Source: Rhodoferax aquaticus (GTDB lineage: Bacteria > Pseudomonadota > Gammaproteobacteria > Burkholderiales > Burkholderiaceae_C). Taken from it: a stretch of 64,000 bases of DNA. The notes under the pieces are model-generated. The model was not told the origin of the DNA and ran no database searches. It saw only the letters and a program-made list of their open reading frames with translations. Where the stretch lies: NCBI RefSeq assembly GCF_006974105.1, contig NZ_CP036282.1, forward strand, positions 186,001 to 250,000. Direction: 5' to 3'. This document shows, in pieces, positions 1 through 64,000 of this stretch (its first letter is position 1; the number at the start of each line of letters is the position of its first letter). A program made the translations under genes and the position numbers.

Positions 1-2
1 CC

Positions 3-854
3 GCGCGCGCTGTGCCATACCGCCCCAAGCCCTCCGCCACGCACGACCGTTGGATGACCGCGTTCTGCTGCGTGATTGCCGCGCTGGTGCTTGCCATGTT
101 GGGCATGGCGGTGTTTGCTTCGTTCGCGACGTTCTGGCCCTACAACTTGACCCCCAGCTGGCGTCACTACACCCTGGGCCTGCTAGACGCGGAGGTGGGA
201 GAGGCCTTTTTCAACAGCGTAAAGATGGCAGCCGGCACTGCGGTGTTTGGTACCGCCGTGGTGTTTTCAGGTGCTTACCTGCTAGAAAAAACCAAAGGCA
301 TGGACCGTCTGCGCGGACTGGTGCGCCTGCTGGCGGTGCTGCCTATGGCGGTGCCTGGCTTGGTGCTGGGCTTGGGTTACATCTTTTTCTTTAACGCGCC
401 GAGCAACCCCTTGAGTGCGATGTACCACACGCTGACTCTTATGACGGTGTGCACCATCATGCACTTCTACACCACGGGCCACCTCACCGCAGTCACCGCG
501 CTCAAAGCCTTGGACAGCGAGTTCGAGGCCGTGAGTGCCTCACTCAAAGTGCCATTTTTCAAAACGTTCTGGCGCGTGACCTTGCCCGTGTGTGCGCCCG
601 CGCTGATCGACATGGCGCGCTACTTTTTCATCAATGCCATGACCACCATCTCGGCCGTGGTGTTTCTGTACGCCCCAGAGACCAAAGTGGCCTCCATTGC
701 CATTTTGAACTTGGACGAATCCGGTGAAATGGGCGCAGCCGCAGCCATGGCCGTGCTGATCGGTCTGACCTCCACCGTGGCGACCTTGCTCTTTATGGTG
801 CTGGGTTGGTTCGTGACCAAACACACCCAAGCTTGGCGCAACAGCGCGCGCTAG
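3..854 (+). CDS. 2-aminoethylphosphonate-type ABC transporter permease, C-terminal part (cut by window edge)
   Basis: Inner-membrane permease of the binding-protein-dependent family. The frame is open to the left window edge, so the GTG at 12 is probably not the true start; the two-domain permeases linked to phnW are about 550-570 residues and this looks like their second half. About six hydrophobic segments are visible, and the cytoplasmic coupling loop reads [25 protein letters not shown], with Leu where the EAA motif usually has Gly. The stop lies 47 bases before phnW, suggesting one operon, and that neighbour is the main reason for assigning phosphonate as substrate. Family membership as an ABC permease is firm; the substrate is inferred. 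Confidence 0.8.
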
Positions 855-901
855 CTATCGCAATCCAAGCCCACATCTCAAACACACAGCAGGAGACACC
901 C

Positions 902-2008
902 ATGGACAGAGACAAAATACTGCTCACCCCCGGCCCACTGACCACCACCTTGCGCACCAAGCTGGCCATGCTCAAAGACTGGGGCTCATGGGACGCAGAC
1001 TTTATTGCGGTCACTGCCAGTGTGCGCAAAAGCCTGCTCAACATCGTGCACGGTCAAGAGAGCCATGTGGTGGTGCCCCTGCAAGGCAGTGGCACCTTCA
1101 GCGTGGAGGCAGCTGTAGCCACCGTCGTGCCGCGTGATGGCCACGTCTTGGTCTTGGACAACGGCGCGTACTGCAAGCGGGCAGGGCGCCTCACCACCCT
1201 CATGGGGCGGCGTTGCACCATCCACGAAAGCGATGAAGCCCATGCAGTGTCTGCCAGCGTGTTGGACGGTTTGCTAGCCCAAGACCCCAGCATCACCCAC
1301 GTCATCTTGATCCACTGCGAAACCGGGGCGGGCGTGCTCAACCCACTGCAAGCCGTGGCCGATGTGTGTGCGCGCCACGGCAAGGGTCTGATCGTGGACG
1401 CCATGAGTTCGTTTGGTGCTTTGGAGATTGATGCGCGCACCTGCCAGTTTGACGCCCTCATTGCCGCCAGTGGCAAATGCTTGGAAGGCGTGCCCGGCAT
1501 GGGTTTTGTGTTCATCCGCAAAGCCATTCTGGACGCTTGCGCTGGCAACAGCCAGTCACTCGCCATGGACCTGTACGACCAGTACCAATACATGGAAAAA
1601 ACCGGCCAATGGCGCTTCACCCCGCCCACCCATGTGGTGGTGGCTTTGGCAGAGGCTATTGCCCAGTTCGAGGCGGAGGGTGGCCAACCCGCCCGCTTGG
1701 CGCGCTACCGTGCCAACTACGAAGCATTGGTGCAAGGCATGGCAGGCTTGGGCTTCAAGCCCTTCTTGGACCCCGCAGAGCAAGCGCCCATCATCGTCAC
1801 CTTCCACGCGCCCACCCACCCCAACTACGACTTCAAGCGCTTCTACGAATGCGCCAAGCAATACGGCTTCTTGCTCTACCCCGGCAAGCTCACGCAGGTA
1901 GAAACCTTTCGCGTCGGCTGCATAGGCGCCATAGGCCCCAACGAAATGCGCCAAGCCGTGCACGCCGTGGCGCAGACACTGCAAACCTTGGGGATCGCAC
2001 AGGGGTGA
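902..2008 (+). CDS. phnW: 2-aminoethylphosphonate--pyruvate transaminase
   Basis: PLP enzyme of 368 residues that moves the amino group of 2-aminoethylphosphonate to pyruvate, giving phosphonoacetaldehyde and alanine. The N-terminal [10 protein letters not shown] is typical of the family. The PLP-anchoring Asp sits in VDAMSSFG (about Asp166) and the Schiff-base Lys in [11 protein letters not shown] (about Lys192). The ATG at 902 is chosen because AGGAGA lies at 891-896; an open frame extends upstream to 806 but overlaps the permease. It follows the permease gene directly. The next enzyme, PhnX, is not downstream, so it would have to lie left of the window. Confidence 0.94.
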
Positions 2009-2109
2009 GGGGCGGCGTGCTGGCTCAGCCCTAGTGACAGGCCCTAGCGCTCTGAGCGCAACTGCTAGACTGCCACGCAGTGGCGCAATCACAGGCGAAG
2101 GAGGGCGAT

Positions 2110-2907
2110 ATGCATGCGTGCTTGAAGCGGATTGTCATGGTCTGGGTGGTGTGCTATTCGCTGTATGGCGTTGGTGGTGTGCATGCGCAAGACGCCAAGC
2201 GCCTTGAACCATTGAAGGTAGCCTTTGCGACAGGCGAGTACCGTCCCTACACGTCTGAATCCATGCCCAACCTGGGCGCCACCACGGAACTGGTCACTGC
2301 CATTTGCAATGCTGCGGGCATCGTGCCGGAGTTCGTTTTTGTTCCCTGGAAGCGGGCTGAACTCAACCTCGCCAATGGCTTGGTCTTTGGTGCGTTTCCC
2401 TATTCAGCCAATCCTGCCCGTAAACAGCAGTTCGATTTTTCAGACGAGCTGTATGTCGTCTCCAATGCCTTGGTGTACTACGACGGAAACTCCCGCGCTA
2501 GTGCACTGAGCGGAAGTGAAGAGCTGTCCCGCTTAAAGGAGTACAAGTTTGGGATCATCTCCGGCTCATTCGCAGAACCTAGGCTGAAGCAGCTCAACAT
2601 TGCCTATGAGTCAGTGACGACGGTAGACCAGCTGGTACAAATGCTAAGGCTAGGTCGCTTCGATATCTACGTCGATGATGAGGCGACCATCTTCGATGCG
2701 GTGAACCGTTTGTTTCCCTCTGAGGCTAGCAAATTCCGCGCGCTGGCAGTACCGTTTGGGGCCCGCACGCCCAACGGTGTGATGGTGTCGCGCAGTTACC
2801 CGAATTCAGCCGCCATCCTGCACCGCTTCAACGAAGGCCTAGCCAAGATCAAGAAGACGGGTGAATACGACAAAATTCTTGCCAAGTACTACTTGCGCAA
2901 GAAGTAG
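2110..2907 (+). CDS. periplasmic solute-binding protein, family 3 (amino-acid type)
   Basis: A 265-residue secreted protein. Residues 1-26 form a signal peptide ending ...VHAQ, followed by one bacterial extracellular solute-binding domain of family 3, with the usual start KVAFATGEYRPYT and the later LVQMLRLGRFDIYVDD region. The ATG at 2110 is preferred over the upstream GTG at 2080 because AAGGAGGG sits at 2098-2105. No permease or ATPase genes lie beside it, so it is an orphan binding protein; such proteins may serve a distant transporter or act as sensors. The ligand cannot be read from the sequence. Its base composition is somewhat less GC-rich than phnW, and it is probably a separate transcription unit. 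Confidence 0.85.
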   Translation: MHACLKRIVMVWVVCYSLYGVGGVHAQDAKRLEPLKVAFATGEYRPYTSESMPNLGATTELVTAICNAAGIVPEFVFVPWKRAELNLANGLVFGAFPYSANPARKQQFDFSDELYVVSNALVYYDGNSRASALSGSEELSRLKEYKFGIISGSFAEPRLKQLNIAYESVTTVDQLVQMLRLGRFDIYVDDEATIFDAVNRLFPSEASKFRALAVPFGARTPNGVMVSRSYPNSAAILHRFNEGLAKIKKTGEYDKILAKYYLRKK

Positions 2908-2915
2908 ACACCGCA

Positions 2916-3905
2916 CTAGACCCCGTGGTGCCGTTTGAGCGTGTCCGACGGGCGCTCGCCAAACATGGCTTGGTAGTCTTGCGAAAAGTGTCCGAAGTGC
3001 CAAAAGCCGCTGGAGGTCGCGGCTTCGGTGACGGAGTCCATGCGCTTCAAGGCGCGGCGGGCATGGCCTAAGCGCAAGGCTTTGAGGTAGGCCAAGGGGC
3101 TGATGTTGAGCACCTTTTGAAAGCTGTTTTGCAAGGTGCGCCGGCTCACGCCCAAGTCCACACACAGTTGCGCCACGGTGGGGGCGTCTTCCACTTGGCT
3201 TTGCACCAAGCTACAAGCCTGTTGCACCAACTTCCACTGTGTTTTGGTGTCGCCTGCCGTCTCGCCTTGGCGCACTACCTGGGATACCTGGTCCAGCAGG
3301 TAGTCAGCCACGGTAGACACCACGGCGGAGGTGGCCAGCAGCTGGGGGGAGGCATGGGCGGACTGAAAGAGCTTGAGCAAATACTGTTTGACTTCGGCCA
3401 AGGCCGCAGGGCTCACGTGCAAGGCGCGGGCTTGGGCAGGAAAGAGGGCGCCACGCCCTGTCTCGGTTTGCAGCCAACCCGCCCCCAGCTCCAGCTCTAC
3501 GCCCAAGATGGTGTGCTGTTGGGCCGAGCGAAACTCAAAGCCGGAGGAGCCAGAAAACACATGAAAGTCTTGCGCACCGCAGACTTGGCCGCAAAACATG
3601 CCTTGGCCCACGGAATCCAAGGGCACACCGAAAGCCAGCACGTTTTGAGGGAGCACGCCGGTTTGAAACACCGACTGCTGCACCTGTTCGATGAATAGTT
3701 TGATGCCGGTGCCCTGAAGTTGGGCCAGCTCGCCGCGAAACGTGCCTGCGGTGAGTTGCAAATAGTCTTGGTTCCAGCCAGTAAGTGCTGAGGCTTGCTC
3801 TTGTGCGTCATCAAAACGCAGGGCACCAGCGCCGGGCAATGGGTGTCCCACAGCACCTAAATAGGTGGAGATGGGGGGCAAAAGGCTGGTGGCACAGGCA
3901 TGCAT
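2916..3905 (-). CDS. AraC-family regulator, EutR-like
   Basis: A 329-residue transcription regulator. The last 100 residues carry the double helix-turn-helix of AraC proteins (TVAQLCVDLGVSRRTLQNSF and a second helix pair around FWHFGHFSQDYQAMFGERP). The N-terminal half matches the pattern I know from the ethanolamine regulator EutR: an ALTGWNQDYLQL segment, GTFRGEL, then FGVPLDSVGQGMFCG and HTILGVELE. It is divergent from the gamma-glutamylation cluster starting at 4100, with the shared promoter region between them, so it very probably controls that cluster in response to an amino alcohol. Family assignment is firm; the ligand is inferred. The start is ATG at 3905. Confidence 0.85.
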   Translation of the reverse strand: MHACATSLLPPISTYLGAVGHPLPGAGALRFDDAQEQASALTGWNQDYLQLTAGTFRGELAQLQGTGIKLFIEQVQQSVFQTGVLPQNVLAFGVPLDSVGQGMFCGQVCGAQDFHVFSGSSGFEFRSAQQHTILGVELELGAGWLQTETGRGALFPAQARALHVSPAALAEVKQYLLKLFQSAHASPQLLATSAVVSTVADYLLDQVSQVVRQGETAGDTKTQWKLVQQACSLVQSQVEDAPTVAQLCVDLGVSRRTLQNSFQKVLNISPLAYLKALRLGHARRALKRMDSVTEAATSSGFWHFGHFSQDYQAMFGERPSDTLKRHHGV

Positions 3906-4003
3906 TTTTTCATTCTCGCAGTAAGCGTGGTGTCAACGTAGGCGGGTTTTCACCATTGGGGCGGACCCCTAGGCGCTCAAAAAACACGATTTGCAGATCG
4001 CAC

Positions 4004-4055
4004 TTGGCAAATGCCAATTCGGGATAGTCAGACGCAATTCGCATGCCTACGATGG
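4004..4055 (+). promoter_or_regulatory. promoter and operator region of the gamma-glutamyl ligase gene (copy 1 of shared element)
   Basis: The palindrome TTGGCAAATGCCAA lies at 4004-4017. It runs into GGGATAGTCA (4021-4030) and, 15 bases on, CCTACGATGG (4046-4055). The same two blocks recur at identical spacing before the permease gene (9573-9616). Read as a sigma-70-like promoter, -35 is TAGTCA (4025-4030), the spacer is 17 bases and -10 is TACGAT (4048-4053), giving a start near 4060. The upstream palindrome abutting the -35 is where an AraC activator would sit. The repetition is seen directly; the promoter reading is inference. Confidence 0.55.
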
Positions 4056-4099
4056 ATACCAGCCCAGTTCTTCAACTCTTTTCACCCCTCACAATTACT

Positions 4100-5488
4100 A
4101 TGGCGACAAACAAAAAAGCAGCATTGAATGAACACCCCGCTATCCAAGCGGTGCGCCAGTCTGGCGCAAAGAAGGTCAAGGTCGCGGTGAGCGATATTGA
4201 CGGTGTGTTGCGGGGCAAGTACCTGCACATTGACAAGTTTTTAGGTGCGGCTGAGGCCTTCCCCAATGGAGGCTTTGGCTTTTGTGATGTGGTCTTGGGG
4301 TGGGACATGATGGACAACACCTACGACAACACCACCGCCACAGGGTGGCAGCATGGTTTTCCAGACGCCTTGGCGCGTTTGGACCTCAACACCGCGCGCA
4401 ACGTGCCCTGGGACGATGGTGTGCCGTTCTTCTTGGGCGAGTTTGTCAATGGCGATGGCACGCCCCACGCGCAATGTCCGCGCCAAGCCTTGAAGCGCGT
4501 GCTTAAGCGCGCCGAGAAAATGGGCTTTAAGGTGATGACGGGCATGGAGTTTGAGTGGTTCAACTTTCTCGAAACTCCGCAAAGCTGGGCCGCTAAAAAG
4601 GGCGTAGGCCCTGAGCCGCTGACCCCGGGCATGTTTGGTTACTCGCTCTTGCGCATCAACCAAAACCGCGAGTTTTTCAACTCCATCATGGATGAGATGC
4701 TGCAATTTGGCGTGCCAGTAGAAGGCCTGCACACCGAGACAGGCCCCGGCGTGTATGAGGCTGCCATTGGCTTTAGCGAAGCCTTGGAGCAGGCGGACCG
4801 CGCGATTTTGTTCAAGACCGGTACCAAAGAAATTGCAGCAGGCTTTGGCATCATGCCGAGCTTTATGGCCAAGCCCAACCAGCAACTGCCAGGCTGCAGT
4901 GGTCACATTCACCAAAGCTTGTCGGACGGCAAAACCAATCTGTTTTATGACGCCAAGAGCCCGCGAAAAATGAGCAAGCTTTTTGAGAGCTACCTCGCGG
5001 GCCAAGTCGCGCACATGATGGACTTTGCCCCCATGATTTGGCCCACCATCAACAGCTACAAACGTTTGGTGGATGGCTTTTGGGCACCGGTCAAACCCAC
5101 CTGGGGTATGGACAACCGCACGGCCAGCTTCCGCGTGATTGCGGGCAGCCCCAAAGCCACGCGCTTGGAAACCCGTTGCCCAGGTGCGGACGTGAATCCG
5201 TACTTGGCCATGGCGGCCGTCATTGCTGCTGGTTTGGATGGCGTGGAAAAAGGCCTCAAACTCACTGCGCCGCCCATCACCGGCACCAACGTGGGGGCAG
5301 AGAACATACCGCGCGCACCGCGCACCCTCATTGAAACCACCCGCATTTTTGAGAAGTCTGGCGTGGCCCGTGACTGGTTGGGCGACGGCTTTGTAGACCA
5401 CTTTGCCGCGACCCGTGACTGGGAATGGCGCCAATGGTTGGACGGCGTGACCGATTGGGAAATGAAACGCTACTTTGAAATCATTTGA
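4100..5488 (+). CDS. glutamine-synthetase-like gamma-glutamyl-amine ligase
   Basis: A 462-residue member of the GS fold family that makes gamma-glutamylamides (relatives: PuuA, IpuC, GlnA4) rather than glutamine. Visible motifs are the N-terminal SDIDGVLRGK, the glutamate and metal loop TETGPGVYEAA, the nucleotide region LPGCSGHIHQS (about residue 265) and NRTASFRVI. I take ATG 4100 as start because the proposed -10 element covers 4048-4053, which would rule out the upstream ATGs at 4043 and 4052; there is no clear Shine-Dalgarno. With an alcohol dehydrogenase, aldehyde dehydrogenase and gamma-glutamyl hydrolase downstream, the likely substrate is an amino alcohol such as ethanolamine; putrescine is less likely because no PuuB-type oxidase is present. 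Confidence 0.85.
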   Translation: MATNKKAALNEHPAIQAVRQSGAKKVKVAVSDIDGVLRGKYLHIDKFLGAAEAFPNGGFGFCDVVLGWDMMDNTYDNTTATGWQHGFPDALARLDLNTARNVPWDDGVPFFLGEFVNGDGTPHAQCPRQALKRVLKRAEKMGFKVMTGMEFEWFNFLETPQSWAAKKGVGPEPLTPGMFGYSLLRINQNREFFNSIMDEMLQFGVPVEGLHTETGPGVYEAAIGFSEALEQADRAILFKTGTKEIAAGFGIMPSFMAKPNQQLPGCSGHIHQSLSDGKTNLFYDAKSPRKMSKLFESYLAGQVAHMMDFAPMIWPTINSYKRLVDGFWAPVKPTWGMDNRTASFRVIAGSPKATRLETRCPGADVNPYLAMAAVIAAGLDGVEKGLKLTAPPITGTNVGAENIPRAPRTLIETTRIFEKSGVARDWLGDGFVDHFAATRDWEWRQWLDGVTDWEMKRYFEII

Positions 5489-5489
5489 G

Positions 5490-5996
5490 ATGCATATTCG
5501 CCGCTTGACCCCTGAAGACGCCAGTGTCTACTGGGACTTGCGGCTGCGCGGCTTTCGTGAACACCCCAGCGCCTTTACCTCCAGTTATGAGGAGGAGGTT
5601 AAGCGCCCCTTAACGTATGCCCAGGCCCGCTTGGGGTCAGATTCCAGCGCCACATTTTGGGGCGCTTGGGAAGGCAATACCCTGATGGGTTTGGTGGGGC
5701 TGGACCGTGAGTCGCGCACCAAAAACCGCCACAAAGCAGTCGTCATTGGCATGTTTGTGGCACCGGAATTTGCAGGGCGCGGTGTAGGCCGCGCCTTGCT
5801 CGCCGCCTTGTTGGAATCGGCACGCACCAGCGATTTGGAACTGCTGGTCTTGACGGTGACCCAAGGCAACCTAGGAGCTGAAAAACTCTACCTGAGCATG
5901 GGCTTTACGTCTTTCGGCATTGAGCCCGGCGCCATAAAGGTCGAAAATCAGCGTTTCAATAAAAACCACATGTTTTTTCCATTGAGCACACCATGA
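5490..5996 (+). CDS. GNAT-family N-acetyltransferase
   Basis: A 168-residue GNAT protein. The acetyl-CoA loop is seen as GMFVAPEFAGRGVGRALL (about residues 87-104), followed by the usual strand LELLVLTVTQGNLGAEKLYLSMGF. The ATG at 5490 lies one base after the ligase stop, and the 3' end overlaps the next ATG (ATGA), so translation is coupled on both sides. An extra in-frame TTG at 5475 is ignored. Its place between ligase and dehydrogenase suggests a role in the same pathway, perhaps acetylating an amine or detoxifying an intermediate, but the substrate is unknown. Confidence 0.85.
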   Translation: MHIRRLTPEDASVYWDLRLRGFREHPSAFTSSYEEEVKRPLTYAQARLGSDSSATFWGAWEGNTLMGLVGLDRESRTKNRHKAVVIGMFVAPEFAGRGVGRALLAALLESARTSDLELLVLTVTQGNLGAEKLYLSMGFTSFGIEPGAIKVENQRFNKNHMFFPLSTP

Positions 5997-7126
5997 GCAT
6001 TACCTCTTTTTCTTTTCCTACCCCCATCAAATTTGGCGTGGGAGCACGCAAGCTGGTGGGCGCCCATTTGCTAGAAATGGGCTGCAAACGCCCCCTGATC
6101 GTGACCGACAAAGCACTGGGTGCCTTGCCCGTGCTGGCTGAGTTCAAATCGCATTTGGCCGGGCTGGATGTGGCGGTGTTTTCCGGCGTGTTTGGCAACC
6201 CCACCTGTAGCCAGGTGATGGAGGGTGGCGCTGCTTACAAGGCCCACAACGCCGACTGCATCATCGGCTTTGGCGGTGGCGCGGCCCTGGACGTGGCCAA
6301 GGTGGTCGGTATAGCCGCCACCCACGAAGGCGACATCTTGGAGTACGTGTGGGACCACCCCCAAGTGCGCCCTATCGACAAACCACTGCCGTACTTTGTG
6401 GCGCTGCCCACCACCTCCGGTACAGGCTCGGAAGTCGGCCGCTCTAGCGTGGTGAGCGAGAACGACACCCACCTCAAGCGCGTGGTGTTCAGCCCCAAAA
6501 TTTTGGCCAAAACCGTGTTCGCCGACCCAGAACTCACCGTGGGCTTGCCCGCCCACGTGACCGCAGCGACCGGCATGGACGCGTTGACGCACAACATTGA
6601 GAGCTATCTCTCACCTGCTTACCACCCGCTGTGCGATGGCATTGCGCTGGAAGGCACGCGCATTGCTGCCGCTGCGCTGCTCACCGCGGTGAAAGAGCCC
6701 GGCAACTTGCAAGCCCGCTCCGACATGATGATGTCGTCCATGATGGGTGCCATTGCCTTCCAGAAAGACTTGGGCGCTGTGCACTCCTGTGCCCATGCCC
6801 TGGGCGCGGTGTGCGACTTGCACCACGGTCTGGCCAATGCGCTGATGATCGACACCGTGCTGGCCTGGAACCTGGAGTCTGTGCCTGCCAAGTTTGATGA
6901 ACTCGCCCATGTGTGCAAGGTGCCAGGCGGTGGTGCCGCATTTGTCCCATGGCTCAAAAGCTTGAAAGCCAGCCTAGGCATCACCGGCGGGCTTGCGGCG
7001 CACGGGGTAAAAGCCGAACACCTGCCGCGTCTGGTACAAATAGCGACCGCCGATATTTGTCACCAAACCAACCCCCGCCCTTGCACGGCGGTGGATTTCG
7101 AGGCGCTGTTCAAAGCAGCGATGTAA
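5993..7126 (+). CDS. iron-containing alcohol dehydrogenase
   Basis: A 377-residue group III alcohol dehydrogenase. The NAD-binding loop is GFGGGAALDVAK (about residues 92-103), followed by PTTSGTGSEVGRSSV. Metal ligands are expected in GMDALTHNIE (about residues 195-202) and in the paired-His segment HSCAHALGAVCDLHHGLANA (about 262-280), all intact. It overlaps the GNAT gene by four bases and is followed three bases later by the hydrolase gene. In this operon it would oxidise the hydroxyl of a gamma-glutamylated amino alcohol to the aldehyde, which the downstream aldehyde dehydrogenase would finish. The specific substrate is inference. Confidence 0.92.
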   Translation: MSITSFSFPTPIKFGVGARKLVGAHLLEMGCKRPLIVTDKALGALPVLAEFKSHLAGLDVAVFSGVFGNPTCSQVMEGGAAYKAHNADCIIGFGGGAALDVAKVVGIAATHEGDILEYVWDHPQVRPIDKPLPYFVALPTTSGTGSEVGRSSVVSENDTHLKRVVFSPKILAKTVFADPELTVGLPAHVTAATGMDALTHNIESYLSPAYHPLCDGIALEGTRIAAAALLTAVKEPGNLQARSDMMMSSMMGAIAFQKDLGAVHSCAHALGAVCDLHHGLANALMIDTVLAWNLESVPAKFDELAHVCKVPGGGAAFVPWLKSLKASLGITGGLAAHGVKAEHLPRLVQIATADICHQTNPRPCTAVDFEALFKAAM

Positions 7127-7129
7127 ACC

Positions 7130-7945
7130 ATGAGTACCAGCCAAGCCACATCTAGCACCCCTAAAGCCACGCAGCGTCTGAAAATTGGTATCAGCGCCTG
7201 CTTTTTTTACCCCGATCCGGCACGCGCAGCGTTTGCCACCAAAACACTGCAATACGTGGAGCAATCCATGGCGCACTGGATCATGTCAGGGGGCGCTGTG
7301 CCTGTGATGATTCCCTCGCCCGTGGGTGAAACCGCCCGTGGGGACATTGGGTTTGAAGACTACGCACAGTGGCTAGATGGCTTGGTCTTGCACGGCGGCG
7401 CCGATGTGTGGCCAGGCAGCTATGGCGAGACGCCCATGGACAAACGCTGGCACGGCGACCGCAACCGCGACGAATACGAAAGCGCCTTGGTCAAGGCCTT
7501 TGTGGCAGCGGGCAAGCCGGTGTTTGGCGTATGCCGTGGGCTGCAGCTCATCAATGTGACCTTTGGCGGCACCTTGATCCAAGACATTCCCACCCAGCGC
7601 CCCGATGCTTTGCAACACCGGGATGCTGCGGTGTACGACTACAACTTCCATGGCTTAGAAATTGTGCCGGAAACACGGCTTAGCGCGCTTCTACCCAGTG
7701 CGGAGAGCTACAAAATCAATAGCATTCACCACCAAGGGATCAAGGACTTGGCGCCTAATTTCGTGGTGGAAGCGCGTTGCCCTGACGACGGCATGATTGA
7801 AGCCATTCGCCACACGGGGCCTGCCTATGTGGCGGCGGTGCAGTGGCACCCCGAGTTCCACCAGTCTGACCTCGGCACCTTGGACGACACCCCTTTGCTG
7901 ACTGACTTTTTGGCGGCCGCGCAGGCTGCGAAGTCTGCAGCCTAA
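7130..7945 (+). CDS. class I glutamine-amidotransferase-like gamma-glutamyl hydrolase (PuuD-like)
   Basis: A 271-residue hydrolase of the gamma-glutamyl-GABA hydrolase type. The nucleophile elbow is GVCRGLQLIN with Cys135; the His-Glu pair is in VQWHPEFH near residue 241; the oxyanion segment is LHGGADVWPGSYGE. There is no synthetase domain, so it acts alone. In the inferred pathway it releases the oxidised product (glycine, if ethanolamine is the substrate) and regenerates glutamate. The gene starts three bases after the dehydrogenase stop, so it is in the same operon. Confidence 0.9.
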   Translation: MSTSQATSSTPKATQRLKIGISACFFYPDPARAAFATKTLQYVEQSMAHWIMSGGAVPVMIPSPVGETARGDIGFEDYAQWLDGLVLHGGADVWPGSYGETPMDKRWHGDRNRDEYESALVKAFVAAGKPVFGVCRGLQLINVTFGGTLIQDIPTQRPDALQHRDAAVYDYNFHGLEIVPETRLSALLPSAESYKINSIHHQGIKDLAPNFVVEARCPDDGMIEAIRHTGPAYVAAVQWHPEFHQSDLGTLDDTPLLTDFLAAAQAAKSAA

Positions 7946-7991
7946 GCAGATCCGCTTAGACACGCATTGCAATAGAACAGAGACACCTTTT

Positions 7992-9365
7992 ATGAACCAC
8001 CTTGCTATTCACAACCCCGCCACTGGCGCCTTGATTGCCGATGTGACCGCTGACAACGCTTCTACCGTCGCCATCAAGGCGGCGCGCGCCCGTGCTGCGC
8101 AGCCCGCTTGGGCGGCAGTGTCTCTAGCGGATCGCAAAGCTTGCATCACCCGTTTTCGCGCCGCCATCGTGGCCGAGCTAGACGGCTTGGCCGCCACCAT
8201 GACGGCCGAGACAGGCAAGCCCATCAAGATGTCGCGCAACGAGCTCAATGGTCTGTTGGGCCGGATTGACTTTTTCTTGGCTGAGGTGGACGCCCAGTTG
8301 GTCACCGAAACCGTGTACGCCGAAGGCGGAATGACCGAGCAAATTCAGCACACGCCCTTGGGCGTGGTGGCCAATATCTCTGCGTGGAACTACCCCTGGT
8401 TTGTAGGCGGCAATGTGTACATTCCGGCGCTGCTCACTGGCAATGTGGTGCTTTACAAACCATCAGAGTTCGCCACCCAAACCGGTTTGGCAATGGCCCG
8501 CCTGTTGCACGCCTCGGGCATTCCCGATGACGCATTCATCGTCTTGGTCGGTGGTGGCGATGTGGGCGTGGCCCTGCAGGCGCAAAAGATTGATGGCATG
8601 TTCTTCACTGGCTCAGCCGCCACAGGCGCGAAGATTGCCCAGTTTTTGGCACCGCGCATGGTTAAGCTGCAGCTCGAACTCGGTGGCAAAGACCCGACCT
8701 ATGTCTGTGCCGACGCCAACGTCAAAAACGCTGCAGAGTCCTTGGCCGATGGCGCTATGTACAACACCGGCCAAAGCTGCTGCTCGGTGGAGCGTGTCTA
8801 TGTGCACGAGAGCATTTACGACGCCTTTGTGGCCGCGTTTGTGGACACGGTGAAAAGCTTCAAAGTGGGCGCGCCTGATAGCGAAGACACCTACATTGGT
8901 GCCATTACCCGCGCACCCCAGTTGGAAGTGCTGGAAGCCCAAGTGGCTGACGCTAAAGCCAAGGGCGCGACTTTGTTGGTGGGCGGCACCCGTTTGCCTG
9001 GCCCCGGCAACTGGTTTGCACCTACCGTGTTTTCGAATGTGAACCACAGCATGGAGCTCATGCGCGAAGAGAGCTTTGGCCCCATCATCGGCATTCAAAA
9101 GGTGAGCAGCGATGAAGAAGCTGTGCAGCTCATGAACGACACGCGCTATGGTTTGACGGCGGGTGTGTTCACTCCCGACGAGGCGCGCGCCAAAGCGGTA
9201 TTGGCGCAAGTGAATGCGGGTACCGTGTACTGGAATTGCTGCGACCGCGTAAGCCCGCGCCTGCCTTGGAGCGGCCACGGTGACTCGGGAGTGGGCCTTA
9301 CCTTGTCCACCTATGGCATCCAAACTTTCACGCGCCCCAAAGCGTGGCATTTGCGCCAAGCCTAA
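7992..9365 (+). CDS. NAD(P)-dependent aldehyde dehydrogenase
   Basis: A 457-residue member of the ALDH superfamily. The general-base Glu is in LELGGKDPTYV (about residue 228) and the catalytic Cys in GQSCCSVERVYV (about 260); NISAWNYPWF and the C-terminal LPWSGHGDSGVG are also typical. It lies 46 bases after the hydrolase gene and is closed by a strong terminator at 9439, so it ends the ligase-to-ALDH operon. In the PuuC position it would oxidise the gamma-glutamylated aldehyde to the acid. It belongs to the short ALDH form lacking any extension. Confidence 0.92.
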   Translation: MNHLAIHNPATGALIADVTADNASTVAIKAARARAAQPAWAAVSLADRKACITRFRAAIVAELDGLAATMTAETGKPIKMSRNELNGLLGRIDFFLAEVDAQLVTETVYAEGGMTEQIQHTPLGVVANISAWNYPWFVGGNVYIPALLTGNVVLYKPSEFATQTGLAMARLLHASGIPDDAFIVLVGGGDVGVALQAQKIDGMFFTGSAATGAKIAQFLAPRMVKLQLELGGKDPTYVCADANVKNAAESLADGAMYNTGQSCCSVERVYVHESIYDAFVAAFVDTVKSFKVGAPDSEDTYIGAITRAPQLEVLEAQVADAKAKGATLLVGGTRLPGPGNWFAPTVFSNVNHSMELMREESFGPIIGIQKVSSDEEAVQLMNDTRYGLTAGVFTPDEARAKAVLAQVNAGTVYWNCCDRVSPRLPWSGHGDSGVGLTLSTYGIQTFTRPKAWHLRQA

Positions 9366-9438
9366 GTGGTGCATGCACACAAGTGGGCTTGAGCGTGCTA
9401 TGTAAAACCTAGCTACCTACGCACTATTCATCAGGGAC

Positions 9439-9487
9439 ATAGCCCTGTTTTGCACCACGTGGTGTCAAAACAGGGCTATTTTTTTGT
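9439..9487 (+). terminator. intrinsic terminator after the aldehyde dehydrogenase gene
   Basis: The arms ATAGCCCTGTTTTG and CAAAACAGGGCTAT pair with a short inner stem CACCA/TGGTG, and seven T bases follow. It separates the catabolic operon from the permease gene. Confidence 0.9.
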
Positions 9488-9494
9488 GCTGCGC

Positions 9495-9510
9495 TGGCAC
9501 ACACATTGCG
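9495..9510 (+). promoter_or_regulatory. sigma-54 promoter (-24/-12) ahead of the permease gene
   Basis: TGGCAC at 9495-9500, five bases, then TTGCG at 9506-9510 is an exact fit to the sigma-54 consensus, with GG and GC ten bases apart. Transcription would begin near 9522, giving a leader of about 135 bases that contains the shared element. Sigma-54 control fits nitrogen-limited uptake of an amine. Confidence 0.6.
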
Positions 9511-9572
9511 TAGTGCAACACATGGACCATGTGTGACAGCGCGAGGCATCGTACGGGGGCTTACCCTCGGTG

Positions 9573-9616
9573 TGCCGATTTGGGATAGTCATTGCAGATA
9601 GCGCTTCCTACGATGG
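9573..9616 (+). promoter_or_regulatory. copy 2 of the shared promoter/operator element
   Basis: TGCCGATTTGGGATAGTCA (9573-9591), then 15 bases, then CCTACGATGG (9607-9616). It matches 4012-4055 with the same internal spacing; the putative -35 TAGTCA and -10 TACGAT are identical in both. The predicted start near 9621 gives a leader of about 37 bases, close to the roughly 40 bases at copy 1. Confidence 0.55.
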
Positions 9617-9657
9617 TCCAGTTCTTACTCCACAACCACCATTTACAGGAGACAGGT

Positions 9658-11157
9658 ATGACGGCAGTTCCCAAAGACAATCTGAAGCGGGGCGGTGCGC
9701 AAAGCACCGGCACTGCGGACGATGTCAAAGTCTTGCAGAGCATGGGGTACACCCAAGAGCTCTCGCGCAGCATGAATCCGTTCTCGAATTTTGCAATTTC
9801 GTTTTCCATTATTTGTATCTTGTCGGGCGGCATTAACTCCTTGTCGCAAGGCATCTCGGGTGTTGGTGGTGCCGCCATTGGAATCGGCTGGTTGGTGGGC
9901 AGTGCCATCAGCCTGATGTTTGCCTTGGGCATGGCGCAAATTGGCTCTGCATTTCCTACGGCGGGTGGCCTGTACCACTGGAGCTCGATCTTGGGCGGCC
10001 GTGGTTGGGGCTGGTTGACCGCCTGGCTGAACCTGATTGGTTTGGTGACAGTGCTCGGTGCCATTAACGTGGGGACCTTCTACTTCTTCATTGGCGCCTT
10101 TGGCCCCGCTTTGGGCTTGGAGCCGAGCTTTGAAATACAGGCTGCGTTTGTGATTGGTATCACCTTGATCCAAGCATTTGCCAACCATGTGGGTATCAAG
10201 CTCACCGCCTTTTTGACTGACATCAGCGGCTATTTGATCTTCGCAACGGCCTTGGCACTGACGGTGGCCTTGTTGGCATACGCGCCACATTGGGATTTGT
10301 CGCGCCTGTGGACGTTTAAAAACTACAGCGGTGACGTGGGCGGTGGCGTATGGCCTGAAACCAAGAGCATGTGGCTCTTGTTTGGCTTAGGCTTGTTGTT
10401 GCCGATCTACACCATCACCGGTTTTGATGCATCCGCTCACACCGCAGAAGAAACCCATGACGCATCGAGCTCCGTGCCCAAGGGCATCGTGACTTCCGTG
10501 CTGTGGTCTTCATTGTTCGGCTACCTGATGCTGTGCGCTTTTGTGATTGCCATTCCTGACATGGACGGTGCAGCGAAGAGCGGCGGCGGTGTCTTCTTTG
10601 GAACCATGGATGCGGTAGTGCCCAGTACGTTCAAAAACGTTCTGTACGCAGCCATCTTCTTGTCACAGTTTTTGTGCGGTTTGGCCACAGTAACGTCTGC
10701 TTCGCGCATGATTTTTGCCTTCGCCCGTGATGGTGGCTTGCCTGGCTCCAATGCCTTGAAGAAGGTCCACGCCACGCTCAAGTCCCCCGTGTTGGCGATC
10801 TGGACCGCTGCTGTCATCTCGGTATTGTTCACGCTGTACACACCGGCCTACACCACTATCGTGTCCGTGACCGTGATCTTCATTTTCATCTCCTACGGCA
10901 TGCCTGTGGTGCTGGGTGGTTTGGCCTACGGCAAGTCATGGACCCATATGGGCCCATGGAACTTGGGCCCCATCTACAAGCTCATCTCTTTGATCGTTGC
11001 CTTGGCATCCGTCTTGATTTTGTACTTGGGAGTGCAACCGCCCAATGATGCGGCCTTGAATATTACGCTGGCGTTCTTGGTGTTGACCGCCGTGATTTGG
11101 TTTGGCTTTGAGCGTCGTCGCTTCAAAGGCCCACCCATGGCCAAGATGAAAAACTAA
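9658..11157 (+). CDS. APC-superfamily amine/amino acid permease
   Basis: A 499-residue inner-membrane transporter with about twelve hydrophobic segments. The N-terminal region MGYTQELSRSMNPFSNFAISFSI and SAFPTAGGLYHW is typical of the amino acid-choline-GABA branch of the APC family. ATG 9658 is chosen because AGGAGA lies at 9648-9653; upstream in-frame ATGs from 9592 fall inside the promoter element. The gene stands alone between two terminators but shares its upstream element with the gamma-glutamyl ligase gene, so it most likely imports the amine that the operon degrades. The substrate is inferred. Confidence 0.9.
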   Translation: MTAVPKDNLKRGGAQSTGTADDVKVLQSMGYTQELSRSMNPFSNFAISFSIICILSGGINSLSQGISGVGGAAIGIGWLVGSAISLMFALGMAQIGSAFPTAGGLYHWSSILGGRGWGWLTAWLNLIGLVTVLGAINVGTFYFFIGAFGPALGLEPSFEIQAAFVIGITLIQAFANHVGIKLTAFLTDISGYLIFATALALTVALLAYAPHWDLSRLWTFKNYSGDVGGGVWPETKSMWLLFGLGLLLPIYTITGFDASAHTAEETHDASSSVPKGIVTSVLWSSLFGYLMLCAFVIAIPDMDGAAKSGGGVFFGTMDAVVPSTFKNVLYAAIFLSQFLCGLATVTSASRMIFAFARDGGLPGSNALKKVHATLKSPVLAIWTAAVISVLFTLYTPAYTTIVSVTVIFIFISYGMPVVLGGLAYGKSWTHMGPWNLGPIYKLISLIVALASVLILYLGVQPPNDAALNITLAFLVLTAVIWFGFERRRFKGPPMAKMKN

Positions 11158-11173
11158 GCTTTTCAGACCTTAG

Positions 11174-11201
11174 CAAAGCCCGGCTCGCCGGGCTTTTTTT
11201 C
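11174..11201 (+). terminator. intrinsic terminator after the permease gene
   Basis: AAAGCCCGGC, a short loop, GCCGGGCTTT and further T bases form a compact GC-rich hairpin with a T-run. Confidence 0.9.
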
Positions 11202-11257
11202 GCCCCGCACCTAGTGGCAACTTTGATATGACTGGCCAAAGTGGTATGGCACTGGTA

Positions 11258-11272
11258 GCATAGATACTATGC
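11258..11272. promoter_or_regulatory. palindrome overlapping the start codon of the GntR gene
   Basis: GCATAG-ATA-CTATGC is a perfect inverted repeat whose right arm includes the ATG at 11269. It sits where an autorepressing GntR protein would bind. The similarity to known NagR or DasR sites was not tested. Confidence 0.4.
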
Positions 11273-12033
11273 AAACCATGCTTGACCCCCAACAAGAGCC
11301 AGCGACCGTAGCCAGTGAATCGGCAAGTGCGAGAGCACCCTTGTACCGACTGCTGGCCAAACGCTTGGAGCAAGAAATCAGAACCGGTCACTTTCGGGTG
11401 GACGAGGCTTTGCCCCCTGAGCGCGAGCTGGTTGCGTCGCATGGAGTTTCCAGAGTGACCGCCCGCAAAGCCATTGATTTGTTAGTGGCCCAGGGGCTGG
11501 TGCAGCGGCGGCACGGGTCGGGCAACTTTATTGCCCCGCGCTTAGAGCAAAACCTCAGCGGGTTGACTGGCTTCTCGGAGGAGATGCGCAAACGTGGCTA
11601 CCAAGCCTCCTCAGAATGGTTGGACCGCACGGTGCGTCCCGGTACCAAAGAAGAGTGCCATAGCCTAGGCTTGATGTGGCCCAACAAGATTTTGTGCCTG
11701 GAGCGTTTGCGCCTGGCGGATGGGCGACCCGTCGCCTATGAGCGCACGCTATTGCCGCGCGACGCTCTGTCATCGCCCTTTGCCATTGAAGAGTCGTTGT
11801 ACGCCCAGTTGAGCCAAACCCAATACGCGCCGGTAGAGGCCAAGCAACATATCCGGGCCATGAACGCCAACACGCGCTTGGCCAAGCTTTTGCACCTGCG
11901 CGCGGGCACAGCCCTCTTGTGGGTCACGCGCACCGCCTACGGCGTGGGGGGTGGAGTGGTGGAGTGCACCGTGTCTTACTGCCGCAGCGACTATTACGAT
12001 TTTGTGGTTGAAATGAAGAGGTCTCATGCATAG
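11269..12033 (+). CDS. GntR/HutC-family repressor of amino-sugar genes (NagR-like)
   Basis: A 254-residue regulator. A winged helix at about residues 25-90 contains LPPERELVASHGVSRVTARKAI, followed by the GSGNF turn; residues about 105-250 form the UTRA effector domain (LERLRLADGRPVAYERTLLP). It overlaps nagA by eight bases, so the two are co-translated, and NagR/DasR-type HutC proteins classically sense glucosamine-6-phosphate or GlcNAc-6-phosphate. An alternative ATG is at 11278. It probably represses nagA and perhaps the transporter operon at 16.9 kb. Confidence 0.88.
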   Translation: MQTMLDPQQEPATVASESASARAPLYRLLAKRLEQEIRTGHFRVDEALPPERELVASHGVSRVTARKAIDLLVAQGLVQRRHGSGNFIAPRLEQNLSGLTGFSEEMRKRGYQASSEWLDRTVRPGTKEECHSLGLMWPNKILCLERLRLADGRPVAYERTLLPRDALSSPFAIEESLYAQLSQTQYAPVEAKQHIRAMNANTRLAKLLHLRAGTALLWVTRTAYGVGGGVVECTVSYCRSDYYDFVVEMKRSHA

Positions 12034-13150
12034 CCTGTCTGGAAACATCCTTACCCCCGGCGGCTTTGTCGCGGGCACTCTGCAGCTGAATGCACAGGGT
12101 CGCATTGCCGCTATCCAAGGACAAGCGATTAGCGAAGCGCAAGCGCGCGATAGCGGGGACGCCTTGGTATTGCCCGGCTTTATTGACTTGCATGTGCACG
12201 GGGGCGCGGGTCACGACATCATGGAAGGGGGGCAAGCGGTGGATTTTGTGACCGACATCCATGCCCGCCACGGCACTACCTCGCTTTTGGCGACGACCAT
12301 GACCGCTCCCCTGAGTGACTTGGATGCGGCGTTTGCAGCGCTGTCTGGGGTGTGTTCCCAGCGCGCGCCCGGGCGTGCGCGGGTTCTGGGGGTGCACTTG
12401 GAAGGGCCCTTCATCAGTGAAACACGGCTGGGGGCACAACCACCTTACGCGCGCCCCGTGAGCGTTGATGAGATCGCGCGCCTCAACGCAGTGGCCCCCA
12501 TCCGCCTGATCACGCTGGCCCCTGAAGTGGACAGCAATATGGACATGATTGCCGCGCTGTGCGCAGCAGGCTACCGGGTGCAATTGGGCCACACCAGCGG
12601 CACCTACGAAGACGGTGTCAAGGCCTTGGGCCACGGTGCAACCGGCTTTACCCATTTGTTCAATGCCATGTCGCCCATGCACCACCGCGAGCCAGGCATG
12701 GTGGGGGCCGCCTTGGCGCATGCACCGTATGCGGAAATCATTCCCGATCTCTTGCATGTGCACCCAGGCGCCATCAAAGCGGCTATGCGCGCCATACCCG
12801 GCTTGTACTGTGTGACCGACTCCACTTCTGCCGCAGGCATGCCCGATGGCGAATATGCGCTGGGCCGTCACAAAGTTTTCAAATGCATGGGCGGGGTGCG
12901 CTTGGAAGATGGCACCTTGGCGGGCTCCACCTTGTCCATGGACCAGGCGTTGCGCAACTTGGTGAACACCTTGGGCTTGAGCGTGCAAGATGCGTCGCGC
13001 CGCGTATCCACCTACGCCGCCGACCATTTGCGCCTTGCAGATCGGGGCCGCTTAGTGGTGGGCGCGTGGGCCGATGTCGTGGTCTTGAATGACGCGTTGC
13101 AACTGCAGCAGGTGTTGGTAGAAGGCGAAGCGCTTGCGCTGAACCCTTAG
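12026..13150 (+). CDS. nagA: N-acetylglucosamine-6-phosphate deacetylase
   Basis: A 374-residue amidohydrolase that converts GlcNAc-6-phosphate to glucosamine-6-phosphate and acetate. Metal and substrate motifs are in order: DLHVHGGAGHD (about residue 56), GVHLEGPFIS (about 125), LGHTSG (about 190), THLFNAMSPMHHREPG (about 210) and the catalytic Asp in VTDSTSAAG (about 270). It is coupled to the upstream regulator gene. It faces the sensor kinase gene, ending 19 bases before that gene's stop. No nagB follows. Confidence 0.93.
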   Translation: MHSLSGNILTPGGFVAGTLQLNAQGRIAAIQGQAISEAQARDSGDALVLPGFIDLHVHGGAGHDIMEGGQAVDFVTDIHARHGTTSLLATTMTAPLSDLDAAFAALSGVCSQRAPGRARVLGVHLEGPFISETRLGAQPPYARPVSVDEIARLNAVAPIRLITLAPEVDSNMDMIAALCAAGYRVQLGHTSGTYEDGVKALGHGATGFTHLFNAMSPMHHREPGMVGAALAHAPYAEIIPDLLHVHPGAIKAAMRAIPGLYCVTDSTSAAGMPDGEYALGRHKVFKCMGGVRLEDGTLAGSTLSMDQALRNLVNTLGLSVQDASRRVSTYAADHLRLADRGRLVVGAWADVVVLNDALQLQQVLVEGEALALNP

Positions 13151-13168
13151 CCCGTCTGCTGGCGCGGC

Positions 13169-14641
13169 TTAGTCCGAGTTGCTGACCAAGGGCAGCAGTA
13201 CCGTAACGACCAAGCCGCCTTCGGCGTGGTTGTGCAGACGAATCTCCCCGCCATGGGCTTGGATGATGTTGCGTGCAATACCCAAGCCCAAGCCCGTCCC
13301 ACTGCGGTTCTTTTGCTGGCCATGGCTCAGGCGCACATGGGGTTCAAAGGCGGTAGACATGGCGGCTTGGGGAATGCCGGGGCCAAAGTCTCGCACCTCC
13401 ACCACGGCCAAAGCGCCACGCGCGCCCAAAACGATTTGCACGCGCTCACCGTACAGCACCGCGTTGTCAATCAGGTTGCCAAACGCGCGTTCCAAGGCCA
13501 GTGGCTTGCCTTGCACACTGACGACTTCTACGTTGAACTCAATGCTGGCGTCTGGGTAAATGGGGCGCCTGGCGAGGCGGGCCAGCAGCGTGTCCAAGCG
13601 CACGAGGGTGAGGTTTTCATGAATGTCGGAGTCTCTGACGCTTTGCAACGCTGAATTGACCATGACGTCGAGGTCGTCTAGGTCTTCGTGAAAGTCTCCA
13701 CGCAAAGCGTCATCGTCTAACAACTCCGTCCTTAATTTCAAGCGCATGATGGGTGTTTTAAGCCCATGGGAAATGCCTAAGAACAAGCGCTCGCGGTCCA
13801 CCATGTAGCGTTGGATGCGCGCCTGCATTTGGTTGAACGCGCGGGCCGTGCGGCGCAACTCGGTGGTGCCTGTCTCTGGGACCGAGTGGTCGGCGCTGTC
13901 ACTGCCAAAAGCATTGGCGGCCGTGGCAATGCGGTTGAGTGGTCGAATCATGCCGCGCACCAATAGGACGGACAGCAACAACACGGTCGCCAGCGTTACC
14001 AACTGCTGCAGCACCCGGTCATAGGTCAAAGGGTTGGCATTGTCCAAAAAGTACGGGTCCGGCATAGGAGCGGCCAAGTACAACCAGCGACCCGCTTCAA
14101 ACTCTGACTGAATCACCAGCACCGGGGCAGGCCGAGGGCGCAGCAGCAGGGTCGCCTCCACCCAAGACTCGGGGAGGTCTTGTACCGTCCGCCCGTCATC
14201 CGACACTTGTAGCCCCTCAGGCCAGGCAAACGCTACCTCAGGCACCTGTGATGTTTGCAGGTTGCGCACCAAGTCGTCGCGAACCACCTGGGTGACCGCG
14301 TCTACCAAAGCGTTGTTCTTGATGGGGTGGACCACCACCTTAGCCCGGTTGACATTGACAAAAAAACGCGTACCCCCCATGGTGCGCAATTGTTCAATCA
14401 CGATAGGTCGGTAAGCAGGGGGCAGGTCGCGGAAGAAACGCAAAGTACCCGCGGCATTGAGTGCCAAATGCTTGCCCGCAATCAGGGACTCGGCCTTTGC
14501 GCTTTCGCGCAACTGGCGGGCCCACAGCATGGTACCGACCAATTGCGCGCTGACAACGCCCAGCGCCATCACCAAGACGATGCGGCCTAGCAGGCTGTCA
14601 GGCAGCCAGCGGCGCGTCCACTGGCTCCACCAGCTAGGCAT
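13169..14641 (-). CDS. sensor histidine kinase (OmpR-partner type)
   Basis: A 490-residue membrane kinase. Transmembrane segment 1 spans about residues 19-41, a periplasmic domain follows to about 210, the second membrane segment is about 212-230, HAMP about 230-285, then the dimerisation helix with His292 in LGISHGLKTPIMR and the ATP domain with GNLIDNAVLYGE and GTGLGLGIARNI. The H-box SHGLKTP differs slightly from the common SHELRTP. It overlaps the response regulator gene by eight bases and is third in an operon headed by a sugar-binding protein, so the kinase probably reads the ligand state of that protein. Confidence 0.9.
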   Translation of the reverse strand: MPSWWSQWTRRWLPDSLLGRIVLVMALGVVSAQLVGTMLWARQLRESAKAESLIAGKHLALNAAGTLRFFRDLPPAYRPIVIEQLRTMGGTRFFVNVNRAKVVVHPIKNNALVDAVTQVVRDDLVRNLQTSQVPEVAFAWPEGLQVSDDGRTVQDLPESWVEATLLLRPRPAPVLVIQSEFEAGRWLYLAAPMPDPYFLDNANPLTYDRVLQQLVTLATVLLLSVLLVRGMIRPLNRIATAANAFGSDSADHSVPETGTTELRRTARAFNQMQARIQRYMVDRERLFLGISHGLKTPIMRLKLRTELLDDDALRGDFHEDLDDLDVMVNSALQSVRDSDIHENLTLVRLDTLLARLARRPIYPDASIEFNVEVVSVQGKPLALERAFGNLIDNAVLYGERVQIVLGARGALAVVEVRDFGPGIPQAAMSTAFEPHVRLSHGQQKNRSGTGLGLGIARNIIQAHGGEIRLHNHAEGGLVVTVLLPLVSNSD

Positions 14642-15353
14642 CGGCAGACGCGCTGACGTCGGCGGAGAATACGTAGCCGCTGCCGCGAATGGTCTTGATC
14701 AAGGCGGGCTGCTTGCCATCGTCGTGCAGGCGCTGGCGCAATCGGCTGATTTGGACATCCAGTGACCTGTCTAGCGGTCCCAAATCGCGGCCACGGGTTT
14801 GCTCCATCAGGCGTCCGCGGTCCAGCGTTTCGCCAGCGTGCTCTGCAAAAAAACGCAGTAAATTGAAATCCATACTGGTCAAGATGACAGCCGCGCCTTG
14901 CGGGTCGTGCAATTGTCTTTCTACGAGGTCCATGGTGAAGCCAGCAAAACGCAGATATCGCGCGCTCGCGCCAGGGCCAGCGAGTTGCATACGACGGTGT
15001 ATGGCTTTAATTCTTGCGAGCAGCTCGCGAGGGTTATAGGGCTTGGCGATGTAGTCATCGGCACCCAGTTCCAAGCCCACAATGCGGTCGGTGTAATCCG
15101 CGCTCGCGGTAAGAATGATGATAGGCACCGTGGACTGTTTGCGTACGGCTTGGCATAACGTAAAGCCATCGGTGTCCGGCAGCATCACGTCCAAAATGAC
15201 CAAGCTCAGATCGTCTTTGAAACGCTCAAACTCCACCATAAAGCTGGCGCCATCGTGGGCGACGCGCACGTCGTACTGTTGCTTTTCCAAATAGGTTTTG
15301 AGCAGGTTGCGGGTCTTTTGGTCGTCATCGACGATGAGCAAAGTGCGTGTCAT
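14634..15353 (-). CDS. OmpR-family response regulator
   Basis: A 239-residue regulator: receiver domain with the acidic pocket VDDDQ and phospho-acceptor Asp55 in LVILDVMLPD, the conserved Lys in DDYIAKPYNPRELL, and a C-terminal winged helix (about residues 135-235, ending LIKTIRGSGYVFSA). It lies ten bases after the binding-protein gene and overlaps the kinase gene, so all three are one unit. The likely target is the divergent ABC transporter operon that begins at 16.9 kb. Confidence 0.92.
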   Translation of the reverse strand: MTRTLLIVDDDQKTRNLLKTYLEKQQYDVRVAHDGASFMVEFERFKDDLSLVILDVMLPDTDGFTLCQAVRKQSTVPIIILTASADYTDRIVGLELGADDYIAKPYNPRELLARIKAIHRRMQLAGPGASARYLRFAGFTMDLVERQLHDPQGAAVILTSMDFNLLRFFAEHAGETLDRGRLMEQTRGRDLGPLDRSLDVQISRLRQRLHDDGKQPALIKTIRGSGYVFSADVSASADA

Positions 15354-15363
15354 ACGGGTTTTC

Positions 15364-16644
15364 TCAGCGGTCGTTGCGGGACGTGCGGATCACGCTGGAG
15401 AGCCGGCGTTGGGCCTCCGATGCGTCCATGCTCGGGTCTGTTAAGTAGCGCCACAAGGTTTGCGCCACGGCGTCTTTGATCGCTTCGTCGGCCGCCATGC
15501 GGTGGGCTAAGCTGGGTACGCGCGCAGTGCTCGGTGCGGCAAAGGTAGACCATGAATCTCGGGCGCAGCTGTCCAGGGTGGAGCTGTCGACGTCACGGCG
15601 CACCGACACCGAGCCTTTGTGCCGGTTGTAGGCCAATTGCGCACTGGCGCTCGACACCAGTTCCGCCACCTTTTCTTGGGTTGCCTCGCGTTGGCGCGGA
15701 CTGTTCAACATGGCCAAGGTATCAATGCTGTAGAGGTGTGTCTTTGCAGTGCCAGGTACCACCACACAGCCAAAGTCTTTGTTGGGACTGGCACCCCACG
15801 CCATGAGCTCGCCTTTAGCCCAGTCCCCCATGATCATCATGCCGGCGTTGTCTTCCAGCAAATCGCGAGCACCTTCGGTCCACGTGCGTTCGCTGGGGGT
15901 CTCAGTGCTGAGCTTGCGCAGCAAGCGCAAGCGGTTAAGGGCGCGCTCCACGCGAGGGTCCATCCAGGCGGCACTTTTGCGCTGCACGATGAGCTCTCTG
16001 TACAAGGCCGGGCCGGTTTCACCCAACAAAACTGATTCGAAAATGGTGGCCACTTGCCATGGCTCATCGCTCCACACCAGTGGACGTACCTGGATGCTTT
16101 TGAGCTTCTGTGCCACGGCTTCAAATTCGCCCCACGTGGTCGGGGGGGGCAACCCAATCCGGGCGAAAACGCGGCGGTTGTAGAGCAGTACATTGATGCG
16201 GTGAATGCCCAGGGGCACCGCAATGACATCGCTCTTATAGGTCACCAGGTCCATGACGGTAGGGAACAGGTTCTGGGCCCAGCGTTGCCGTTCAGCCACC
16301 GCATTCAAAGGCAAGACCAAACCCACATCCGCCCAGTCGGTCAATGTGGTGCCAATGAGCTGGGCTACATCCGGCGGGTCACCCATCAGCACCCGGCTTT
16401 TGAGCACTTTGACTGCGGCCATGCCCCCGCCGCCAGGAATGGCAGCATCTTTCCACTGCACGCCGTTAGCCGCCAAATGGGCAATGAGTTGGTCCGCCGC
16501 CTTGCGTTCACTCGCAGAGGTCCACCAATGCAATACATCGACCGTCGAGGCCTGCTGGGCCCAAGCAACGGACACTTGAAGAGCCACAAAACAGCCAAAA
16601 AGCCATCTTGACACTGGTAGAAACCCGGATGAAAGAGCTTTCAT
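15364..16644 (-). CDS. periplasmic sugar-binding protein associated with the two-component system
   Basis: A 426-residue secreted protein with a signal peptide (about residues 1-29, ending AWAQ) and a family 1 extracellular solute-binding fold: VDVLHWWTSASERKA at the start and MMIMGDWAKGE in the middle. It heads a three-gene unit with a response regulator and a sensor kinase, ten bases apart, and carries no permease of its own. That placement suggests a sensory accessory subunit that presents sugar to the kinase, much as the chitin-binding protein works with ChiS in Vibrio. The analogy is mine; it could also be a second binding protein for the neighbouring transporter. Confidence 0.88.
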   Translation of the reverse strand: MKALSSGFLPVSRWLFGCFVALQVSVAWAQQASTVDVLHWWTSASERKAADQLIAHLAANGVQWKDAAIPGGGGMAAVKVLKSRVLMGDPPDVAQLIGTTLTDWADVGLVLPLNAVAERQRWAQNLFPTVMDLVTYKSDVIAVPLGIHRINVLLYNRRVFARIGLPPPTTWGEFEAVAQKLKSIQVRPLVWSDEPWQVATIFESVLLGETGPALYRELIVQRKSAAWMDPRVERALNRLRLLRKLSTETPSERTWTEGARDLLEDNAGMMIMGDWAKGELMAWGASPNKDFGCVVVPGTAKTHLYSIDTLAMLNSPRQREATQEKVAELVSSASAQLAYNRHKGSVSVRRDVDSSTLDSCARDSWSTFAAPSTARVPSLAHRMAADEAIKDAVAQTLWRYLTDPSMDASEAQRRLSSVIRTSRNDR

Positions 16645-16915
16645 TACCTAGCGTTTTGTAATGTTATCTATCACGCATGGCTGCAGACCTCTGCTTTCCC
16701 TGCGAGTGCTCGCACACGAAGGTAAAGAAACGTAAGTTGGCAGCAGAGATTTCGAAATAAACATCAACAAAATCAACAACTTAGTGAAAGCAGGCCTTGG
16801 GTCCAAGCTTGCTTGATATTACATGGCCCTGAGCATAACCTCCGGCGCACTGTCAGTTACAAAACGCACAGCGCGCAGACAGTTTTTTAAACCAACGATT
16901 CGGAGAAAAATCTTT

Positions 16916-18166
16916 ATGTCTTTCCAACTACGCATTGCTGCCGCAGCGGCCGCACTCGTTTGTACCGGTATCGCAACAGCGGGCACTTTGACCATCGAAA
17001 GCTGGCGCGGTGACGACAAGGCGACTTGGGAACAAGTGTTGATTCCTGCTTTCCAAAAGGCCAATCCTGGCATCACCGTCAAGTTCTTGACCACCACCCC
17101 CAACGAATACAACGCAGCAGTGAACGCACGTTTTATCGCTGGCACCGCCGGTGACTTGATCCAATGCCGTCCTTTCGACTTGGCTGAAACCATGTACAAG
17201 GCAGGCAACTTGGCTGATATCGCCGCGCTGCCCGGCATGAAGAACTTCCCCACCAGCGCCAAGTTGGCATGGCAGACCGCCGATGCGAAGTCCGCATGGT
17301 GCATGCCCATGGCTTCTGTGATCCACGGCTACTTCTACAACAAGAAAGTATTTGCTGAACTGGGCCTGAAGGTTCCTACGACAGAAGCTGAATTCTTTGA
17401 CGTGTTGGCTAAAGTGAAGTCCGCTGGCAAAGTGGCCCCCGTGTCCTTGGGTACAGCTGACGGTTGGGAAACCTCCGAAATCGTATACACCGGCCAGGGC
17501 CCTGCTTACTGGAAGGGTGAAGAAGGCCGCCAAGGGCTGATCAAAGGCACTAAGAAGTTCAGCGATCCTGAATTCGTTGCACCTTTGAAGTTCATGGAAA
17601 AATTGGCGGACTACCTGCCAAAGGGTTACCAAGCACAAGGTTATGGCGACAGCCAAACCCTGTTTGCCAGCGGCAAAGCAGCCATCATCCCCACCGGTTC
17701 ATGGGACATCTCTTTCTATGACAAAGAAGGCAAGGGCTTGGAATACGGCGCATTCCGTCCTGTGGTGCCAAAGAAGGGCGACACTTGCTACATCTCTGAC
17801 CATATCGACATGGCCATGGGTATGAACTCTAAGACCAAGAACAAGAAAGACGCTGAAGTGTTCTTGAACTGGATGGCTGGCTCTGAGTTTGCTGAGTTGT
17901 TTGGCAACAAGACACCCGGCTTCTTCCCACTGTCTTCTGCACCTGTGAAGTTGACGAACCCAGTCGCGGCAGAGATGCTGAGCTGGCGCAAGGATTGCAA
18001 GCCCACCATCCGTGCCCAAGTGCAACACTTGGACAAGGGCCAGCCTAGCCTGGGCGCTGAGCTGCAAGTGGTTGGACAAGGCGTGATCAACAAAAAGTTG
18101 AGCCCCGAAGCGGGTGGCAAGCAACTGGCGGATGGTTTGGCTAAGTGGTACAAACCCGCAAACTAA
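16916..18166 (+). CDS. carbohydrate ABC transporter substrate-binding protein
   Basis: A 416-residue periplasmic protein of solute-binding family 1. The signal peptide is residues 1-22 (AAAAAALVCTGIATA), followed by GTLTIESWRGDDKATWEQ. ATG 16916 is preferred because GGAG is at 16902-16905; the open frame extends upstream to 16823. It is divergent from the sensor unit, with 271 bases between. It heads an operon with two permeases, an ATPase and a sugar kinase. A stem-loop follows the gene, as is common where the binding protein must be made in excess. GlcNAc or chitobiose is the likely ligand, judged from neighbours. Confidence 0.9.
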   Translation: MSFQLRIAAAAAALVCTGIATAGTLTIESWRGDDKATWEQVLIPAFQKANPGITVKFLTTTPNEYNAAVNARFIAGTAGDLIQCRPFDLAETMYKAGNLADIAALPGMKNFPTSAKLAWQTADAKSAWCMPMASVIHGYFYNKKVFAELGLKVPTTEAEFFDVLAKVKSAGKVAPVSLGTADGWETSEIVYTGQGPAYWKGEEGRQGLIKGTKKFSDPEFVAPLKFMEKLADYLPKGYQAQGYGDSQTLFASGKAAIIPTGSWDISFYDKEGKGLEYGAFRPVVPKKGDTCYISDHIDMAMGMNSKTKNKKDAEVFLNWMAGSEFAELFGNKTPGFFPLSSAPVKLTNPVAAEMLSWRKDCKPTIRAQVQHLDKGQPSLGAELQVVGQGVINKKLSPEAGGKQLADGLAKWYKPAN

Positions 18167-18184
18167 GCCGTTGACGTGAGATAC

Positions 18185-18213
18185 AAAGGCCCAGCCCCTG
18201 TGGGCGGGCCTTT
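18185..18213 (+). other. intercistronic stem-loop after the binding-protein gene
   Basis: AAAGGCCC and GGGCCTTT form the outer stem with inner AGCCC/GGGC pairing. Only three T bases follow, so it is more likely a partial terminator or mRNA stabiliser than a full stop; it would raise binding protein over permease. Confidence 0.6.
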
Positions 18214-18261
18214 GTTCGTAGTGAATGCCAATACCCAATAACCACAAGGCAGATAGGAATC

Positions 18262-19176
18262 ATGAAAAAGAAATTTCCGTGGCACGCGCTGGTGTTCGTG
18301 GCACCGGCACTGCTGATTTACGCCGTGCTCAGCGCCTTTCCTTTGATTGGCACGCTGTACACCGGTCTATTCACCCAAAGTGATGCAGGGGTCTACAGCT
18401 TTGTAGGCCTGCAAAACTACCAAACGATCTTGATGGACCCGCAGTGGTCACACACGTTTTGGAATGCCATGTACAACAACCTGAAGTTCTTCGGGTTCCA
18501 CATGTTGGTGCAAAACCCGATCGCCTTGTTGCTGGCGGCCCTGTTGTCGCTGCCCAACGTGCGCTTTTCGGCAACGTACCGCACCGTGTTCTTCTTGCCG
18601 ACATTGTTGTCCGTGGTCATTGTGGGCTTTACATGGCAGCTGATTCTTTCTCCACGCTGGGGCGTGGCCGAAGGCTTCATGAATATGTTGGGCATCGGTC
18701 AGTACTTCGCTCCGTGGTTGGGTTTGGAAGAGACTGTTTTGCCGACCTTGTCGCTGATGTCGAACTGGCAGTATGTAGGCATCCCCATGATGCTGATCTA
18801 TGCGTCCATGATTTCGATTCCCGACGACATCATTGAAGCTGCGTTGGTGGAAGGTGCCTCACCCTGGCGCATCTTTTGGCAGATCCGTTTGCCTCTGATC
18901 TTGCCCACACTAGGCCTCACAACCATTTTGACGTTTGTCGGAAACTTCAATGCGTTTGACCTGATTTACGCGGTTAAGGGTGCAGTGGCTGGGCCTAACT
19001 ACAGTTCCGATATCTTGGGCACCTTGTTCTACCGCACCTTCTTCGGCTTTCAGTCCCAAGTGGCCAACCCCACCATGGGTGCTGCGGTGGCCACGCTGAT
19101 GTTCCTAGTCATTTTGATGGGTGTGGGTGTGTACTTCGTCGTTATTCAGCGCCGCCTGCAGCGCTATTCCCTGTGA
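18262..19176 (+). CDS. carbohydrate ABC transporter permease, MalF/UgpA type
   Basis: A 304-residue inner-membrane protein with six hydrophobic segments. The ATPase-contact loop reads EAALVEGASPWRIFWQIRLPLI (about residues 193-215), an intact EAA motif. It is the first of the permease pair and lies 95 bases after the binding protein, with the stem-loop in between; the second permease starts seven bases after its stop. Confidence 0.92.
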   Translation: MKKKFPWHALVFVAPALLIYAVLSAFPLIGTLYTGLFTQSDAGVYSFVGLQNYQTILMDPQWSHTFWNAMYNNLKFFGFHMLVQNPIALLLAALLSLPNVRFSATYRTVFFLPTLLSVVIVGFTWQLILSPRWGVAEGFMNMLGIGQYFAPWLGLEETVLPTLSLMSNWQYVGIPMMLIYASMISIPDDIIEAALVEGASPWRIFWQIRLPLILPTLGLTTILTFVGNFNAFDLIYAVKGAVAGPNYSSDILGTLFYRTFFGFQSQVANPTMGAAVATLMFLVILMGVGVYFVVIQRRLQRYSL

Positions 19177-19183
19177 GGCTGTG

Positions 19184-20050
19184 ATGCGAACCCCGAACTC
19201 CTACTCTAAGTCCAGCATGTTCAAACGCGTGGCGCCTAGCCGCTTCTTTGTACATGTCACATTGATGGCTTACGCCGTGTTGGCACTGTTTCCTATTCTG
19301 TTGGTTTTGGTCAATTCGTTCAAACGTCGGGATGCCATTTTTGACAGTCCCCTGGCCTTGCCGACTGCCGAAACCTTCTCCTTGGTGGGCTACGTCAAAG
19401 TGCTGGAACAGGCCAATGTACTGAACTACTTCAGCAACAGTCTGATCGTCACCGTCGTGTCCCTGTTCTTCATTTTGCTGTTTGGTGCCATGGCGGCCTG
19501 GGCTTTGTCAGAGTACCGTTTTCCAGGCAACCGTTGGCTGGCGTTGTTCTTCGCGTTCGGCATCATGGTTCCCATTCGCTTGGGCACGGTGAGCATCTTG
19601 AAGATCATGGTGGCGGCCGATTTGGTCAATACCCTTACGGCCTTGATCTTGGTCTACATCGCCCAAGGTTTGCCCTTGGCAGTGATGATTTTGTCGGAGT
19701 TCATGGCGCAGGTACCCAAGGAACTCAAAGACGCGGCGCGCTGCGACGGCATCAGTGAATACAGCATTTTTTACCACGTGATCTTGCCCTTGATTCGCCC
19801 GGCATTGGCCACCGTGGCGGTGTTCACCATGGTGCCTATTTGGAATGACCTGTGGTTCCCCTTGATCCTGGCACCCTCAGACCAGACGGCCACGATCACC
19901 TTGGGTGTGCAGCAGTTCGTGGGGCAGTACTCCACCGACTGGAATGGCGTGATGTCCTCGCTCACCTTGGCGATGGTGCCGGTCATCATCTTGTATGCAT
20001 TGTTCTCCCGTCAACTGATTCGCGGCATCACCGCGGGTGCAGTGAAATAA
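19184..20050 (+). CDS. carbohydrate ABC transporter permease, MalG/UgpE type
   Basis: A 288-residue inner-membrane protein with six hydrophobic segments. The coupling loop is KDAARCDGISEYSIFYHVILPLIRPAL-like (about residues 185-210), with the Gly that the motif requires. ATG 19184 follows the first permease stop by seven bases; an in-frame extension to 19121 would overlap that gene. It is followed 13 bases later by the ATPase gene. Confidence 0.92.
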   Translation: MRTPNSYSKSSMFKRVAPSRFFVHVTLMAYAVLALFPILLVLVNSFKRRDAIFDSPLALPTAETFSLVGYVKVLEQANVLNYFSNSLIVTVVSLFFILLFGAMAAWALSEYRFPGNRWLALFFAFGIMVPIRLGTVSILKIMVAADLVNTLTALILVYIAQGLPLAVMILSEFMAQVPKELKDAARCDGISEYSIFYHVILPLIRPALATVAVFTMVPIWNDLWFPLILAPSDQTATITLGVQQFVGQYSTDWNGVMSSLTLAMVPVIILYALFSRQLIRGITAGAVK

Positions 20051-20063
20051 CCTCAGAAAAATC

Positions 20064-21203
20064 ATGGCACGAGTTTCCTTAAAAAACATCTCCAAGTCCT
20101 ACGGCAAAACCTCGGTTCTGCAAGACATCAACTTGGAAATTGAGCACGGTGAGCTGGTCGTACTGGTTGGCCCTAGCGGCTGCGGCAAGTCGACACTGTT
20201 GCGCGTTTTGTGTGGTCTAGAAGATATCAGCAGCGGTGAGTTGCGCATTGGCGATGACATCGTCAATGACTTGCCACCCGCACAGCGCGGCATCGCCATG
20301 GTGTTCCAAAGCTATGCGCTGTACCCCCATATGACGGTGTACCGCAACATGGCGTTTGGTTTGAAGATCCAAGGCGAAGACAAAGCCCAAATCGACAAGC
20401 GCGTGCGCGATGCTGCCAAGGTTTTGCATATCGACCACTTGCTAGAGCGTTTGCCCCGCGAGTTGTCGGGTGGGCAGCGCCAACGGGTGGCGATTGGGCG
20501 CGCGATTGTGCGTGAACCCAAACTGTTTTTGTTTGATGAGCCGTTGTCCAACCTGGATGCGGCATTGCGTGCCAAAACACGCATTGAGCTTGCGCGTCTG
20601 CACAAGGACTTGGCTGCCACCATGGTCTATGTGACCCACGACCAAGTAGAGGCCATGACCCTGGGCGACAAAATAGTCGTGCTGCATGAAGGGCGCGTGC
20701 AACAAGCGGGCACACCGCTCACGCTGTACCAACAGCCTGCGAATCGTTTTGTCGCAACCTTCATTGGTTCGCCCACCATCAATCTGATGCCAGGGCGAGT
20801 GACCGACGTATCGGCGCAAGGTGCGCGTGTGCAACTGGGCAATGGGTGCCGCTTGTTGGCCACGGTAGACACCACGGGTTTGCAAGTGGGAGAGTCTGTT
20901 GAAGTGGGCTTGCGCCCCGAGCACTGTGATGTGTTGCCCGCAGGCACCCCTCCGGGCCCTGACGACGCCGCGTTTGACGCAGAGATCACCTTGGTCGAAC
21001 ACTTGGGTGAATCCAATCTGCTGTACCTGAAGACCGATGACGGCCAAGAGCTCATCATCCGGGGTGATGGCAGCGCAGAGGTGCACTTGGGTGACTCCGT
21101 CATCGTGCGTGCAGCGCCCGAGGCCTTGTATTTGTTCCGTGCGGACGGAATGGCCTGCCCCCGCCTGCGGCCCGGCAATATGCGATCAGCCAACGCACGA
21201 TGA
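20064..21203 (+). CDS. carbohydrate ABC transporter ATP-binding protein, UgpC/MsmK type
   Basis: A 379-residue ATPase. Walker A is GPSGCGKST (about residue 37), the signature LSGGQRQRVAIGRAI (about 134) and Walker B LFLFDEPLSNLDA; the Asp and His switch are intact (YVTHDQVEAM). Residues after about 240 form the TOBE regulatory extension found in sugar importers. It overlaps the kinase gene by four bases (ATGA), so uptake and phosphorylation are translationally coupled. Confidence 0.94.
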   Translation: MARVSLKNISKSYGKTSVLQDINLEIEHGELVVLVGPSGCGKSTLLRVLCGLEDISSGELRIGDDIVNDLPPAQRGIAMVFQSYALYPHMTVYRNMAFGLKIQGEDKAQIDKRVRDAAKVLHIDHLLERLPRELSGGQRQRVAIGRAIVREPKLFLFDEPLSNLDAALRAKTRIELARLHKDLAATMVYVTHDQVEAMTLGDKIVVLHEGRVQQAGTPLTLYQQPANRFVATFIGSPTINLMPGRVTDVSAQGARVQLGNGCRLLATVDTTGLQVGESVEVGLRPEHCDVLPAGTPPGPDDAAFDAEITLVEHLGESNLLYLKTDDGQELIIRGDGSAEVHLGDSVIVRAAPEALYLFRADGMACPRLRPGNMRSANAR

Positions 21204-22117
21204 GCTTTGAGCCTGCGACATCGGCCTTGCCGGACCATGTCTTGTATCGGGTTGGGGTAGACGGGGGCGGCTCCAGCACCCGTGCGCGCTTGGTGACACG
21301 CGACGGCTTGGTCTTGGGTGAAGGGCGTTCAGGTGCCTCTGCCTTAGGCCAAGGCATAGACCAAGCCTGGCGCCATGTGGTGCAAGCGTGGCAAATGGCC
21401 ATTGAGGCCAGTGATCTGCAGGGGAGAGCGCCGCCTGATATGCAGAACTGCGCTTTGGGTGCCGGTCTCTCGGGCGTCAACAACCCGGTGTGGAACCAAC
21501 AGTTTATTGACGCCAATCCGGGTTTCGCGCACCTGTTTGTGGCGTGGGATGCGTTCACTGCCGTGCTAGGCGCGCACCAGGGGCGCCCAGGGACCGTCGT
21601 GATTTCTGGCACCGGAAGTACCGCACAAGCCTTGTATCCCGATGGCAGCCGTGGCGAGGCTGGTGGTTGGGGCTTCCCCTCAGGCGATGAAGGCAGTGGT
21701 GCCGCACTAGGTCTGCGTGCGATGGGCTTGACCCAACAAGCCGCCGACAAACGGCGTGTCGCAAGCCCTTTAACCCGCGCAGTTTTGCAAGCGGTAGGGG
21801 GCACGCCCGCGAGGTTGATGGACTGGTGCGGCAAAGCAGGCCAAGCCGAGTACGCGACCTTGGCGCCCTTGGTGTTCGAATGCGAAGCCACCGATCCGAT
21901 GGCGGCCCAGCTGCTTCAAGAAGCGGTGGATGCGGTGGCGCAAATGGCCCAGGCCTTGGACCCAGATGGCAGTCTGCCTGTGGCTTTGTGGGGCAGCATT
22001 GGCCAGCGACTTGCGCCCCGTTTGCGCAACCGCCTAGGCGCACGCTTGGTGACCCCGGTAGGGGATGCGATGGATGGCGCTTTACTCTTGTGTACCTTCG
22101 CGCAAGGGCAGGGGTGA
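21200..22117 (+). CDS. BadF/BadG-family kinase, probably N-acetylglucosamine kinase
   Basis: A 305-residue member of the sugar-kinase/actin fold group that includes human GlcNAc kinase. Phosphate-1 loop GVDGGGSSTRARLV lies at about residues 14-27; ISGTGSTAQAL (about 135) is the phosphate-2 motif, followed by GGWGFPSGDEGSGAALG. It is last in the transporter operon. Because ABC transport delivers free sugar, a kinase is required before NagA can act, which fits. Glucosamine kinase is an alternative. Confidence 0.82.
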   Translation: MSFEPATSALPDHVLYRVGVDGGGSSTRARLVTRDGLVLGEGRSGASALGQGIDQAWRHVVQAWQMAIEASDLQGRAPPDMQNCALGAGLSGVNNPVWNQQFIDANPGFAHLFVAWDAFTAVLGAHQGRPGTVVISGTGSTAQALYPDGSRGEAGGWGFPSGDEGSGAALGLRAMGLTQQAADKRRVASPLTRAVLQAVGGTPARLMDWCGKAGQAEYATLAPLVFECEATDPMAAQLLQEAVDAVAQMAQALDPDGSLPVALWGSIGQRLAPRLRNRLGARLVTPVGDAMDGALLLCTFAQGQG

Positions 22118-22133
22118 GCGTTACCATGTACGC

Positions 22134-23009
22134 ATGTCAAACGCCGTCTCTCCTCCAATATTGAAATTTGTCCCTGACGCGGACACTCCCCAACTTGGTA
22201 CCTTTGCAGGCCTCCCTGCGGTGCGGGTGCACGACCTGCAGGGTGCCAGTGCCGTCGTGTTGCTGCACGGCGCGCACGTGGTTTCGTGGGTCGACGCAAC
22301 AGGGTCCGAGCGTCTCTACCTCAGCCCGTGGTCTAAGTTTCAAGCAGGTACCGCGGTGCGGGGCGGTATTCCTGTGATTTTTCCGCAGTTCAGCACCCAA
22401 GGGCCCTTGCCGCGGCATGGCTTGGCCCGTACGCGTGAATGGGTGCTCACCCAATGTGAAGGCGAAAGTGCGCGCTTTACTTTCACAAGTGATGCAAGCA
22501 CCTTGGGTGTATGGCCATTCGAGTTTGCGTGTGAGTTGCACGTCGCGCTGGTGAGCGATGGCTTGGATGTGCAACTCACGGTGCATAACCACAGTGCCCA
22601 AGCGTTCTCCTTTGCCGCGGCCTTACATACCTACTTGGCGATACCTGCTTTTGAGGGTGCAAGCCTGGAGGGCCTGCAAGGTTGTGCGTTTACCGATGCG
22701 CACAGTACCCAAGCGCAACGCGAGCTTGCGCCCTTGTTGCGCTTCTCTGAGCCCTTAGACCGGGTGTACTACGACCTAGAGCATCCCTTGACCTTGCGAA
22801 GCCAGTCCACTGCGCTGGATGTGTCACAGCAGGGCTTTGTCGATGCGGTGGTTTGGAACCCGGGGCCAGAAGGCGCGGCGCAAACGCCTGACTTCGCTCC
22901 CGACGCGCATACGCACTTTGTGTGCGTGGAAGCCGCCGCTATCGGCCACCCTCCCGCGCTCAAGCCCGGCGGCCAATGGCAAGGCTCTCAGCGCCTGCGC
23001 CGGATTTAG
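22134..23009 (+). CDS. D-hexose-6-phosphate mutarotase (aldose-1-epimerase family)
   Basis: A 291-residue YeaD-like protein of the GalM fold. The substrate loop GGIPVIFPQF and RHGLART-type segment (about residues 75-100) hold the conserved Arg and His; VWNPG and VCVEAAA near the end are also typical. ATG 22134 is preferred because the extension to 22065 runs into the kinase gene. It probably equilibrates anomers of the phosphorylated amino sugar or glucose-6-phosphate. Its stop overlaps the stop of the convergent acyltransferase gene by three bases. Confidence 0.85.
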   Translation: MSNAVSPPILKFVPDADTPQLGTFAGLPAVRVHDLQGASAVVLLHGAHVVSWVDATGSERLYLSPWSKFQAGTAVRGGIPVIFPQFSTQGPLPRHGLARTREWVLTQCEGESARFTFTSDASTLGVWPFEFACELHVALVSDGLDVQLTVHNHSAQAFSFAAALHTYLAIPAFEGASLEGLQGCAFTDAHSTQAQRELAPLLRFSEPLDRVYYDLEHPLTLRSQSTALDVSQQGFVDAVVWNPGPEGAAQTPDFAPDAHTHFVCVEAAAIGHPPALKPGGQWQGSQRLRRI

Positions 23010-23596
23010 TCAGCGTGAAACTGCGCGGCGTTTTTGCCCTTGAAGGGCGCATAAAACGCCTTGATGGCCACCATGTCCGCGGCGATATCACCCGTCGGCA
23101 TAAAACTGGGGCCTAGGCCGCTGATTTTCTTTTCGTAGTCCATGTACGCCATGACGATAGGCACTTTGGCTCCCAATGCAATGTAGTAGAAGCCCGTCTT
23201 CCAATAGCGTGTCTTGCTTCGGGTGCCCTCGGGGGGAACCACCAGCATAAGAGGTCCCTGCGCTGCAACTATGGCTTGCGCAGAGGCCGCCACCAGGTTG
23301 TTGGCACTCTCCCTGCGTACTGGAATGCCGCCTAGCCACATCATCAGACTGCGCACGCCTGGCTTGAACAGCTGCTCTTTACCCATCCAGTAGATGTGCA
23401 AGCGCAATGCAAATGCCACCATGAGGGTGTAAGGCAAGTCCCAGTTGCTGGTGTGTGGTGCCGCAATCAGCACGCATTTGTGGCCATCAGGGGGCAATGT
23501 TCCTTCTACTTTCCAGCCAGTGACCTTCAAGAAAAAAATGGAAAAAGCACGTAAAACGGTGTTGACTACCGGGGTGTCGAAAATAGTGCGGTGCAT
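23006..23596 (-). CDS. lysophospholipid acyltransferase family protein (PlsC-like)
   Basis: A 196-residue acyltransferase of the glycerophospholipid type. The catalytic H-x4-D is HTSNWD (His48, Asp53) and the phosphate-binding motif is VPPEGTRSK. It is shorter than PlsC (about 240), in the size range of the small 1-acylglycerol-3-phosphate acyltransferase-like proteins. The hydrophobic stretch at the N-terminus suggests membrane association. Ten bases separate it from the thioredoxin-like gene upstream, so it is the third gene of the cdf-tlpA-acyltransferase unit. The acyl acceptor is unknown. Confidence 0.87.
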   Translation of the reverse strand: MHRTIFDTPVVNTVLRAFSIFFLKVTGWKVEGTLPPDGHKCVLIAAPHTSNWDLPYTLMVAFALRLHIYWMGKEQLFKPGVRSLMMWLGGIPVRRESANNLVAASAQAIVAAQGPLMLVVPPEGTRSKTRYWKTGFYYIALGAKVPIVMAYMDYEKKISGLGPSFMPTGDIAADMVAIKAFYAPFKGKNAAQFHAD

Positions 23597-23606
23597 AAAG
23601 GCCTAA

Positions 23607-24095
23607 TCAGGGAAGCAAATCTGCCACCATGTTCCACGCGTCAGGTGCAATACGTCCCTCCAAGCGCATGGCCTCTTTGCCAGCGCTATCGATGACAACG
23701 GTCACCGGCAGTTTGAAGTTAAGTTTCTCGCCAGACCACAAGGCTATGGGCCGCACCGACTGTGTCTTGGCCGCAATGCTCTCGTAACTGCGCCACTCTT
23801 CCGGATTGGCATCCATATTGACGGTCACCAATTCAAAGGGCTTGCCTTTCCAGCCTGCCATGTTGGCTCGCAACTCCGGCAGATGGGAGCGGCATACCGC
23901 GCATTGCGTGGACCAGTAGAAAATCAGCACCACTTTGCCCTTGAGGCGGCTGGTGTCAAACACATTGCCTTCGGTTGTGGTGGCATTGAGTGTGCTCGGG
24001 GCAGCCGTTGCAGGCCGTCCTTGGGCACCCACCCAAGCGCCAGACAGGGCCAATGTCAAAGCCAGGGCGCTGTGCAATAGAGTCAAACGTTTCAT
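23607..24095 (-). CDS. TlpA-like periplasmic thioredoxin-fold protein
   Basis: A 162-residue exported protein with a signal peptide (residues 1-24, ending GAQG) and one AhpC/TSA-Redoxin fold. The redox motif is CAVC (Cys65, Cys68), unusual next to WCxxC because a Gln precedes it (STQCAVC). The cis-Pro is in KLPVTVVIDS. It overlaps the CDF transporter gene by four bases. It probably reduces disulfides in the periplasm; a specific client is not evident. Confidence 0.85.
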   Translation of the reverse strand: MKRLTLLHSALALTLALSGAWVGAQGRPATAAPSTLNATTTEGNVFDTSRLKGKVVLIFYWSTQCAVCRSHLPELRANMAGWKGKPFELVTVNMDANPEEWRSYESIAAKTQSVRPIALWSGEKLNFKLPVTVVIDSAGKEAMRLEGRIAPDAWNMVADLLP

Positions 24096-25048
24096 GGTTG
24101 AGGAGAAATCTGTGTTTCGTGGTCGCGGTCCGGGCGGTGTGCAGGGTCCACATGGGTCATGAGGTTGAGAACGCGGTGGCGCTGCATAACGGCTTGGCGC
24201 GCGGCCACGGCAATGTTGTGGCCAGCTTCTACGGTAATGTGGGCGTCGACTTCAATGTGGGCATCGGCCACCACCATATCGCCCATTTTGCGGGTGCGGA
24301 TGTCGTGCACACCAGCCACACCTGGAGTTTGCAGCAGCGTTTGGCGAATGGCCTGCACCTCGGCTTCGTCTACTGCGCGGTCCATGAGGTCGTGCAGCGC
24401 GTCCCAGCCAAAGCTCCAGCCCATCTTGCCCACCATAAATCCAACCATCAGCGCCGCAATCGGGTCCAAGAGGGGGTAGCCCGCCAAGTTACCAATCAGC
24501 CCAATGCTCACCACCAAAGACGAAGCTGCGTCAGACCGTGCATGCCAGGCATTGGCCACCAGCATGCTGGACTTCACCTGCTTGGCCACCCGCAACATAT
24601 AGCGAAACAGCAGCTCTTTGGCCGCAATGGCCGCCAAGGCGACCCACAGGGCTGAGCGGTGCACGGTGGCAATGGTCTCCGGGCTTTCTAGCTTTTGCAG
24701 GGCAGACCAGACCATGCCACCGCCAACGGCCAGCAAAATCACGCCCAAGGCCAATGATGCTGCGGTTTCAAAGCGTTGGTGCCCATACGGGTGGTCCAGG
24801 TCTGCGTCTTTGCGGCTATGGTGGCTGGCAAAGAGGACCACAAAGTCCGATACCAAGTCCGACAGTGAGTGAATGCCGTCCGCGATCAAGGCCTGTGACT
24901 TAGACAACACGCCAATCACGATTTGGGTCGAGGCCAGTACCACGTTGACGACCACACTCACCCACGTGCTGCGCGAGGCGGCAGCGGCCCGCTGCGCCGC
25001 GGTGTGCGTGGCGTGTTCGGAGTCGTCGTCAATCTCAACGAAGTTCAT
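24092..25048 (-). CDS. cation diffusion facilitator metal exporter
   Basis: A 318-residue inner-membrane protein of the CDF family. The transport site HxxxD is in IADGIHSLSDLVSDF and its partner in ARSDAASSLVV; five or six hydrophobic segments precede a cytoplasmic domain (from about residue 215) with MVVADAHIEVDAHITV. It probably exports zinc, iron or manganese by proton antiport; the metal cannot be read from the sequence. The N-terminal 25 residues are His- and Asp/Glu-rich. Confidence 0.92.
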   Translation of the reverse strand: MNFVEIDDDSEHATHTAAQRAAAASRSTWVSVVVNVVLASTQIVIGVLSKSQALIADGIHSLSDLVSDFVVLFASHHSRKDADLDHPYGHQRFETAASLALGVILLAVGGGMVWSALQKLESPETIATVHRSALWVALAAIAAKELLFRYMLRVAKQVKSSMLVANAWHARSDAASSLVVSIGLIGNLAGYPLLDPIAALMVGFMVGKMGWSFGWDALHDLMDRAVDEAEVQAIRQTLLQTPGVAGVHDIRTRKMGDMVVADAHIEVDAHITVEAGHNIAVAARQAVMQRHRVLNLMTHVDPAHRPDRDHETQISPQP

Positions 25049-25095
25049 GGTCGGTAGGTGACGCTGTGTCGCTCCACACTGGCGCCTTCTTACGT

Positions 25096-28044
25096 TTAAC
25101 TGAGGTGCTTGCCAGCAATGCCGGCCAGCTCAAACATAGTGACTTGCGCCTTGCCGAACACCGCGAGCAGCTTGGCATCGGCGTTGATGCTGCGCTTGTC
25201 CTTGGCGTCTTGCAGGCCGTTGGCCTTGATGTAGTCCCACAGCTTTTTCATGACCTGCGGGCGCGCGATCGGCTCAGGCCCGATCACGGCTGCCAACTCG
25301 GCGCTGGGCTGCTTGCCGCTGGCGGCGGTGGTCTTGCGGGGAGCTTTGGGCTTGGCCTCTTTGACGGCAGCCGCCTTCTTTGCAGGTGCTTTTTTGGCCG
25401 TGGCGCCCGTGGTACCTGCGCGAGCTGCTACTGTTTTAGTAGCGGTTGCCTTGGCGGCCGTCTTGCGCGGTGGGAACTTGGAGGGGGCGAATTCGAAATT
25501 CACCTTGCCTTCGGCCGCATCCCAAGCCAGCATGGCCTTAAAGGCACGGCGGGTGCGCATGGAGACAAATTTCTCCAGCATGTCGGTCTTACCGGTGGCC
25601 AGCAGCTTTTGCATCTGCTCGCGCTCGATGGGCTGCTGCAGGATGATCTGGCCGCTCTTGAAGTCGCAGCTCGGGGTGGCCTGCGCATCGGTGGGCACCG
25701 ACTTTTCGCAGACGTAGTTCTTGCCGTGCTCGAAAACGTTGCCGCCGCACTTGGGGCAGGCGCCCAGCGCAGTTTGTGCGCTGAAGTCGATGATTTCGCC
25801 GTCCTCTTCGCCAGCCTTGTCGTCGCCGAAGTCGAACTCCAGTTTGTAGTTTTTGGTTTCTTCATCAAACTTGATGACCATCTCCGCCACAAAAGGCCAG
25901 CCGGCTTTGGAGCGGAAGCCGTCCAAGGGGCCGATGTGCTTGTCGCGCAGGAATTGCTCTACCTCGGCCAGCTCGAAAGTGCGGCCTGCGGGCGACTTGC
26001 CGAAGGAAAAGCCGCAGCCATCGCTGTGTCCGTCTGCACCGGTGCAGGTATAGCGGCGGTAGTTTTCTTTGACGATGCCGCCGCAGTTGGGGCAAGGGGC
26101 TGCCAGGGTGGCGTAGTCACCGGGGATGGTGTCGCGGTCGTATTCCTTGGCTTTTTTGACCATGTGCTCGGTCATGGCAGCAATCTCGGCCATGAACTTC
26201 TCGCGGCTGAGCTTGCCTTGTTCCATCTGGGCGAGCTTGTATTCCCATTCACCGGTGAGCTCGGCCTTGGTCAGTTCCTGCACGTCCAGCCCGCGCAAGA
26301 GCGTCATGAGCTGGAAGGACTTGGCAGTGGGAATCAGCTCGCGGCCTTCGCGCAGCATGTACTTCTCGGCAATCAGACCTTCGATGATGCTGGAGCGGGT
26401 GGCTGGGGTGCCCAAGCCCTTCTCTTGCATGGCTTCGCGCAGCTCGTCGTCTTCCACGGTTTTGCCAGCGCCCTCCATGGCGCCGAGCAGCGTGGCTTCG
26501 GAGTAGCGTGCAGGCGGTTTGGTCTTGAGACCCTTGGCTTCTACTGTCTCGCCGCGCACCTTTTCGCCGGGCGCCACGGGCACCAGGTTCTGACCCTTGT
26601 CGCCTTCCTTGGCGTCTTCCACTTCGGCAGCGGCTTCCTTGCCGTAGATGGCCAGCCAGCCCGGCTTGACCAGCACCTTGCCTTCGGTCTTGAATGCGTG
26701 CTGGGCCGCGGTGGTGATGCGGGTGGTGACCTGATATTCCGCACTGGGGAAGAACACCGCCATGAAGCGGCGCACGACCAAGTCGTACACCTTTTGTTCC
26801 GCCTCGCTCAGACCACTAGGCGCTTGCAGGGTGGGGATGATCGCAAAGTGATCCGACACCTTGGCGTTGTCGAAGACGCGCTTGGTGGGCTTGATGTAGT
26901 TGTTGTTCAGTGCAGTCAGCGCGTGCGGTGCTAAGTGGCGCATGCCGCTGTCGGCCAACATCTCAAAGGTTTGCTTGACCACCGGCACATAGTCTTCGGG
27001 CAGGTTGCGAGAATCGGTACGCGGGTAGGTCAGGGCCTTGTGGCGCTCGTACAGGCTTTGGGCGATCTGCAAGGTGGTCTTGGCGGAGAAGCCGAACTTG
27101 CCGTTGGCTTCGCGTTGCAGGCTGGTCAAGTCAAACAACAGGGGAGAAGCCTGGGTGGTGGGCTTGCTTTCTTCGGTGACCGTGGCTTGCTGACCGCGCA
27201 CAGCGTCTGCAATGGCACGGGCTTCGGCCAGAGACCAGACGCGGTCGGCCTTCTTTTCAGCGTCATCCGCGTCTTTCTTGTGGGCAGGGTTGAACCACTT
27301 GGCCGCGTACTCACCGGCCTGGGCGGCAAAGGTGGCGTGGACTTCCCAATAGTCACGGCTCACGAACTTGCGGATCAGCTCTTCACGCTCGACCACCACC
27401 GACAGGGTGGGCGTTTGCACCCGGCCCACGGTGGTCAGGAAGAAGCCGCCATCGCGGCTGTTGAACGCGGTCATGGCACGGGTGCCGTTGATGCCGACCA
27501 GCCAGTCGGCCTCCGACCGGCAGCGGGCGGCATCGGCCAGCGGTTGCATTTGGGCGTTGGTGCGCAGGTGATCGAAACCATCGCGGATGGCCTGGGGCGT
27601 CATGGACTGCAGCCACAGACGGCTCACCGGCTTGCCCAAAGGCTTGGCGCCACCAGCGTACTGCTCGATCAAACGGAAGATCAGTTCCCCTTCGCGGCCC
27701 GCGTCACAAGCGTTCACCAACTGCCCCACGTCTTTGCGCTTGGCCAGTTTGACCACGGCGTTGAGGCGGGTCTTGGTCTTGTCCACGGGCTTGAGGTCAA
27801 AGTGGGGCGGGATGACTGGCAAGTTGGCAAAGCTCCATTTGCCGCGTTTGACATCAAACTCTTCAGGCGCCTGAATCTCGACCAAGTGGCCTACGGCGCT
27901 GGAGACGACATAGTCTTCACTTTCAAAGTACTCATCGTGCTTGTCGAACTTGCCCGCCGTAGGTGTCAGCGCCCGCACAATATCTTGGGCGACCGAAGGC
28001 TTTTCTGCAATGACCAATGTTTTGCCGATAACGCTGTTTTTCAT
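25096..28044 (-). CDS. topB: DNA topoisomerase III with C-terminal SWIB domain
   Basis: A 982-residue type IA topoisomerase. TOPRIM opens with TLVIAEKPSVAQDI; DAGREGELIFR supplies the acidic triad; the catalytic Tyr is in ALTYPRTDSRNLP (about Tyr340). Two zinc ribbons follow (CPNCGG near 660 and CPKCGG near 780). After them comes a Lys/Ala/Pro-rich stretch (about 845-905) like a histone H1 tail, then an 80-residue SWIB/MDM2 fold ending at the C-terminus (from SAELAAVIG through INADAKLLAVFGK). E. coli TopB is about 650 residues. ATG 28044 is used since the frame upstream to 28086 has no ribosome site. Confidence 0.93.
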   Translation of the reverse strand: MKNSVIGKTLVIAEKPSVAQDIVRALTPTAGKFDKHDEYFESEDYVVSSAVGHLVEIQAPEEFDVKRGKWSFANLPVIPPHFDLKPVDKTKTRLNAVVKLAKRKDVGQLVNACDAGREGELIFRLIEQYAGGAKPLGKPVSRLWLQSMTPQAIRDGFDHLRTNAQMQPLADAARCRSEADWLVGINGTRAMTAFNSRDGGFFLTTVGRVQTPTLSVVVEREELIRKFVSRDYWEVHATFAAQAGEYAAKWFNPAHKKDADDAEKKADRVWSLAEARAIADAVRGQQATVTEESKPTTQASPLLFDLTSLQREANGKFGFSAKTTLQIAQSLYERHKALTYPRTDSRNLPEDYVPVVKQTFEMLADSGMRHLAPHALTALNNNYIKPTKRVFDNAKVSDHFAIIPTLQAPSGLSEAEQKVYDLVVRRFMAVFFPSAEYQVTTRITTAAQHAFKTEGKVLVKPGWLAIYGKEAAAEVEDAKEGDKGQNLVPVAPGEKVRGETVEAKGLKTKPPARYSEATLLGAMEGAGKTVEDDELREAMQEKGLGTPATRSSIIEGLIAEKYMLREGRELIPTAKSFQLMTLLRGLDVQELTKAELTGEWEYKLAQMEQGKLSREKFMAEIAAMTEHMVKKAKEYDRDTIPGDYATLAAPCPNCGGIVKENYRRYTCTGADGHSDGCGFSFGKSPAGRTFELAEVEQFLRDKHIGPLDGFRSKAGWPFVAEMVIKFDEETKNYKLEFDFGDDKAGEEDGEIIDFSAQTALGACPKCGGNVFEHGKNYVCEKSVPTDAQATPSCDFKSGQIILQQPIEREQMQKLLATGKTDMLEKFVSMRTRRAFKAMLAWDAAEGKVNFEFAPSKFPPRKTAAKATATKTVAARAGTTGATAKKAPAKKAAAVKEAKPKAPRKTTAASGKQPSAELAAVIGPEPIARPQVMKKLWDYIKANGLQDAKDKRSINADAKLLAVFGKAQVTMFELAGIAGKHLS

Positions 28045-28146
28045 CTGATTACAATTCCGGTTGCTCGCGTGCGCACGGGCGCGCACCTACACACGCAGGC
28101 GCACGCATGTGCGCCCATACGATTCACCATACCAAATTTTTGACGC

Positions 28147-28641
28147 GTGTCCAAAAAATCTGCCAATACCCCCCGAGCCGCCGCCCCACACTCCACGCGC
28201 CGAATCCAAACCCGCCGCTCCGGTGTGCATGGCAAAGGCGTCTTCGCGGTGCAGGACATTGCAGAGGGCGAACGCATCATTGAATATGTGGGCGAGGTCA
28301 TCACTTGGGCCGAAGCGCAACGCCGCCACCCCCACGACCCGACGGATCCTAACCACACCTTCTACTTCCATATTGATGAAAACCGGGTGATTGACGCCCT
28401 GTATGGCGGCAACTCGTCGCGCTGGATCAACCATTCCTGCGACGGCAACTGCGAAGCGGATGAAGAAAACGGGCGCATCTATATCAAGGCACTGCGCAAC
28501 ATCCACGCTGGCGAAGAGTTGAACTACGACTACGGCTTGATTCTGGATGAGCGCTACACACCCAAGCTCAAGGCGGAGTACCCCTGCTGGTGCGGCAGCA
28601 AGAACTGCCGCGGTACCTTGTTGGCACCTAAGAAGCGATGA
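28147..28641 (+). CDS. SET-domain protein lysine methyltransferase
   Basis: A 164-residue protein, almost all SET domain. The opening GVHGKGVFAVQDIAEGE, the SAM and catalytic motif WINHSCDGNCEA, the ELNYDYG tyrosine motif and a post-SET Cys cluster CWCGSKNCRG are all present, so it should be catalytically competent. The start is GTG at 28147. A basic N-terminal tail of about 18 residues precedes the fold. It is divergent from topB-SWIB, 102 bases apart, and followed by birA. Bacterial SET proteins are known from chlamydiae and various proteobacteria; the target here is unknown. Confidence 0.92.
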   Translation: MSKKSANTPRAAAPHSTRRIQTRRSGVHGKGVFAVQDIAEGERIIEYVGEVITWAEAQRRHPHDPTDPNHTFYFHIDENRVIDALYGGNSSRWINHSCDGNCEADEENGRIYIKALRNIHAGEELNYDYGLILDERYTPKLKAEYPCWCGSKNCRGTLLAPKKR

Positions 28642-28666
28642 GTTCCACTGTTCTTGGGGGCATGCC

Positions 28667-29473
28667 GTGATTGTCCGCTGGCCCAGCGAAGCAATTTGGG
28701 AGGACCTAGTGCCCTCGCTGCCTGGTTTTACGGTAGAGATCGTCCCAGAACTGGATTCCACCAACTCTGAACTCATGCGGCGCGCGCGTAATGGACTGTT
28801 TGAGCCCATTTTGCTGGTGGCTGAGCGACAGACGGCGGGGCGCGGGCGCTTGGGTCGTGACTGGGCCAGTGACACACAGCCTGCCGCTGCGGGCGCTGCA
28901 TCACTTACGTTTTCTTTGGGATTGCTTTTGGCTCCGCAGGACTGGTCAGGTTTGTCTTTGGTGGTCGGCTTGGCGGTGGTGGAGGCTTTGCATCCTGGCT
29001 TGCAGCTGAAGTGGCCCAACGATGTGTGGTTGGATGAGCGCAAGCTGGGCGGCATTTTGATTGAAACAGCAACCGGTGTCGGTGATATGCGCTATGTGGT
29101 GATTGGCGTGGGCCTGAATCTGACCATGCCAGACTCTCAAGGTTTGCGCACCCCTGCTGCCGCGTTGCGCGAAGTACTGCCCGGGGTCGAAGCACCCACC
29201 GTTTTGGAGCGGGTTGTACGGCCCCTGGTGCATGCGGTTCAGCGGTTTTCAGAGACGGGCTTTGTCCCTTTTCGCGCAGCTTTTGCCAAGCGCGATGTGC
29301 TGCAGGGCCGCGATGTGTTGTGCAGCGATGGCCAGTCGGGTGCATGTCGGGGGGTAGACGGCCGTGGTGCCCTGCTGGTGCATACTGCAGAGGGGCTGGT
29401 CTCCATCACCAGTGCCGAGGTGAGCGTGCGCCCTGCGCCCGCGCCTCCTTCTCCATCTGCTTTCGGGGCGTGA
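28667..29473 (+). CDS. birA: biotin--[acetyl-CoA-carboxylase] ligase
   Basis: A ligase of 268 residues from GTG 28667. It makes biotinyl-AMP and loads biotin on the carboxyl carrier protein. The ATP/biotin motif GRGRLGRDW and the catalytic KWPNDVWLDERKLGGILIE are intact. There is no N-terminal helix-turn-helix, so it is the non-repressor type. The in-frame extension to 28547 overlaps the SET gene and is unlikely to be translated; no strong Shine-Dalgarno supports any start, so the first residues are uncertain. Confidence 0.9.
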   Translation: MIVRWPSEAIWEDLVPSLPGFTVEIVPELDSTNSELMRRARNGLFEPILLVAERQTAGRGRLGRDWASDTQPAAAGAASLTFSLGLLLAPQDWSGLSLVVGLAVVEALHPGLQLKWPNDVWLDERKLGGILIETATGVGDMRYVVIGVGLNLTMPDSQGLRTPAAALREVLPGVEAPTVLERVVRPLVHAVQRFSETGFVPFRAAFAKRDVLQGRDVLCSDGQSGACRGVDGRGALLVHTAEGLVSITSAEVSVRPAPAPPSPSAFGA

Positions 29474-29477
29474 ACCC

Positions 29478-30137
29478 ATGGTGCGACTGATTGTCTTGGC
29501 CTTGATTTTGGCAAACGGGGTGTACTTTGCGTGGTCGCAGGGGCTGTTGCGTGACTACGGCTTTGCGCCTACCTCGCAGAGCGAGCCCCAGCGACTGGCG
29601 CAGCAACTTCACCCCGAGATGCTGACGGTTTTAAGTGCCACGGACCTGAAGCGCATTGAGCAGCAAGTGCAGGCTGATCTTGCGCCCAAAGAGTGTTTGC
29701 GCGCAGGTCCATTTGACGATGCGCAAGCCGCTGCACTGCGCAATGTCTTGGAGGGTGCACTGCCTGCCGGTTCCTGGCAGTTGGACACGGTGACCTTACC
29801 CGCGCGGTGGATCATTTACATGGGCAAGTTTGCCAATACCGACGCGATGGCCAAAAAGAAGGCCGAACTGGCGGCCATGCGCCTCAAAACCGAGCCACTC
29901 AACAACCCCTCGCTGGAGTTGGGTCTGTCTTTGGGGGGCTTTGAGACGCAGGCTAGCGCTGGAGCCGAGTTGCAGCGGCTGAACCAGCGTGGCATCCGCA
30001 CCGCGCGGGTGGTGCAAGAGCGCGAGGAAAGTCGCACCACACAGCTCAAGCTGCCAGCGGTGAACGAATCCTTGAAGGCACGCGTGGCAGACATCAAACC
30101 TGCTTTGCTGGGCCACCCACTCAAAAGCTGTTCTTAG
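29478..30137 (+). CDS. SPOR-domain protein, single-pass membrane
   Basis: A 219-residue protein with an N-terminal membrane anchor (residues 1-21, RLIVLALILANGVYFAW) and a SPOR fold at about residues 105-185 (WIIYMGKFANTDAMAKKKAEL through GIRTARVVQE). SPOR domains bind denuded septal peptidoglycan, so a place at the division site is likely. It begins four bases after birA and is probably co-transcribed; birA followed by a small SPOR protein is, as I recall, common in Burkholderiales. No enzymatic domain is visible. Confidence 0.8.
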   Translation: MVRLIVLALILANGVYFAWSQGLLRDYGFAPTSQSEPQRLAQQLHPEMLTVLSATDLKRIEQQVQADLAPKECLRAGPFDDAQAAALRNVLEGALPAGSWQLDTVTLPARWIIYMGKFANTDAMAKKKAELAAMRLKTEPLNNPSLELGLSLGGFETQASAGAELQRLNQRGIRTARVVQEREESRTTQLKLPAVNESLKARVADIKPALLGHPLKSCS

Positions 30138-30140
30138 AAG

Positions 30141-31580
30141 CTAGCTGCCGCTGGGCGAGAAGCGCACAGTTAGGCATGCTCCCGGCTGGGGCTGGCCGGG
30201 GCGGCAGTCGTCGATGGTGACCGTGGCTTGGTGTTGGCGTGCGATTTCCAGCACGATGGGAAGTCCCAGTCCAGAGCCATCAGCCTCGGTACCCAAGACC
30301 CGGTAAAAGGGTTGGAACACCAGTTCACGCTCCGCGGCCGGTATACCGGGACCCGAGTTTTCTACTTGCAGGACGGGGACTTTGCTAAACGGGTCTACCA
30401 ACACCCGGGTGGTGATGACACCCGGTGTCTCGGCGCTAGAGGGCGTGTAGTTGATCGCGTTATCCACTAAGTTGCGGATCATTTCCTTGATCAAGGTGGG
30501 GTTGCCTGCAATCGTGCCGCCTGCGGTGCCGGGTTGCACACCTTCGTAGCCAACATCAATCTCTTTGTCCATGGCGCGGGGCGCGCAGTCGCGGGTGACT
30601 TCCATGGTGAGTTTTGCCAAATCACACGGTTGCTGCGCCAAGACCGCGCCACTGCTCTCGGCGCGAGCCAGCGCCAGCAGCTGGTTGACGGTATGGGTGG
30701 CCCGGATGCTGGAGCGGCCAATTTGGCGCAAGGACTGTTTCAGGTCTTCGGCGTTGGCTCCTTCACGTTGGGCCAAGTCGGCCTGCATGCGCAGACCCGC
30801 CAGCGGCGTTTTGAGCTGGTGCGCTGCATCTGCCAAGAACCGTTTTTGCGTGGCGATGGAGTCTTTCAGGCGCAGTAGCAAATCATTCACAGACTCTACC
30901 AATGGCGCAACTTCGAGGGGCACGGCCTGGGCGTCTAAAGCGCTCAGGTCATCAGGACTACGTGCCCGAATACGCTCTTCGAGCCGGTTCAGCGGTTTGA
31001 TGGCTTGCACCAACGCGAGCCACACCAGCAGGACAGCCAGGGGCAAGATAACAAACTGGGGCAGCATCACGCCCTTCACAATTTCGGTGGCCAAGACCGA
31101 GCGTTTGTCCATGGTTTCTGCTACTTGCACCAAGGCCGGTTTGCCTTGCGCCACGTCCAGCCTGACCCACATGTAGGCTACTTTCAGATCTACGCCTTTG
31201 TATTCGGCGTCACGCATGTGGATTTCACCGACCGCCAAACGGTCGTCATCGGGGGGGCTAGGCAGGTTACGCTCGCCGCTGAGGTACTCGCCATCGGAGC
31301 CCAGTACTTGGTAGTACACCGTGTCTGCATCGTCTGCGCGCAAAAGCTCTCGGGCAGGCAGGGGGAGTGAAAACTGCGCTCGGCTCTTGTTGACCGTGAT
31401 CAGCTGTGCGAGTGCCCCCACGTTGTACTCAAGGGCCCTGTCAAAGGGCTTGCCGGCTATGCCTTGCGCCACGAGCCAGGTGAGCACCAAGCTCACGGGC
31501 CACAGCAACAGTAGAGGCGTGAGCATCCAGTCCAAAATCTCCCCAAAAAGGGAACGTTGCTCACGTTGAAAGATCTTCAC
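30141..31580 (-). CDS. sensor histidine kinase, TctE/QseC type
   Basis: A 479-residue kinase. Membrane segments lie at about residues 20-40 and 172-192 with a periplasmic sensor (2CSK-N type) between; the phospho-accepting His254 is in DAAHQLKTPLAGLRMQADL; the ATP domain shows RNLVDNAINYTP and GSGLGLPIVLEIA. It lies 45 bases downstream of its response regulator gene. The family often senses carboxylates and controls tripartite transporters, but no tctCBA genes are nearby, so the signal is open. Confidence 0.9.
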   Translation of the reverse strand: MKIFQREQRSLFGEILDWMLTPLLLLWPVSLVLTWLVAQGIAGKPFDRALEYNVGALAQLITVNKSRAQFSLPLPARELLRADDADTVYYQVLGSDGEYLSGERNLPSPPDDDRLAVGEIHMRDAEYKGVDLKVAYMWVRLDVAQGKPALVQVAETMDKRSVLATEIVKGVMLPQFVILPLAVLLVWLALVQAIKPLNRLEERIRARSPDDLSALDAQAVPLEVAPLVESVNDLLLRLKDSIATQKRFLADAAHQLKTPLAGLRMQADLAQREGANAEDLKQSLRQIGRSSIRATHTVNQLLALARAESSGAVLAQQPCDLAKLTMEVTRDCAPRAMDKEIDVGYEGVQPGTAGGTIAGNPTLIKEMIRNLVDNAINYTPSSAETPGVITTRVLVDPFSKVPVLQVENSGPGIPAAERELVFQPFYRVLGTEADGSGLGLPIVLEIARQHQATVTIDDCRPGQPQPGACLTVRFSPSGS

Positions 31581-31625
31581 GTAGACGACTCCGTCAACCG
31601 TGTGGGGCCAGTGAGTGGGCTAGGC

Positions 31626-32300
31626 TCAGTTCGGGATCTTTTCAAGGCAGTACCCTAGGCCGCGAACGGTGGCGATGCGGATAGGGCCCTTTTCTATTTT
31701 TTTGCGTAGACGGTGGATGTAAACCTCAATGGCATTGTTGCTCACTTCTTCGCCCCATTCGCACAGGCGCTCTACCAACTGGTCTTTGCTCACCAGGCGG
31801 CCAGTGCGTTGCAGCAAGACCTCCAAGAGCCCCAGCTCTCGGGCAGATAACTCCACCATCTTGCCGTCAATCGTGGCGACTCGGCCCGCTTGGTCGTAGA
31901 GCAAAGGCCCGTGCTTGATGTTGCTGCTGCTGGCGCCCATGCCTCGCCGCACTAAAGCGCGTACGCGGGCTTCCAGCTCTTGCAGGCTAAAGGGTTTGGC
32001 CATGTAGTCGTCAGCGCCGTAGTCGAGGCCTTTGACACGTTCATCCACGCTGTCTGCCGCGGTCAAAATGAGCACGGGCAACGAAGAACCTCGCCCGCGC
32101 AATTTCTTGAGTACTTCTAGGCCGTGCATCTTTGGCAGGCCCAAGTCCAGGATGAGCAGGTCAAACTCGGTGTTGGTCATGAGGGCTGCGTCCGCCTCGG
32201 TGCCGCTTGCCACATGGTCCACGGCGGCGCCTGCACTGCGCAGCCCGCGCATCAGCCCGTCCGCCAAAACCTGGTCATCTTCAGCAATGAGAATTCGCAT
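31626..32300 (-). CDS. OmpR-family response regulator (TctD/QseB type)
   Basis: A 224-residue regulator: receiver with EDD pocket and phospho-acceptor in LLILDLGLPKMHG (about Asp52), Lys in DDYMAKPFSLQELE, and a C-terminal winged helix ending IRIATVRGLGYCLE. ATG 32300 is chosen because the receiver fold begins exactly there; the frame runs open another 240 bases upstream without similarity. GGAGACAC precedes the start. It pairs with the kinase downstream. Confidence 0.92.
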   Translation of the reverse strand: MRILIAEDDQVLADGLMRGLRSAGAAVDHVASGTEADAALMTNTEFDLLILDLGLPKMHGLEVLKKLRGRGSSLPVLILTAADSVDERVKGLDYGADDYMAKPFSLQELEARVRALVRRGMGASSSNIKHGPLLYDQAGRVATIDGKMVELSARELGLLEVLLQRTGRLVSKDQLVERLCEWGEEVSNNAIEVYIHRLRKKIEKGPIRIATVRGLGYCLEKIPN

Positions 32301-32392
32301 GTGTGTCTCCTGTATGGCGCTTGCTGTGTGTCTTGCGGTTGTGCAGCGCTCTTGGCCTATTCTAGGTCTAGCGAAGCCTGGCTCTGTGCGCC

Positions 32393-32869
32393 TTACTGGC
32401 TGCTGTAAGCCTCTAAGCCTATGGTGACCACGGTGACTACTTCCGCACCTATGGACTGGCGCATTTCTTCTTCTGCTTGCCGTACTGCATCTCGGTAGGC
32501 ACCCAACCATGCGAGTCCAGTTGCGGTGAATTGGACCCAACGCGCGCGCGCATCGCTAGGGTCGGGGCCGCGCTCCACCATGCCCCAGGCCTCACAGGTG
32601 TTCACCAAAGCGCCCATCGCCTGTTTGCTCATGCCCGCGCGTTGCGCGAGGTCGGTCAAGCGCGCCCCGTCTGCGTTTAAGTGCCGCGTGATGTGGATGT
32701 GGGCTGCGCCCAGTTGGTCTCGTGCCACGAGGTTGGACAGGCCCAAGGACACGCCAGGGTGCTGTGCCATGAGTTGCGACACCCTGGCATCAAAGCGCGC
32801 CAAGGCCAAGCGCAACCAATGGCCGACATGGGCGTCTTGGAACGTGGGGTTCGGTGAGGATGTAGGCAT
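32393..32869 (-). CDS. MarR-family transcription regulator
   Basis: A 158-residue winged-helix protein: dimerisation helices at both ends and a central DNA-binding segment ARLTDLAQRAGMSKQAMGALVNTCEAWGMVERGPDPSDARARWVQ-like (about residues 70-110). The wing carries the DPSDARAR motif usual for MarR. It stands between the two-component pair and recA and has no obvious partner gene. The effector is unknown. Confidence 0.87.
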   Translation of the reverse strand: MPTSSPNPTFQDAHVGHWLRLALARFDARVSQLMAQHPGVSLGLSNLVARDQLGAAHIHITRHLNADGARLTDLAQRAGMSKQAMGALVNTCEAWGMVERGPDPSDARARWVQFTATGLAWLGAYRDAVRQAEEEMRQSIGAEVVTVVTIGLEAYSSQ

Positions 32870-32936
32870 GCCTCAAATAGTAAAGCAAACTGACTAAAAA
32901 ACAAGATTGTGCGTTTGCAAACAGCGTTGTAAACTA

Positions 32937-32952
32937 CTGTTCAAGTATCCAG
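32937..32952 (+). promoter_or_regulatory. possible LexA (SOS) box upstream of recA
   Basis: CTGT-TCAAGTAT-CCAG matches seven of eight bases of the CTGT-N8-ACAG consensus, 63 bases before the recA start. Another CTGT begins at 32954. Position and the gene favour a real operator, but the match is imperfect. Confidence 0.35.
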
Positions 32953-33014
32953 CCTGTATTTAAAACCACTGTTTATCTGACGCCTTGTACGCCCCATTTT
33001 TTAGGAGAATTTCC

Positions 33015-34103
33015 ATGGACGCACCCGTTAAAGCCCCTGTTAATGCTGAAAAAGCCAAAGCCCTGCAAGCTGCCCTGGCCCAGATTGAAAAGCAGTTTGG
33101 CAAAGGCACCATCATGCGCTTGGGTGAGGGCGAGGTGATTGAAGACATCCAAGTGGTGTCCACCGGCTCCTTGGGGCTGGACATTGCCCTGGGCGTGGGT
33201 GGTCTGCCCCGTGGCCGCGTGATCGAAATTTATGGCCCAGAGTCCAGCGGAAAAACTACTTTGACCCTGCAAGTGATTGCCGAGATGCAAAAGCTAGCCG
33301 GCACCTGCGCATTTGTGGATGCTGAACATGCCTTGGACATTCAATACGCCCAAAATCTGGGCGTCAATCTGCAAGAGTTGCTGATCAGCCAACCCGATAC
33401 CGGTGAGCAAGCATTGGAGATTGTGGATAGCTTGGTGCGCTCCGGCGCGGTGGATTTGATTGTGGTGGACTCCGTGGCTGCCTTGACGCCCAAGGCAGAG
33501 TTGGAAGGCGAAATGGGTGACTCCTTGCCTGGTTTGCAAGCCCGTTTGATGAGCCAAGCCCTGCGCAAGCTCACCGCCCACATCAAAAAGACCAACTGCA
33601 CCGTTATCTTCATCAACCAAATCCGCATGAAGATTGGTGTGATGTTTGGCAGCCCTGAGACCACTACGGGTGGCAATGCGCTGAAGTTCTACGCCTCCGT
33701 GCGTTTGGACATTCGTCGCACCGGCACCATCAAAAAGGGCGAGGAATCTATCGGCAACGAGACCAAAGTCAAAGTGGTCAAGAACAAGGTCAGCCCTCCG
33801 TTCAAAACCGCCGAGTTCGACATTTTGTTTGGTGAAGGTATCAGCCGCCACGGCGAGATCATCGACATGGGTGTGAACGCCGGCATCTTGGAAAAGTCGG
33901 GTGCTTGGTATGCCTACAAGGGCGAAAAAATTGGCCAAGGCCGTGACAACTCCCGTGAGTTCTTGCGCGAAAACCCAGACTTGGCCATTGAGATTGAAAA
34001 CAAGGTGCGTGAGTCACTCGGTATTCCTTTGCTAGCCGTGGATGTTGCGCCTAAGGCCAAAGCGTCTTCCAAGAAGCAAGATAAAGCCGAAAAGGCAGAG
34101 TAA
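33015..34103 (+). CDS. recA: recombinase A
   Basis: A 362-residue RecA. Walker A is [10 protein letters not shown] (about residue 75), the L1/L2 DNA loops and the MAW-like [16 protein letters not shown] and [16 protein letters not shown] are present, and the tail is acidic-basic ([14 protein letters not shown]). ATG 33015 follows AGGAGA at 33003-33008. It drives homologous recombination and LexA cleavage. recX follows after 69 bases. Confidence 0.98.
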
Positions 34104-34172
34104 GCCCATGTGGATTGCGCAAGCAGCTCTCATTGTTGTAGCGCTATTGCGTAAGTTCCAAGGGCGGCACTG

Positions 34173-34619
34173 ATGGCGATGCCACCCTTGTCGCTCAAAG
34201 GCCGGGCCTTGCGCTTGCTCAGCGGGCGCGAGTACTCGCGCGCTGAGCTAGAAAAGCGCTTGCAAAGCTACGAAGAAGAGCCCGGGAGTTTGGCGCTGGC
34301 CTTGGATGATTTGCAGTCCAAAGGCTTTATCAGCGAGCAGCGCGTTCTGGAGTCGGTGGTCCATAGGCGGGCCTCCAAGCTCGGGGCATCACGCATACGC
34401 CAAGAGTTGCACAGCAAAGGCCTGGCCCCTGAGGCAGTGGCGCAGGCGGTCGACCAGCTGCGTGCCACCGAGCTAGAGCGCGCCAAAGAGGTTTGGCGCA
34501 AAAAGTTTGCAGAACCCGCCCTAGACCCCGCAGGCCGCGCCAAGCAAATGCGCTTTCTCGCCGCGCGCGGTTTTGGTGGCGACACCATTCGCCGGGTGGT
34601 CGCTGGCGACGATGACTAG
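34173..34619 (+). CDS. recX: regulatory protein RecX
   Basis: A 148-residue alpha-helical repeat protein that caps and disassembles RecA filaments. The opening LKGRALRLLSGREYSRAELEKRL and the closing MRFLAARGFGGDTIRRVV are diagnostic. It lies 69 bases after recA in the same direction, the standard arrangement. Its stop is inside an inverted repeat. Confidence 0.93.
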   Translation: MAMPPLSLKGRALRLLSGREYSRAELEKRLQSYEEEPGSLALALDDLQSKGFISEQRVLESVVHRRASKLGASRIRQELHSKGLAPEAVAQAVDQLRATELERAKEVWRKKFAEPALDPAGRAKQMRFLAARGFGGDTIRRVVAGDDD

Positions 34620-34638
34620 TGCCAAAAAGTGGCACTAG
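34616..34638. repeat. inverted repeat at the recX stop
   Basis: CTAGTGCCA, five bases, TGGCACTAG. The left arm includes the recX stop codon. No T-run follows, so it is not a classical terminator; it may be a weak one or protect the mRNA end. Confidence 0.55.
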
Positions 34639-34700
34639 CGCTCATGGATACTGGGAAGCCAGCTATCAATAGCATAGTGCGCGAGATGGGGGTCTAGGCC

Positions 34701-35636
34701 TTACAGGTCCAGCATCAGCTTCAAGTTTTGCACCGCCGCGCCACTGGCGCCTTTACCCAGGTTGTCCAGCCGGGCCACCAGCACAGCGTGGGCAAAGCCA
34801 TCGGCCTTGGCGTCATTGGCAAACACACGCAGCTCCATCTTGTTGGTGTTGGCCAGCGCCACGGCGTCTAGTTTCAAGTCGGCGGTGGCGGGTTCTACCG
34901 TGACCCACTCGCTGCCCGCGTAGTGCGTTTGCAGTGCGGCATGCAAGTCTTGGGCGGAGGGCGCGCCGGGCAAAGTGTCCAAATGCAAAGGCAGCTGCAC
35001 CAGCATGCCTTGGGCAAAGTTGCCGACTGACGGCGTGAACAGCGGTCTGCGGGTCAAGCCCGTGTAGCGCATGATTTCGCCAATATGCTTGTGCTTAAGC
35101 CCCAGGGCGTAGAGCTCCATGGGTGGTGCGTTGCCTTGTTCATAGGCCTCAATCATGGTGCGCCCGCCGCCCGTATAGCCGCTGATAGAAGGGAGGCACA
35201 CCGGGAAATCGGCGGGAATCAAGCCCGCATCTACCAAAGGGCGCAGCAGGGCAATGGCACCTGTGGCGTAGCAGCCGGGGTTAGACACCCGCCAAGCGGA
35301 TTGCACAGCTTGCGCCTGACCTGCACACAGTTCTGGAAAGCCATAGACCCAACCGTCTGCGGTGCGGTGGGCGGTTGACGCATCAATGATGCGGGGGCCT
35401 GCTGCACCGGTTTCGGCGTTCATAGCGTCGATGATGGCCACGGTCTCTTTGGCTGCGTCGTCGTGCAGGCAAAGCACGACCAAGTCAGCCTGGGCCAACA
35501 ACGCGCGCTTGGCGGCGGCGTCTTTGCGCAGGGCCGGGTCAATGCTGATGAGCGCAATGCCAGCCATGGTTTGTAGCCGGTCGCGGATTTGAAGACCGGT
35601 GGTGCCAGCTTCGCCGTCAATAAATATCTTCTTCAT
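34701..35636 (-). CDS. argC: N-acetyl-gamma-glutamyl-phosphate reductase, short form
   Basis: A 311-residue enzyme of arginine synthesis that reduces N-acetylglutamyl phosphate to the semialdehyde. It is the short ArgC type: the NADP loop is [13 protein letters not shown] at the N-terminus and the catalytic Cys122 is in [11 protein letters not shown]. The His of the active site is in [10 protein letters not shown]. It is a single gene, divergent from sucC. Confidence 0.94.
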
Positions 35637-35829
35637 ATTGGGTGCTAAATAGAGTTAAATGCGGCTTAAATCCGTGCTTCAAACAAGCCCGAGAACCGTG
35701 CTTGTAAGGCGCCAACAAGGTTTGTGCGACGCAACATGATACATTTCCCCTGTTAAACGTCCGGTGCCGTGGGCATACCCCAGTGGTATTGCAGCACGGT
35801 GAAAATCATCCGTTCCTGAGAGAGCCCTC

Positions 35830-36999
<1,170 letters not shown>

Positions 37000-37010
37000 G
37001 GAATAGAACC

Positions 37011-37904
37011 ATGTCGATTCTTATCAATAAAGACACCAAAGTTATCACCCAAGGTATTACTGGCAAGACTGGCCAGTTCCATACCGAAAAATGCCAAGAA
37101 TACGCAAACGGTAAAAATTGTTTTGTCGCTGGCGTGAACCCCAAAAAGGCGGGTGAGTCGATTTTCAATATCCCGATCTACGCATCGGTGAAGGAAGCTG
37201 CCACACAAACTGGCGCTACCGTGTCCGTGATCTACGTGCCACCGGCTGGTGCAGCCGCAGCCATCTGGGAAGCCGTAGAAGCCGATCTGGATTTGGCCAT
37301 TTGCATCACCGAAGGCATTCCAGTCAAAGACATGCTCGAAGTGCGTAACCGCATGAAAGCCAAGGAAGCCGCTGGCGGCAAAAAGACCTTGCTGTTAGGA
37401 CCCAACTGTCCAGGTCTGATTACGCCTGACGAGATCAAGATCGGCATCATGCCGGGTCATATCCACCGCAAAGGCCGCATCGGCGTGGTGTCACGCTCTG
37501 GCACATTGACTTACGAAGCGGTTGCGCAACTGACTGAAATTGGCTTGGGTCAATCGTCTGCGGTTGGCATTGGTGGTGACCCCATCAACGGCTTGAAGCA
37601 CATCGACGTGATGCAGGCGTTCAACGATGATCCGGACACCGACGCCGTGATCATGATTGGCGAAATCGGTGGGCCTGACGAAGCAGAGGCTGCTCGCTGG
37701 TGCAAACTCAACATGAAGAAGCCTATCGTCGGCTTTATCGCAGGTGTGACCGCGCCTCCCGGCAAACGCATGGGCCACGCTGGCGCTTTGATTTCCGGCG
37801 GTGCAGACACTGCTGACGCGAAGCTGGCCGTGATGGAAGAGTGCGGTTTCAAAATCACACGCAATCCGTCTGAAATGGCGAAGCTGTTGAAAGCAATGCT
37901 GTAG
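37011..37904 (+). CDS. sucD: succinate--CoA ligase, alpha subunit
   Basis: A 297-residue CoA-binding subunit. The CoA fold starts GITGKTGQFHTEKCQEY; the phosphorylated His is in KRMGHAGALISG (about residue 247); GPNCPGLITP is also seen. It forms the heterodimer with SucC and is followed by a terminator. Confidence 0.97.
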   Translation: MSILINKDTKVITQGITGKTGQFHTEKCQEYANGKNCFVAGVNPKKAGESIFNIPIYASVKEAATQTGATVSVIYVPPAGAAAAIWEAVEADLDLAICITEGIPVKDMLEVRNRMKAKEAAGGKKTLLLGPNCPGLITPDEIKIGIMPGHIHRKGRIGVVSRSGTLTYEAVAQLTEIGLGQSSAVGIGGDPINGLKHIDVMQAFNDDPDTDAVIMIGEIGGPDEAEAARWCKLNMKKPIVGFIAGVTAPPGKRMGHAGALISGGADTADAKLAVMEECGFKITRNPSEMAKLLKAML

Positions 37905-37950
37905 TTTTTCTGACAACCCTTGCGCAAGCTAGGTCGGCTTGACGTAACCT

Positions 37951-37986
37951 AAAGTGCCCCGACGGATGTTTGGGCACTTTTTTTTT
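37951..37986 (+). terminator. intrinsic terminator after sucCD
   Basis: AAAGTGCCC, a 12-base loop and GGGCACTTT followed by further T bases. It ends sucCD just before the TerC gene. Confidence 0.92.
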
Positions 37987-38005
37987 GACACGATACGAGG
38001 TGGGT

Positions 38006-38689
38006 ATGGAGCTCTTAGCAAGCGCGGATTTTTGGATCAGTCTGATCGAAATCGTCTGGATCAACATCATTCTGTCCGGAGACAACGCTGTTGTGATCGC
38101 ACTGGCAGCACGTTCGCTGCCTGCCGAGCAGCAGAAAAAAGCCGTAATGTTTGGTTCTGGGGCTGCGGTAATCTTGCGCGTGGGCCTCACCTTGGTCGCC
38201 GCCACACTTATGCAACTGCCCTACTTGCAAATCGTGGGGGGGTTACTCCTGCTGTGGATTGGGGTGCAACTGATCACCGGTGAAGAAGGCGGTGAAGGCG
38301 AGTCAAGTACTACCAGTTCCCTCATGGGCGCTGTGCGCACCATATTGATCGCAGACTTGGTCATGAGTTTGGATAACGTCATTGCCGTCGCTGCCACGGC
38401 CCATGGCAATATGGTCCTTCTTGTGTTGGGCCTAGCAATTAGCATTCCTCTGGTGATCTTCGGGAGCACATTGATGATACGCATCATGGAGCGCTTCCCA
38501 TTTATCGTGACGCTAGGCGCTGCTTTGATTGGCTGGGTGGCTGGCGGAACGATTGTGAGCGACGTCTCCTTGCAGGCGCAGTTGGCAAGCTATCACTGGC
38601 TGCACTACGTGGCTGCGGCAGTGGGGGCGATCGCCGTGCTGGGTATCGCAAGCCTAGTCAAACGCAAAAACGCGTCAGCGCCCGTTTGA
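38006..38689 (+). CDS. TerC/YjbE-family membrane protein
   Basis: A 227-residue protein with about seven hydrophobic segments. The two acidic motifs of the family are ILSGDNAVVIALAAR (about residues 18-32) and DLVMSLDNVIAVAATAHG (about 115-132). Relatives act in metal, particularly manganese, handling at the membrane. ATG 38006 is preferred with CGAGG at 37995-38000. Unlike the second TerC gene at 51.5 kb, no riboswitch precedes it. Confidence 0.88.
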   Translation: MELLASADFWISLIEIVWINIILSGDNAVVIALAARSLPAEQQKKAVMFGSGAAVILRVGLTLVAATLMQLPYLQIVGGLLLLWIGVQLITGEEGGEGESSTTSSLMGAVRTILIADLVMSLDNVIAVAATAHGNMVLLVLGLAISIPLVIFGSTLMIRIMERFPFIVTLGAALIGWVAGGTIVSDVSLQAQLASYHWLHYVAAAVGAIAVLGIASLVKRKNASAPV

Positions 38690-38876
38690 GTCGATACCGA
38701 TCTGTTGTCGTTCAGACGGAAGTTTTCAGGAACTTACGGCCGATTTTGCCAAAAAGTTGCTTGTGGAACCCATAAGCATCTGATAACGTTGCCTGTTAAC
38801 TCGCGCCGCAAGTGCGGGTATCGTTGTGGGCGCTACTGTCTACTCACCGGATAGCAACACTTAGCGAAGGCGGCAC

Positions 38877-41522
38877 GTGGCGACATCATCTTCAAAAAAA
38901 TCAGTCGGTTTCTGGAAAACAGATTGGTTTGCTGGCTTGGCCATCGTGATTGCTGTGTTGGCCCTGCATGTGGGGACCGATTTCATTGGCGTGCTGGAGC
39001 GCAAGTTTTACGACTACGCCAGCACTACCACGACACGCCAACCGTCTGATCGCATTGCAGTCATTGCGATCGACGACCAAAGCATCGCCAATATAGGGCG
39101 CTGGCCTTGGCCGCGTAGCGTGCACGCCAAGCTCATTGACAAGTTGGCAGAAGCCAAAGCCAAGACCATTGTTCAGACCACCTTCTTTTTTGAGCCCCAG
39201 GTTGATCCTGGCTTGGCATTCATTCGCCAGATGAAGCAAGCGCTGGAGGCCGGTGCTGACGCGGGAGCAACAAACACACAACTCGCCCAAATCATTGCCA
39301 ACGCAGAGTTGAGCTTGGACTCTGACTCAGTGTTGGCGGCAAGCATCAAGAACGCGGGCAATGTCTTGCTGCCATCCACCTTCATCTTGGGCAACCCACA
39401 AGGCAACGCTGACAGCGCCTTACCTCCCTATGTGTTGGCCAGCACGATCAAAGACGCCAACGGTTATTCCATACCCGCAGTACGCGGCCAGTACCCGATT
39501 GAGTCGATGGGTGCCGCTGCGCAAGGGGTTGGTCACTTAAACCAATTCCCTGATGTCGATGGCGCAGTGCGCACCGAACCCTTGCTGGTCAACTACTACG
39601 GAAATGACGTGCCGTCCATGGCGCTATTGGCCGCAGCCAAAAGTCTGAACCTCACCGCTGATGATGTGAAACTCAATGCGGGTGAGTCTGTGCAGCTTGG
39701 TAAGCTGCGTGTGCAGACCGATGAGGCTGCATTGATGTTGCCCCAGTTCTATCGAGGCAAAGACGGGAAGCCGGCGTTTGCCGTGGACTCCTTCTTTGAC
39801 GTACTCAATGGCAATATACCTGCCAGCAAATACGCCAACAAAATCGTCATCATTGGTGCGACCGCAGCAGGTGTTGGAGTGCAGTTTCCTGTGCCAGGCA
39901 ACCCAGCGTTGTCGCCTGCTGAGACCATTGCACACATCACCTCCAGCATTTTGAATGAGCATTTCATTGTTCAGCCAGCTTGGGGCCTGTGGGCAACACT
40001 GGGGCTGTTTCTTGTCGTGGTAGCCTATGTGCTAGCTGGAATACCTCGGCTCTCGGCAGGTGTGGCCGCTAGCGTGACTCTGACCGGCTTCCTAGCGCTA
40101 CTTGTGACCGAATTTTTGCTCTTGTCCAATGGGGCGATCTGGCTCAAATTGGTGTTCCCGGCAGCGCTGCTCGCCATGGGCCATCTTGCATTGACTACCA
40201 AACGATTTCTGGTCACAGAAGCCGGCAAATTGAAGTCAGATGAAGAGTCCGCCGAGACCAATCGCATGATGGGGCTGGCTCTACAGGGGCAAGGGCAACT
40301 AGACATGGCGTTTGACCGGTTTCGGCGCGTGCCCATGGGCGCTGATGTCATGGAAAACCTTTACACACTGGCCCTAGACTTTGAGCGCAAGCGCCAGTTC
40401 AACAAGGCTGGGGCGGTTTACGAGCACATGGCTGCCTACGACAAGTCGTACAAAGATATACAAGCCAAAATCAATCGCGCCAAGAATCTCTCTGAGACCG
40501 TCATGCTGGGAGGTGCTTCAGGGCACCTAGGTGGCACCATGTTGCTGAACGAAGGGGCTGTCGAAAAGCCCATGTTAGGGCGCTACCAAGTCGAGCGCGA
40601 ATTGGGCAAGGGCGCGATGGGGGTCGTTTACGCAGGCAAAGACCCCAAAATTGGGCGCGTTGTCGCGATCAAGACCATGGCCTTGAGCCAAGAATTCGCC
40701 GGCGACGAGTTGGTGGATGCCCGAGAACGGTTCTTCCGGGAAGCCGAGACTGCTGGGCGCCTTCAGCATCAAAACATCGTCACGATTTTTGATGCGGGCG
40801 AAGAGCACGATCTGGCCTACATAGCCATGGAGTTTTTGAAAGGGAAAGATTTGTCGGAACACTGCAAGTCCGACAACTTGCTCCCGGTGTCCACAGTGCT
40901 CAGCATTGTTGAACGTGTGGCACAAGCCTTGGCCTATGCCCACCGCCAAAGCGTTGTCCATCGTGACATCAAGCCCGCCAATATCATGTACGAGATGCAA
41001 AGCGATACCGTCAAGGTCACCGACTTTGGCATCGCTCGTATTACGGACTCTAGTAAAACAAAGACGGGATTGGTGCTGGGTACGCCTAGCTTTATGTCGC
41101 CCGAGCAGTTGGCGGGCAAAAAAGTGGATGGCCGGTCGGATCTGTATTCGCTGGGCGTCATGCTGTTTCAATTACTTGCTGGGGTGCTTCCCTTCCGAGG
41201 GGAATCGATGGCGGAGCTGATGTATAAAATTGCCAATACAGAGGCAGCAGACATTAGGACGGTCAGGCCGGAACTTTCTGCAGCCTTGGCAGCCGTGGTT
41301 GCCAAGGCCTTGGTCAAAACACCGGAACTCAGATACCAAAATGGACAGGAATTTGCCGATGACCTTCACGGGGCCATGAACGCCAGCCCGACGGTTGCCG
41401 CTTCAGCTACTGCAAGCCTGGACGCACCGGCCAAAGAAGGCGCTTTTGAACGCACCGTCTCTTCGTTTGCACAGCATACGATTCCTATGGTGCCCAAAGG
41501 TACTACCGATATTGAAATATAA
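38877..41522 (+). CDS. CHASE2-domain serine/threonine protein kinase
   Basis: An 881-residue membrane kinase. Residues about 20-40 cross the membrane; a large CHASE2 sensor follows (IAVIAIDDQSIANIGRWPWPR at about 60-80); three membrane helices lie at about 362-440; a TPR-like helical stretch (about 465-540) leads to the kinase domain (from about 566). Kinase motifs: glycine loop GKGAMGVVYAG, Lys in AIKTMAL, HRDIKPANI (about 694), DFG (about 715), GTPSFMSPEQ. All catalytic residues are present. The start is GTG 38877 with GAAGG upstream. It leads the signalling operon; PP2C starts four bases after its stop. Confidence 0.93.
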   Translation: MATSSSKKSVGFWKTDWFAGLAIVIAVLALHVGTDFIGVLERKFYDYASTTTTRQPSDRIAVIAIDDQSIANIGRWPWPRSVHAKLIDKLAEAKAKTIVQTTFFFEPQVDPGLAFIRQMKQALEAGADAGATNTQLAQIIANAELSLDSDSVLAASIKNAGNVLLPSTFILGNPQGNADSALPPYVLASTIKDANGYSIPAVRGQYPIESMGAAAQGVGHLNQFPDVDGAVRTEPLLVNYYGNDVPSMALLAAAKSLNLTADDVKLNAGESVQLGKLRVQTDEAALMLPQFYRGKDGKPAFAVDSFFDVLNGNIPASKYANKIVIIGATAAGVGVQFPVPGNPALSPAETIAHITSSILNEHFIVQPAWGLWATLGLFLVVVAYVLAGIPRLSAGVAASVTLTGFLALLVTEFLLLSNGAIWLKLVFPAALLAMGHLALTTKRFLVTEAGKLKSDEESAETNRMMGLALQGQGQLDMAFDRFRRVPMGADVMENLYTLALDFERKRQFNKAGAVYEHMAAYDKSYKDIQAKINRAKNLSETVMLGGASGHLGGTMLLNEGAVEKPMLGRYQVERELGKGAMGVVYAGKDPKIGRVVAIKTMALSQEFAGDELVDARERFFREAETAGRLQHQNIVTIFDAGEEHDLAYIAMEFLKGKDLSEHCKSDNLLPVSTVLSIVERVAQALAYAHRQSVVHRDIKPANIMYEMQSDTVKVTDFGIARITDSSKTKTGLVLGTPSFMSPEQLAGKKVDGRSDLYSLGVMLFQLLAGVLPFRGESMAELMYKIANTEAADIRTVRPELSAALAAVVAKALVKTPELRYQNGQEFADDLHGAMNASPTVAASATASLDAPAKEGAFERTVSSFAQHTIPMVPKGTTDIEI

Positions 41523-41526
41523 GAAC

Positions 41527-42312
41527 ATGAAGTACAGCTTCTACGCAAAGACAGATCCGGGGCGGGCGCGAGAAAACAACGAAGACTCTGTCGTCTTCGA
41601 CGATGCGACCCATGTTGCTGTCCTCGCAGATGGAATGGGGGGCTACAACGCGGGTGAAATAGCCAGTGGCATGGCGACTGCATTCATCAAATCAGAGCTC
41701 CATCGCTGGTTGCTGGAGGTTAGTGCTGATGCGTCAGATCGAGACGTCAGACGGGCCGTAGAGCTGTGCGTTGAGAATGCCAACCGATCGATCTTCAACG
41801 CCGCAAACTCCAATAACCAGTACACAGGGATGGGGACCACACTGGTAGTTGGCGTTTTTCGGGGGCGCAAGCTGTTGCTAGGCCACATCGGCGACTCGCG
41901 TTGCTACCGGCTGCGCGCCGGGATCCTCACGCAAATCACCAAGGATCATTCCCTCTTGCAAGAGCAGATTGATGCGGGTTTACTGACAGCTGCACAGGCC
42001 GTCAACTCCCCTATCAAGAACTTGGTTACGCGCGCCTTGGGCGTGGATGAGGTTGTGTTGCTTGAGATCCATGAGCATGTTGTCGAAACTGGTGACCTCT
42101 ATGTCATGTGTTCTGATGGGCTGTCTGATATGGTCGACGATGAGGCGATCGCTAAAATCATATCCACGGACAGAGATTTGCAGCAAATGTCAGATGCTTT
42201 GGTGAACGCTGCCAATGACGGTGGGGGCCGTGACAACATCTCTGTGCTGATGGTGGGGGTGACCGAATCGGCCGAAAAACGCGGGCTTATCGCAAGATGG
42301 CTTGGCAAATAA
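41527..42312 (+). CDS. PP2C-type serine/threonine protein phosphatase
   Basis: A 261-residue soluble phosphatase. Metal motifs are intact: ARENNEDS near the start, ADGMGGYNAGEIASG (about residues 33-47), HIGDSRCYRLR, CSDGLSDMVDD and the final GGRDNISVLMV. ATG 41527 lies four bases after the kinase stop; the longer frame from 41395 overlaps the kinase gene. It is the natural antagonist of the preceding kinase. Confidence 0.93.
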   Translation: MKYSFYAKTDPGRARENNEDSVVFDDATHVAVLADGMGGYNAGEIASGMATAFIKSELHRWLLEVSADASDRDVRRAVELCVENANRSIFNAANSNNQYTGMGTTLVVGVFRGRKLLLGHIGDSRCYRLRAGILTQITKDHSLLQEQIDAGLLTAAQAVNSPIKNLVTRALGVDEVVLLEIHEHVVETGDLYVMCSDGLSDMVDDEAIAKIISTDRDLQQMSDALVNAANDGGGRDNISVLMVGVTESAEKRGLIARWLGK

Positions 42313-42359
42313 ACATATAACGTGTTTTCACAATTCAATTATGTAAGAAGGGGTCGGTC

Positions 42360-43037
42360 ATGCCAAAAATGATCGTGTCGATCGATGAGGTCGTAATCAA
42401 AGAAGTTCAACTCACCAAGGACAGAACGACCTTGGGGCGTCGGCCGTACAACGACATCGTGATCGACAATCTCGCAGTGAGCGGCGAGCATGCTGTCCTG
42501 CAGATGACCGGTGGTGACGTTGTTTTGGAAGACTTAAACAGCACCAATGGCACCTATCTCAATGGCAAGGCAATCAAAAAGCAACAACTCCAAAACGGTG
42601 ACACGGTAGAAGTTGGCAAGTACAAGATCAAGTTCGTTGGCGACAGCGCAGCCAATAACTTTGACAAAACCATGGTCGTCATGGCGCGCCCAGCGGGTGC
42701 TAAGGCTGTGTCAGGGCTTGCCAGTGCAACGTCTAACGCCCCCACCGTCATGAGTGACTCGTCGGGCATGGGTGCTTTTCATGCCGCCATTAAAGTCTTG
42801 TCGGGTACTGCGTCTGGCAGAGAGGTCCCACTCACCAAGGTGGTAACCACAGTCGGCAAGCCAGGCGTCGCTGTTGCAGCCATTACCCGCCGCCAGGCCG
42901 GGTTTGTGGTGCACCATGTCGAGGGCGCTGGCAATCCTACATTGAATGGGGCGCCGATCAACCAAACACCTGTTGCGCTCAAGTCAGGTGATGTGATCGA
43001 GCTTGCGGGAACCAAGATGCAGTTCATGCTGCTGTAA
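42360..43037 (+). CDS. double FHA-domain protein
   Basis: A 225-residue protein. The first FHA domain (about residues 1-95) has every phosphothreonine-binding residue: LGRRPYNDIVID, SGEHA and LNSTNGTYLNG. A Thr/Ser-rich linker (about 100-140) contains TMVV and several Thr that could be phosphorylated. The second domain (about 143-225) has FHA spacing (TTVGKPG, NPTLNGAPI, LKSGDVIELAG) but lacks the Arg and the Ser-x-x-His, so it probably cannot bind phosphopeptide. It likely is the read-out adaptor of the kinase. It lies 47 bases after the phosphatase gene. Confidence 0.9.
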   Translation: MPKMIVSIDEVVIKEVQLTKDRTTLGRRPYNDIVIDNLAVSGEHAVLQMTGGDVVLEDLNSTNGTYLNGKAIKKQQLQNGDTVEVGKYKIKFVGDSAANNFDKTMVVMARPAGAKAVSGLASATSNAPTVMSDSSGMGAFHAAIKVLSGTASGREVPLTKVVTTVGKPGVAVAAITRRQAGFVVHHVEGAGNPTLNGAPINQTPVALKSGDVIELAGTKMQFMLL

Positions 43038-43091
43038 GCAGCTCTTTGGGCCTGCTTGTTCAAGCACCATGTTTTGCACGGGCAGCGCCCT

Positions 43092-45332
43092 ATGAAGGCC
43101 ATTTCCAAGCATTGGGCCAGAATTGCGGTCACCTTGCTGCCGTTGTTCTTGGCGCTACTGCACGCTGTGGGCATGTTGCCCATCGGTGTTATTGGGCAGC
43201 TAGACAATGCCATCTACGACGCGCGGCTGCGGGCCACCAGTCCTAAGACATTGGACAAACGCATTGTCATTGTTGATATTGACGAAAAAAGCTTAGCTGC
43301 AGTTGGGCACTGGCCATGGGGCCGTCATCGCTTGGCAGAGTTGGTGAACCAGTTGTTTGAGCAGCACCACATCGCCCTGCTAGGGTTTGACGTGGTGTTT
43401 GCCGAAGAGGACGACAGCTCCGGGCTGAAAACCCTCAAGGCGCTTGCAGACCATGAACTCAAAGCCTCTCCCGAGTTCGCCCGGGCCTTGGAAAAGATAG
43501 AGCCCACCTTAGATTTTGACGCCGCGTTCGCTAAGGCCCTGGCTTCAAGGCCCATTGTGTTGGGCTACTACCTTAACCAAGGCAAAGCTTCAGGCGTGCT
43601 GCCGGCACCTGCGCTGCCCTTGGAGGCACTGCAAGGGCGCAAACTGCCTTCAACGCAATGGCGTGGCTACGGCTCCAACATTGCAGCATTGGCCGCTGCT
43701 GCCCCACGTGCGGGGCATTTCAACACCCTGCCTGACGCAGATGGGCTGGTTCGCTCCTTGCCCATGTTGGCCGAGGTCCAGGGCCAAAACTACGAGTCAT
43801 TGTCCTTGGCCATGTTCCGGTACTTGGCCGGATCACCAGACCTAAGGCCGGGCTTCACCTCGGACCGTTTCTTCTCACGCACCTACCAGACGGTGGACCG
43901 CTTGCTGTTGCAAGTGGGTGAAAAATCGCTTGCGGTACCTGTGGATGAGCGCCTTTCCTCACTGGTGCCGTACCGAGGCCCAGGTGGCCCAACGGGAAAC
44001 TCGTTTCAGTACGTGTCGGCGGTGGATGTGCTAGAAAACCGCGTCCCTGCTGACACTTTGCGGGACAAGATTGTCTTGTTAGGCACAACGGCACCGGGTT
44101 TGCTGGACCTGCGGGCCACCCCTGTCGGGGAAGCCTATCCGGGGGTGGAGGTGCACGCCAACGCTATTTCTGGGTTCTTAGATGGCAAGATATTGGTCAA
44201 GCCTGACTACGCTTTGGGCTATGAAGTGGTGGTGTTGCTCTTATCGGGGTTGATCCTGGCTTTTGGCCTGCCATTGCTCGCGGCCCCTATGGCCGTTGGG
44301 CTCAGTGTTGCTGTGTTGGCAGGCCTTACCGCGCTGAATTTTTGGCTTTATACCCAGTTCGGTTTGGTGTTGCCGCTGGCTTCGAGCTTGTGTATGGCCT
44401 TTACTGCTTTTGCGTTGAACATGAGTTACGGCTACTTTGTGGAAAGCCGGGCCAAGCGTGATTTGGCCAACCTTTTTGGAACTTATGTGCCGCCCGAGCT
44501 CGTCGACGAAATGCTGAAAGAGCCCGAGAGTTACAGCATGCAGGCCACCAATCGGGAACTGACGGTCATGTTTTGCGACATGCGCGGGTTCACGAAGATG
44601 TCGGAAAGCATGCCCCCTACCGAACTTCAAGCCCTGCTCACGGGCGTTTTTGGCAAGCTGACCGACATCATTCGCAGTAACCTTGGCACGATCGACAAAT
44701 ACATGGGCGACTGCGTCATGGCATTTTGGGGGGCGCCTGTGGAGTCTTCGCAGCATGCCCAGTTGGCCGTGAAGGCCGCTTTGGAAATGGCGCAGGCAGT
44801 CCACACCATCAATGCCGAGCACCGCGCACGGGGCTTACCCGAAATCGGCATCGGAATCGGCTTGAACACCGGAGTCATGTGCGTGGGCGATATGGGCTCC
44901 CATATCCGCAAGAGCTACACCGTCATTGGGGATGCAGTGAATCTGGCATCGCGTCTAGAAGGCCTGTCCAAGGTCTACGCAACCGACATTGTGGCCAGCG
45001 AGTCCACACGCAAGCAGGCCGGCGCAATGCTATGGCAAGAGTTAGACAAAGTTCGCGTCAAGGGCAAAGACCAAGCGGTTGCTATCTTTAGGCCCATGCA
45101 GGGGACCATCGAGGGGAGCTTCACTACCCAAGACGCGCTCAAGCTGTGGGGGCAGTTTCTCAAGGCCTACCGTGCGCAGCAATGGGACCAAGCGGATGTT
45201 GCTTTGTTGAACTTGCAAAGACAAGACGCTACCAATGCCTTGTATCGTTTGTATGTGGAGCGGGTGGCCACCTTGCGCCTGTTGCCGTTTGACCCGCATT
45301 GGGACGGTGCGACCAACTTCGAAACCAAATAA
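43092..45332 (+). CDS. CHASE2-domain adenylate/guanylate cyclase (class III)
   Basis: About 746 residues. An N-terminal membrane helix, a CHASE2 sensor (IVIVDIDEKSLAAVGHWPWGR at about 58-78), three membrane helices (about 375-455) and a class III cyclase domain (about 490-670). Both metal Asp are present: VMFCDMRGFTKM (about 492) and YMGDCVMAFWGAP; the transition-state Asn-Arg pair is in GDAVNLASRLEG and the purine-selecting Lys is likely in HIRKSYTVIGD. ATG 43092 is preferred, although TTG 43056 is possible and no clear ribosome site decides it. The same sensor type as the kinase suggests a common signal. Confidence 0.92.
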   Translation: MKAISKHWARIAVTLLPLFLALLHAVGMLPIGVIGQLDNAIYDARLRATSPKTLDKRIVIVDIDEKSLAAVGHWPWGRHRLAELVNQLFEQHHIALLGFDVVFAEEDDSSGLKTLKALADHELKASPEFARALEKIEPTLDFDAAFAKALASRPIVLGYYLNQGKASGVLPAPALPLEALQGRKLPSTQWRGYGSNIAALAAAAPRAGHFNTLPDADGLVRSLPMLAEVQGQNYESLSLAMFRYLAGSPDLRPGFTSDRFFSRTYQTVDRLLLQVGEKSLAVPVDERLSSLVPYRGPGGPTGNSFQYVSAVDVLENRVPADTLRDKIVLLGTTAPGLLDLRATPVGEAYPGVEVHANAISGFLDGKILVKPDYALGYEVVVLLLSGLILAFGLPLLAAPMAVGLSVAVLAGLTALNFWLYTQFGLVLPLASSLCMAFTAFALNMSYGYFVESRAKRDLANLFGTYVPPELVDEMLKEPESYSMQATNRELTVMFCDMRGFTKMSESMPPTELQALLTGVFGKLTDIIRSNLGTIDKYMGDCVMAFWGAPVESSQHAQLAVKAALEMAQAVHTINAEHRARGLPEIGIGIGLNTGVMCVGDMGSHIRKSYTVIGDAVNLASRLEGLSKVYATDIVASESTRKQAGAMLWQELDKVRVKGKDQAVAIFRPMQGTIEGSFTTQDALKLWGQFLKAYRAQQWDQADVALLNLQRQDATNALYRLYVERVATLRLLPFDPHWDGATNFETK

Positions 45333-45341
45333 GACCAAACT

Positions 45342-46133
45342 ATGAAGATACGCGTGTTGGGGTGTTCCGGTGCCATAGCCAAAGACTGCCGAACCACGTC
45401 GTTCTTGGTCGGGGATGATGTCTTGGTGGATGCTGGCACGGGTGTGGGAGATCTCACTTTGGAGCAAATGCGCCGCATTGACCATGTGCTGCTCACGCAT
45501 TCGCACTTGGACCATGTCGCAGCCTTGCCTCTGATGGTGGATGCCACTGCGTCGCAACGCCAACAGCCCGTGACCATCCACGCCTTGGCTGGCACCATCG
45601 CCGCCTTGAAAGCCCATATCTTTAACAACGTCATATGGCCTGACTTCAGCGCAATTCCCTCGGTCGCCGCACCGTTTATACGCTTTAGCGAGATCACTAT
45701 TGGGCAAACGCTGCAACTGGGTGCTACAACTATTGAAGTGCTCCCCGCCGTACACACGGTGCCTGCAGCAGGGTTTGCCATCAGCCAAGGGCAAGGGTAC
45801 TGGGTGTTCACCGGTGATACAGAAAAGAACCCTGCGCTTTGGCAGCGCCTCAATCAGCTCGATGTGTCCATGCTGGTCATCGAAACAGCGTTTAGCAACC
45901 GTGAAAGCAAACTGGCCGAAGACAGCCTGCATCTCTCGCCACGCGCCTTAGCGCAAGAGTTGGACTGCATTGCACCAGGCAAGCAGTTCCCCATCTACAT
46001 CACCCATACCAAGCCGGCTGAAACCGAGCAAATCATGAACGAAATTCAGCGGTTTGACCAAACCCAGCCCATGGGCGCGCATGTGAGCCACGATATTCGC
46101 TGGTTGCGTGCTGGCCAGGAGTTCGAACTATGA
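45342..46133 (+). CDS. metallo-beta-lactamase-fold cyclic-nucleotide phosphodiesterase (class II type)
   Basis: A 263-residue hydrolase. The metal motif HSHLDHVAALPL (about residue 51) has the T-H-S-H-L-D-H pattern of class II cAMP phosphodiesterases; the later ligands are in VHTVPAAG, FTGDTEKNPALW and ITHTKPAE. There is no signal peptide, so it is cytoplasmic. The gene is ten bases after the cyclase and overlaps the ATPase gene by four. The pairing with a cyclase makes cAMP the most likely substrate; this is inference. Confidence 0.85.
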   Translation: MKIRVLGCSGAIAKDCRTTSFLVGDDVLVDAGTGVGDLTLEQMRRIDHVLLTHSHLDHVAALPLMVDATASQRQQPVTIHALAGTIAALKAHIFNNVIWPDFSAIPSVAAPFIRFSEITIGQTLQLGATTIEVLPAVHTVPAAGFAISQGQGYWVFTGDTEKNPALWQRLNQLDVSMLVIETAFSNRESKLAEDSLHLSPRALAQELDCIAPGKQFPIYITHTKPAETEQIMNEIQRFDQTQPMGAHVSHDIRWLRAGQEFEL

Positions 46134-48550
46134 GCGACACCAAAACCGCAGCCGTGGCAGCCAAGGCAGCGGAACTCGCGTTTTACGAGTCGCAAAAGTT
46201 GCCCTCCAAAAAACGCGGCGTCACCTTTGAGGCCTTGTTTTATAGGCAACTGCACCATGTCACCGCCCGTATCCACGACACGGAAAACATCGAGCAAATC
46301 ATGCTCGAAACCAGTAAAGACATTTGCAAACTGCTCAATGCCGACCGGCTCACGCTTTACGCGGTGAGCCCTGATGGGGCGTCCATCGTCTCCAAGGTAA
46401 AAACCGGCCTTAACACCACCAGCGACCTCAAGCTCCCGATTACCCCCCAAAGCATTGCAGGCTACGCAGCCTTCAGCCGCGCACCGTTGAACTTAGCTGA
46501 TGTGTACGACGATGCAGCGCTCAAGCAAATTCATCCTTCGCTCAGTTTCTTAAAGCTGGTGGATACGCGCTCAGGCTACCGTACCCGACAAATGCTGGTA
46601 GCCCCCATCTTGGACGGAGACAGGCTGCATGGCGTACTGCAGGTCATCAACAGCAAAAGCGATGAGCCCTTTGGAGACCTAGAGGTCGATGGTGTCACTG
46701 AACTGTGCAAAACCCTGGCAACCGCCATGCGCCAGCGCGCAGCGCGAGCGGAAGAGGGGGCGCGTAAAAAAGCGACCAAGTTTGATGGCTTGGTAGCCGA
46801 AGGCATTCTGACCGACGCCGAACTGGGCCAGTGCATTCAAGACGCGCGCAACGAGGGCACCCATGTAGAGCACCTGCTGATGGCGCAGTACAAAATCAAG
46901 CCACAACAAATTGGGCCATCACTCTCCAAGTTCTTTGGCGTGCCGTACGAGCCTTTTGTCTCTAGCCGCATCCGTTCCGAAACACTGCACGGTGCGCTTA
47001 AGCGAGAGTTCATTGACGAACAAGGTTGGGTGCCCTTGGAGGAGTCGCCTGCGGGGCTGGTCATCATGTGCGTGGACCCAGAAGCCGTGCGTGGCTCACG
47101 CGTGGTGCCGCAGGTGTTCCCGCGAATCACCAAATTTGCCTACCGAGTCACCACGCAAACCGAGTTTCAAGAAACCTTAGCCCAGTTGTTTGGTGGCGCA
47201 GCAGACAGCAGCACCATTGACCAACTGTTGGCCGACATGGACGGCGGCCCTATTGATGATGGGTCTAACGACGACTCCTTAGAGTCTGCCGCGGCCGACA
47301 ATGAGCTCGTCAAGTTTGTGAACAAGGTGATCATTGATGCCTATAACCAAAAGGTGTCTGACATCCACATCGAGCCCATGCCGGGTAAGTTCAAGACTGG
47401 CATCCGCTTTCGCATTGACGGCACCTTGGTCCCGTATGTGGAAGTGCCGGCCCACTTTAGGCAGGCCATGGTCACACGCCTCAAGATCATGTGCGACCTA
47501 GACATCTCAGAGCGCCGCAAGCCGCAAGACGGAAAAATCAAGTTCAAAAAGTACGGTCCCTTGGACATTGAGCTGCGGGTTGCCACCATTCCTTCGGCAG
47601 GCGGAGTTGAAGATGTGGTCATGCGTATCTTGGCGGCGGGCGAGCCCATACCGCTGGACAAGCTAGGCCTCACGCCCCACAACAAAGAGCGTGTCATTCG
47701 CACCATCGAAAAACCCTATGGTTTGTTCTACGTGTGCGGCCCCACGGGCTCTGGCAAAACCACCACGCTGCACTCAATCCTCAAACACCTTAACACGCCA
47801 GACACCAAAATCTGGACCGCCGAAGACCCGGTAGAAATCACGCAAAAAGGCCTGCGCCAAGTTCAAATCAACCGCAAAGCGGGCATTGACTTCGCCTTGG
47901 TCATGCGGGCGTTTTTGCGTGCCGACCCCGACATCATCATGGTGGGTGAGTCGCGCGACAAAGAAACCGTGGCCATGGGCGTGGAGGCCTCGCTTACCGG
48001 CCACTTGGTGTTTTCCACCCTGCATACCAACTCGGCACCAGAGTCCATCACACGCTTGCTAGACATGGGCATGGACCCGTTTAACTTTGCCGACGCCCTC
48101 TTGGGCATCTTGGCCCAGCGCTTGGCCAAAAAGCTCTGTGACTGCAAGCAAGCCTATGTGCCCGACGCCGAAGAACTTACGCTATTCGCGGCGGAGTACG
48201 CCGAAGAACTCCGCCACAGCGTCGCCTGGAAGCGCGACCACGTTGGCGAAGCGCAAAAGCTCATGGCAAGCTGGCAGACCAGCTACGGCCAAGAAGGCAA
48301 ACTGCACTTCTACCGCGCCGTAGGCTGCGCCAAATGCAACCAAACTGGTTACAAAGGCCGCATAGGCTTGCATGAGTTGCTGATTGCGGACGATGGCATC
48401 AAACGCTTGATCCAAGAACGCGCCCGGGTGGCAGAGCTATTTGCTGCCTCAGTAGAAGGCGGCATGCGCACCCTCAAGATGGACGGCATGGAAAAAGTCA
48501 TGATGGGTTTGACCGACATCAAAATGGTTCGGCAGGTGTGCATCAAGTAA
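46130..48550 (+). CDS. GspE/PilB-family secretion or pilus assembly ATPase with N-terminal GAF domain
   Basis: An 806-residue ATPase. Residues about 45-205 form a GAF domain (IEQIMLETSKDICKLLNADRLTLY through VAPILDGDRLHGVLQVIN). A MshEN-type segment follows (about 220-350). The T2SE core has Walker A CGPTGSGKTTT (about 536-545), Asp box TAEDPVEITQKG, Walker B DPDIIMVGESRD and the His box STLHTNSAPES. The tetra-Cys zinc motif (CDCK ... CAKCNQTG) is intact. It differs from plain PilB by the GAF module. The gene ends the signalling operon, 189 bases before pilA. Confidence 0.93.
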   Translation: MSDTKTAAVAAKAAELAFYESQKLPSKKRGVTFEALFYRQLHHVTARIHDTENIEQIMLETSKDICKLLNADRLTLYAVSPDGASIVSKVKTGLNTTSDLKLPITPQSIAGYAAFSRAPLNLADVYDDAALKQIHPSLSFLKLVDTRSGYRTRQMLVAPILDGDRLHGVLQVINSKSDEPFGDLEVDGVTELCKTLATAMRQRAARAEEGARKKATKFDGLVAEGILTDAELGQCIQDARNEGTHVEHLLMAQYKIKPQQIGPSLSKFFGVPYEPFVSSRIRSETLHGALKREFIDEQGWVPLEESPAGLVIMCVDPEAVRGSRVVPQVFPRITKFAYRVTTQTEFQETLAQLFGGAADSSTIDQLLADMDGGPIDDGSNDDSLESAAADNELVKFVNKVIIDAYNQKVSDIHIEPMPGKFKTGIRFRIDGTLVPYVEVPAHFRQAMVTRLKIMCDLDISERRKPQDGKIKFKKYGPLDIELRVATIPSAGGVEDVVMRILAAGEPIPLDKLGLTPHNKERVIRTIEKPYGLFYVCGPTGSGKTTTLHSILKHLNTPDTKIWTAEDPVEITQKGLRQVQINRKAGIDFALVMRAFLRADPDIIMVGESRDKETVAMGVEASLTGHLVFSTLHTNSAPESITRLLDMGMDPFNFADALLGILAQRLAKKLCDCKQAYVPDAEELTLFAAEYAEELRHSVAWKRDHVGEAQKLMASWQTSYGQEGKLHFYRAVGCAKCNQTGYKGRIGLHELLIADDGIKRLIQERARVAELFAASVEGGMRTLKMDGMEKVMMGLTDIKMVRQVCIK

Positions 48551-48567
48551 GGTGCAAGCCCTTGGGG

Positions 48568-48581
48568 TGACAAAAGTGTCA
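48568..48581. promoter_or_regulatory. possible PilR enhancer site upstream of pilA
   Basis: TGACA-AAAG-TGTCA is a short inverted repeat about 100 bases upstream of the -24 element, containing the GTGTC core known from PilR sites. Position fits an enhancer-binding activator. Confidence 0.35.
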
Positions 48582-48676
48582 GGTTGCTGAAGTGACTCTG
48601 CCAATTTAAGGCACGCAAAAGCGATATTTGCAGGCCATTTGGCTGACTTATGGGCGGTATCGGGGCTGAATAAAGC

Positions 48677-48692
48677 TGGCACGAATGCTGCT
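48677..48692 (+). promoter_or_regulatory. sigma-54 promoter of the pilin gene
   Basis: TGGCAC-GAATG-CTGCT: GG and GC are separated by exactly ten bases as sigma-54 requires, with one mismatch to TTGCW. It lies 48 bases upstream of the pilA ATG. PilA is classically driven by sigma-54 with PilS-PilR. Confidence 0.7.
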
Positions 48693-48739
48693 GATTAGTT
48701 GGGTCAGTCTTTCTTTCTATCCATCTCAAGGAGTTTCAA

Positions 48740-49270
48740 ATGAAGCGTTCTATGCAAAAGGGTTTTACCCTGATCGAATTGATGATCGTGGTTGCGATCA
48801 TCGGTATCTTGGCCGCCGTGGCATTGCCTGCGTATCAAGATTACACCTCACGCGCACAAGCGACTGAAGGCGTGAGCTTGTTGGCGGGTTTGAAGATTCC
48901 AACCTCTGAAGCTTTGTCCAACAATGCCTTGGCTCAAGCTTGCAGCACTGATAAGTCTGTGGCAGAAGTTGCTGAAGTTAAGGATGGTAACGGCGTTGTC
49001 ACTACAGCTTACGTGGCCCCAAAAATCGCTGGAGCCCTGGCAGTTGAAAATAATGTCGTATTGTCGGGTAAATACGTGGAGAAAATTGAAGCTTCTGTTG
49101 TTGGAACAACTTGCGCATTGACAGCAACATTCCGCGCCACAGGCGTAGCCGATAAGCTGACGGGTAAAAAAATTCGCTTTACCTATGACCCAGCTAACGG
49201 TAGCTGGATTTGCACTACCAATGTCAACGCATCTATTCGTCCTAAGACCTGCAGCGAAGGCGCAGTCTAA
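48740..49270 (+). CDS. pilA: type IV pilin (PilA-like)
   Basis: A 176-residue type IVa pilin. The leader is seven residues plus Gly (MKRSMQKG), cut before [21 protein letters not shown], with the conserved Glu5 of the mature protein. The globular part contains a Cys near residue 64 and a C-terminal pair enclosing a disulfide loop (WICTTN through KTCSEG). AAGGAG sits seven bases before the ATG. It has its own sigma-54 promoter and terminator, so it is a single-gene unit behind the GAF-ATPase operon. Confidence 0.95.
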
Positions 49271-49319
49271 TTGAATTTCAACGATCAATTAAAGCCACGA
49301 ATGGCTTTGATTTGAGGTT

Positions 49320-49352
49320 AAAAAAGGACGTGTGCATCACGTCCTTTTTTTT
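49320..49352 (+). terminator. intrinsic terminator after pilA
   Basis: GGACGTG-TGCAT-CACGTCC (49326-49344) flanked by an A-run and followed by eight T bases. Confidence 0.93.
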
Positions 49353-49540
49353 GGCCAAAAAATTGGGAATGCGGCCGCTACCATCTAGCAAAGGGGACAA
49401 CTTCCCTTGCAGAGCTGCGAGGCTGGTACTCCTGATATGACGTGTTCCACGTGTGCAGTAAATTACCCCATGGCTTGGGTGGCATCAGAGGCACTGTAAA
49501 GGGTCGATCGGCGTACATGGTTCATAGCTGCAAATTAGGA

Positions 49541-51136
49541 ATGAAAGTGCTGTTACCCCATACTAGACGAGCACATGCTGCTCTGTTTTTCATAGTGGTA
49601 GTGTTGTTGTTTGGCGCAGCAGCGCAATCGCAGCCGATGCCCCATCAGAGTATGGGCAGCGCCAATGTTGTCCTCCCCAACCTAGGCGACACCAGCTCAA
49701 TGTCGCCCGCCGCCGAACGAAAACTAGGCGACCGCATTGCCCGGGAGCTGTACCGCGACCCCGATTACATTGATGACCCCGTCATCATGGAGTTTGTCCA
49801 AGCCATCTGGCAGCCGCTTCTTAGTGCCGCGCGGCAGCGGGGCGAACTGCCGCCGGAGTTGGACGAAGCGTACGCTTGGGAAATTTTGCTAGGGCGTGAC
49901 CGCAGGGTCAATGCGTTTGCGCTGCCAGGGGCTTATATGGGCCTGCACTTGGGCTTAGTGGGTGTGGTGAGCAGTCGCGACGAATTGGCCTCGGTCATGG
50001 CGCACGAGTTGAGCCATGTCACGCAACGCCACATCTCCCGCATGATGTCTCGCCAAGCGGGGCAAGCACCGTGGGTCATGGGGGCCATGATTTTGGGCTT
50101 GCTGGCGGCCAGCAAAGACCCGCGCTCTGCCAATGCGCTGATCGTCGGTGGCCAGGCCGCCGGTGCGCAAACGCAGCTCAACTTCTCACGGGACATGGAG
50201 CGCGAGGCGGATCGGGTGGGCTACAGCGTGCTTACCCAGGCGGGCTTTGCGCCGCAGGGGTTTGTGGGCATGTTTGAAAAGCTGCAACAAGCGTCTCGCT
50301 TGAATGATGCGGGTGATTTTCCTTATTTGCGCAGTCACCCTGTAACGACTGAGCGAATCTCTGATATGCAACTGCGCTTGCCGGATGGGGCCGCAAGCTT
50401 GGCAACTAGAGCCGCCCCTACCGACCTTGCCCAGGCCATGGTGTCAGCCAGAGCACGGGTTGTGTCGAACACAGAGATCGACGCGTTGCGCGCCTGGGAG
50501 CCGCTGACTGACCGCAGCGTGCTCAACAAACAAAGTGCCTACCAGCAAAGTGCAAGTTTGTACGGCGCGAGCTTGGCTGCGATCAAGCTGCGCGACTACG
50601 CTGCAGCGCAGAAGCACTTGGCGCTGTTGAGCGAACTCACGCGCGCTGACCTTAGCGCTGCGCGACTGGTCAGGCTACTGGCCGCTGAGTTGGCCTTGGC
50701 CCAAGGGCAAGGCGCTAAGGCGCTGGTGGTTCTCAATGCAGTGCCCACCGGTGGGGGCGTCAGTGCGAACCAAGCGCATCAGCGAGGGCGGGCTGAAATG
50801 CTGCTGATTGCCCAAGCCCAGTTGCAAACGGGAGGCACCACCGGACTGGCGGAGCCCCTCCAACAGTGGCTTGCCGAACACCCCCGCGATGCATGGGTGT
50901 GGCAGGTGCTCTCAAGTGTCTACTCTGCCCAAGGTCGCGCCGTGGCTGCAGTGCGGGCGCAGGCTGAGTCCAACGTGGCGCAACTCGATTACGCAGGCGC
51001 GGCAGCGCGGTTCAGAGCAGCGCAGGAGTTGGCACGGCAAGGCACCGGCGGGGCGGATCACTTTGAGGCGTCTATTGTCGACAGCCGAGCCCGACAGGTT
51101 GAGGCTTTACTTCGAGAACAAGCGGTCGAGCGCTGA
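49541..51136 (+). CDS. M48-family periplasmic metalloprotease with TPR region (BepA-like)
   Basis: About 531 residues. A signal peptide (about residues 1-32) precedes the protease domain with the zinc motif AHELSHVTQRH (His155, Glu156, His159) and third ligand in DMEREADRVG. The C-terminal half (from about residue 330) is helical TPR-like repeats. BepA/YfgC relatives survey outer-membrane protein assembly. The start is uncertain: ATG 49541 gives a clean signal peptide, while ATG 49517 is an alternative; neither has a good ribosome site. It ends overlapping the convergent holin-like gene by 30 bases. Confidence 0.88.
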   Translation: MKVLLPHTRRAHAALFFIVVVLLFGAAAQSQPMPHQSMGSANVVLPNLGDTSSMSPAAERKLGDRIARELYRDPDYIDDPVIMEFVQAIWQPLLSAARQRGELPPELDEAYAWEILLGRDRRVNAFALPGAYMGLHLGLVGVVSSRDELASVMAHELSHVTQRHISRMMSRQAGQAPWVMGAMILGLLAASKDPRSANALIVGGQAAGAQTQLNFSRDMEREADRVGYSVLTQAGFAPQGFVGMFEKLQQASRLNDAGDFPYLRSHPVTTERISDMQLRLPDGAASLATRAAPTDLAQAMVSARARVVSNTEIDALRAWEPLTDRSVLNKQSAYQQSASLYGASLAAIKLRDYAAAQKHLALLSELTRADLSAARLVRLLAAELALAQGQGAKALVVLNAVPTGGGVSANQAHQRGRAEMLLIAQAQLQTGGTTGLAEPLQQWLAEHPRDAWVWQVLSSVYSAQGRAVAAVRAQAESNVAQLDYAGAAARFRAAQELARQGTGGADHFEASIVDSRARQVEALLREQAVER

Positions 51137-51457
51137 GTTAATCACCATGCCTAGCACGGTGTAAATCAAAGAGCCAATCAGCGCGGCACCAAAGCCCCGC
51201 ACGTGAAAGCCGTCCAAAATGCCCGCCGCGGACCAAAACATCAGGGCATTGATGACGAACAAAAAAAGCCCAAGTGTGACCACCGTGACCGGCAATGTCA
51301 GTACGACCAACACCGGCCGCAAAAACACGTTCAAGAGGCCAATCACAAAGGCGGCAATCAAGGCAGAGCCAAAGCTCTGCACGTCGACACCGCTGTACAA
51401 ATGGGCTACCGCCAACAATGCGACCGCGCTCAGCAACCATTTAGCAAGAAGTTTCAT
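51107..51457 (-). CDS. small four-helix membrane protein, mycobacteriophage holin superfamily IV type
   Basis: A 116-residue protein consisting of four hydrophobic segments with short loops, including VIGLLNVFLRPVLVVLTLPVTVVTLGLF, which is typical of the widespread PF04020 family named for a phage holin. Nothing else here is phage-like, so it is best read as a chromosomal membrane protein of unknown function. Its 3' end overlaps the protease gene tail-to-tail. Confidence 0.85.
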   Translation of the reverse strand: MKLLAKWLLSAVALLAVAHLYSGVDVQSFGSALIAAFVIGLLNVFLRPVLVVLTLPVTVVTLGLFLFVINALMFWSAAGILDGFHVRGFGAALIGSLIYTVLGMVINSALDRLFSK

Positions 51458-51528
51458 GCGTCAAAGCATAGCACCCGTGCGGATGCCATGTGGTGACTTG
51501 CTGGTTGCAGCCAGCGGCAACCCATGTA

Positions 51529-52236
51529 TCAAGCAGATGGCTGGGCCGCGCCTTTGCGCTGGGCCAGCCAGCCCGCCAACAAAACGCCCGCGACAGCCAA
51601 GGTGTACACCCCCCAGCGGGCAGCTGTTTGCAGGGTGTCGCCGGGGTCGCTAGGTGTTCCGAAGAGACCTGACAAAAACGGCTCCGCCACAATCATTTTT
51701 GCAGCCGTAAACGCCAGCACTGCAGAGCCCAACTGAATGATGATGGGAAAGCGCTCCACCAATTTCAAAACGACCGTGCTGCCGAAGACTACGATGGGCA
51801 CGCTAATCACCAAGCCAATGATGACCAAGTCAAACGACCCGTGGGCAGCACCCGCGACGCCTAAAACGTTGTCAATGCCCATCAACGCGTCGGCCACGAT
51901 GATGGTTTTCATGGCCGCCCAAAAGGTGTACACCGCTGGTCCGTCATGTTCATCATCCGACTGGTCAGCGAGCAACTTGTAGGCAATCCACACCAGACCC
52001 AGTCCGCCGACCAGCATCAGCCCGGGTATCTTTAGCAGCCAAACAACGCCTACGGTCATCGTTGACCTAACCACAATAGCGCCCACGGTCCCCCACACAA
52101 TCGCTTTTTGCTTCAAATGGGGGGGCAACTGGCGTGCCGCAAGTGCGATAACGATGGCGTTGTCACCTGCTAAGACTAAGTCGATCAGTACGATGGCCAG
52201 CAGGGCCGACCACCAAGGGGCAGAAAAGAGTTCCAC
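51529..52236 (-). CDS. TerC-family membrane protein under a manganese riboswitch
   Basis: A 235-residue membrane protein with about seven hydrophobic segments and the family acidic motifs VLAGDNAIVIALAARQL and DALMGIDNVLGVAGAAHG. The start is taken as GTG 52236, since AAGGATATACC precedes it on the minus strand; a longer open frame to 52416 runs back through the riboswitch and is rejected. The upstream yybP-ykoY-type aptamer points to induction by manganese, so export or handling of manganese (or support of such a protein) is likely. Confidence 0.88.
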   Translation of the reverse strand: MELFSAPWWSALLAIVLIDLVLAGDNAIVIALAARQLPPHLKQKAIVWGTVGAIVVRSTMTVGVVWLLKIPGLMLVGGLGLVWIAYKLLADQSDDEHDGPAVYTFWAAMKTIIVADALMGIDNVLGVAGAAHGSFDLVIIGLVISVPIVVFGSTVVLKLVERFPIIIQLGSAVLAFTAAKMIVAEPFLSGLFGTPSDPGDTLQTAARWGVYTLAVAGVLLAGWLAQRKGAAQPSA

Positions 52237-52320
52237 GGTATATCCTTCAAATGCAGTGTTAGACAACACCGAAGCAGATAGGAACGTGATGGCAAAAAAC
52301 CTTCGCGCGCTGCACTGCCC

Positions 52321-52442
52321 GGTGCACGGCGAAGGTCTTGCTCGAAAGACGAGGCCTGCAAGGCCTTGGCTTTCTGATGTGCCGGGAGGGTCACAGACCC
52401 GCCGTATTGACGACACACCAACAAAAGGAGCTACTCCCCTTC
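52321..52442 (-). ncRNA. yybP-ykoY-type (Mn2+) riboswitch
   Basis: Read on the minus strand the leader shows the hallmarks in order: GGGGAGTAGC (plus-strand 52430-52439), then GTGTCGTCAATACGGCGGG, then a GACCCTCCCGGC stretch and finally AAGACCTTCGCC (plus-strand complement at 52328-52340). These are the conserved blocks of the yybP-ykoY aptamer, and the gene behind it is TerC, a classic target. The rest of the gap to 52600 holds only the start region of the divergent gene. Confidence 0.8.
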
Positions 52443-52600
52443 AACTTGTAGGGGTATTCTATGCCTTGCGGCTTTACCCCCACATTTCAAAGGGTTAGTG
52501 ACCGGCACGAAAGGGTATCGCAAGCGCGCTATCATGCCCACCCTTTATCAGATGGCTACCGGGCCTCAACTTGGCAAGAGTGCCGACCAACAACACACGC

Positions 52601-53035
52601 ATGGCGACAGGTATTCACATCACGGACATTGAGGCGGCTATCAACTACTGGCGAGCGCGTATGCCTTCGCCTGACGGGTTTAGCCTCTGTGCGCCTACCC
52701 GGGCCTTGGCGACTGTGTACGCGCTCATGGTCTACGAACACCGGCAAGATGTCGCGCCCAACGCTATGTCAGACACGGCCATGGATGCGTGGCTGCAGTG
52801 GTATGAGAGTACGCCTGACACGCCGTGCATTGCCATTTGCTCGACCAGTCAAGGGGACGAACTGTGCAAGGGCTGTGGCCGTACATTCCATGAAGTGCAG
52901 CACTGGATTGCTATGGGGCCTGCAGACAAGCGGGCCACTTGGCGGCGCATCACCCTAGAAGCCACGGCGTGGCGGTTTACCACCTACACCGAGCGGGCGG
53001 CCGAGGGTGCTGCTGATGCGCTATTGAAAAAATAG
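52601..53035 (+). CDS. DUF3717-DUF1289 fusion protein
   Basis: A 144-residue protein. The first 65 residues match DUF3717 (ITDIEAAINYWRARMPSPDG), a Burkholderiales-typical domain. Residues about 70-120 match DUF1289, with the four-Cys pattern CIAIC ... CKGCGRTF suited to zinc or an iron-sulfur cluster. ATG 52601 is preferred to the in-frame TTG at 52571. The function of either domain is not known. It sits between the riboswitch and yaeQ. Confidence 0.8.
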   Translation: MATGIHITDIEAAINYWRARMPSPDGFSLCAPTRALATVYALMVYEHRQDVAPNAMSDTAMDAWLQWYESTPDTPCIAICSTSQGDELCKGCGRTFHEVQHWIAMGPADKRATWRRITLEATAWRFTTYTERAAEGAADALLKK

Positions 53036-53067
53036 CTGCACACGCAGCATGGATGGGCGGCGGAGGG

Positions 53068-53628
53068 CTATTTCCAGCGCAGGGGTTCTATATCCACCGT
53101 GCGGTCGGTATCTCCCAGTGTGAGCACACCTTCTTGCACGGTGGCTTGCAGTTGCATGCTGCGCTGGGCCAAGGGGATCAGGGATTGTGACGCCGTGGTC
53201 GGAATGCGAAATACTTGCAAATTCGTAGGCCGGGACAACTTGTTCTCAATTCCCTTCCACCAAACTTCCGCTGCATGGTTAAAGCAGTACAAGACCACCT
53301 CGTCCGCCTTGCCGCAGGCTTTGAGCATGGGCTTGTCCTCGGGCTGCCCCACTTCTATCCACAGCCGGGTTTGACCAGTGAAGTCACGCAGCCACACATC
53401 GGGTTCATTGGGGTCGCTTAACCCTGCGCCAAACGCCAAGGTACCGTCTCCACCACACACACTTTGCAGCTTGTGGGCTTGCAGCGCCAGCGCGACCAAG
53501 CGAATCATCATGCGCTCGTCGGTCTCACTGGGGTGGCGCGCCAAGGTCAGCGCGTGGTCTGCGTAGTAGCTGTTGTCAATGTCTGCGATTTGCAGGTTGG
53601 CTTTGAAAATCGTCGATTTGATAGCCAT
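53068..53628 (-). CDS. YaeQ-family protein
   Basis: A 186-residue protein matching the YaeQ family in full: MAIKSTIFKANLQIADIDNSYYADH at the start, ERMMIRLVALAL, and GQPEDKPMLKACGKADEV, a segment with the PD-(D/E)xK-like arrangement of the fold. The family's function is unsettled; the E. coli member was reported to suppress loss of a transcription factor. It overlaps the end of purB by one base and is probably co-transcribed with it. Confidence 0.88.
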   Translation of the reverse strand: MAIKSTIFKANLQIADIDNSYYADHALTLARHPSETDERMMIRLVALALQAHKLQSVCGGDGTLAFGAGLSDPNEPDVWLRDFTGQTRLWIEVGQPEDKPMLKACGKADEVVLYCFNHAAEVWWKGIENKLSRPTNLQVFRIPTTASQSLIPLAQRSMQLQATVQEGVLTLGDTDRTVDIEPLRWK

Positions 53629-55007
53629 CAGACGCGCCGAGCCAATTCCGCAGCCTTGCCGGTGTAGCTGGCGGGCGTCATTTCCATGAGGCGTGCTTTT
53701 TCACTCTCCGGAATGGCGAGGTTAGCGATAAACCCTTGCATCAACGCTTGCGTCATAGGAGCTCCACGGGTGAACTTCTTCAACTGTTCGTAGGGTTGCG
53801 GCAGGCCGAACCGGCGCATCACGGTTTGAATGGGCTCGGCCAGCACTTCCCACGACGCATCGAGGTCGGCTGCGATTTCAGATTCGTTGATCTCCAGCTT
53901 GTTCAAACCCGTGAGCAGCGATTGGTTGGCCAATACTGCGTAGCCTAGGGCCACGCCCATGTTGCGCAGCACAGTGCTATCGGTCAGGTCACGCTGCCAG
54001 CGGCTAATGGGCAGCTTCTCACTCAAGTGGCGCAGCAAGGCGTTGGCCAAGCCCAAGTTGCCTTCGGCATTCTCAAAGTCAATGGGATTCACCTTGTGCG
54101 GCATGGTGCTAGAGCCGACTTCGCCATCCTTGAGCTTTTGCTTGAAATAGCCCAAAGACACATAGCCCCAGATGTCACGTGCCAAGTCGATCAAAACAGT
54201 ATTGGTGCGCGCCACGGCATCAAACAGCTCAGCCATATAGTCGTGAGGCTCAATTTGAATGCTGTAGGGCTGGAAGGTCAGGCCCAAGCCAAGCGGCTCG
54301 GGTGATTCAATGACCTTGCGGCTAAAAGCCTCCCAGTCAAACTCTGGCCAAGCGGACAAATGGGCGTTGAAATTGCCTACCGCGCCGTTCATCTTGGCCA
54401 TCATCTTGATGGAAGCAATGCGGTCCCGTGCGTTGTTCAGCCGCACCACCACATTCGCCATCTCTTTTCCAACTGTCGTAGGGCTGGCTGTTTGCCCATG
54501 CGTGCGGCTCAACATGGGGACATCAGCAAAAGTGTGGGCCATGGTGCGCAACTTGGCAATCACTGCATCGAGCGAAGGTAGCAATACCAACTCGCGCGCT
54601 GCTTTGAGCTGCAACGCATGGCTGGTGTTGTTGATGTCCTCACTGGTGCAAGCAAAGTGCACAAACTCACCTGCGGCAGTAAGCTCGGGTCGGGCGTCAA
54701 ACTTGGACTTAATCCAATACTCTACGGCCTTCACATCGTGGTTGGTCGTCTTTTCAATGGCCTTGATAGCTTCACCATCCGCTTCTGAAAAATTCTTCAC
54801 CAAAGACAATAAGTAAGTACGCGCTCCCGGGGTCAGCGGCTTGAATTCTTCAAATCCTGCGTCGCTCAGACTGATAAACCAAGCGACCTCCACTTGCACT
54901 CTGCGGTGCATATAGCCCTGCTCACTCATGAGCGGACGTAAGGTTGCGAGCTTGGGGGCGTAACGGCCGTCCAGTGGTGAAAGTGCGGAAATGGCGGAAA
55001 AAGTCAT
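53628..55007 (-). CDS. purB: adenylosuccinate lyase
   Basis: A 459-residue enzyme for two steps of purine synthesis (SAICAR to AICAR and adenylosuccinate to AMP). The signature SSTMPHKVNPIDFENAEG holds the flexible catalytic Ser; RTHGQTASPTTVGKE holds the catalytic His region. N-terminal SALSPLDGRYAPKL is typical. It precedes yaeQ and overlaps it by one base. Confidence 0.97.
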   Translation of the reverse strand: MTFSAISALSPLDGRYAPKLATLRPLMSEQGYMHRRVQVEVAWFISLSDAGFEEFKPLTPGARTYLLSLVKNFSEADGEAIKAIEKTTNHDVKAVEYWIKSKFDARPELTAAGEFVHFACTSEDINNTSHALQLKAARELVLLPSLDAVIAKLRTMAHTFADVPMLSRTHGQTASPTTVGKEMANVVVRLNNARDRIASIKMMAKMNGAVGNFNAHLSAWPEFDWEAFSRKVIESPEPLGLGLTFQPYSIQIEPHDYMAELFDAVARTNTVLIDLARDIWGYVSLGYFKQKLKDGEVGSSTMPHKVNPIDFENAEGNLGLANALLRHLSEKLPISRWQRDLTDSTVLRNMGVALGYAVLANQSLLTGLNKLEINESEIAADLDASWEVLAEPIQTVMRRFGLPQPYEQLKKFTRGAPMTQALMQGFIANLAIPESEKARLMEMTPASYTGKAAELARRV

Positions 55008-55105
55008 AGGCAGATTGTAGGTTGTGCGCTATCGTTAGTCACACAGCATTCTCTGGTTTACCCTAGTGGCTAGAATGGCCCCCTGTTTGCAACTTCACAC
55101 TTCAC

Positions 55106-55720
55106 ATGAAATTACTCGGTTCAACCTCCAGTCCCTATGTACGCAAAGTGCGTGTCGTCATGGCCGAAAAGAAGCTGGACTACACCTTTGTGGCAGAGGA
55201 TGTGTGGGCTGCCGACACCTCCATCGCGGAGTCCAATCCCCTAGGCAAAGTGCCCTGTTTGGTGATGGAGGGCGCAGAGGCACTGTTTGACTCGCGGGTC
55301 ATCGTGGAGTACCTCGACACTTTGTCCCCGGTTGGCAAACTGATTCCCAGTGTGGGCCGTGAGCGCGCCGAAATCAAAACTTGGGAAGCCTTGGCTGACG
55401 GACTGCTAGACGCTTCCATCTTGGCTCGCCTAGAAGCCACGTGGACTGGGCGCACCAAGGCCCAGCGCAGCCAAGCATGGATTGATCGTCAAATGCTGAA
55501 GATCCATGCCGCATTGAAGGCCATGTCGCGCGGCCTGGGTGACAAGCCTTACTGTGCCGGTATTCATCTTTCCTTGGCTGACATTGCGGTCGGCTGCGCC
55601 TTGGGGTATTTGGATTTTCGCTTTGCCCAGATTGATTGGCGCACAGACTATCCCAACCTACAACGCCTCTACGAAAAGCTTCAACAGCGCCCTAGCTTCG
55701 CAGATACCGTGCCGGCTTAA
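55106..55720 (+). CDS. glutathione S-transferase family protein
   Basis: A 204-residue protein with the thioredoxin-like N-terminal domain (LLGSTSSPYVRKVRVVMAEK, then NPLGKVPCLVMEGAEALFDSRVIVEYLD, the glutathione site) and an alpha-helical C-terminal domain. The Ser-rich SSPY supplies the activating residue. It faces the chemoreceptor gene across a bidirectional terminator. Substrate unknown. Confidence 0.92.
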   Translation: MKLLGSTSSPYVRKVRVVMAEKKLDYTFVAEDVWAADTSIAESNPLGKVPCLVMEGAEALFDSRVIVEYLDTLSPVGKLIPSVGRERAEIKTWEALADGLLDASILARLEATWTGRTKAQRSQAWIDRQMLKIHAALKAMSRGLGDKPYCAGIHLSLADIAVGCALGYLDFRFAQIDWRTDYPNLQRLYEKLQQRPSFADTVPA

Positions 55721-55744
55721 ACACGCTGCGCCAGAGCATGGAAG

Positions 55745-55779
55745 ACAAAAAAATAGCGGCGCAAGCCGCTATTTTTTTG
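55745..55779. terminator. bidirectional terminator between the GST and chemoreceptor genes
   Basis: An A-run, ATAGCGGC, loop GCAA, GCCGCTAT and a T-run. It is symmetric and serves both convergent genes. Confidence 0.93.
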
Positions 55780-55794
55780 TCTGAACTGTGGAGC

Positions 55795-57441
55795 TCAACT
55801 CAGTCGTTTAGTGGGGTTCACCAAGGCCAACAACTTGGCCGCCATGCCCGGTTCGCCGGCGCTGCTGGTTGGGTGGCTCAGACGGGGGACTGCACTGCGA
55901 TCACTGCCGCCATCGATTTTGAACACCGCCACTGTTTGGACCAAGTCGTCGGCCTGAGACTGTAAGCTGCTTGCAGCTGCGGCCATTTCTTCGACCAAGG
56001 CTGCGTTCTGCTGCGTTGCTTGGTCCATCAGGCTGACGGCCTCTCCCACTTGGGACACACCTGCGCTTTGCTCTGAGCTTGCAGCGCTAATCTCGCCCAT
56101 GATGTCCGTCACTCGGCGGATAGAGCTCACCACCTCGGTCATGGTGCTGCCAGCTGTGTCTACCAAGGCACTGCCTTGCTCAACCCGTTCAACACTCGCG
56201 TTGATCAGGCTCTTGATTTCCTTGGCAGCATCTGCGGAACGGCCGGCCAAAGACCGCACTTCAGAGGCCACCACGGCAAACCCACGGCCCTGCTCGCCAG
56301 CACGGGCGGCTTCTACCGCCGCGTTCAGCGCCAAAATGTTCGTTTGGAACGCGATTCCATCAATCACGCCAATAATGTCGGCAATCTTGCGTGATGACTC
56401 ATTGATGCCTTTCATGGTTTCTACCACCTGACTCACTACGTCACCCCCGCGAATAGCCACCGTACTGGCACTCATGGCGAGTTGATTGGCTTGGCGTGCG
56501 CTATCCGCGTTTTGCTTCACCGTAGACCCCAACTCCTCCATGGAAGCCGCGGTTTCTTCCAGCGAGCTGGCTTGTTGCTCGGTGCGGTCGCTCAGGTCTT
56601 GGTTGCCACGCGCTATCTCTGCACTGGAGCTGGCCACGGCCTCAGAACCTTGGCGCACATTGGTCACCACTTTAGACAAGCCCTGTTTCATGTCCATCAA
56701 AGAGCCCAGCAGCACCGCCATTTCGTCCCTACCTGTTACGTCCACACTTACGGTCAAGTCACCCTCAGCGATAGCTTGCGACAAGGTAGACGCCTGTTGC
56801 AGTGAGCGCCCAATGCCTTGTATCAGCAGGGCACCAACTACCGCCGCTACGACGAGACCAAACACTACTGCGCCGATCGAGGTGTTGCGGATGGTGGTGT
56901 AGTGCGAAGCTGCGGACTCATACTCGGTTTGAGCTTCCACCAGTTGCAGCTTGATCAAGGCCTCTAAGCTGTCGTTGGCCGCCTTGAATAGGGGTGGCAA
57001 CTCAGAGTTCACCATCATCTGCAGTTGCATGGTGTTGCCGCCCGTAAGCGCGGCACCTGCGGGAACCAAAGCCTCTGTTTGGAACTTGGCATAGGCGTCA
57101 CCAAACTTCTTCACTTCGTCGGCTTCGTCGCTAGACTTTGGCGATGCGGTGTACTGCTCCCAAGTCTTTTTAGTCTTGGCAGAGAGAGCGTCAATCTGTC
57201 GGCTGGCATCGGCGGCCACGTCTGGCGATGACGCCAAAGCACCTGAGGCAATAAGGTTTGCACTGGTCAGCAAATTGCGCTGAATCAAGGCCAATTGCCC
57301 AACCACGACCGTACGGTCTTCGTACACAGACTTCAAAGCGGCGTTGCTGGAGGCAATACCCACCAAACCTACACCGCCTACGGCAATGAGTAACAGAGAC
57401 ATCAGGGCCAGAAGTGAAAAGAGGCGGGTCGAAATTTTCAC
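55795..57441 (-). CDS. methyl-accepting chemotaxis protein
   Basis: A 548-residue receptor. One membrane helix near the start, a four-helix-bundle periplasmic domain (about residues 30-185), a second helix (about 187-209), HAMP, and the signalling hairpin with its tip VIDGIAFQTNILALNAAVEAARAGEQGRGFAVVA. GTG 57441 is preferred because GGAGAG lies five bases before it; an upstream in-frame TTG is at 57465. The C-terminus has no CheR-tethering pentapeptide. Ligand unknown; no chemotaxis genes adjoin it. Confidence 0.93.
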   Translation of the reverse strand: MKISTRLFSLLALMSLLLIAVGGVGLVGIASSNAALKSVYEDRTVVVGQLALIQRNLLTSANLIASGALASSPDVAADASRQIDALSAKTKKTWEQYTASPKSSDEADEVKKFGDAYAKFQTEALVPAGAALTGGNTMQLQMMVNSELPPLFKAANDSLEALIKLQLVEAQTEYESAASHYTTIRNTSIGAVVFGLVVAAVVGALLIQGIGRSLQQASTLSQAIAEGDLTVSVDVTGRDEMAVLLGSLMDMKQGLSKVVTNVRQGSEAVASSSAEIARGNQDLSDRTEQQASSLEETAASMEELGSTVKQNADSARQANQLAMSASTVAIRGGDVVSQVVETMKGINESSRKIADIIGVIDGIAFQTNILALNAAVEAARAGEQGRGFAVVASEVRSLAGRSADAAKEIKSLINASVERVEQGSALVDTAGSTMTEVVSSIRRVTDIMGEISAASSEQSAGVSQVGEAVSLMDQATQQNAALVEEMAAAASSLQSQADDLVQTVAVFKIDGGSDRSAVPRLSHPTSSAGEPGMAAKLLALVNPTKRLS

Positions 57442-57607
57442 GGGTAGCTCTCCAAGTTTGCGCAACTGCGTCCACCGATGGGTGCGGGGTGTTCCGCACA
57501 GAGGCCATCTATTCGTTAGATGTCGGCAAACGATACTGCAAACTTAAATGCATGACAATGAGAATTCATGCTGCAGCGCAGCAGAAGCAAAGCCAAGGTA
57601 TGCCCGC

Positions 57608-57633
57608 AAAAAAAGCACTCGCGCGGAGTGCTT
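57608..57633 (-). terminator. intrinsic terminator after cnoX
   Basis: On the minus strand AAGCACTC-GCGCG-GAGTGCTT is followed by a T-run (plus-strand A-run at 57608-57614). It ends the gene that stops at 57670. Confidence 0.85.
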
Positions 57634-57669
57634 CAGTTAGACCCGCTGAGCAGAGCGGCCGACCAGGCT

Positions 57670-58626
57670 TCAGTTCAGCGCCATGCTGAGCTTGCGGCGG
57701 TAGGTGGCCACCAGTTGGGCTTGCGGGTTTTGCTCCACCACGGTCTTGCCCGCGATTTCAATGCCACCGGCGGTCTTGCCTGCATCCGCAGGGTTAGCCT
57801 TGGGCTTGGGCGGTGTGAGCAGCTCCAAAATAGCCACATAGGTTTTGCGTGGCACCGCATCGCCCCAGGCCTTGTCGCGCATCACAATTTCCAGCAACTC
57901 TTCCATCGCGCCCGTCCAGTCGCCGCCGACCATGAGCACGCGGGCTTTGGCCAAGCGGGTGTCAAAGTCGCGCTTGTTGGTGGCAATCAAGGCATCAAAT
58001 TGCTCGATAGCCCACGTACCACGGGCGTCAGATGTTACAAATTTAATAGCATTGATGAACTGCTCAAGCGCTTCAAAGCGCAGCTGGCGTGGAATTTGGG
58101 TCAAGGCGGGCGCCAAGGCGGCCTCAGCGTCGTCAATCAGATCGCTCTCAATCAGCAGGCGCACATAGTCGTAGCGCGCGTCGTCATTGGCGGGGTTGAT
58201 GGACAGCGCTTCCAAAAGCTTTTGCAGCGCGGCTTGGGTGTCGCCCGCAGCGGCCAAGGCTTGCGCGTCTTCGGCATCCGCCTCGGCTTCCAGCTCGTCC
58301 AGGGAGGGCAGGTGCTTGTCCAAAAACGCTTTGATTTGGCTCTCAGGCAGTGCGCCTTGGAAACCATCCACCGGTTTGCCACCCACCATCAGCACGCAGG
58401 TGGGAATGCTGCGAATGCCAAAGGCTTGGCTCAGTTGGGGCTCAGCGTCGGAGTCAATCTTGGCGAGTTTGAAGCGGCCCTCATAGGCCAGCTCCACCTT
58501 TTCCAAGATGGGGCCTATGACTTTGCATGGCCCGCACCAAGGCGCCCAGAAGTCCACCAACACAGGCGTTTCGTGGGAGGCGGCAACCACTTCGGCGTCG
58601 AAGTTTTCGATGGTGACATTGATCAT
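57670..58626 (-). CDS. cnoX: thioredoxin-TPR co-chaperone (CnoX/YbbN family)
   Basis: A 318-residue protein: a thioredoxin domain (residues 1-110) with motif WAPWCGPCK (Cys31, Cys34), followed by TPR-like repeats (about 120-290). E. coli CnoX has a changed active site (SxxC) and acts as a chlorine-stress holdase; here both Cys are present, so an oxidoreductase role is possible. The start is ATG 58626. It is divergent from purE. Confidence 0.87.
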
Positions 58627-58753
58627 GCTGGCTAACTCAGGGTGTAAAAGTAAAATTCAAGCACCACGCCGAATTTTCGGCGCGCGGTGCGCAATGCAAA
58701 TTGTGGCACTGCAGGCGATTTTGCCAGCCTCCCGACCACATTCACCACCTGCC

Positions 58754-59260
58754 ATGCCGCAAATCCACATTGGCGTGTTGATGGGCTCCAGCTCCGACTG
58801 GGACACCATGCACCACGCGGTTCAGATTCTTCAACAGTTTGGTATCGCCTTCGAAGCCAAAGTGGTGTCGGCCCACCGCATGCCGGACGATATGTTTGCC
58901 TATGCCGAGCAAGCGGCCGACCGTGGCATCCGCGCCATCATTGCGGGCGCCGGGGGCGCGGCCCATTTGCCGGGCATGCTGGCTGCCAAAACCACCGTGC
59001 CTGTGCTGGGTGTGCCCGTGGCTAGCAAGCACTTAAGCGGCGTGGACTCGTTGCACAGCATTGTGCAAATGCCCAAAGGCATTCCGGTGGCCACCTTTGC
59101 CATTGGCCAAGCCGGCGCCGCCAATGCCGCCTTGTTTGCGGTAGCCATGCTGGCCAACGACAACCCGGCTTTGCGCGCCAAGCTAGACGCTTTTCGGGCT
59201 GAGCAAACAGAAGCCGCACGCGCCATGGCCTTGCCCATTACCGGCGCAGAGTCCGTATGA
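58754..59260 (+). CDS. purE: 5-(carboxyamino)imidazole ribonucleotide mutase
   Basis: A 168-residue class I PurE that converts N5-CAIR to [21 protein letters not shown] and [11 protein letters not shown] motifs are complete. ATG 58754 gives the standard length; the frame is open further upstream without similarity. It overlaps purK by four bases. Confidence 0.96.
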
Positions 59261-60456
59261 GCCAGCGCCTGTTACCCGGCACCACGCCTGCTCAGGGCCC
59301 CCGCGAACTCACCTTGGGCGTGATGGGTGGTGGTCAGCTGGGCCGTATGTTTGTGCATGCCGCGCAAACCATGGGCTACTTCACCGCTGTGCTCGATCCC
59401 GATGCTTTGAGCCCGGCGGGCCGGGTGAGCCACCACCACATCCAAACCGGCTACACCGACCCCGCAGGCCTGCAAGAATTGGCTGAACGCTGCGTGGCCA
59501 TCACCACCGAATTTGAAAACGTGCCCGCCCAGGCCTTGGCCCAATTGGCCGCCAGCCGCCCGGTGTCCCCCAGCGCGGCTGCCGTGGGCATTGCCCAAGA
59601 CCGCGCGGCGGAGAAAGCCCACTTTGTGCGCTGCGGCGTGCCCTGCGCGCCCTATGCGGTGATCGAAACCCAGGCCCAGCTCGACGCCGTGCCTGACAAC
59701 CTGCTGCCCGGCATTCTGAAGACCGCCCGCATGGGCTATGACGGCAAGGGCCAAGCCCGCGTGCGCACCCGCGCCGAGCTGCAAGAGGCTTGGGCCAGCA
59801 TGCAGCAAGTGCCCTGCGTGCTTGAAAAAATGTTGCCCCTGCAGCTGGAGTGCTCTGTCATCGTGGCGCGTGGCGCCGACGGCCAATGCGTGCACCTGCC
59901 CGTGCAGCGCAACCTGCACCGCGATGGCATCTTGGCTGTGACTGAGGTCTATGAGGGAAATCTGCCCCCAGCGCTTGCCCAGCGTGCGCAAGCAGCTGCA
60001 AAATCCATAGCAGAAGGCTTGGGCTATGTGGGCGTGTTGTGCGTGGAGTTTTTTGTTTTGGACGACAGCCACCCCCAAGCCCAAGGCCTGGGCGGCTTGG
60101 TGGTCAACGAGATGGCACCGCGCCCGCATAACAGCGGCCACTACAGCTTGGATGCTTGCGATATTTCGCAGTTTGAGCTGCAAGTGCGCACCTTGGCGCA
60201 GCTGCCCCTGACCCCACCGCGCCAACACAGCGCCGCCGTCATGCTCAACCTCTTGGGCGACATTTGGCCGGCCAACGGCGTGCCTGCGTGGGACCAAGTG
60301 CTGGCCTTGCCAGGTGCGCATTTGCATCTGTACGGCAAAGCCAATGCAAGCAAGGGGCGCAAAATGGGCCACCTTACCTTCACCGGTGCCAGCGCCGCCG
60401 ATGTGCGCGCCACCGCGCTGCAAGCTGCGGCTATTCTGGGCATTGAGGCGTTTTAA
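59257..60456 (+). CDS. purK: 5-(carboxyamino)imidazole ribonucleotide synthase
   Basis: A 399-residue ATP-grasp enzyme that makes N5-CAIR from AIR, bicarbonate and [19 protein letters not shown] starts the fold; [15 protein letters not shown] and [18 protein letters not shown] segments ([11 protein letters not shown]) carry the nucleotide and substrate residues. It is coupled to purE by overlap, matching the need to hand on an unstable product. Confidence 0.96.
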
Positions 60457-60498
60457 GCCGCACCGCCCGCCCACCACCGTCATACCTTCATAGCCCCC

Positions 60499-61536
60499 AT
60501 GATTGTTGCCTCAAATGCTCCTGATTCCATAGCTTCTTGCGCAGACGCCATAAGGGCGGGAGCCCTGATTGGCCTGCCCACGGAGACGGTGTATGGCTTG
60601 GGCGCAGACGCAAGCAGTGATGAGGCTGTGGCCAAAATTTTTGCTGCCAAAGGGCGCCCGGCGGACCACCCGCTGATCGTGCATGTGGCGGCCTTAGACG
60701 GCGGTATGTCGGGCGTGGCCCATTACGCCCAGCAAGTGCCTGCCTTTGCCAAGCAACTCATGGCGGCGTTTTGGCCCGGCCCGCTCACGCTGATTTTGCC
60801 CCGGCGCACGGGCGTGGGCGCTGCCGCTGCCGGTGGGCAAGACTCCATTGGCCTGCGCTGCCCCGCGCACCCGGCGGCGCAAGCGGTGTTGGCTGCCTTG
60901 CGCCATCCGGCACAGGGCCAGACCGAGGTGTGGGGCATAGCCGCACCCAGCGCCAACCGCTTTGGCCGCGTGAGCCCCACCACAGCGGCCCATGTGCAAA
61001 GCGAGATGGGCCATGAGTTGCTCATTCTGGACGGCGGACCGTGCACCTTGGGCATTGAGTCCACCATCATCGACTGCACCCGCGGCGCACCCGTGTTGCT
61101 GCGCCCGGGGTCTATCACCAGTGCCGACGTGGAGGCGGCGTGTGGCCGCAGATTGCTATCTAAAGAAGAGCAAGAGGCGCAGTCTAGTCAAGCGCCACGG
61201 GCCTCTGGAACCTTGGAGTCGCACTACGCGCCCAATGCCCGCGTGCGCCTTATGGACGCCAAGGCCTTGCAAACCGCCATCGACATGCTGCCCGCCAGCG
61301 CCCCCGACGCCCGTGGCCCCACCATTGCGGTGTATGCCCGGGCGCCGCTCAAGGTGGTGACCGGCATCGTGACCCAACGCACTATGCCTAATGACGCCGC
61401 GCCTGCAGCGCATGAATTGTTCTCTGTGCTGCGCGAACTAGATGCCTTGGGCGTGCAACTGATCTGGGTGGAGACCCCGCCAGACGGGCTGGCTTGGGAC
61501 GGCGTGCGCGACCGCTTGCAACGCGCGGCTGCTTAA
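60499..61536 (+). CDS. L-threonylcarbamoyladenylate synthase, Sua5 type
   Basis: A 345-residue enzyme for the tRNA modification t6A. The YrdC fold shows GLPTETVYGLGADASSDEAVAKIFAAKGRP, the ATP site and SANRFGRVSPTTA; the extra C-terminal Sua5 domain (from about residue 230, RASGTLESHYAPNARV) marks the long form. It is 42 bases after purK and may share its transcript. The product links to translation fidelity, not to purines directly. Confidence 0.92.
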   Translation: MIVASNAPDSIASCADAIRAGALIGLPTETVYGLGADASSDEAVAKIFAAKGRPADHPLIVHVAALDGGMSGVAHYAQQVPAFAKQLMAAFWPGPLTLILPRRTGVGAAAAGGQDSIGLRCPAHPAAQAVLAALRHPAQGQTEVWGIAAPSANRFGRVSPTTAAHVQSEMGHELLILDGGPCTLGIESTIIDCTRGAPVLLRPGSITSADVEAACGRRLLSKEEQEAQSSQAPRASGTLESHYAPNARVRLMDAKALQTAIDMLPASAPDARGPTIAVYARAPLKVVTGIVTQRTMPNDAAPAAHELFSVLRELDALGVQLIWVETPPDGLAWDGVRDRLQRAAA

Positions 61537-61576
61537 AGCTGCCGCCATTACGGCATGCACGCCGGGTGGACTGCCT

Positions 61577-61867
61577 TTAGTCCCCGGTGTGCTCGATTTG
61601 CGTGATGGGCTCTTCGTGGTAGCGCAGCTTCATCACCAGAATGGCGCCTGCCAGCGTCAGGGTAATGGCGTTGGCCCCCACCACGGGCCAGGCGCTGACC
61701 AAAATTCCGTAGGCCAGCCACAGGGCCACCCCGCAAGTAAACGCGCTGTACATGCCCAAAGAAATGCCTCGGACGTCCTTGGTTTGAAAGGTATGCAGCG
61801 CCTGCGGCAAAAAGCTGGCGGTGGTGAGCACGGCGGCGGCATAGCCAATGGCGTCAGTCAAAAGCAT
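61577..61867 (-). CDS. SemiSWEET-type sugar transporter
   Basis: A 96-residue protein with three membrane helices, the half-unit of SWEET transporters that works as a dimer. The PQ motif FLPQALHTFQTKDVRGISLGM and the pore Asn/Trp region (LWLAYGIL, GANAITL) are present. ATG 61867 is preferred because AGGA precedes it on the minus strand and it gives family length; the open frame extends to 61951. A damaged second copy is 1.7 kb away at 63342-63631. Confidence 0.88.
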   Translation of the reverse strand: MLLTDAIGYAAAVLTTASFLPQALHTFQTKDVRGISLGMYSAFTCGVALWLAYGILVSAWPVVGANAITLTLAGAILVMKLRYHEEPITQIEHTGD

Positions 61868-62230
61868 GGACAAAATCCTGGGTGAACGGGGCAAACAAAT
61901 CAGCGCAAACAGCAAGACGCCCAGCCCACGGGAGGAGCGGTAGGTCGTCACCGCGCCCCTCAGACGCGGGCCATGGTGCTTAAGTTTGGAGGGGAGGCTG
62001 AATTCTAGGTGTAAACCCTAGATTCGTGGGCGCTGAGTGAAGACCTCGCTTTCTCAACGGTGGAAATTGCATGTCTTCCACCATCGCCCAAAAAACTCTA
62101 AAGAGGCTAACATCCGCCAAACGCAGTGGGATGACTGAGAGCGCGACGATCACGCCAACTTGACCTTATCGAGGTAAAGGTCAACACTAGCCTGCAAAAT
62201 ATAAATTGAGTCTTTGCAGGGAGGACGAAG
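61868..62230. other. intergenic region before the diguanylate cyclase gene
   Basis: No gene is supported here. It contains a 6-base inverted repeat TCTAGG/CCTAGA (62004-62022), the stronger repeat at 62160-62184 and an AT-rich TATAAA (62200-62205) that could be a -10 element for the gene starting at 62231. Confidence 0.5.
62160..62184. promoter_or_regulatory. palindromic operator candidate upstream of the GGDEF gene
   Basis: TTGACCTT, nine bases, AAGGTCAA is a perfect inverted repeat ending 15 bases before the TATAAA at 62200. Its position over the expected -35 suggests a regulator site. Confidence 0.4.
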
Positions 62231-63208
62231 TTGATCGATTCTTATGGCTTTCTCAAGCTCACCATTGACTCGCTTTCCGAGCAAATTGTGGTGATGGATT
62301 CCACGGGTCTGATACGGTTCGTGAATCAGGCTTGGGTTGATTTCGGCCTGGAAAATGGGTGTATGACCCCCGTAGGGTGGGATGGCGTGAATTACCTTCG
62401 TGTATGTGAAGCAGCCGCAGCGACGGGCGATGGTTTTGGGGTCAGTGCTCTCCATGGGATCAGACGATTGATGGCTGACGGGTGCGGGACATTCACCTTG
62501 GAGTACCCGTGCCATGGCCCGAACGTTTTCCGCTGGTTCATGATGACCGTCAAGCACTTCAAGCATTTGGATGAAAACTTTTACTTGGTCACGCACCGCG
62601 ACATTACCAAGAGAAAGCAGGCGGAGGAGGCTGTATCCCAATTAGCACGTCTAGACGGCCTGACCAACATTCCGAATCGCAGAGCGTTCAATGACTTTTT
62701 GGACTCTGAGTGGAGTCGCTCCATCCGCCAAGGCCAACCGCTGTCTTTGGCCTTGATTGATATTGACCATTTCAAGCTCGTCAATGACACCTATGGCCAC
62801 CAACGGGGAGACGAGTGTCTTGAAAGAGTTGCCGAGGTGCTGCGCGCGCACCGAAAACGCCCCAGTGACTTTTTTGCGCGCTACGGCGGTGAGGAGTTTG
62901 TGTATGTGTTCGGGGGCTCCACGAGTGAAGATGTGCACCTTGTTGTACAGCAGCTTCTCAGCGGCATACGAGAACTGGCGCTGCCTAATGTCAAGTCTCC
63001 GGTGGGCCGCTTTGTCACCGCGAGTGCTGGACTTGCGACCCTATATCCCAAAGCTGGTTGGAAGCCCAATGCCTTGATTGAAGCAGCCGATGCATTGCTA
63101 TATGAGGCTAAGAGCCTAGGACGCAATCAACTGGCTTGGCGCGCCGCCAACCATCCCCACGCTGAGACGCCACCCAAGGCCAATCTGCCCATCGACGCGC
63201 GCCCTTAA
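62231..63208 (+). CDS. PAS-GGDEF diguanylate cyclase
   Basis: A 325-residue soluble protein. Residues about 8-130 form a PAS domain (VVMDSTGLIRFVNQAW ... LVTHRDITKRKQAE), and residues about 140-310 the GGDEF domain with active site ARYGGEEFVYV and inhibitory site RPSD five residues before it, so product inhibition is expected. The start is TTG 62231 with GGAGG seven bases upstream. It makes cyclic di-GMP from two GTP. No EAL domain is present. Confidence 0.93.
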   Translation: MIDSYGFLKLTIDSLSEQIVVMDSTGLIRFVNQAWVDFGLENGCMTPVGWDGVNYLRVCEAAAATGDGFGVSALHGIRRLMADGCGTFTLEYPCHGPNVFRWFMMTVKHFKHLDENFYLVTHRDITKRKQAEEAVSQLARLDGLTNIPNRRAFNDFLDSEWSRSIRQGQPLSLALIDIDHFKLVNDTYGHQRGDECLERVAEVLRAHRKRPSDFFARYGGEEFVYVFGGSTSEDVHLVVQQLLSGIRELALPNVKSPVGRFVTASAGLATLYPKAGWKPNALIEAADALLYEAKSLGRNQLAWRAANHPHAETPPKANLPIDARP

Positions 63209-63222
63209 CCACAGCAGCAAGT

Positions 63223-63325
63223 TCAATCTCTTGCCGCCCAATCCACCAGCGCCTCAATGGCGGGGCGGGCGGCGCAAGCGTTGTTCTCGGTGTTGGTTGG
63301 GCAATACGCCTTGAGCGGGCCACTG
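63223..63325 (-). pseudogene. remnant resembling the C-terminus of a LysR regulator
   Basis: Read on the minus strand, an in-frame stretch of about 33 codons ends ACAARPAIEALVDWAARD before a stop at 63223-63225, like the tail of LysR-type regulators. The rest of the gene is missing: the SemiSWEET pseudogene begins 17 bases beyond. The similarity is short and judged by eye. Confidence 0.35.
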
Positions 63326-63341
63326 ATCTGGAGGCGTACCC

Positions 63342-63631
63342 TTAGTACCCGGTGTACTCGATCTGCGAAATCGACACTTCGTGGTGGGTCAGCTTTATCA
63401 CAAGGGGGTGCCCGCTAGTGTCAAGGGAATGGCGTTTGCGTCCAATACGTGCCACGCACCGACTAAAACCCCGTACGCCAGCTGCATGGCAACCCTGTAA
63501 ACAAAAAGCGCTCTACATTGCCAACGAAATACCTCTGACGTCTTTGGTTTGAAAGGTACGCAGCGTCTGCTGCAAAACCTGGCGGTGGCGAACACGGTGG
63601 CTGCACAAGCAATGGAGTCAGCCAAAAGCAT
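63342..63631 (-). pseudogene. decayed second copy of the SemiSWEET gene
   Basis: Base-by-base comparison with 61577-61867 shows the same sequence with roughly three-quarters identity from start codon to stop codon (290 against 291 bases). Three single-base indels (one loss near 63397, one gain between about 63433 and 63543, one loss near 63580) put the parts in different frames. The start ATG and the TAA survive. The product would not be functional. Confidence 0.8.
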
Positions 63632-63685
63632 AGGCAACATCCAAGGTGAACAGATTGTCGCAAGCGTGGTGGGACTTGCATTTCT

Positions 63686-63979
63686 TTGTATGCAAGATGT
63701 TGCAAAGCAAGCTTGAATAAGACTAAATTGTTTTGGTCAAAGTCCGCAATTGTAAGTTGCCCACTTACAATTGTGTCACCAGTTCAGCTTCTCGAACGAG
63801 GCGATCTGCTGATAGGCGCTTTTACAAAAGATGCATTTCATTGCAATCCCGATGTAGCCCGATGGCCGGTACTTTACGAGGGTAAGTATCCGCGCTCAAA
63901 GCTAAATTTTTTGTTAGTGAGGTCCACCGCTAAAGCAGCCGTTTTTTGTATGGAAGTGCGTCCAAAAAACAAGACCTAA
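63686..63979 (+). CDS. doubtful short open frame, unknown product
   Basis: A frame of 97 residues from TTG, or about 69 residues from GTG near 63773 just after the inverted repeat. No recognisable domain or membrane segment, and no ribosome site for either start. The only support is that an ATG follows five bases after its stop, as in an operon. I would not rely on it. Confidence 0.15.
   Translation: MYARCCKASLNKTKLFWSKSAIVSCPLTIVSPVQLLERGDLLIGAFTKDAFHCNPDVARWPVLYEGKYPRSKLNFLLVRSTAKAAVFCMEVRPKNKT
63747..63773. repeat. perfect 11-base inverted repeat
   Basis: CAATTGTAAGT, five bases, ACTTACAATTG. No T-run follows. It could be an operator for whatever starts to its right; no owner is known. 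Confidence 0.5.
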
Positions 63980-64000
63980 ACTTATGAGTCAGTCAATCAA

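Follow-up and report, generated by a model that had tools for sequence, protein, structure and literature searches.

An ordered kinase, phosphatase, FHA, cyclase and phosphodiesterase gene cassette beside a pilus-type motor ATPase in Burkholderiales

Related Systems

The grouping of genes for a membrane Ser/Thr kinase, a PP2C phosphatase and an FHA protein beside an export machine is found in the PpkA-PppA-Fha pathway of type VI secretion (T6SS). Fha is reported to bind phosphorylated TssL in Agrobacterium (PMC3953482), and PpkA to act through Fha in Acidovorax (PMC12607579). A different logic is used by OdhI/GarA. OdhI in its unphosphorylated form is reported to bind its enzyme target and inhibit it, an effect that is lost once PknG has phosphorylated OdhI (PMC9769921). 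In Archaea, the FHA protein ArnA, the kinases ArnC and ArnD and PP2A control a machine related to the type IV pilus, acting on archaellum gene expression, and the text examined contains no cAMP branch (PMC4307647).

The cassette described here lies in a window of 64,000 nucleotides, the whole stretch analysed, of the Rhodoferax aquaticus genome. Each of its protein families is already known, as is the kinase-PP2C-FHA triad, and the cassette is a variant that joins a cAMP branch and a pilus-type motor to this triad. It shares the clustered triad with the T6SS pathway but differs in its CHASE2 sensor, in a short FHA protein with a degenerate second FHA domain, and in the inclusion of a cyclase, a phosphodiesterase (PDE) and a T2SSE-type motor. 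With OdhI/GarA it shares the nearest solved FHA fold and a candidate kinase-site motif adjoining the FHA domain. This motif is located behind the domain, whereas OdhI has an N-terminal Thr14; the cassette protein also has a second FHA-like domain, and its predicted target is a pilus motor. The archaellum network likewise places kinases, a phosphatase and an FHA protein in control of a pilus-related machine.

The motor itself has the MshEN and T2SSE architecture and the Cys motif of PilB and TfpB, but carries an additional GAF domain and scores below the cut-offs of those families. The GAF domain resembles those of CyaB2 and of PDE2, 5, 6 and 10 in sequence profile and pocket residues; it differs from them in residing on a pilus-type ATPase, in being single and not tandem, and in an NKFDE motif whose end is out of register. 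A Ramlibacter genome paper reports three PilB paralogues, and no mention of FHA, CHASE2 or adenylate cyclase was found in the part of its text examined (PMC3164672). No report of the whole combination was recognized by title or abstract among the matches listed, a weak absence as subscription journals are thinly covered.

The reading tentatively preferred here, at a little short of an even chance, is that phosphothreonine (pThr) signalling and cAMP may jointly control a single accessory motor ATPase of the type IV pilus type, the former through a switch like that of OdhI/GarA and the latter by being sensed directly.

Organization of the Locus

As the preliminary description had stated, six genes lie in one direction with pilA behind them; the open reading frame coordinates (38877-48550 for the six) and Pfam matches agree with this (Table 1). 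The genes are separated by 4 bases (STPK-PP2C), 47 (PP2C-FHA), 54 (FHA-cyclase) and 9 (cyclase-PDE), and the PDE and ATPase genes overlap by 4 bases. An alternative TTG start of the cyclase is possible at 43056. The short gaps and conserved order suggest that the six genes are co-transcribed. No terminator-like site was found on the plus strand in the gaps among the six genes, in a scan whose yield barely exceeds that of shuffled sequence (21 vs 14.7 +/- 4.3). The immediate neighbours of the block are sucC, sucD, terC, pilA and an M48 peptidase gene, with no T6SS genes among them.

Table 1. Genes, domains and candidate sites of the cassette, with positions in the window.
Feature	Position	Strand	Evidence
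STPK, CHASE2-Ser/Thr kinase, 881 aa	38877..41522	+	Pfam CHASE2 1.3e-50, Pkinase 5.9e-54
Thr541, juxtamembrane LSETV motif, candidate phosphosite	40497..40499	+	Thr in 65/71 sequences
ERTV motif, C-tail of the kinase, FEKTV in relatives; candidate phosphosite, similar to the motif of the FHA linker	41448..41459	+	
PP2C phosphatase, Stp1/IreP type, 261 aa	41527..42312	+	NCBIfam NF033484 241.6 bits (cut-off 230)
FHA protein, 225 aa	42360..43037	+	Pfam FHA 5.8e-25
FHA1, canonical phosphothreonine-binding domain	42426..42617	+	G26 R27 S41 H44 N63 G64 invariant 116/116
DKTM motif (Thr104), linker directly behind FHA1, candidate kinase target	42663..42674	+	Sequence conservation
Second FHA-like domain, degenerate	42783..43034	+	GKPG conserved; SxxH of FHA1 absent
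AC, CHASE2-class III adenylate cyclase, 746 aa	43092..45332	+	Pfam CHASE2 2.9e-58, Guanylate_cyc 7.6e-23
PDE, MBL-fold class II-type cyclic-nucleotide phosphodiesterase, 263 aa	45342..46133	+	PDEase_II 1.8e-16
GAF-MshEN-T2SSE motor ATPase, 806 aa	46130..48550	+	T2SSE 1.9e-111, GAF 2e-12, MshEN 5.6e-7
GAF domain, likely cAMP receptor	46289..46726	+	Profile vs CyaB2 GAF 1ykd 1.5e-37; R73, T75, D145 kept
MshEN-like domain, probably without c-di-GMP site	46934..47200	+	Profile matches PilB/PilF N domains, best 2.1e-6
pilA, T4a-type major pilin	48740..49270	+	Pilin 1.3e-14, N_methyl 2.4e-10

Conservation across Burkholderiales

In an even sample of the bacterial order, the ATPase N-terminus was present in 70 genomes, that of the window among them. 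From the 69 loci fetched, nine cut upstream by a contig end and two without a full ATPase (L192, L193) were removed, leaving 58 assessable. All five signalling genes stand in the same order before the ATPase in 33 of these, in one of which the ATPase is cut by the contig end, and no departure from the gene order occurs in any of the 58. The ordered full set is present in 17 families besides that of the window (18 in total), so the order is not limited to close relatives. Conservation of the gene order across Burkholderiales, which the preliminary description had named as a check, is thereby borne out, and the cassette is an old, ordered gene set. The locus proteins are as little as 37% (FHA) and 56% (ATPase) identical to those of the window.

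Presence of the individual genes among the 58 loci varies, with the PDE in 53, PP2C in 50, FHA in 50, and the kinase and cyclase in 37 each. Many loci are reduced to PP2C-FHA-motor and a few to PDE-motor; in four genomes of one family (f16), the PDE alone is retained before the motor. The motor lacks a local FHA gene in eight loci.

The Phosphorylation Branch

The catalytic residues of both enzymes are preserved. The catalytic Lys, HRDxKPxN, DFG and the activation-loop TxT of the kinase are invariant in 71 sequences, and the PP2C core motifs with their Asp are at least 98% conserved in 113. In the kinase tail, Thr860 of the ERTV motif is Thr in all 34 sequences having a residue at that position; the pattern [DE][KR]T[MV] occurs anywhere in the kinase in 19 of 75, one of these outside the tail. 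A CHASE2-kinase is encoded elsewhere in genomes G058 (58%) and G172 (56%), and as a partial copy with an internal stop in G205 (57%). Relocation of the kinase, as opposed to its loss, was rejected for the window's own family, as the searched kinase-less genomes of this family hold no CHASE2-kinase elsewhere.

The protein originally described as double FHA is so only in part. FHA1 has all the residues for pThr binding, whereas the second domain is confidently modelled as beta-rich but has no Pfam match, and the Ser and His present in FHA1 are missing from it. In the predicted structure a low-confidence linker accompanies the two beta-rich domains, and FDKTM is conserved within this linker next to FHA1. 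The best solved matches of FHA1 are the FHA domains of OdhI and GarA (Foldseek: 8p5x, 6i2r, 4qcj); the whole protein scores 63.6 bits against the NCBIfam OdhI equivalog, below its cut-off of 200.

The linker motif usually accompanies a local kinase. The KTM-type motif is found in 69 of 75 loci with a local kinase and 18 of 39 without (strict form 67/75 vs 18/39). These counts cover 117 FHA proteins minus three truncated loci and take a local gene as present from half its length upward; L052, whose kinase has no CHASE2, and L189 are placed with the kinase-bearing loci and L159, which has a fragment, with those without. On the tree this link yields about four informative independent pairs with a median p of 0.25, and 0.25 also when any kinase is considered. 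Of the 18 loci that keep the motif without a local kinase, 13 have a PknB-like kinase elsewhere (E <= 1e-40), as does one of the 21 motif-less loci, a count confounded by kinship because most of the 13 match in the kinase domain only, in distant families. L062, L064, L068, L094 and L109 keep the motif and have no kinase at 1e-40; in one genome search, some Pkinase match was present in 30 of 30 genomes. The FHA1 residues are invariant also where both the local kinase and the motif are missing (21 loci), as expected if the same face also binds a non-phosphorylated partner.

It could be that, as with PpkA-Fha, the motor is activated by an FHA-pThr complex that forms once the kinase has phosphorylated either the FHA protein or the motor, with cAMP acting separately. 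Such a T6SS-like scaffold is unlikely: the triad does adjoin an export-type machine, the pThr-binding residues are intact and candidate pThr motifs exist in the kinase tail and FHA linker, but the ATPase has no conserved threonine motif of that type (8 of 127 sequences, a candidate thus rejected), and the FHA-motor pairing survives without the kinase, and in L083 and L093 without both kinase and phosphatase.

The Cyclic Nucleotide Branch

The metal-binding Asp pair of the cyclase, the adenine-type Lys and Thr, and the Asn and Arg are invariant in 71 of 71 sequences; the Lys and Thr are taken here to be the ATP-selecting base residues. The HxHxDH motif of the PDE is invariant in 96 of 96. This protein scores 60.7 bits with PDEase_II (threshold 23.7), and higher, 71.3, with Lactamase_B_2. 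Against the NCBIfam equivalog for cyclic nucleotide-degrading PDEs it reaches 39.9 of 400 bits, and since this is under the cut-off, a cyclic nucleotide is its putative substrate.

The motor GAF domain likely binds cAMP, which strengthens the original suggestion that it could read the cyclic nucleotide. Its closest solved relative by profile is the CyaB2 adenylyl cyclase, followed mostly by PDE5, 6, 2 and 10 (PDE5 1.3e-17). The cAMP contacts reported for CyaB2 in the available text are R291, T293, D356 and I308 (PMC4411481). These correspond to R73 (125/125), T75 (124/125), D145 (125/125) and V90, a position that is hydrophobic in 125 of 125; the N359 position is Ser or Thr. In the NKFDE motif, N174 and F181 are invariant, K176 is present in 95 of 125, and the final DE is out of register. 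As controls, 40 GAF proteins encoded just downstream of motors were used, 37 of them with an HD-GYP motif. The Arg is replaced by Gly or Ala in 33 of these and seven give no motif match; the Thr is shared by the 33 with a match and the Asp by all 40. Just the Arg therefore separates the motor GAF from the controls, and the same source gives the cAMP affinity of CyaB2 T293A as unchanged (PMC4411481).

Relaxation of the GAF domain where the cyclase is missing was rejected: the GAF/core divergence is 3.17 where cyclase and PDE are missing vs 3.64. The motor GAF is thus not dependent on a local cyclase. The Walker A motif and four Cys (670, 672, 733, 736) of the motor are invariant in 75 sequences. 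MshEN domains that bind c-di-GMP carry the motif RLGxxLV...Q. In the motor the RLG motif is absent, with KYDxLV as consensus in the one alignment inspected, and c-di-GMP binding was rejected as a function of this domain.

In 9 of 67 loci, from four families, the PDE and motor genes flank a gene for a cNMP-binding/rhodanese protein, to which no other match occurs at 1e-15 in the 67 genomes. The cyclase is present in all nine of these loci vs 31 of 56 without this protein (p 0.01, with kinship ignored).

Coupling of the Two Branches

The phosphorylation and cAMP branches are separable, as many loci keep PP2C-FHA-motor alone and a few PDE-motor alone. Co-occurrence was followed on a tree of 125 ATPases built with FastTree, with a trait set of 106 loci that have an FHA gene and are not truncated (L107, L162, L165, L182, L183, L184, L186, L190 and truncated loci were left out). 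Kinase and cyclase are both present in 62, both missing in 34, and alone in eight and two, respectively. Independent pairs give a median p of 0.031 (range 0.031-0.0625) for kinase-cyclase, one of five raw tests; the values are 0.5 for cyclase-PDE and 0.625 for kinase-PDE.

The proposal that a single envelope signal feeds both branches is weakly supported. Its one support is the tendency of kinase and cyclase to be jointly present or jointly missing; their CHASE2 domains are just 29% identical in the window (27% mean across loci), compared with 52% and 54% within either group, and the sequences give no support to duplicated CHASE2 sensors receiving one signal.

Two independent regulators might instead share the operon, with phosphorylation directed at the pilin or other targets, cAMP acting via a Crp-type regulator, and the GAF domain binding something else. 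The separate loss of the branches and a GAF constraint that does not track the local cyclase are consistent with this. So is locus L194, where STPK, PP2C, FHA and PDE precede a pilin, the motor is absent and the cyclase domain is missing; as this locus keeps the phosphorylation genes without the motor, the branch may have another target. The explanation is nonetheless judged unlikely, as the CyaB2-like Arg is present in every motor and absent from the control GAFs, the PDE persists in most motor loci, in four as the sole remaining member of the set, and kinase and cyclase tend to go missing jointly.

The Machine Served by the Motor

The ATPase does not reach the NCBIfam cut-offs for PilB (465.8/675.65), GspE (429.5/630.25) and TfpB (381.6/850). 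Elsewhere the genome encodes one of each above the cut-off and also an MshE-like ATPase; since PilB and TfpB are already present, the cassette ATPase appears to be an extra pilus-type motor. Within the next 6 kb downstream, 35 of 67 loci encode a T4a-type prepilin N-terminus. The initial assignment to a pilus or secretion motor is in this way narrowed towards the pilus, with secretion less favoured. That the motor drives a type II-like secretion machine is highly improbable: its best Foldseek matches are GspE and it fits none of the three families, but the prepilin gene recurs downstream, directly behind the ATPase in the window, and the host's own GspE sits in a separate locus. The model of the ATPase core is poor (pLDDT <50 in parts). 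An anti-phage role was also rejected. Defence models gave only generic matches to the kinase domain (PD-T4-6, mad6 and others) and the cyclase domain (PycC), and no match at 1e-10 for the other four cassette proteins.

Proposed Mechanism

If phosphorylation and cAMP do converge on the motor, the unphosphorylated FHA protein would dock on it via the FHA1 face and restrain it. Upon an envelope cue, the CHASE2 kinase would phosphorylate Thr104 right behind FHA1. FHA1 would then bind its own pThr and release the motor, as in OdhI/GarA, with PP2C resetting the switch. The CHASE2 cyclase would produce cAMP, which the PDE would degrade locally, and binding of cAMP to the motor GAF may alter ATPase activity. 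The motor, additional to PilB and TfpB, would extend pili built of the neighbouring PilA. In some families the cNMP-binding/rhodanese protein may be added as a second cAMP reader. The stronger claim, that an OdhI/GarA-type FHA protein clamps an extension ATPase which also serves as a cAMP receptor, making this a new class of pilus motor with a post-translational two-input gate from one operon, is possible but rather doubtful.

Biological Implications

The conserved locus predicts a role for an accessory ATPase family in genomes that already hold PilB and TfpB, and names residues as targets, R73 of the GAF domain and Thr104 of the FHA protein. If the proposed convergence is true, type IV pili would join type VI secretion and central metabolism as processes governed by Ser/Thr kinase-FHA logic, and the action of cAMP on pili would reach a motor directly, beyond transcription alone.

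Gene content and order

The six genes carry the content proposed in the preliminary description: a CHASE2-kinase, a PP2C phosphatase, an FHA protein, a CHASE2-cyclase, a class II-type phosphodiesterase (PDE) and a GAF-MshEN-T2SSE ATPase, the motor. The spacing is likewise as described, with 4, 47, 54 and 9 intergenic bases, then a 4-base overlap, and pilA after the ATPase; the observation as a whole is confirmed and exceeds what was claimed. The genome is a single contig of 4.74 Mb, in which sucC, sucD and a TerC gene lie 5′ of the block and an M48 peptidase gene lies 3′. Most of its near named relatives belong to Rhodoferax, which places it in the order Burkholderiales. TerC-like genes stand on either side in opposite orientation, a flanking pair seen again in several relatives.

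The GAF-MshEN part is present in 33 of the 61 genomes near the window, window included (15/25 genera), and in 70 of 150 genomes in an even sample of the order Burkholderiales (41/92 genera). Besides the window's, 69 loci were fetched and annotated with profiles built from orthologues, and 58 could be judged. Conservation of gene order among Burkholderiales, on which the preliminary description had made its proposal depend, is borne out: 33 of the 58 loci carry the whole cassette in its order (all six genes in 32, and one further locus complete except for an ATPase cut by the contig end), and none is rearranged. These 33 loci are spread over 17 families and 20 genera, the window's not counted. 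The smaller sets are PP2C-FHA-PDE-ATPase (10), PDE-ATPase (4), kinase-PP2C-FHA-PDE-ATPase (3), PP2C-FHA-ATPase, cyclase-PDE-ATPase and ATPase alone (2 each), and two other types (1 each). Minimum identities to the window are 37% for FHA, 42% for the kinase, 44% for the PDE, 45% for both PP2C and the cyclase, and 56% for the ATPase. Eight loci have no local FHA gene; a homologue lies elsewhere in three of these genomes, with none at 1e-20 in the other five. Sampling at class level (232 genomes) gave seven others with a relative of the N-terminal half of the motor, at approximately 30% identity. The individual parts are of known kinds, and none of the papers listed in the literature searches describes the combination.

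Table. Features located in the compared loci (L) and in the genome of the window (G000)
Feature	Locus or position	Strand	Score vs cut-off (bits)	Remark
TerC-like gene	window 37970-38689	+
TerC-like gene	window 51529-52416	-		from sequence alone
Second CHASE2-cyclase	G000:C1:1324312-1326093
Further CHASE2 protein	G000:C1:86114-87115
PilB	L115		805.4 vs 675.65	G000, away from block
GspE	L116		656.5 vs 630.25	G000, away from block
TfpB	L114 (G000:C1:2919000-2931000)		898.8 vs 850 (NCBIfam)	solitary, distant from pilBCD
ATPase adjoining pilin-like genes	L117			MshE-like, judged by setting
GAF-HD-GYP gene	L100:5277-6869	-		after motor
cNMP-binding/rhodanese gene	L100:9285-10373	-		between PDE and motor

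Variation in the signalling genes

The variants were counted over named and sampled genomes together, in the 106 loci where an FHA gene is present. All five signalling genes are found in 60, PP2C-FHA only in 19, PP2C-FHA-PDE in 13, kinase-PP2C-FHA-PDE in 5, kinase-PP2C-FHA in 3, kinase-PP2C-FHA-cyclase in 2, FHA only in 2 and other sets in 2. On the ATPase tree, the minimum number of changes is 15 for the cyclase, 13 for the kinase, 9 for the PDE and 2 for PP2C. Where independent pairs differ in the kinase, the cyclase changes alongside in about six of nine and never the opposite way (median p 0.031, range up to 0.0625); the remaining four independent-pair tests are not significant. Remnants of the cyclase persist between FHA and PDE at two loci, L015 (38 residues) and L012 (55 residues), which suggests that it was lost there by deletion.

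The cAMP branch

The cyclase has ATP-type residues in 71/71 sequences and the PDE retains HxHxDH in 96/96. Against all solved chains, the top match of the motor GAF profile is the tandem GAF of CyaB2, an adenylyl cyclase from Anabaena (1.5e-37), followed mostly by the GAFs of PDE5, PDE6, PDE2 and PDE10, with one GAF-HD-GYP protein included (1.9e-17). The cAMP contacts named for CyaB2 GAFb include R291, T293, D356, N359 and I308 (PMC4411481), and these align by hmmsearch to motor residues R73, T75, D145, S or T148 and V90. Across the motor GAFs, R and D are kept in 125/125, T in 124/125, S/T in 125/125 and a hydrophobic residue at V90 in 125/125; R, T and D are likewise kept in the seven class-level homologues. 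As a control, 40 GAF proteins encoded immediately after motors were used, of which 37 carry an HD-GYP motif. Because these share the T (in 33) and D (40/40) yet have the Arg replaced by Gly or Ala in the same 33, the other 7 having no motif match, the arginine is the distinguishing residue of the motor GAF. A second caution comes from the CyaB2 study, which reports that T293A leaves the cAMP affinity of CyaB2 unchanged and that I308A halves binding (PMC4411481). Since the motor GAF is equally constrained in 22 loci without cyclase and PDE and in 28 complete loci, cAMP from elsewhere, or a different ligand, must be allowed for; the window's genome does encode a second CHASE2-cyclase, listed in the table with a further CHASE2 protein.

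Of 67 order loci, nine, in four families (f3, f11, f14 and f25), carry between PDE and motor the gene for a protein of 350-390 amino acids, a possible extra reader of cyclic nucleotides. The two proteins scanned each combine a cyclic-nucleotide-binding domain with a rhodanese domain; a query with one gave no further match at 1e-15 in 67 genomes, and the window's genome has none. The gene occurs only alongside the cyclase (9/9 vs 31/56, p 0.01, uncorrected for kinship, the 56 including some truncated loci). At L106 and L165, the roughly 3 kb separating PDE and motor carries a FecR-like gene where others have the cNMP-binding gene, and at L106 also a TPR/outer-membrane-like gene, judged by eye.

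The phospho branch

The kinase is invariant in its catalytic and activation-loop residues (71 sequences), PP2C conserves its core residues (113 sequences) and the first FHA domain, FHA1, keeps all six pThr-site residues (116/116). The predicted FHA structure has two confident beta-rich domains and a low-confidence linker, in which F[DE]KTM[VIL] immediately follows FHA1 in most orthologues. Some kinases have a comparable FEKTV in their C-tail, and LSETV lies in the juxtamembrane part of the kinase. With three truncated loci excluded, the loose form of the linker motif is found in 69/75 loci with a local kinase vs 18/39 without. A kinase at E <= 1e-40 lies elsewhere in the genome for 13/18 motif-bearing kinase-less loci vs 1/21 motif-less ones, though these are mostly kinase-domain-only matches and distant families are richer in kinases regardless. 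The independent-pair test of kinase and motif points the same way and is not significant (p 0.25). Five loci (L062, L064, L068, L094 and L109) have the motif without such a kinase; as some Pkinase match occurs in 30/30 genomes checked, a distant kinase could serve them.

The FHA1 residues do not vary even in the 21 loci where both the local kinase and the motif are missing. Taken with the matches to OdhI/GarA, this suggests a partner for the FHA1 face that would not depend on phosphorylation. In 18 of the 21, the motor directly follows FHA, PDE or cyclase; the other three (L195-L197) have no motor. L194, from the same family as the window, has no motor at 1e-20 and retains kinase, PP2C, FHA and PDE with a pilin directly next (Pfam Pilin, 1.3e-13); its cyclase gene keeps CHASE2 and is missing the catalytic motifs. 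The phospho branch is thus able to outlive the motor in this single case, where the cyclase domain is gone too.

The motor and the pilus

A T4a-type prepilin N-terminus was found by pattern match within 6 kb 3′ of the motor in 35/67 order loci, often with a GAF-HD-GYP gene preceding it. Such genes, of the c-di-GMP phosphodiesterase type, follow the motor at L100, L101, L148 and L110 and the PDE at L198; 40 sampled loci have a GAF gene of this sort after the motor. They constitute a third second-messenger branch, missing from the window.

The window's genome encodes PilB, GspE, TfpB and MshE-like ATPases (table), and more distant paralogues of the motor superfamily at L118 and L119. The GAF motor falls below the PilB, GspE and TfpB cut-offs, all three, and is an extra motor of an unnamed kind. 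The preliminary description had both phosphorylation and cAMP acting on a pilus or secretion motor, and this interpretation stands in part. In the two-input model, the action of cAMP on the motor is the best supported step, and the least supported is that the phospho step runs in the OdhI-like direction. Taken whole, a motor with these two inputs is a tentative reading, rated at somewhat below an even chance.
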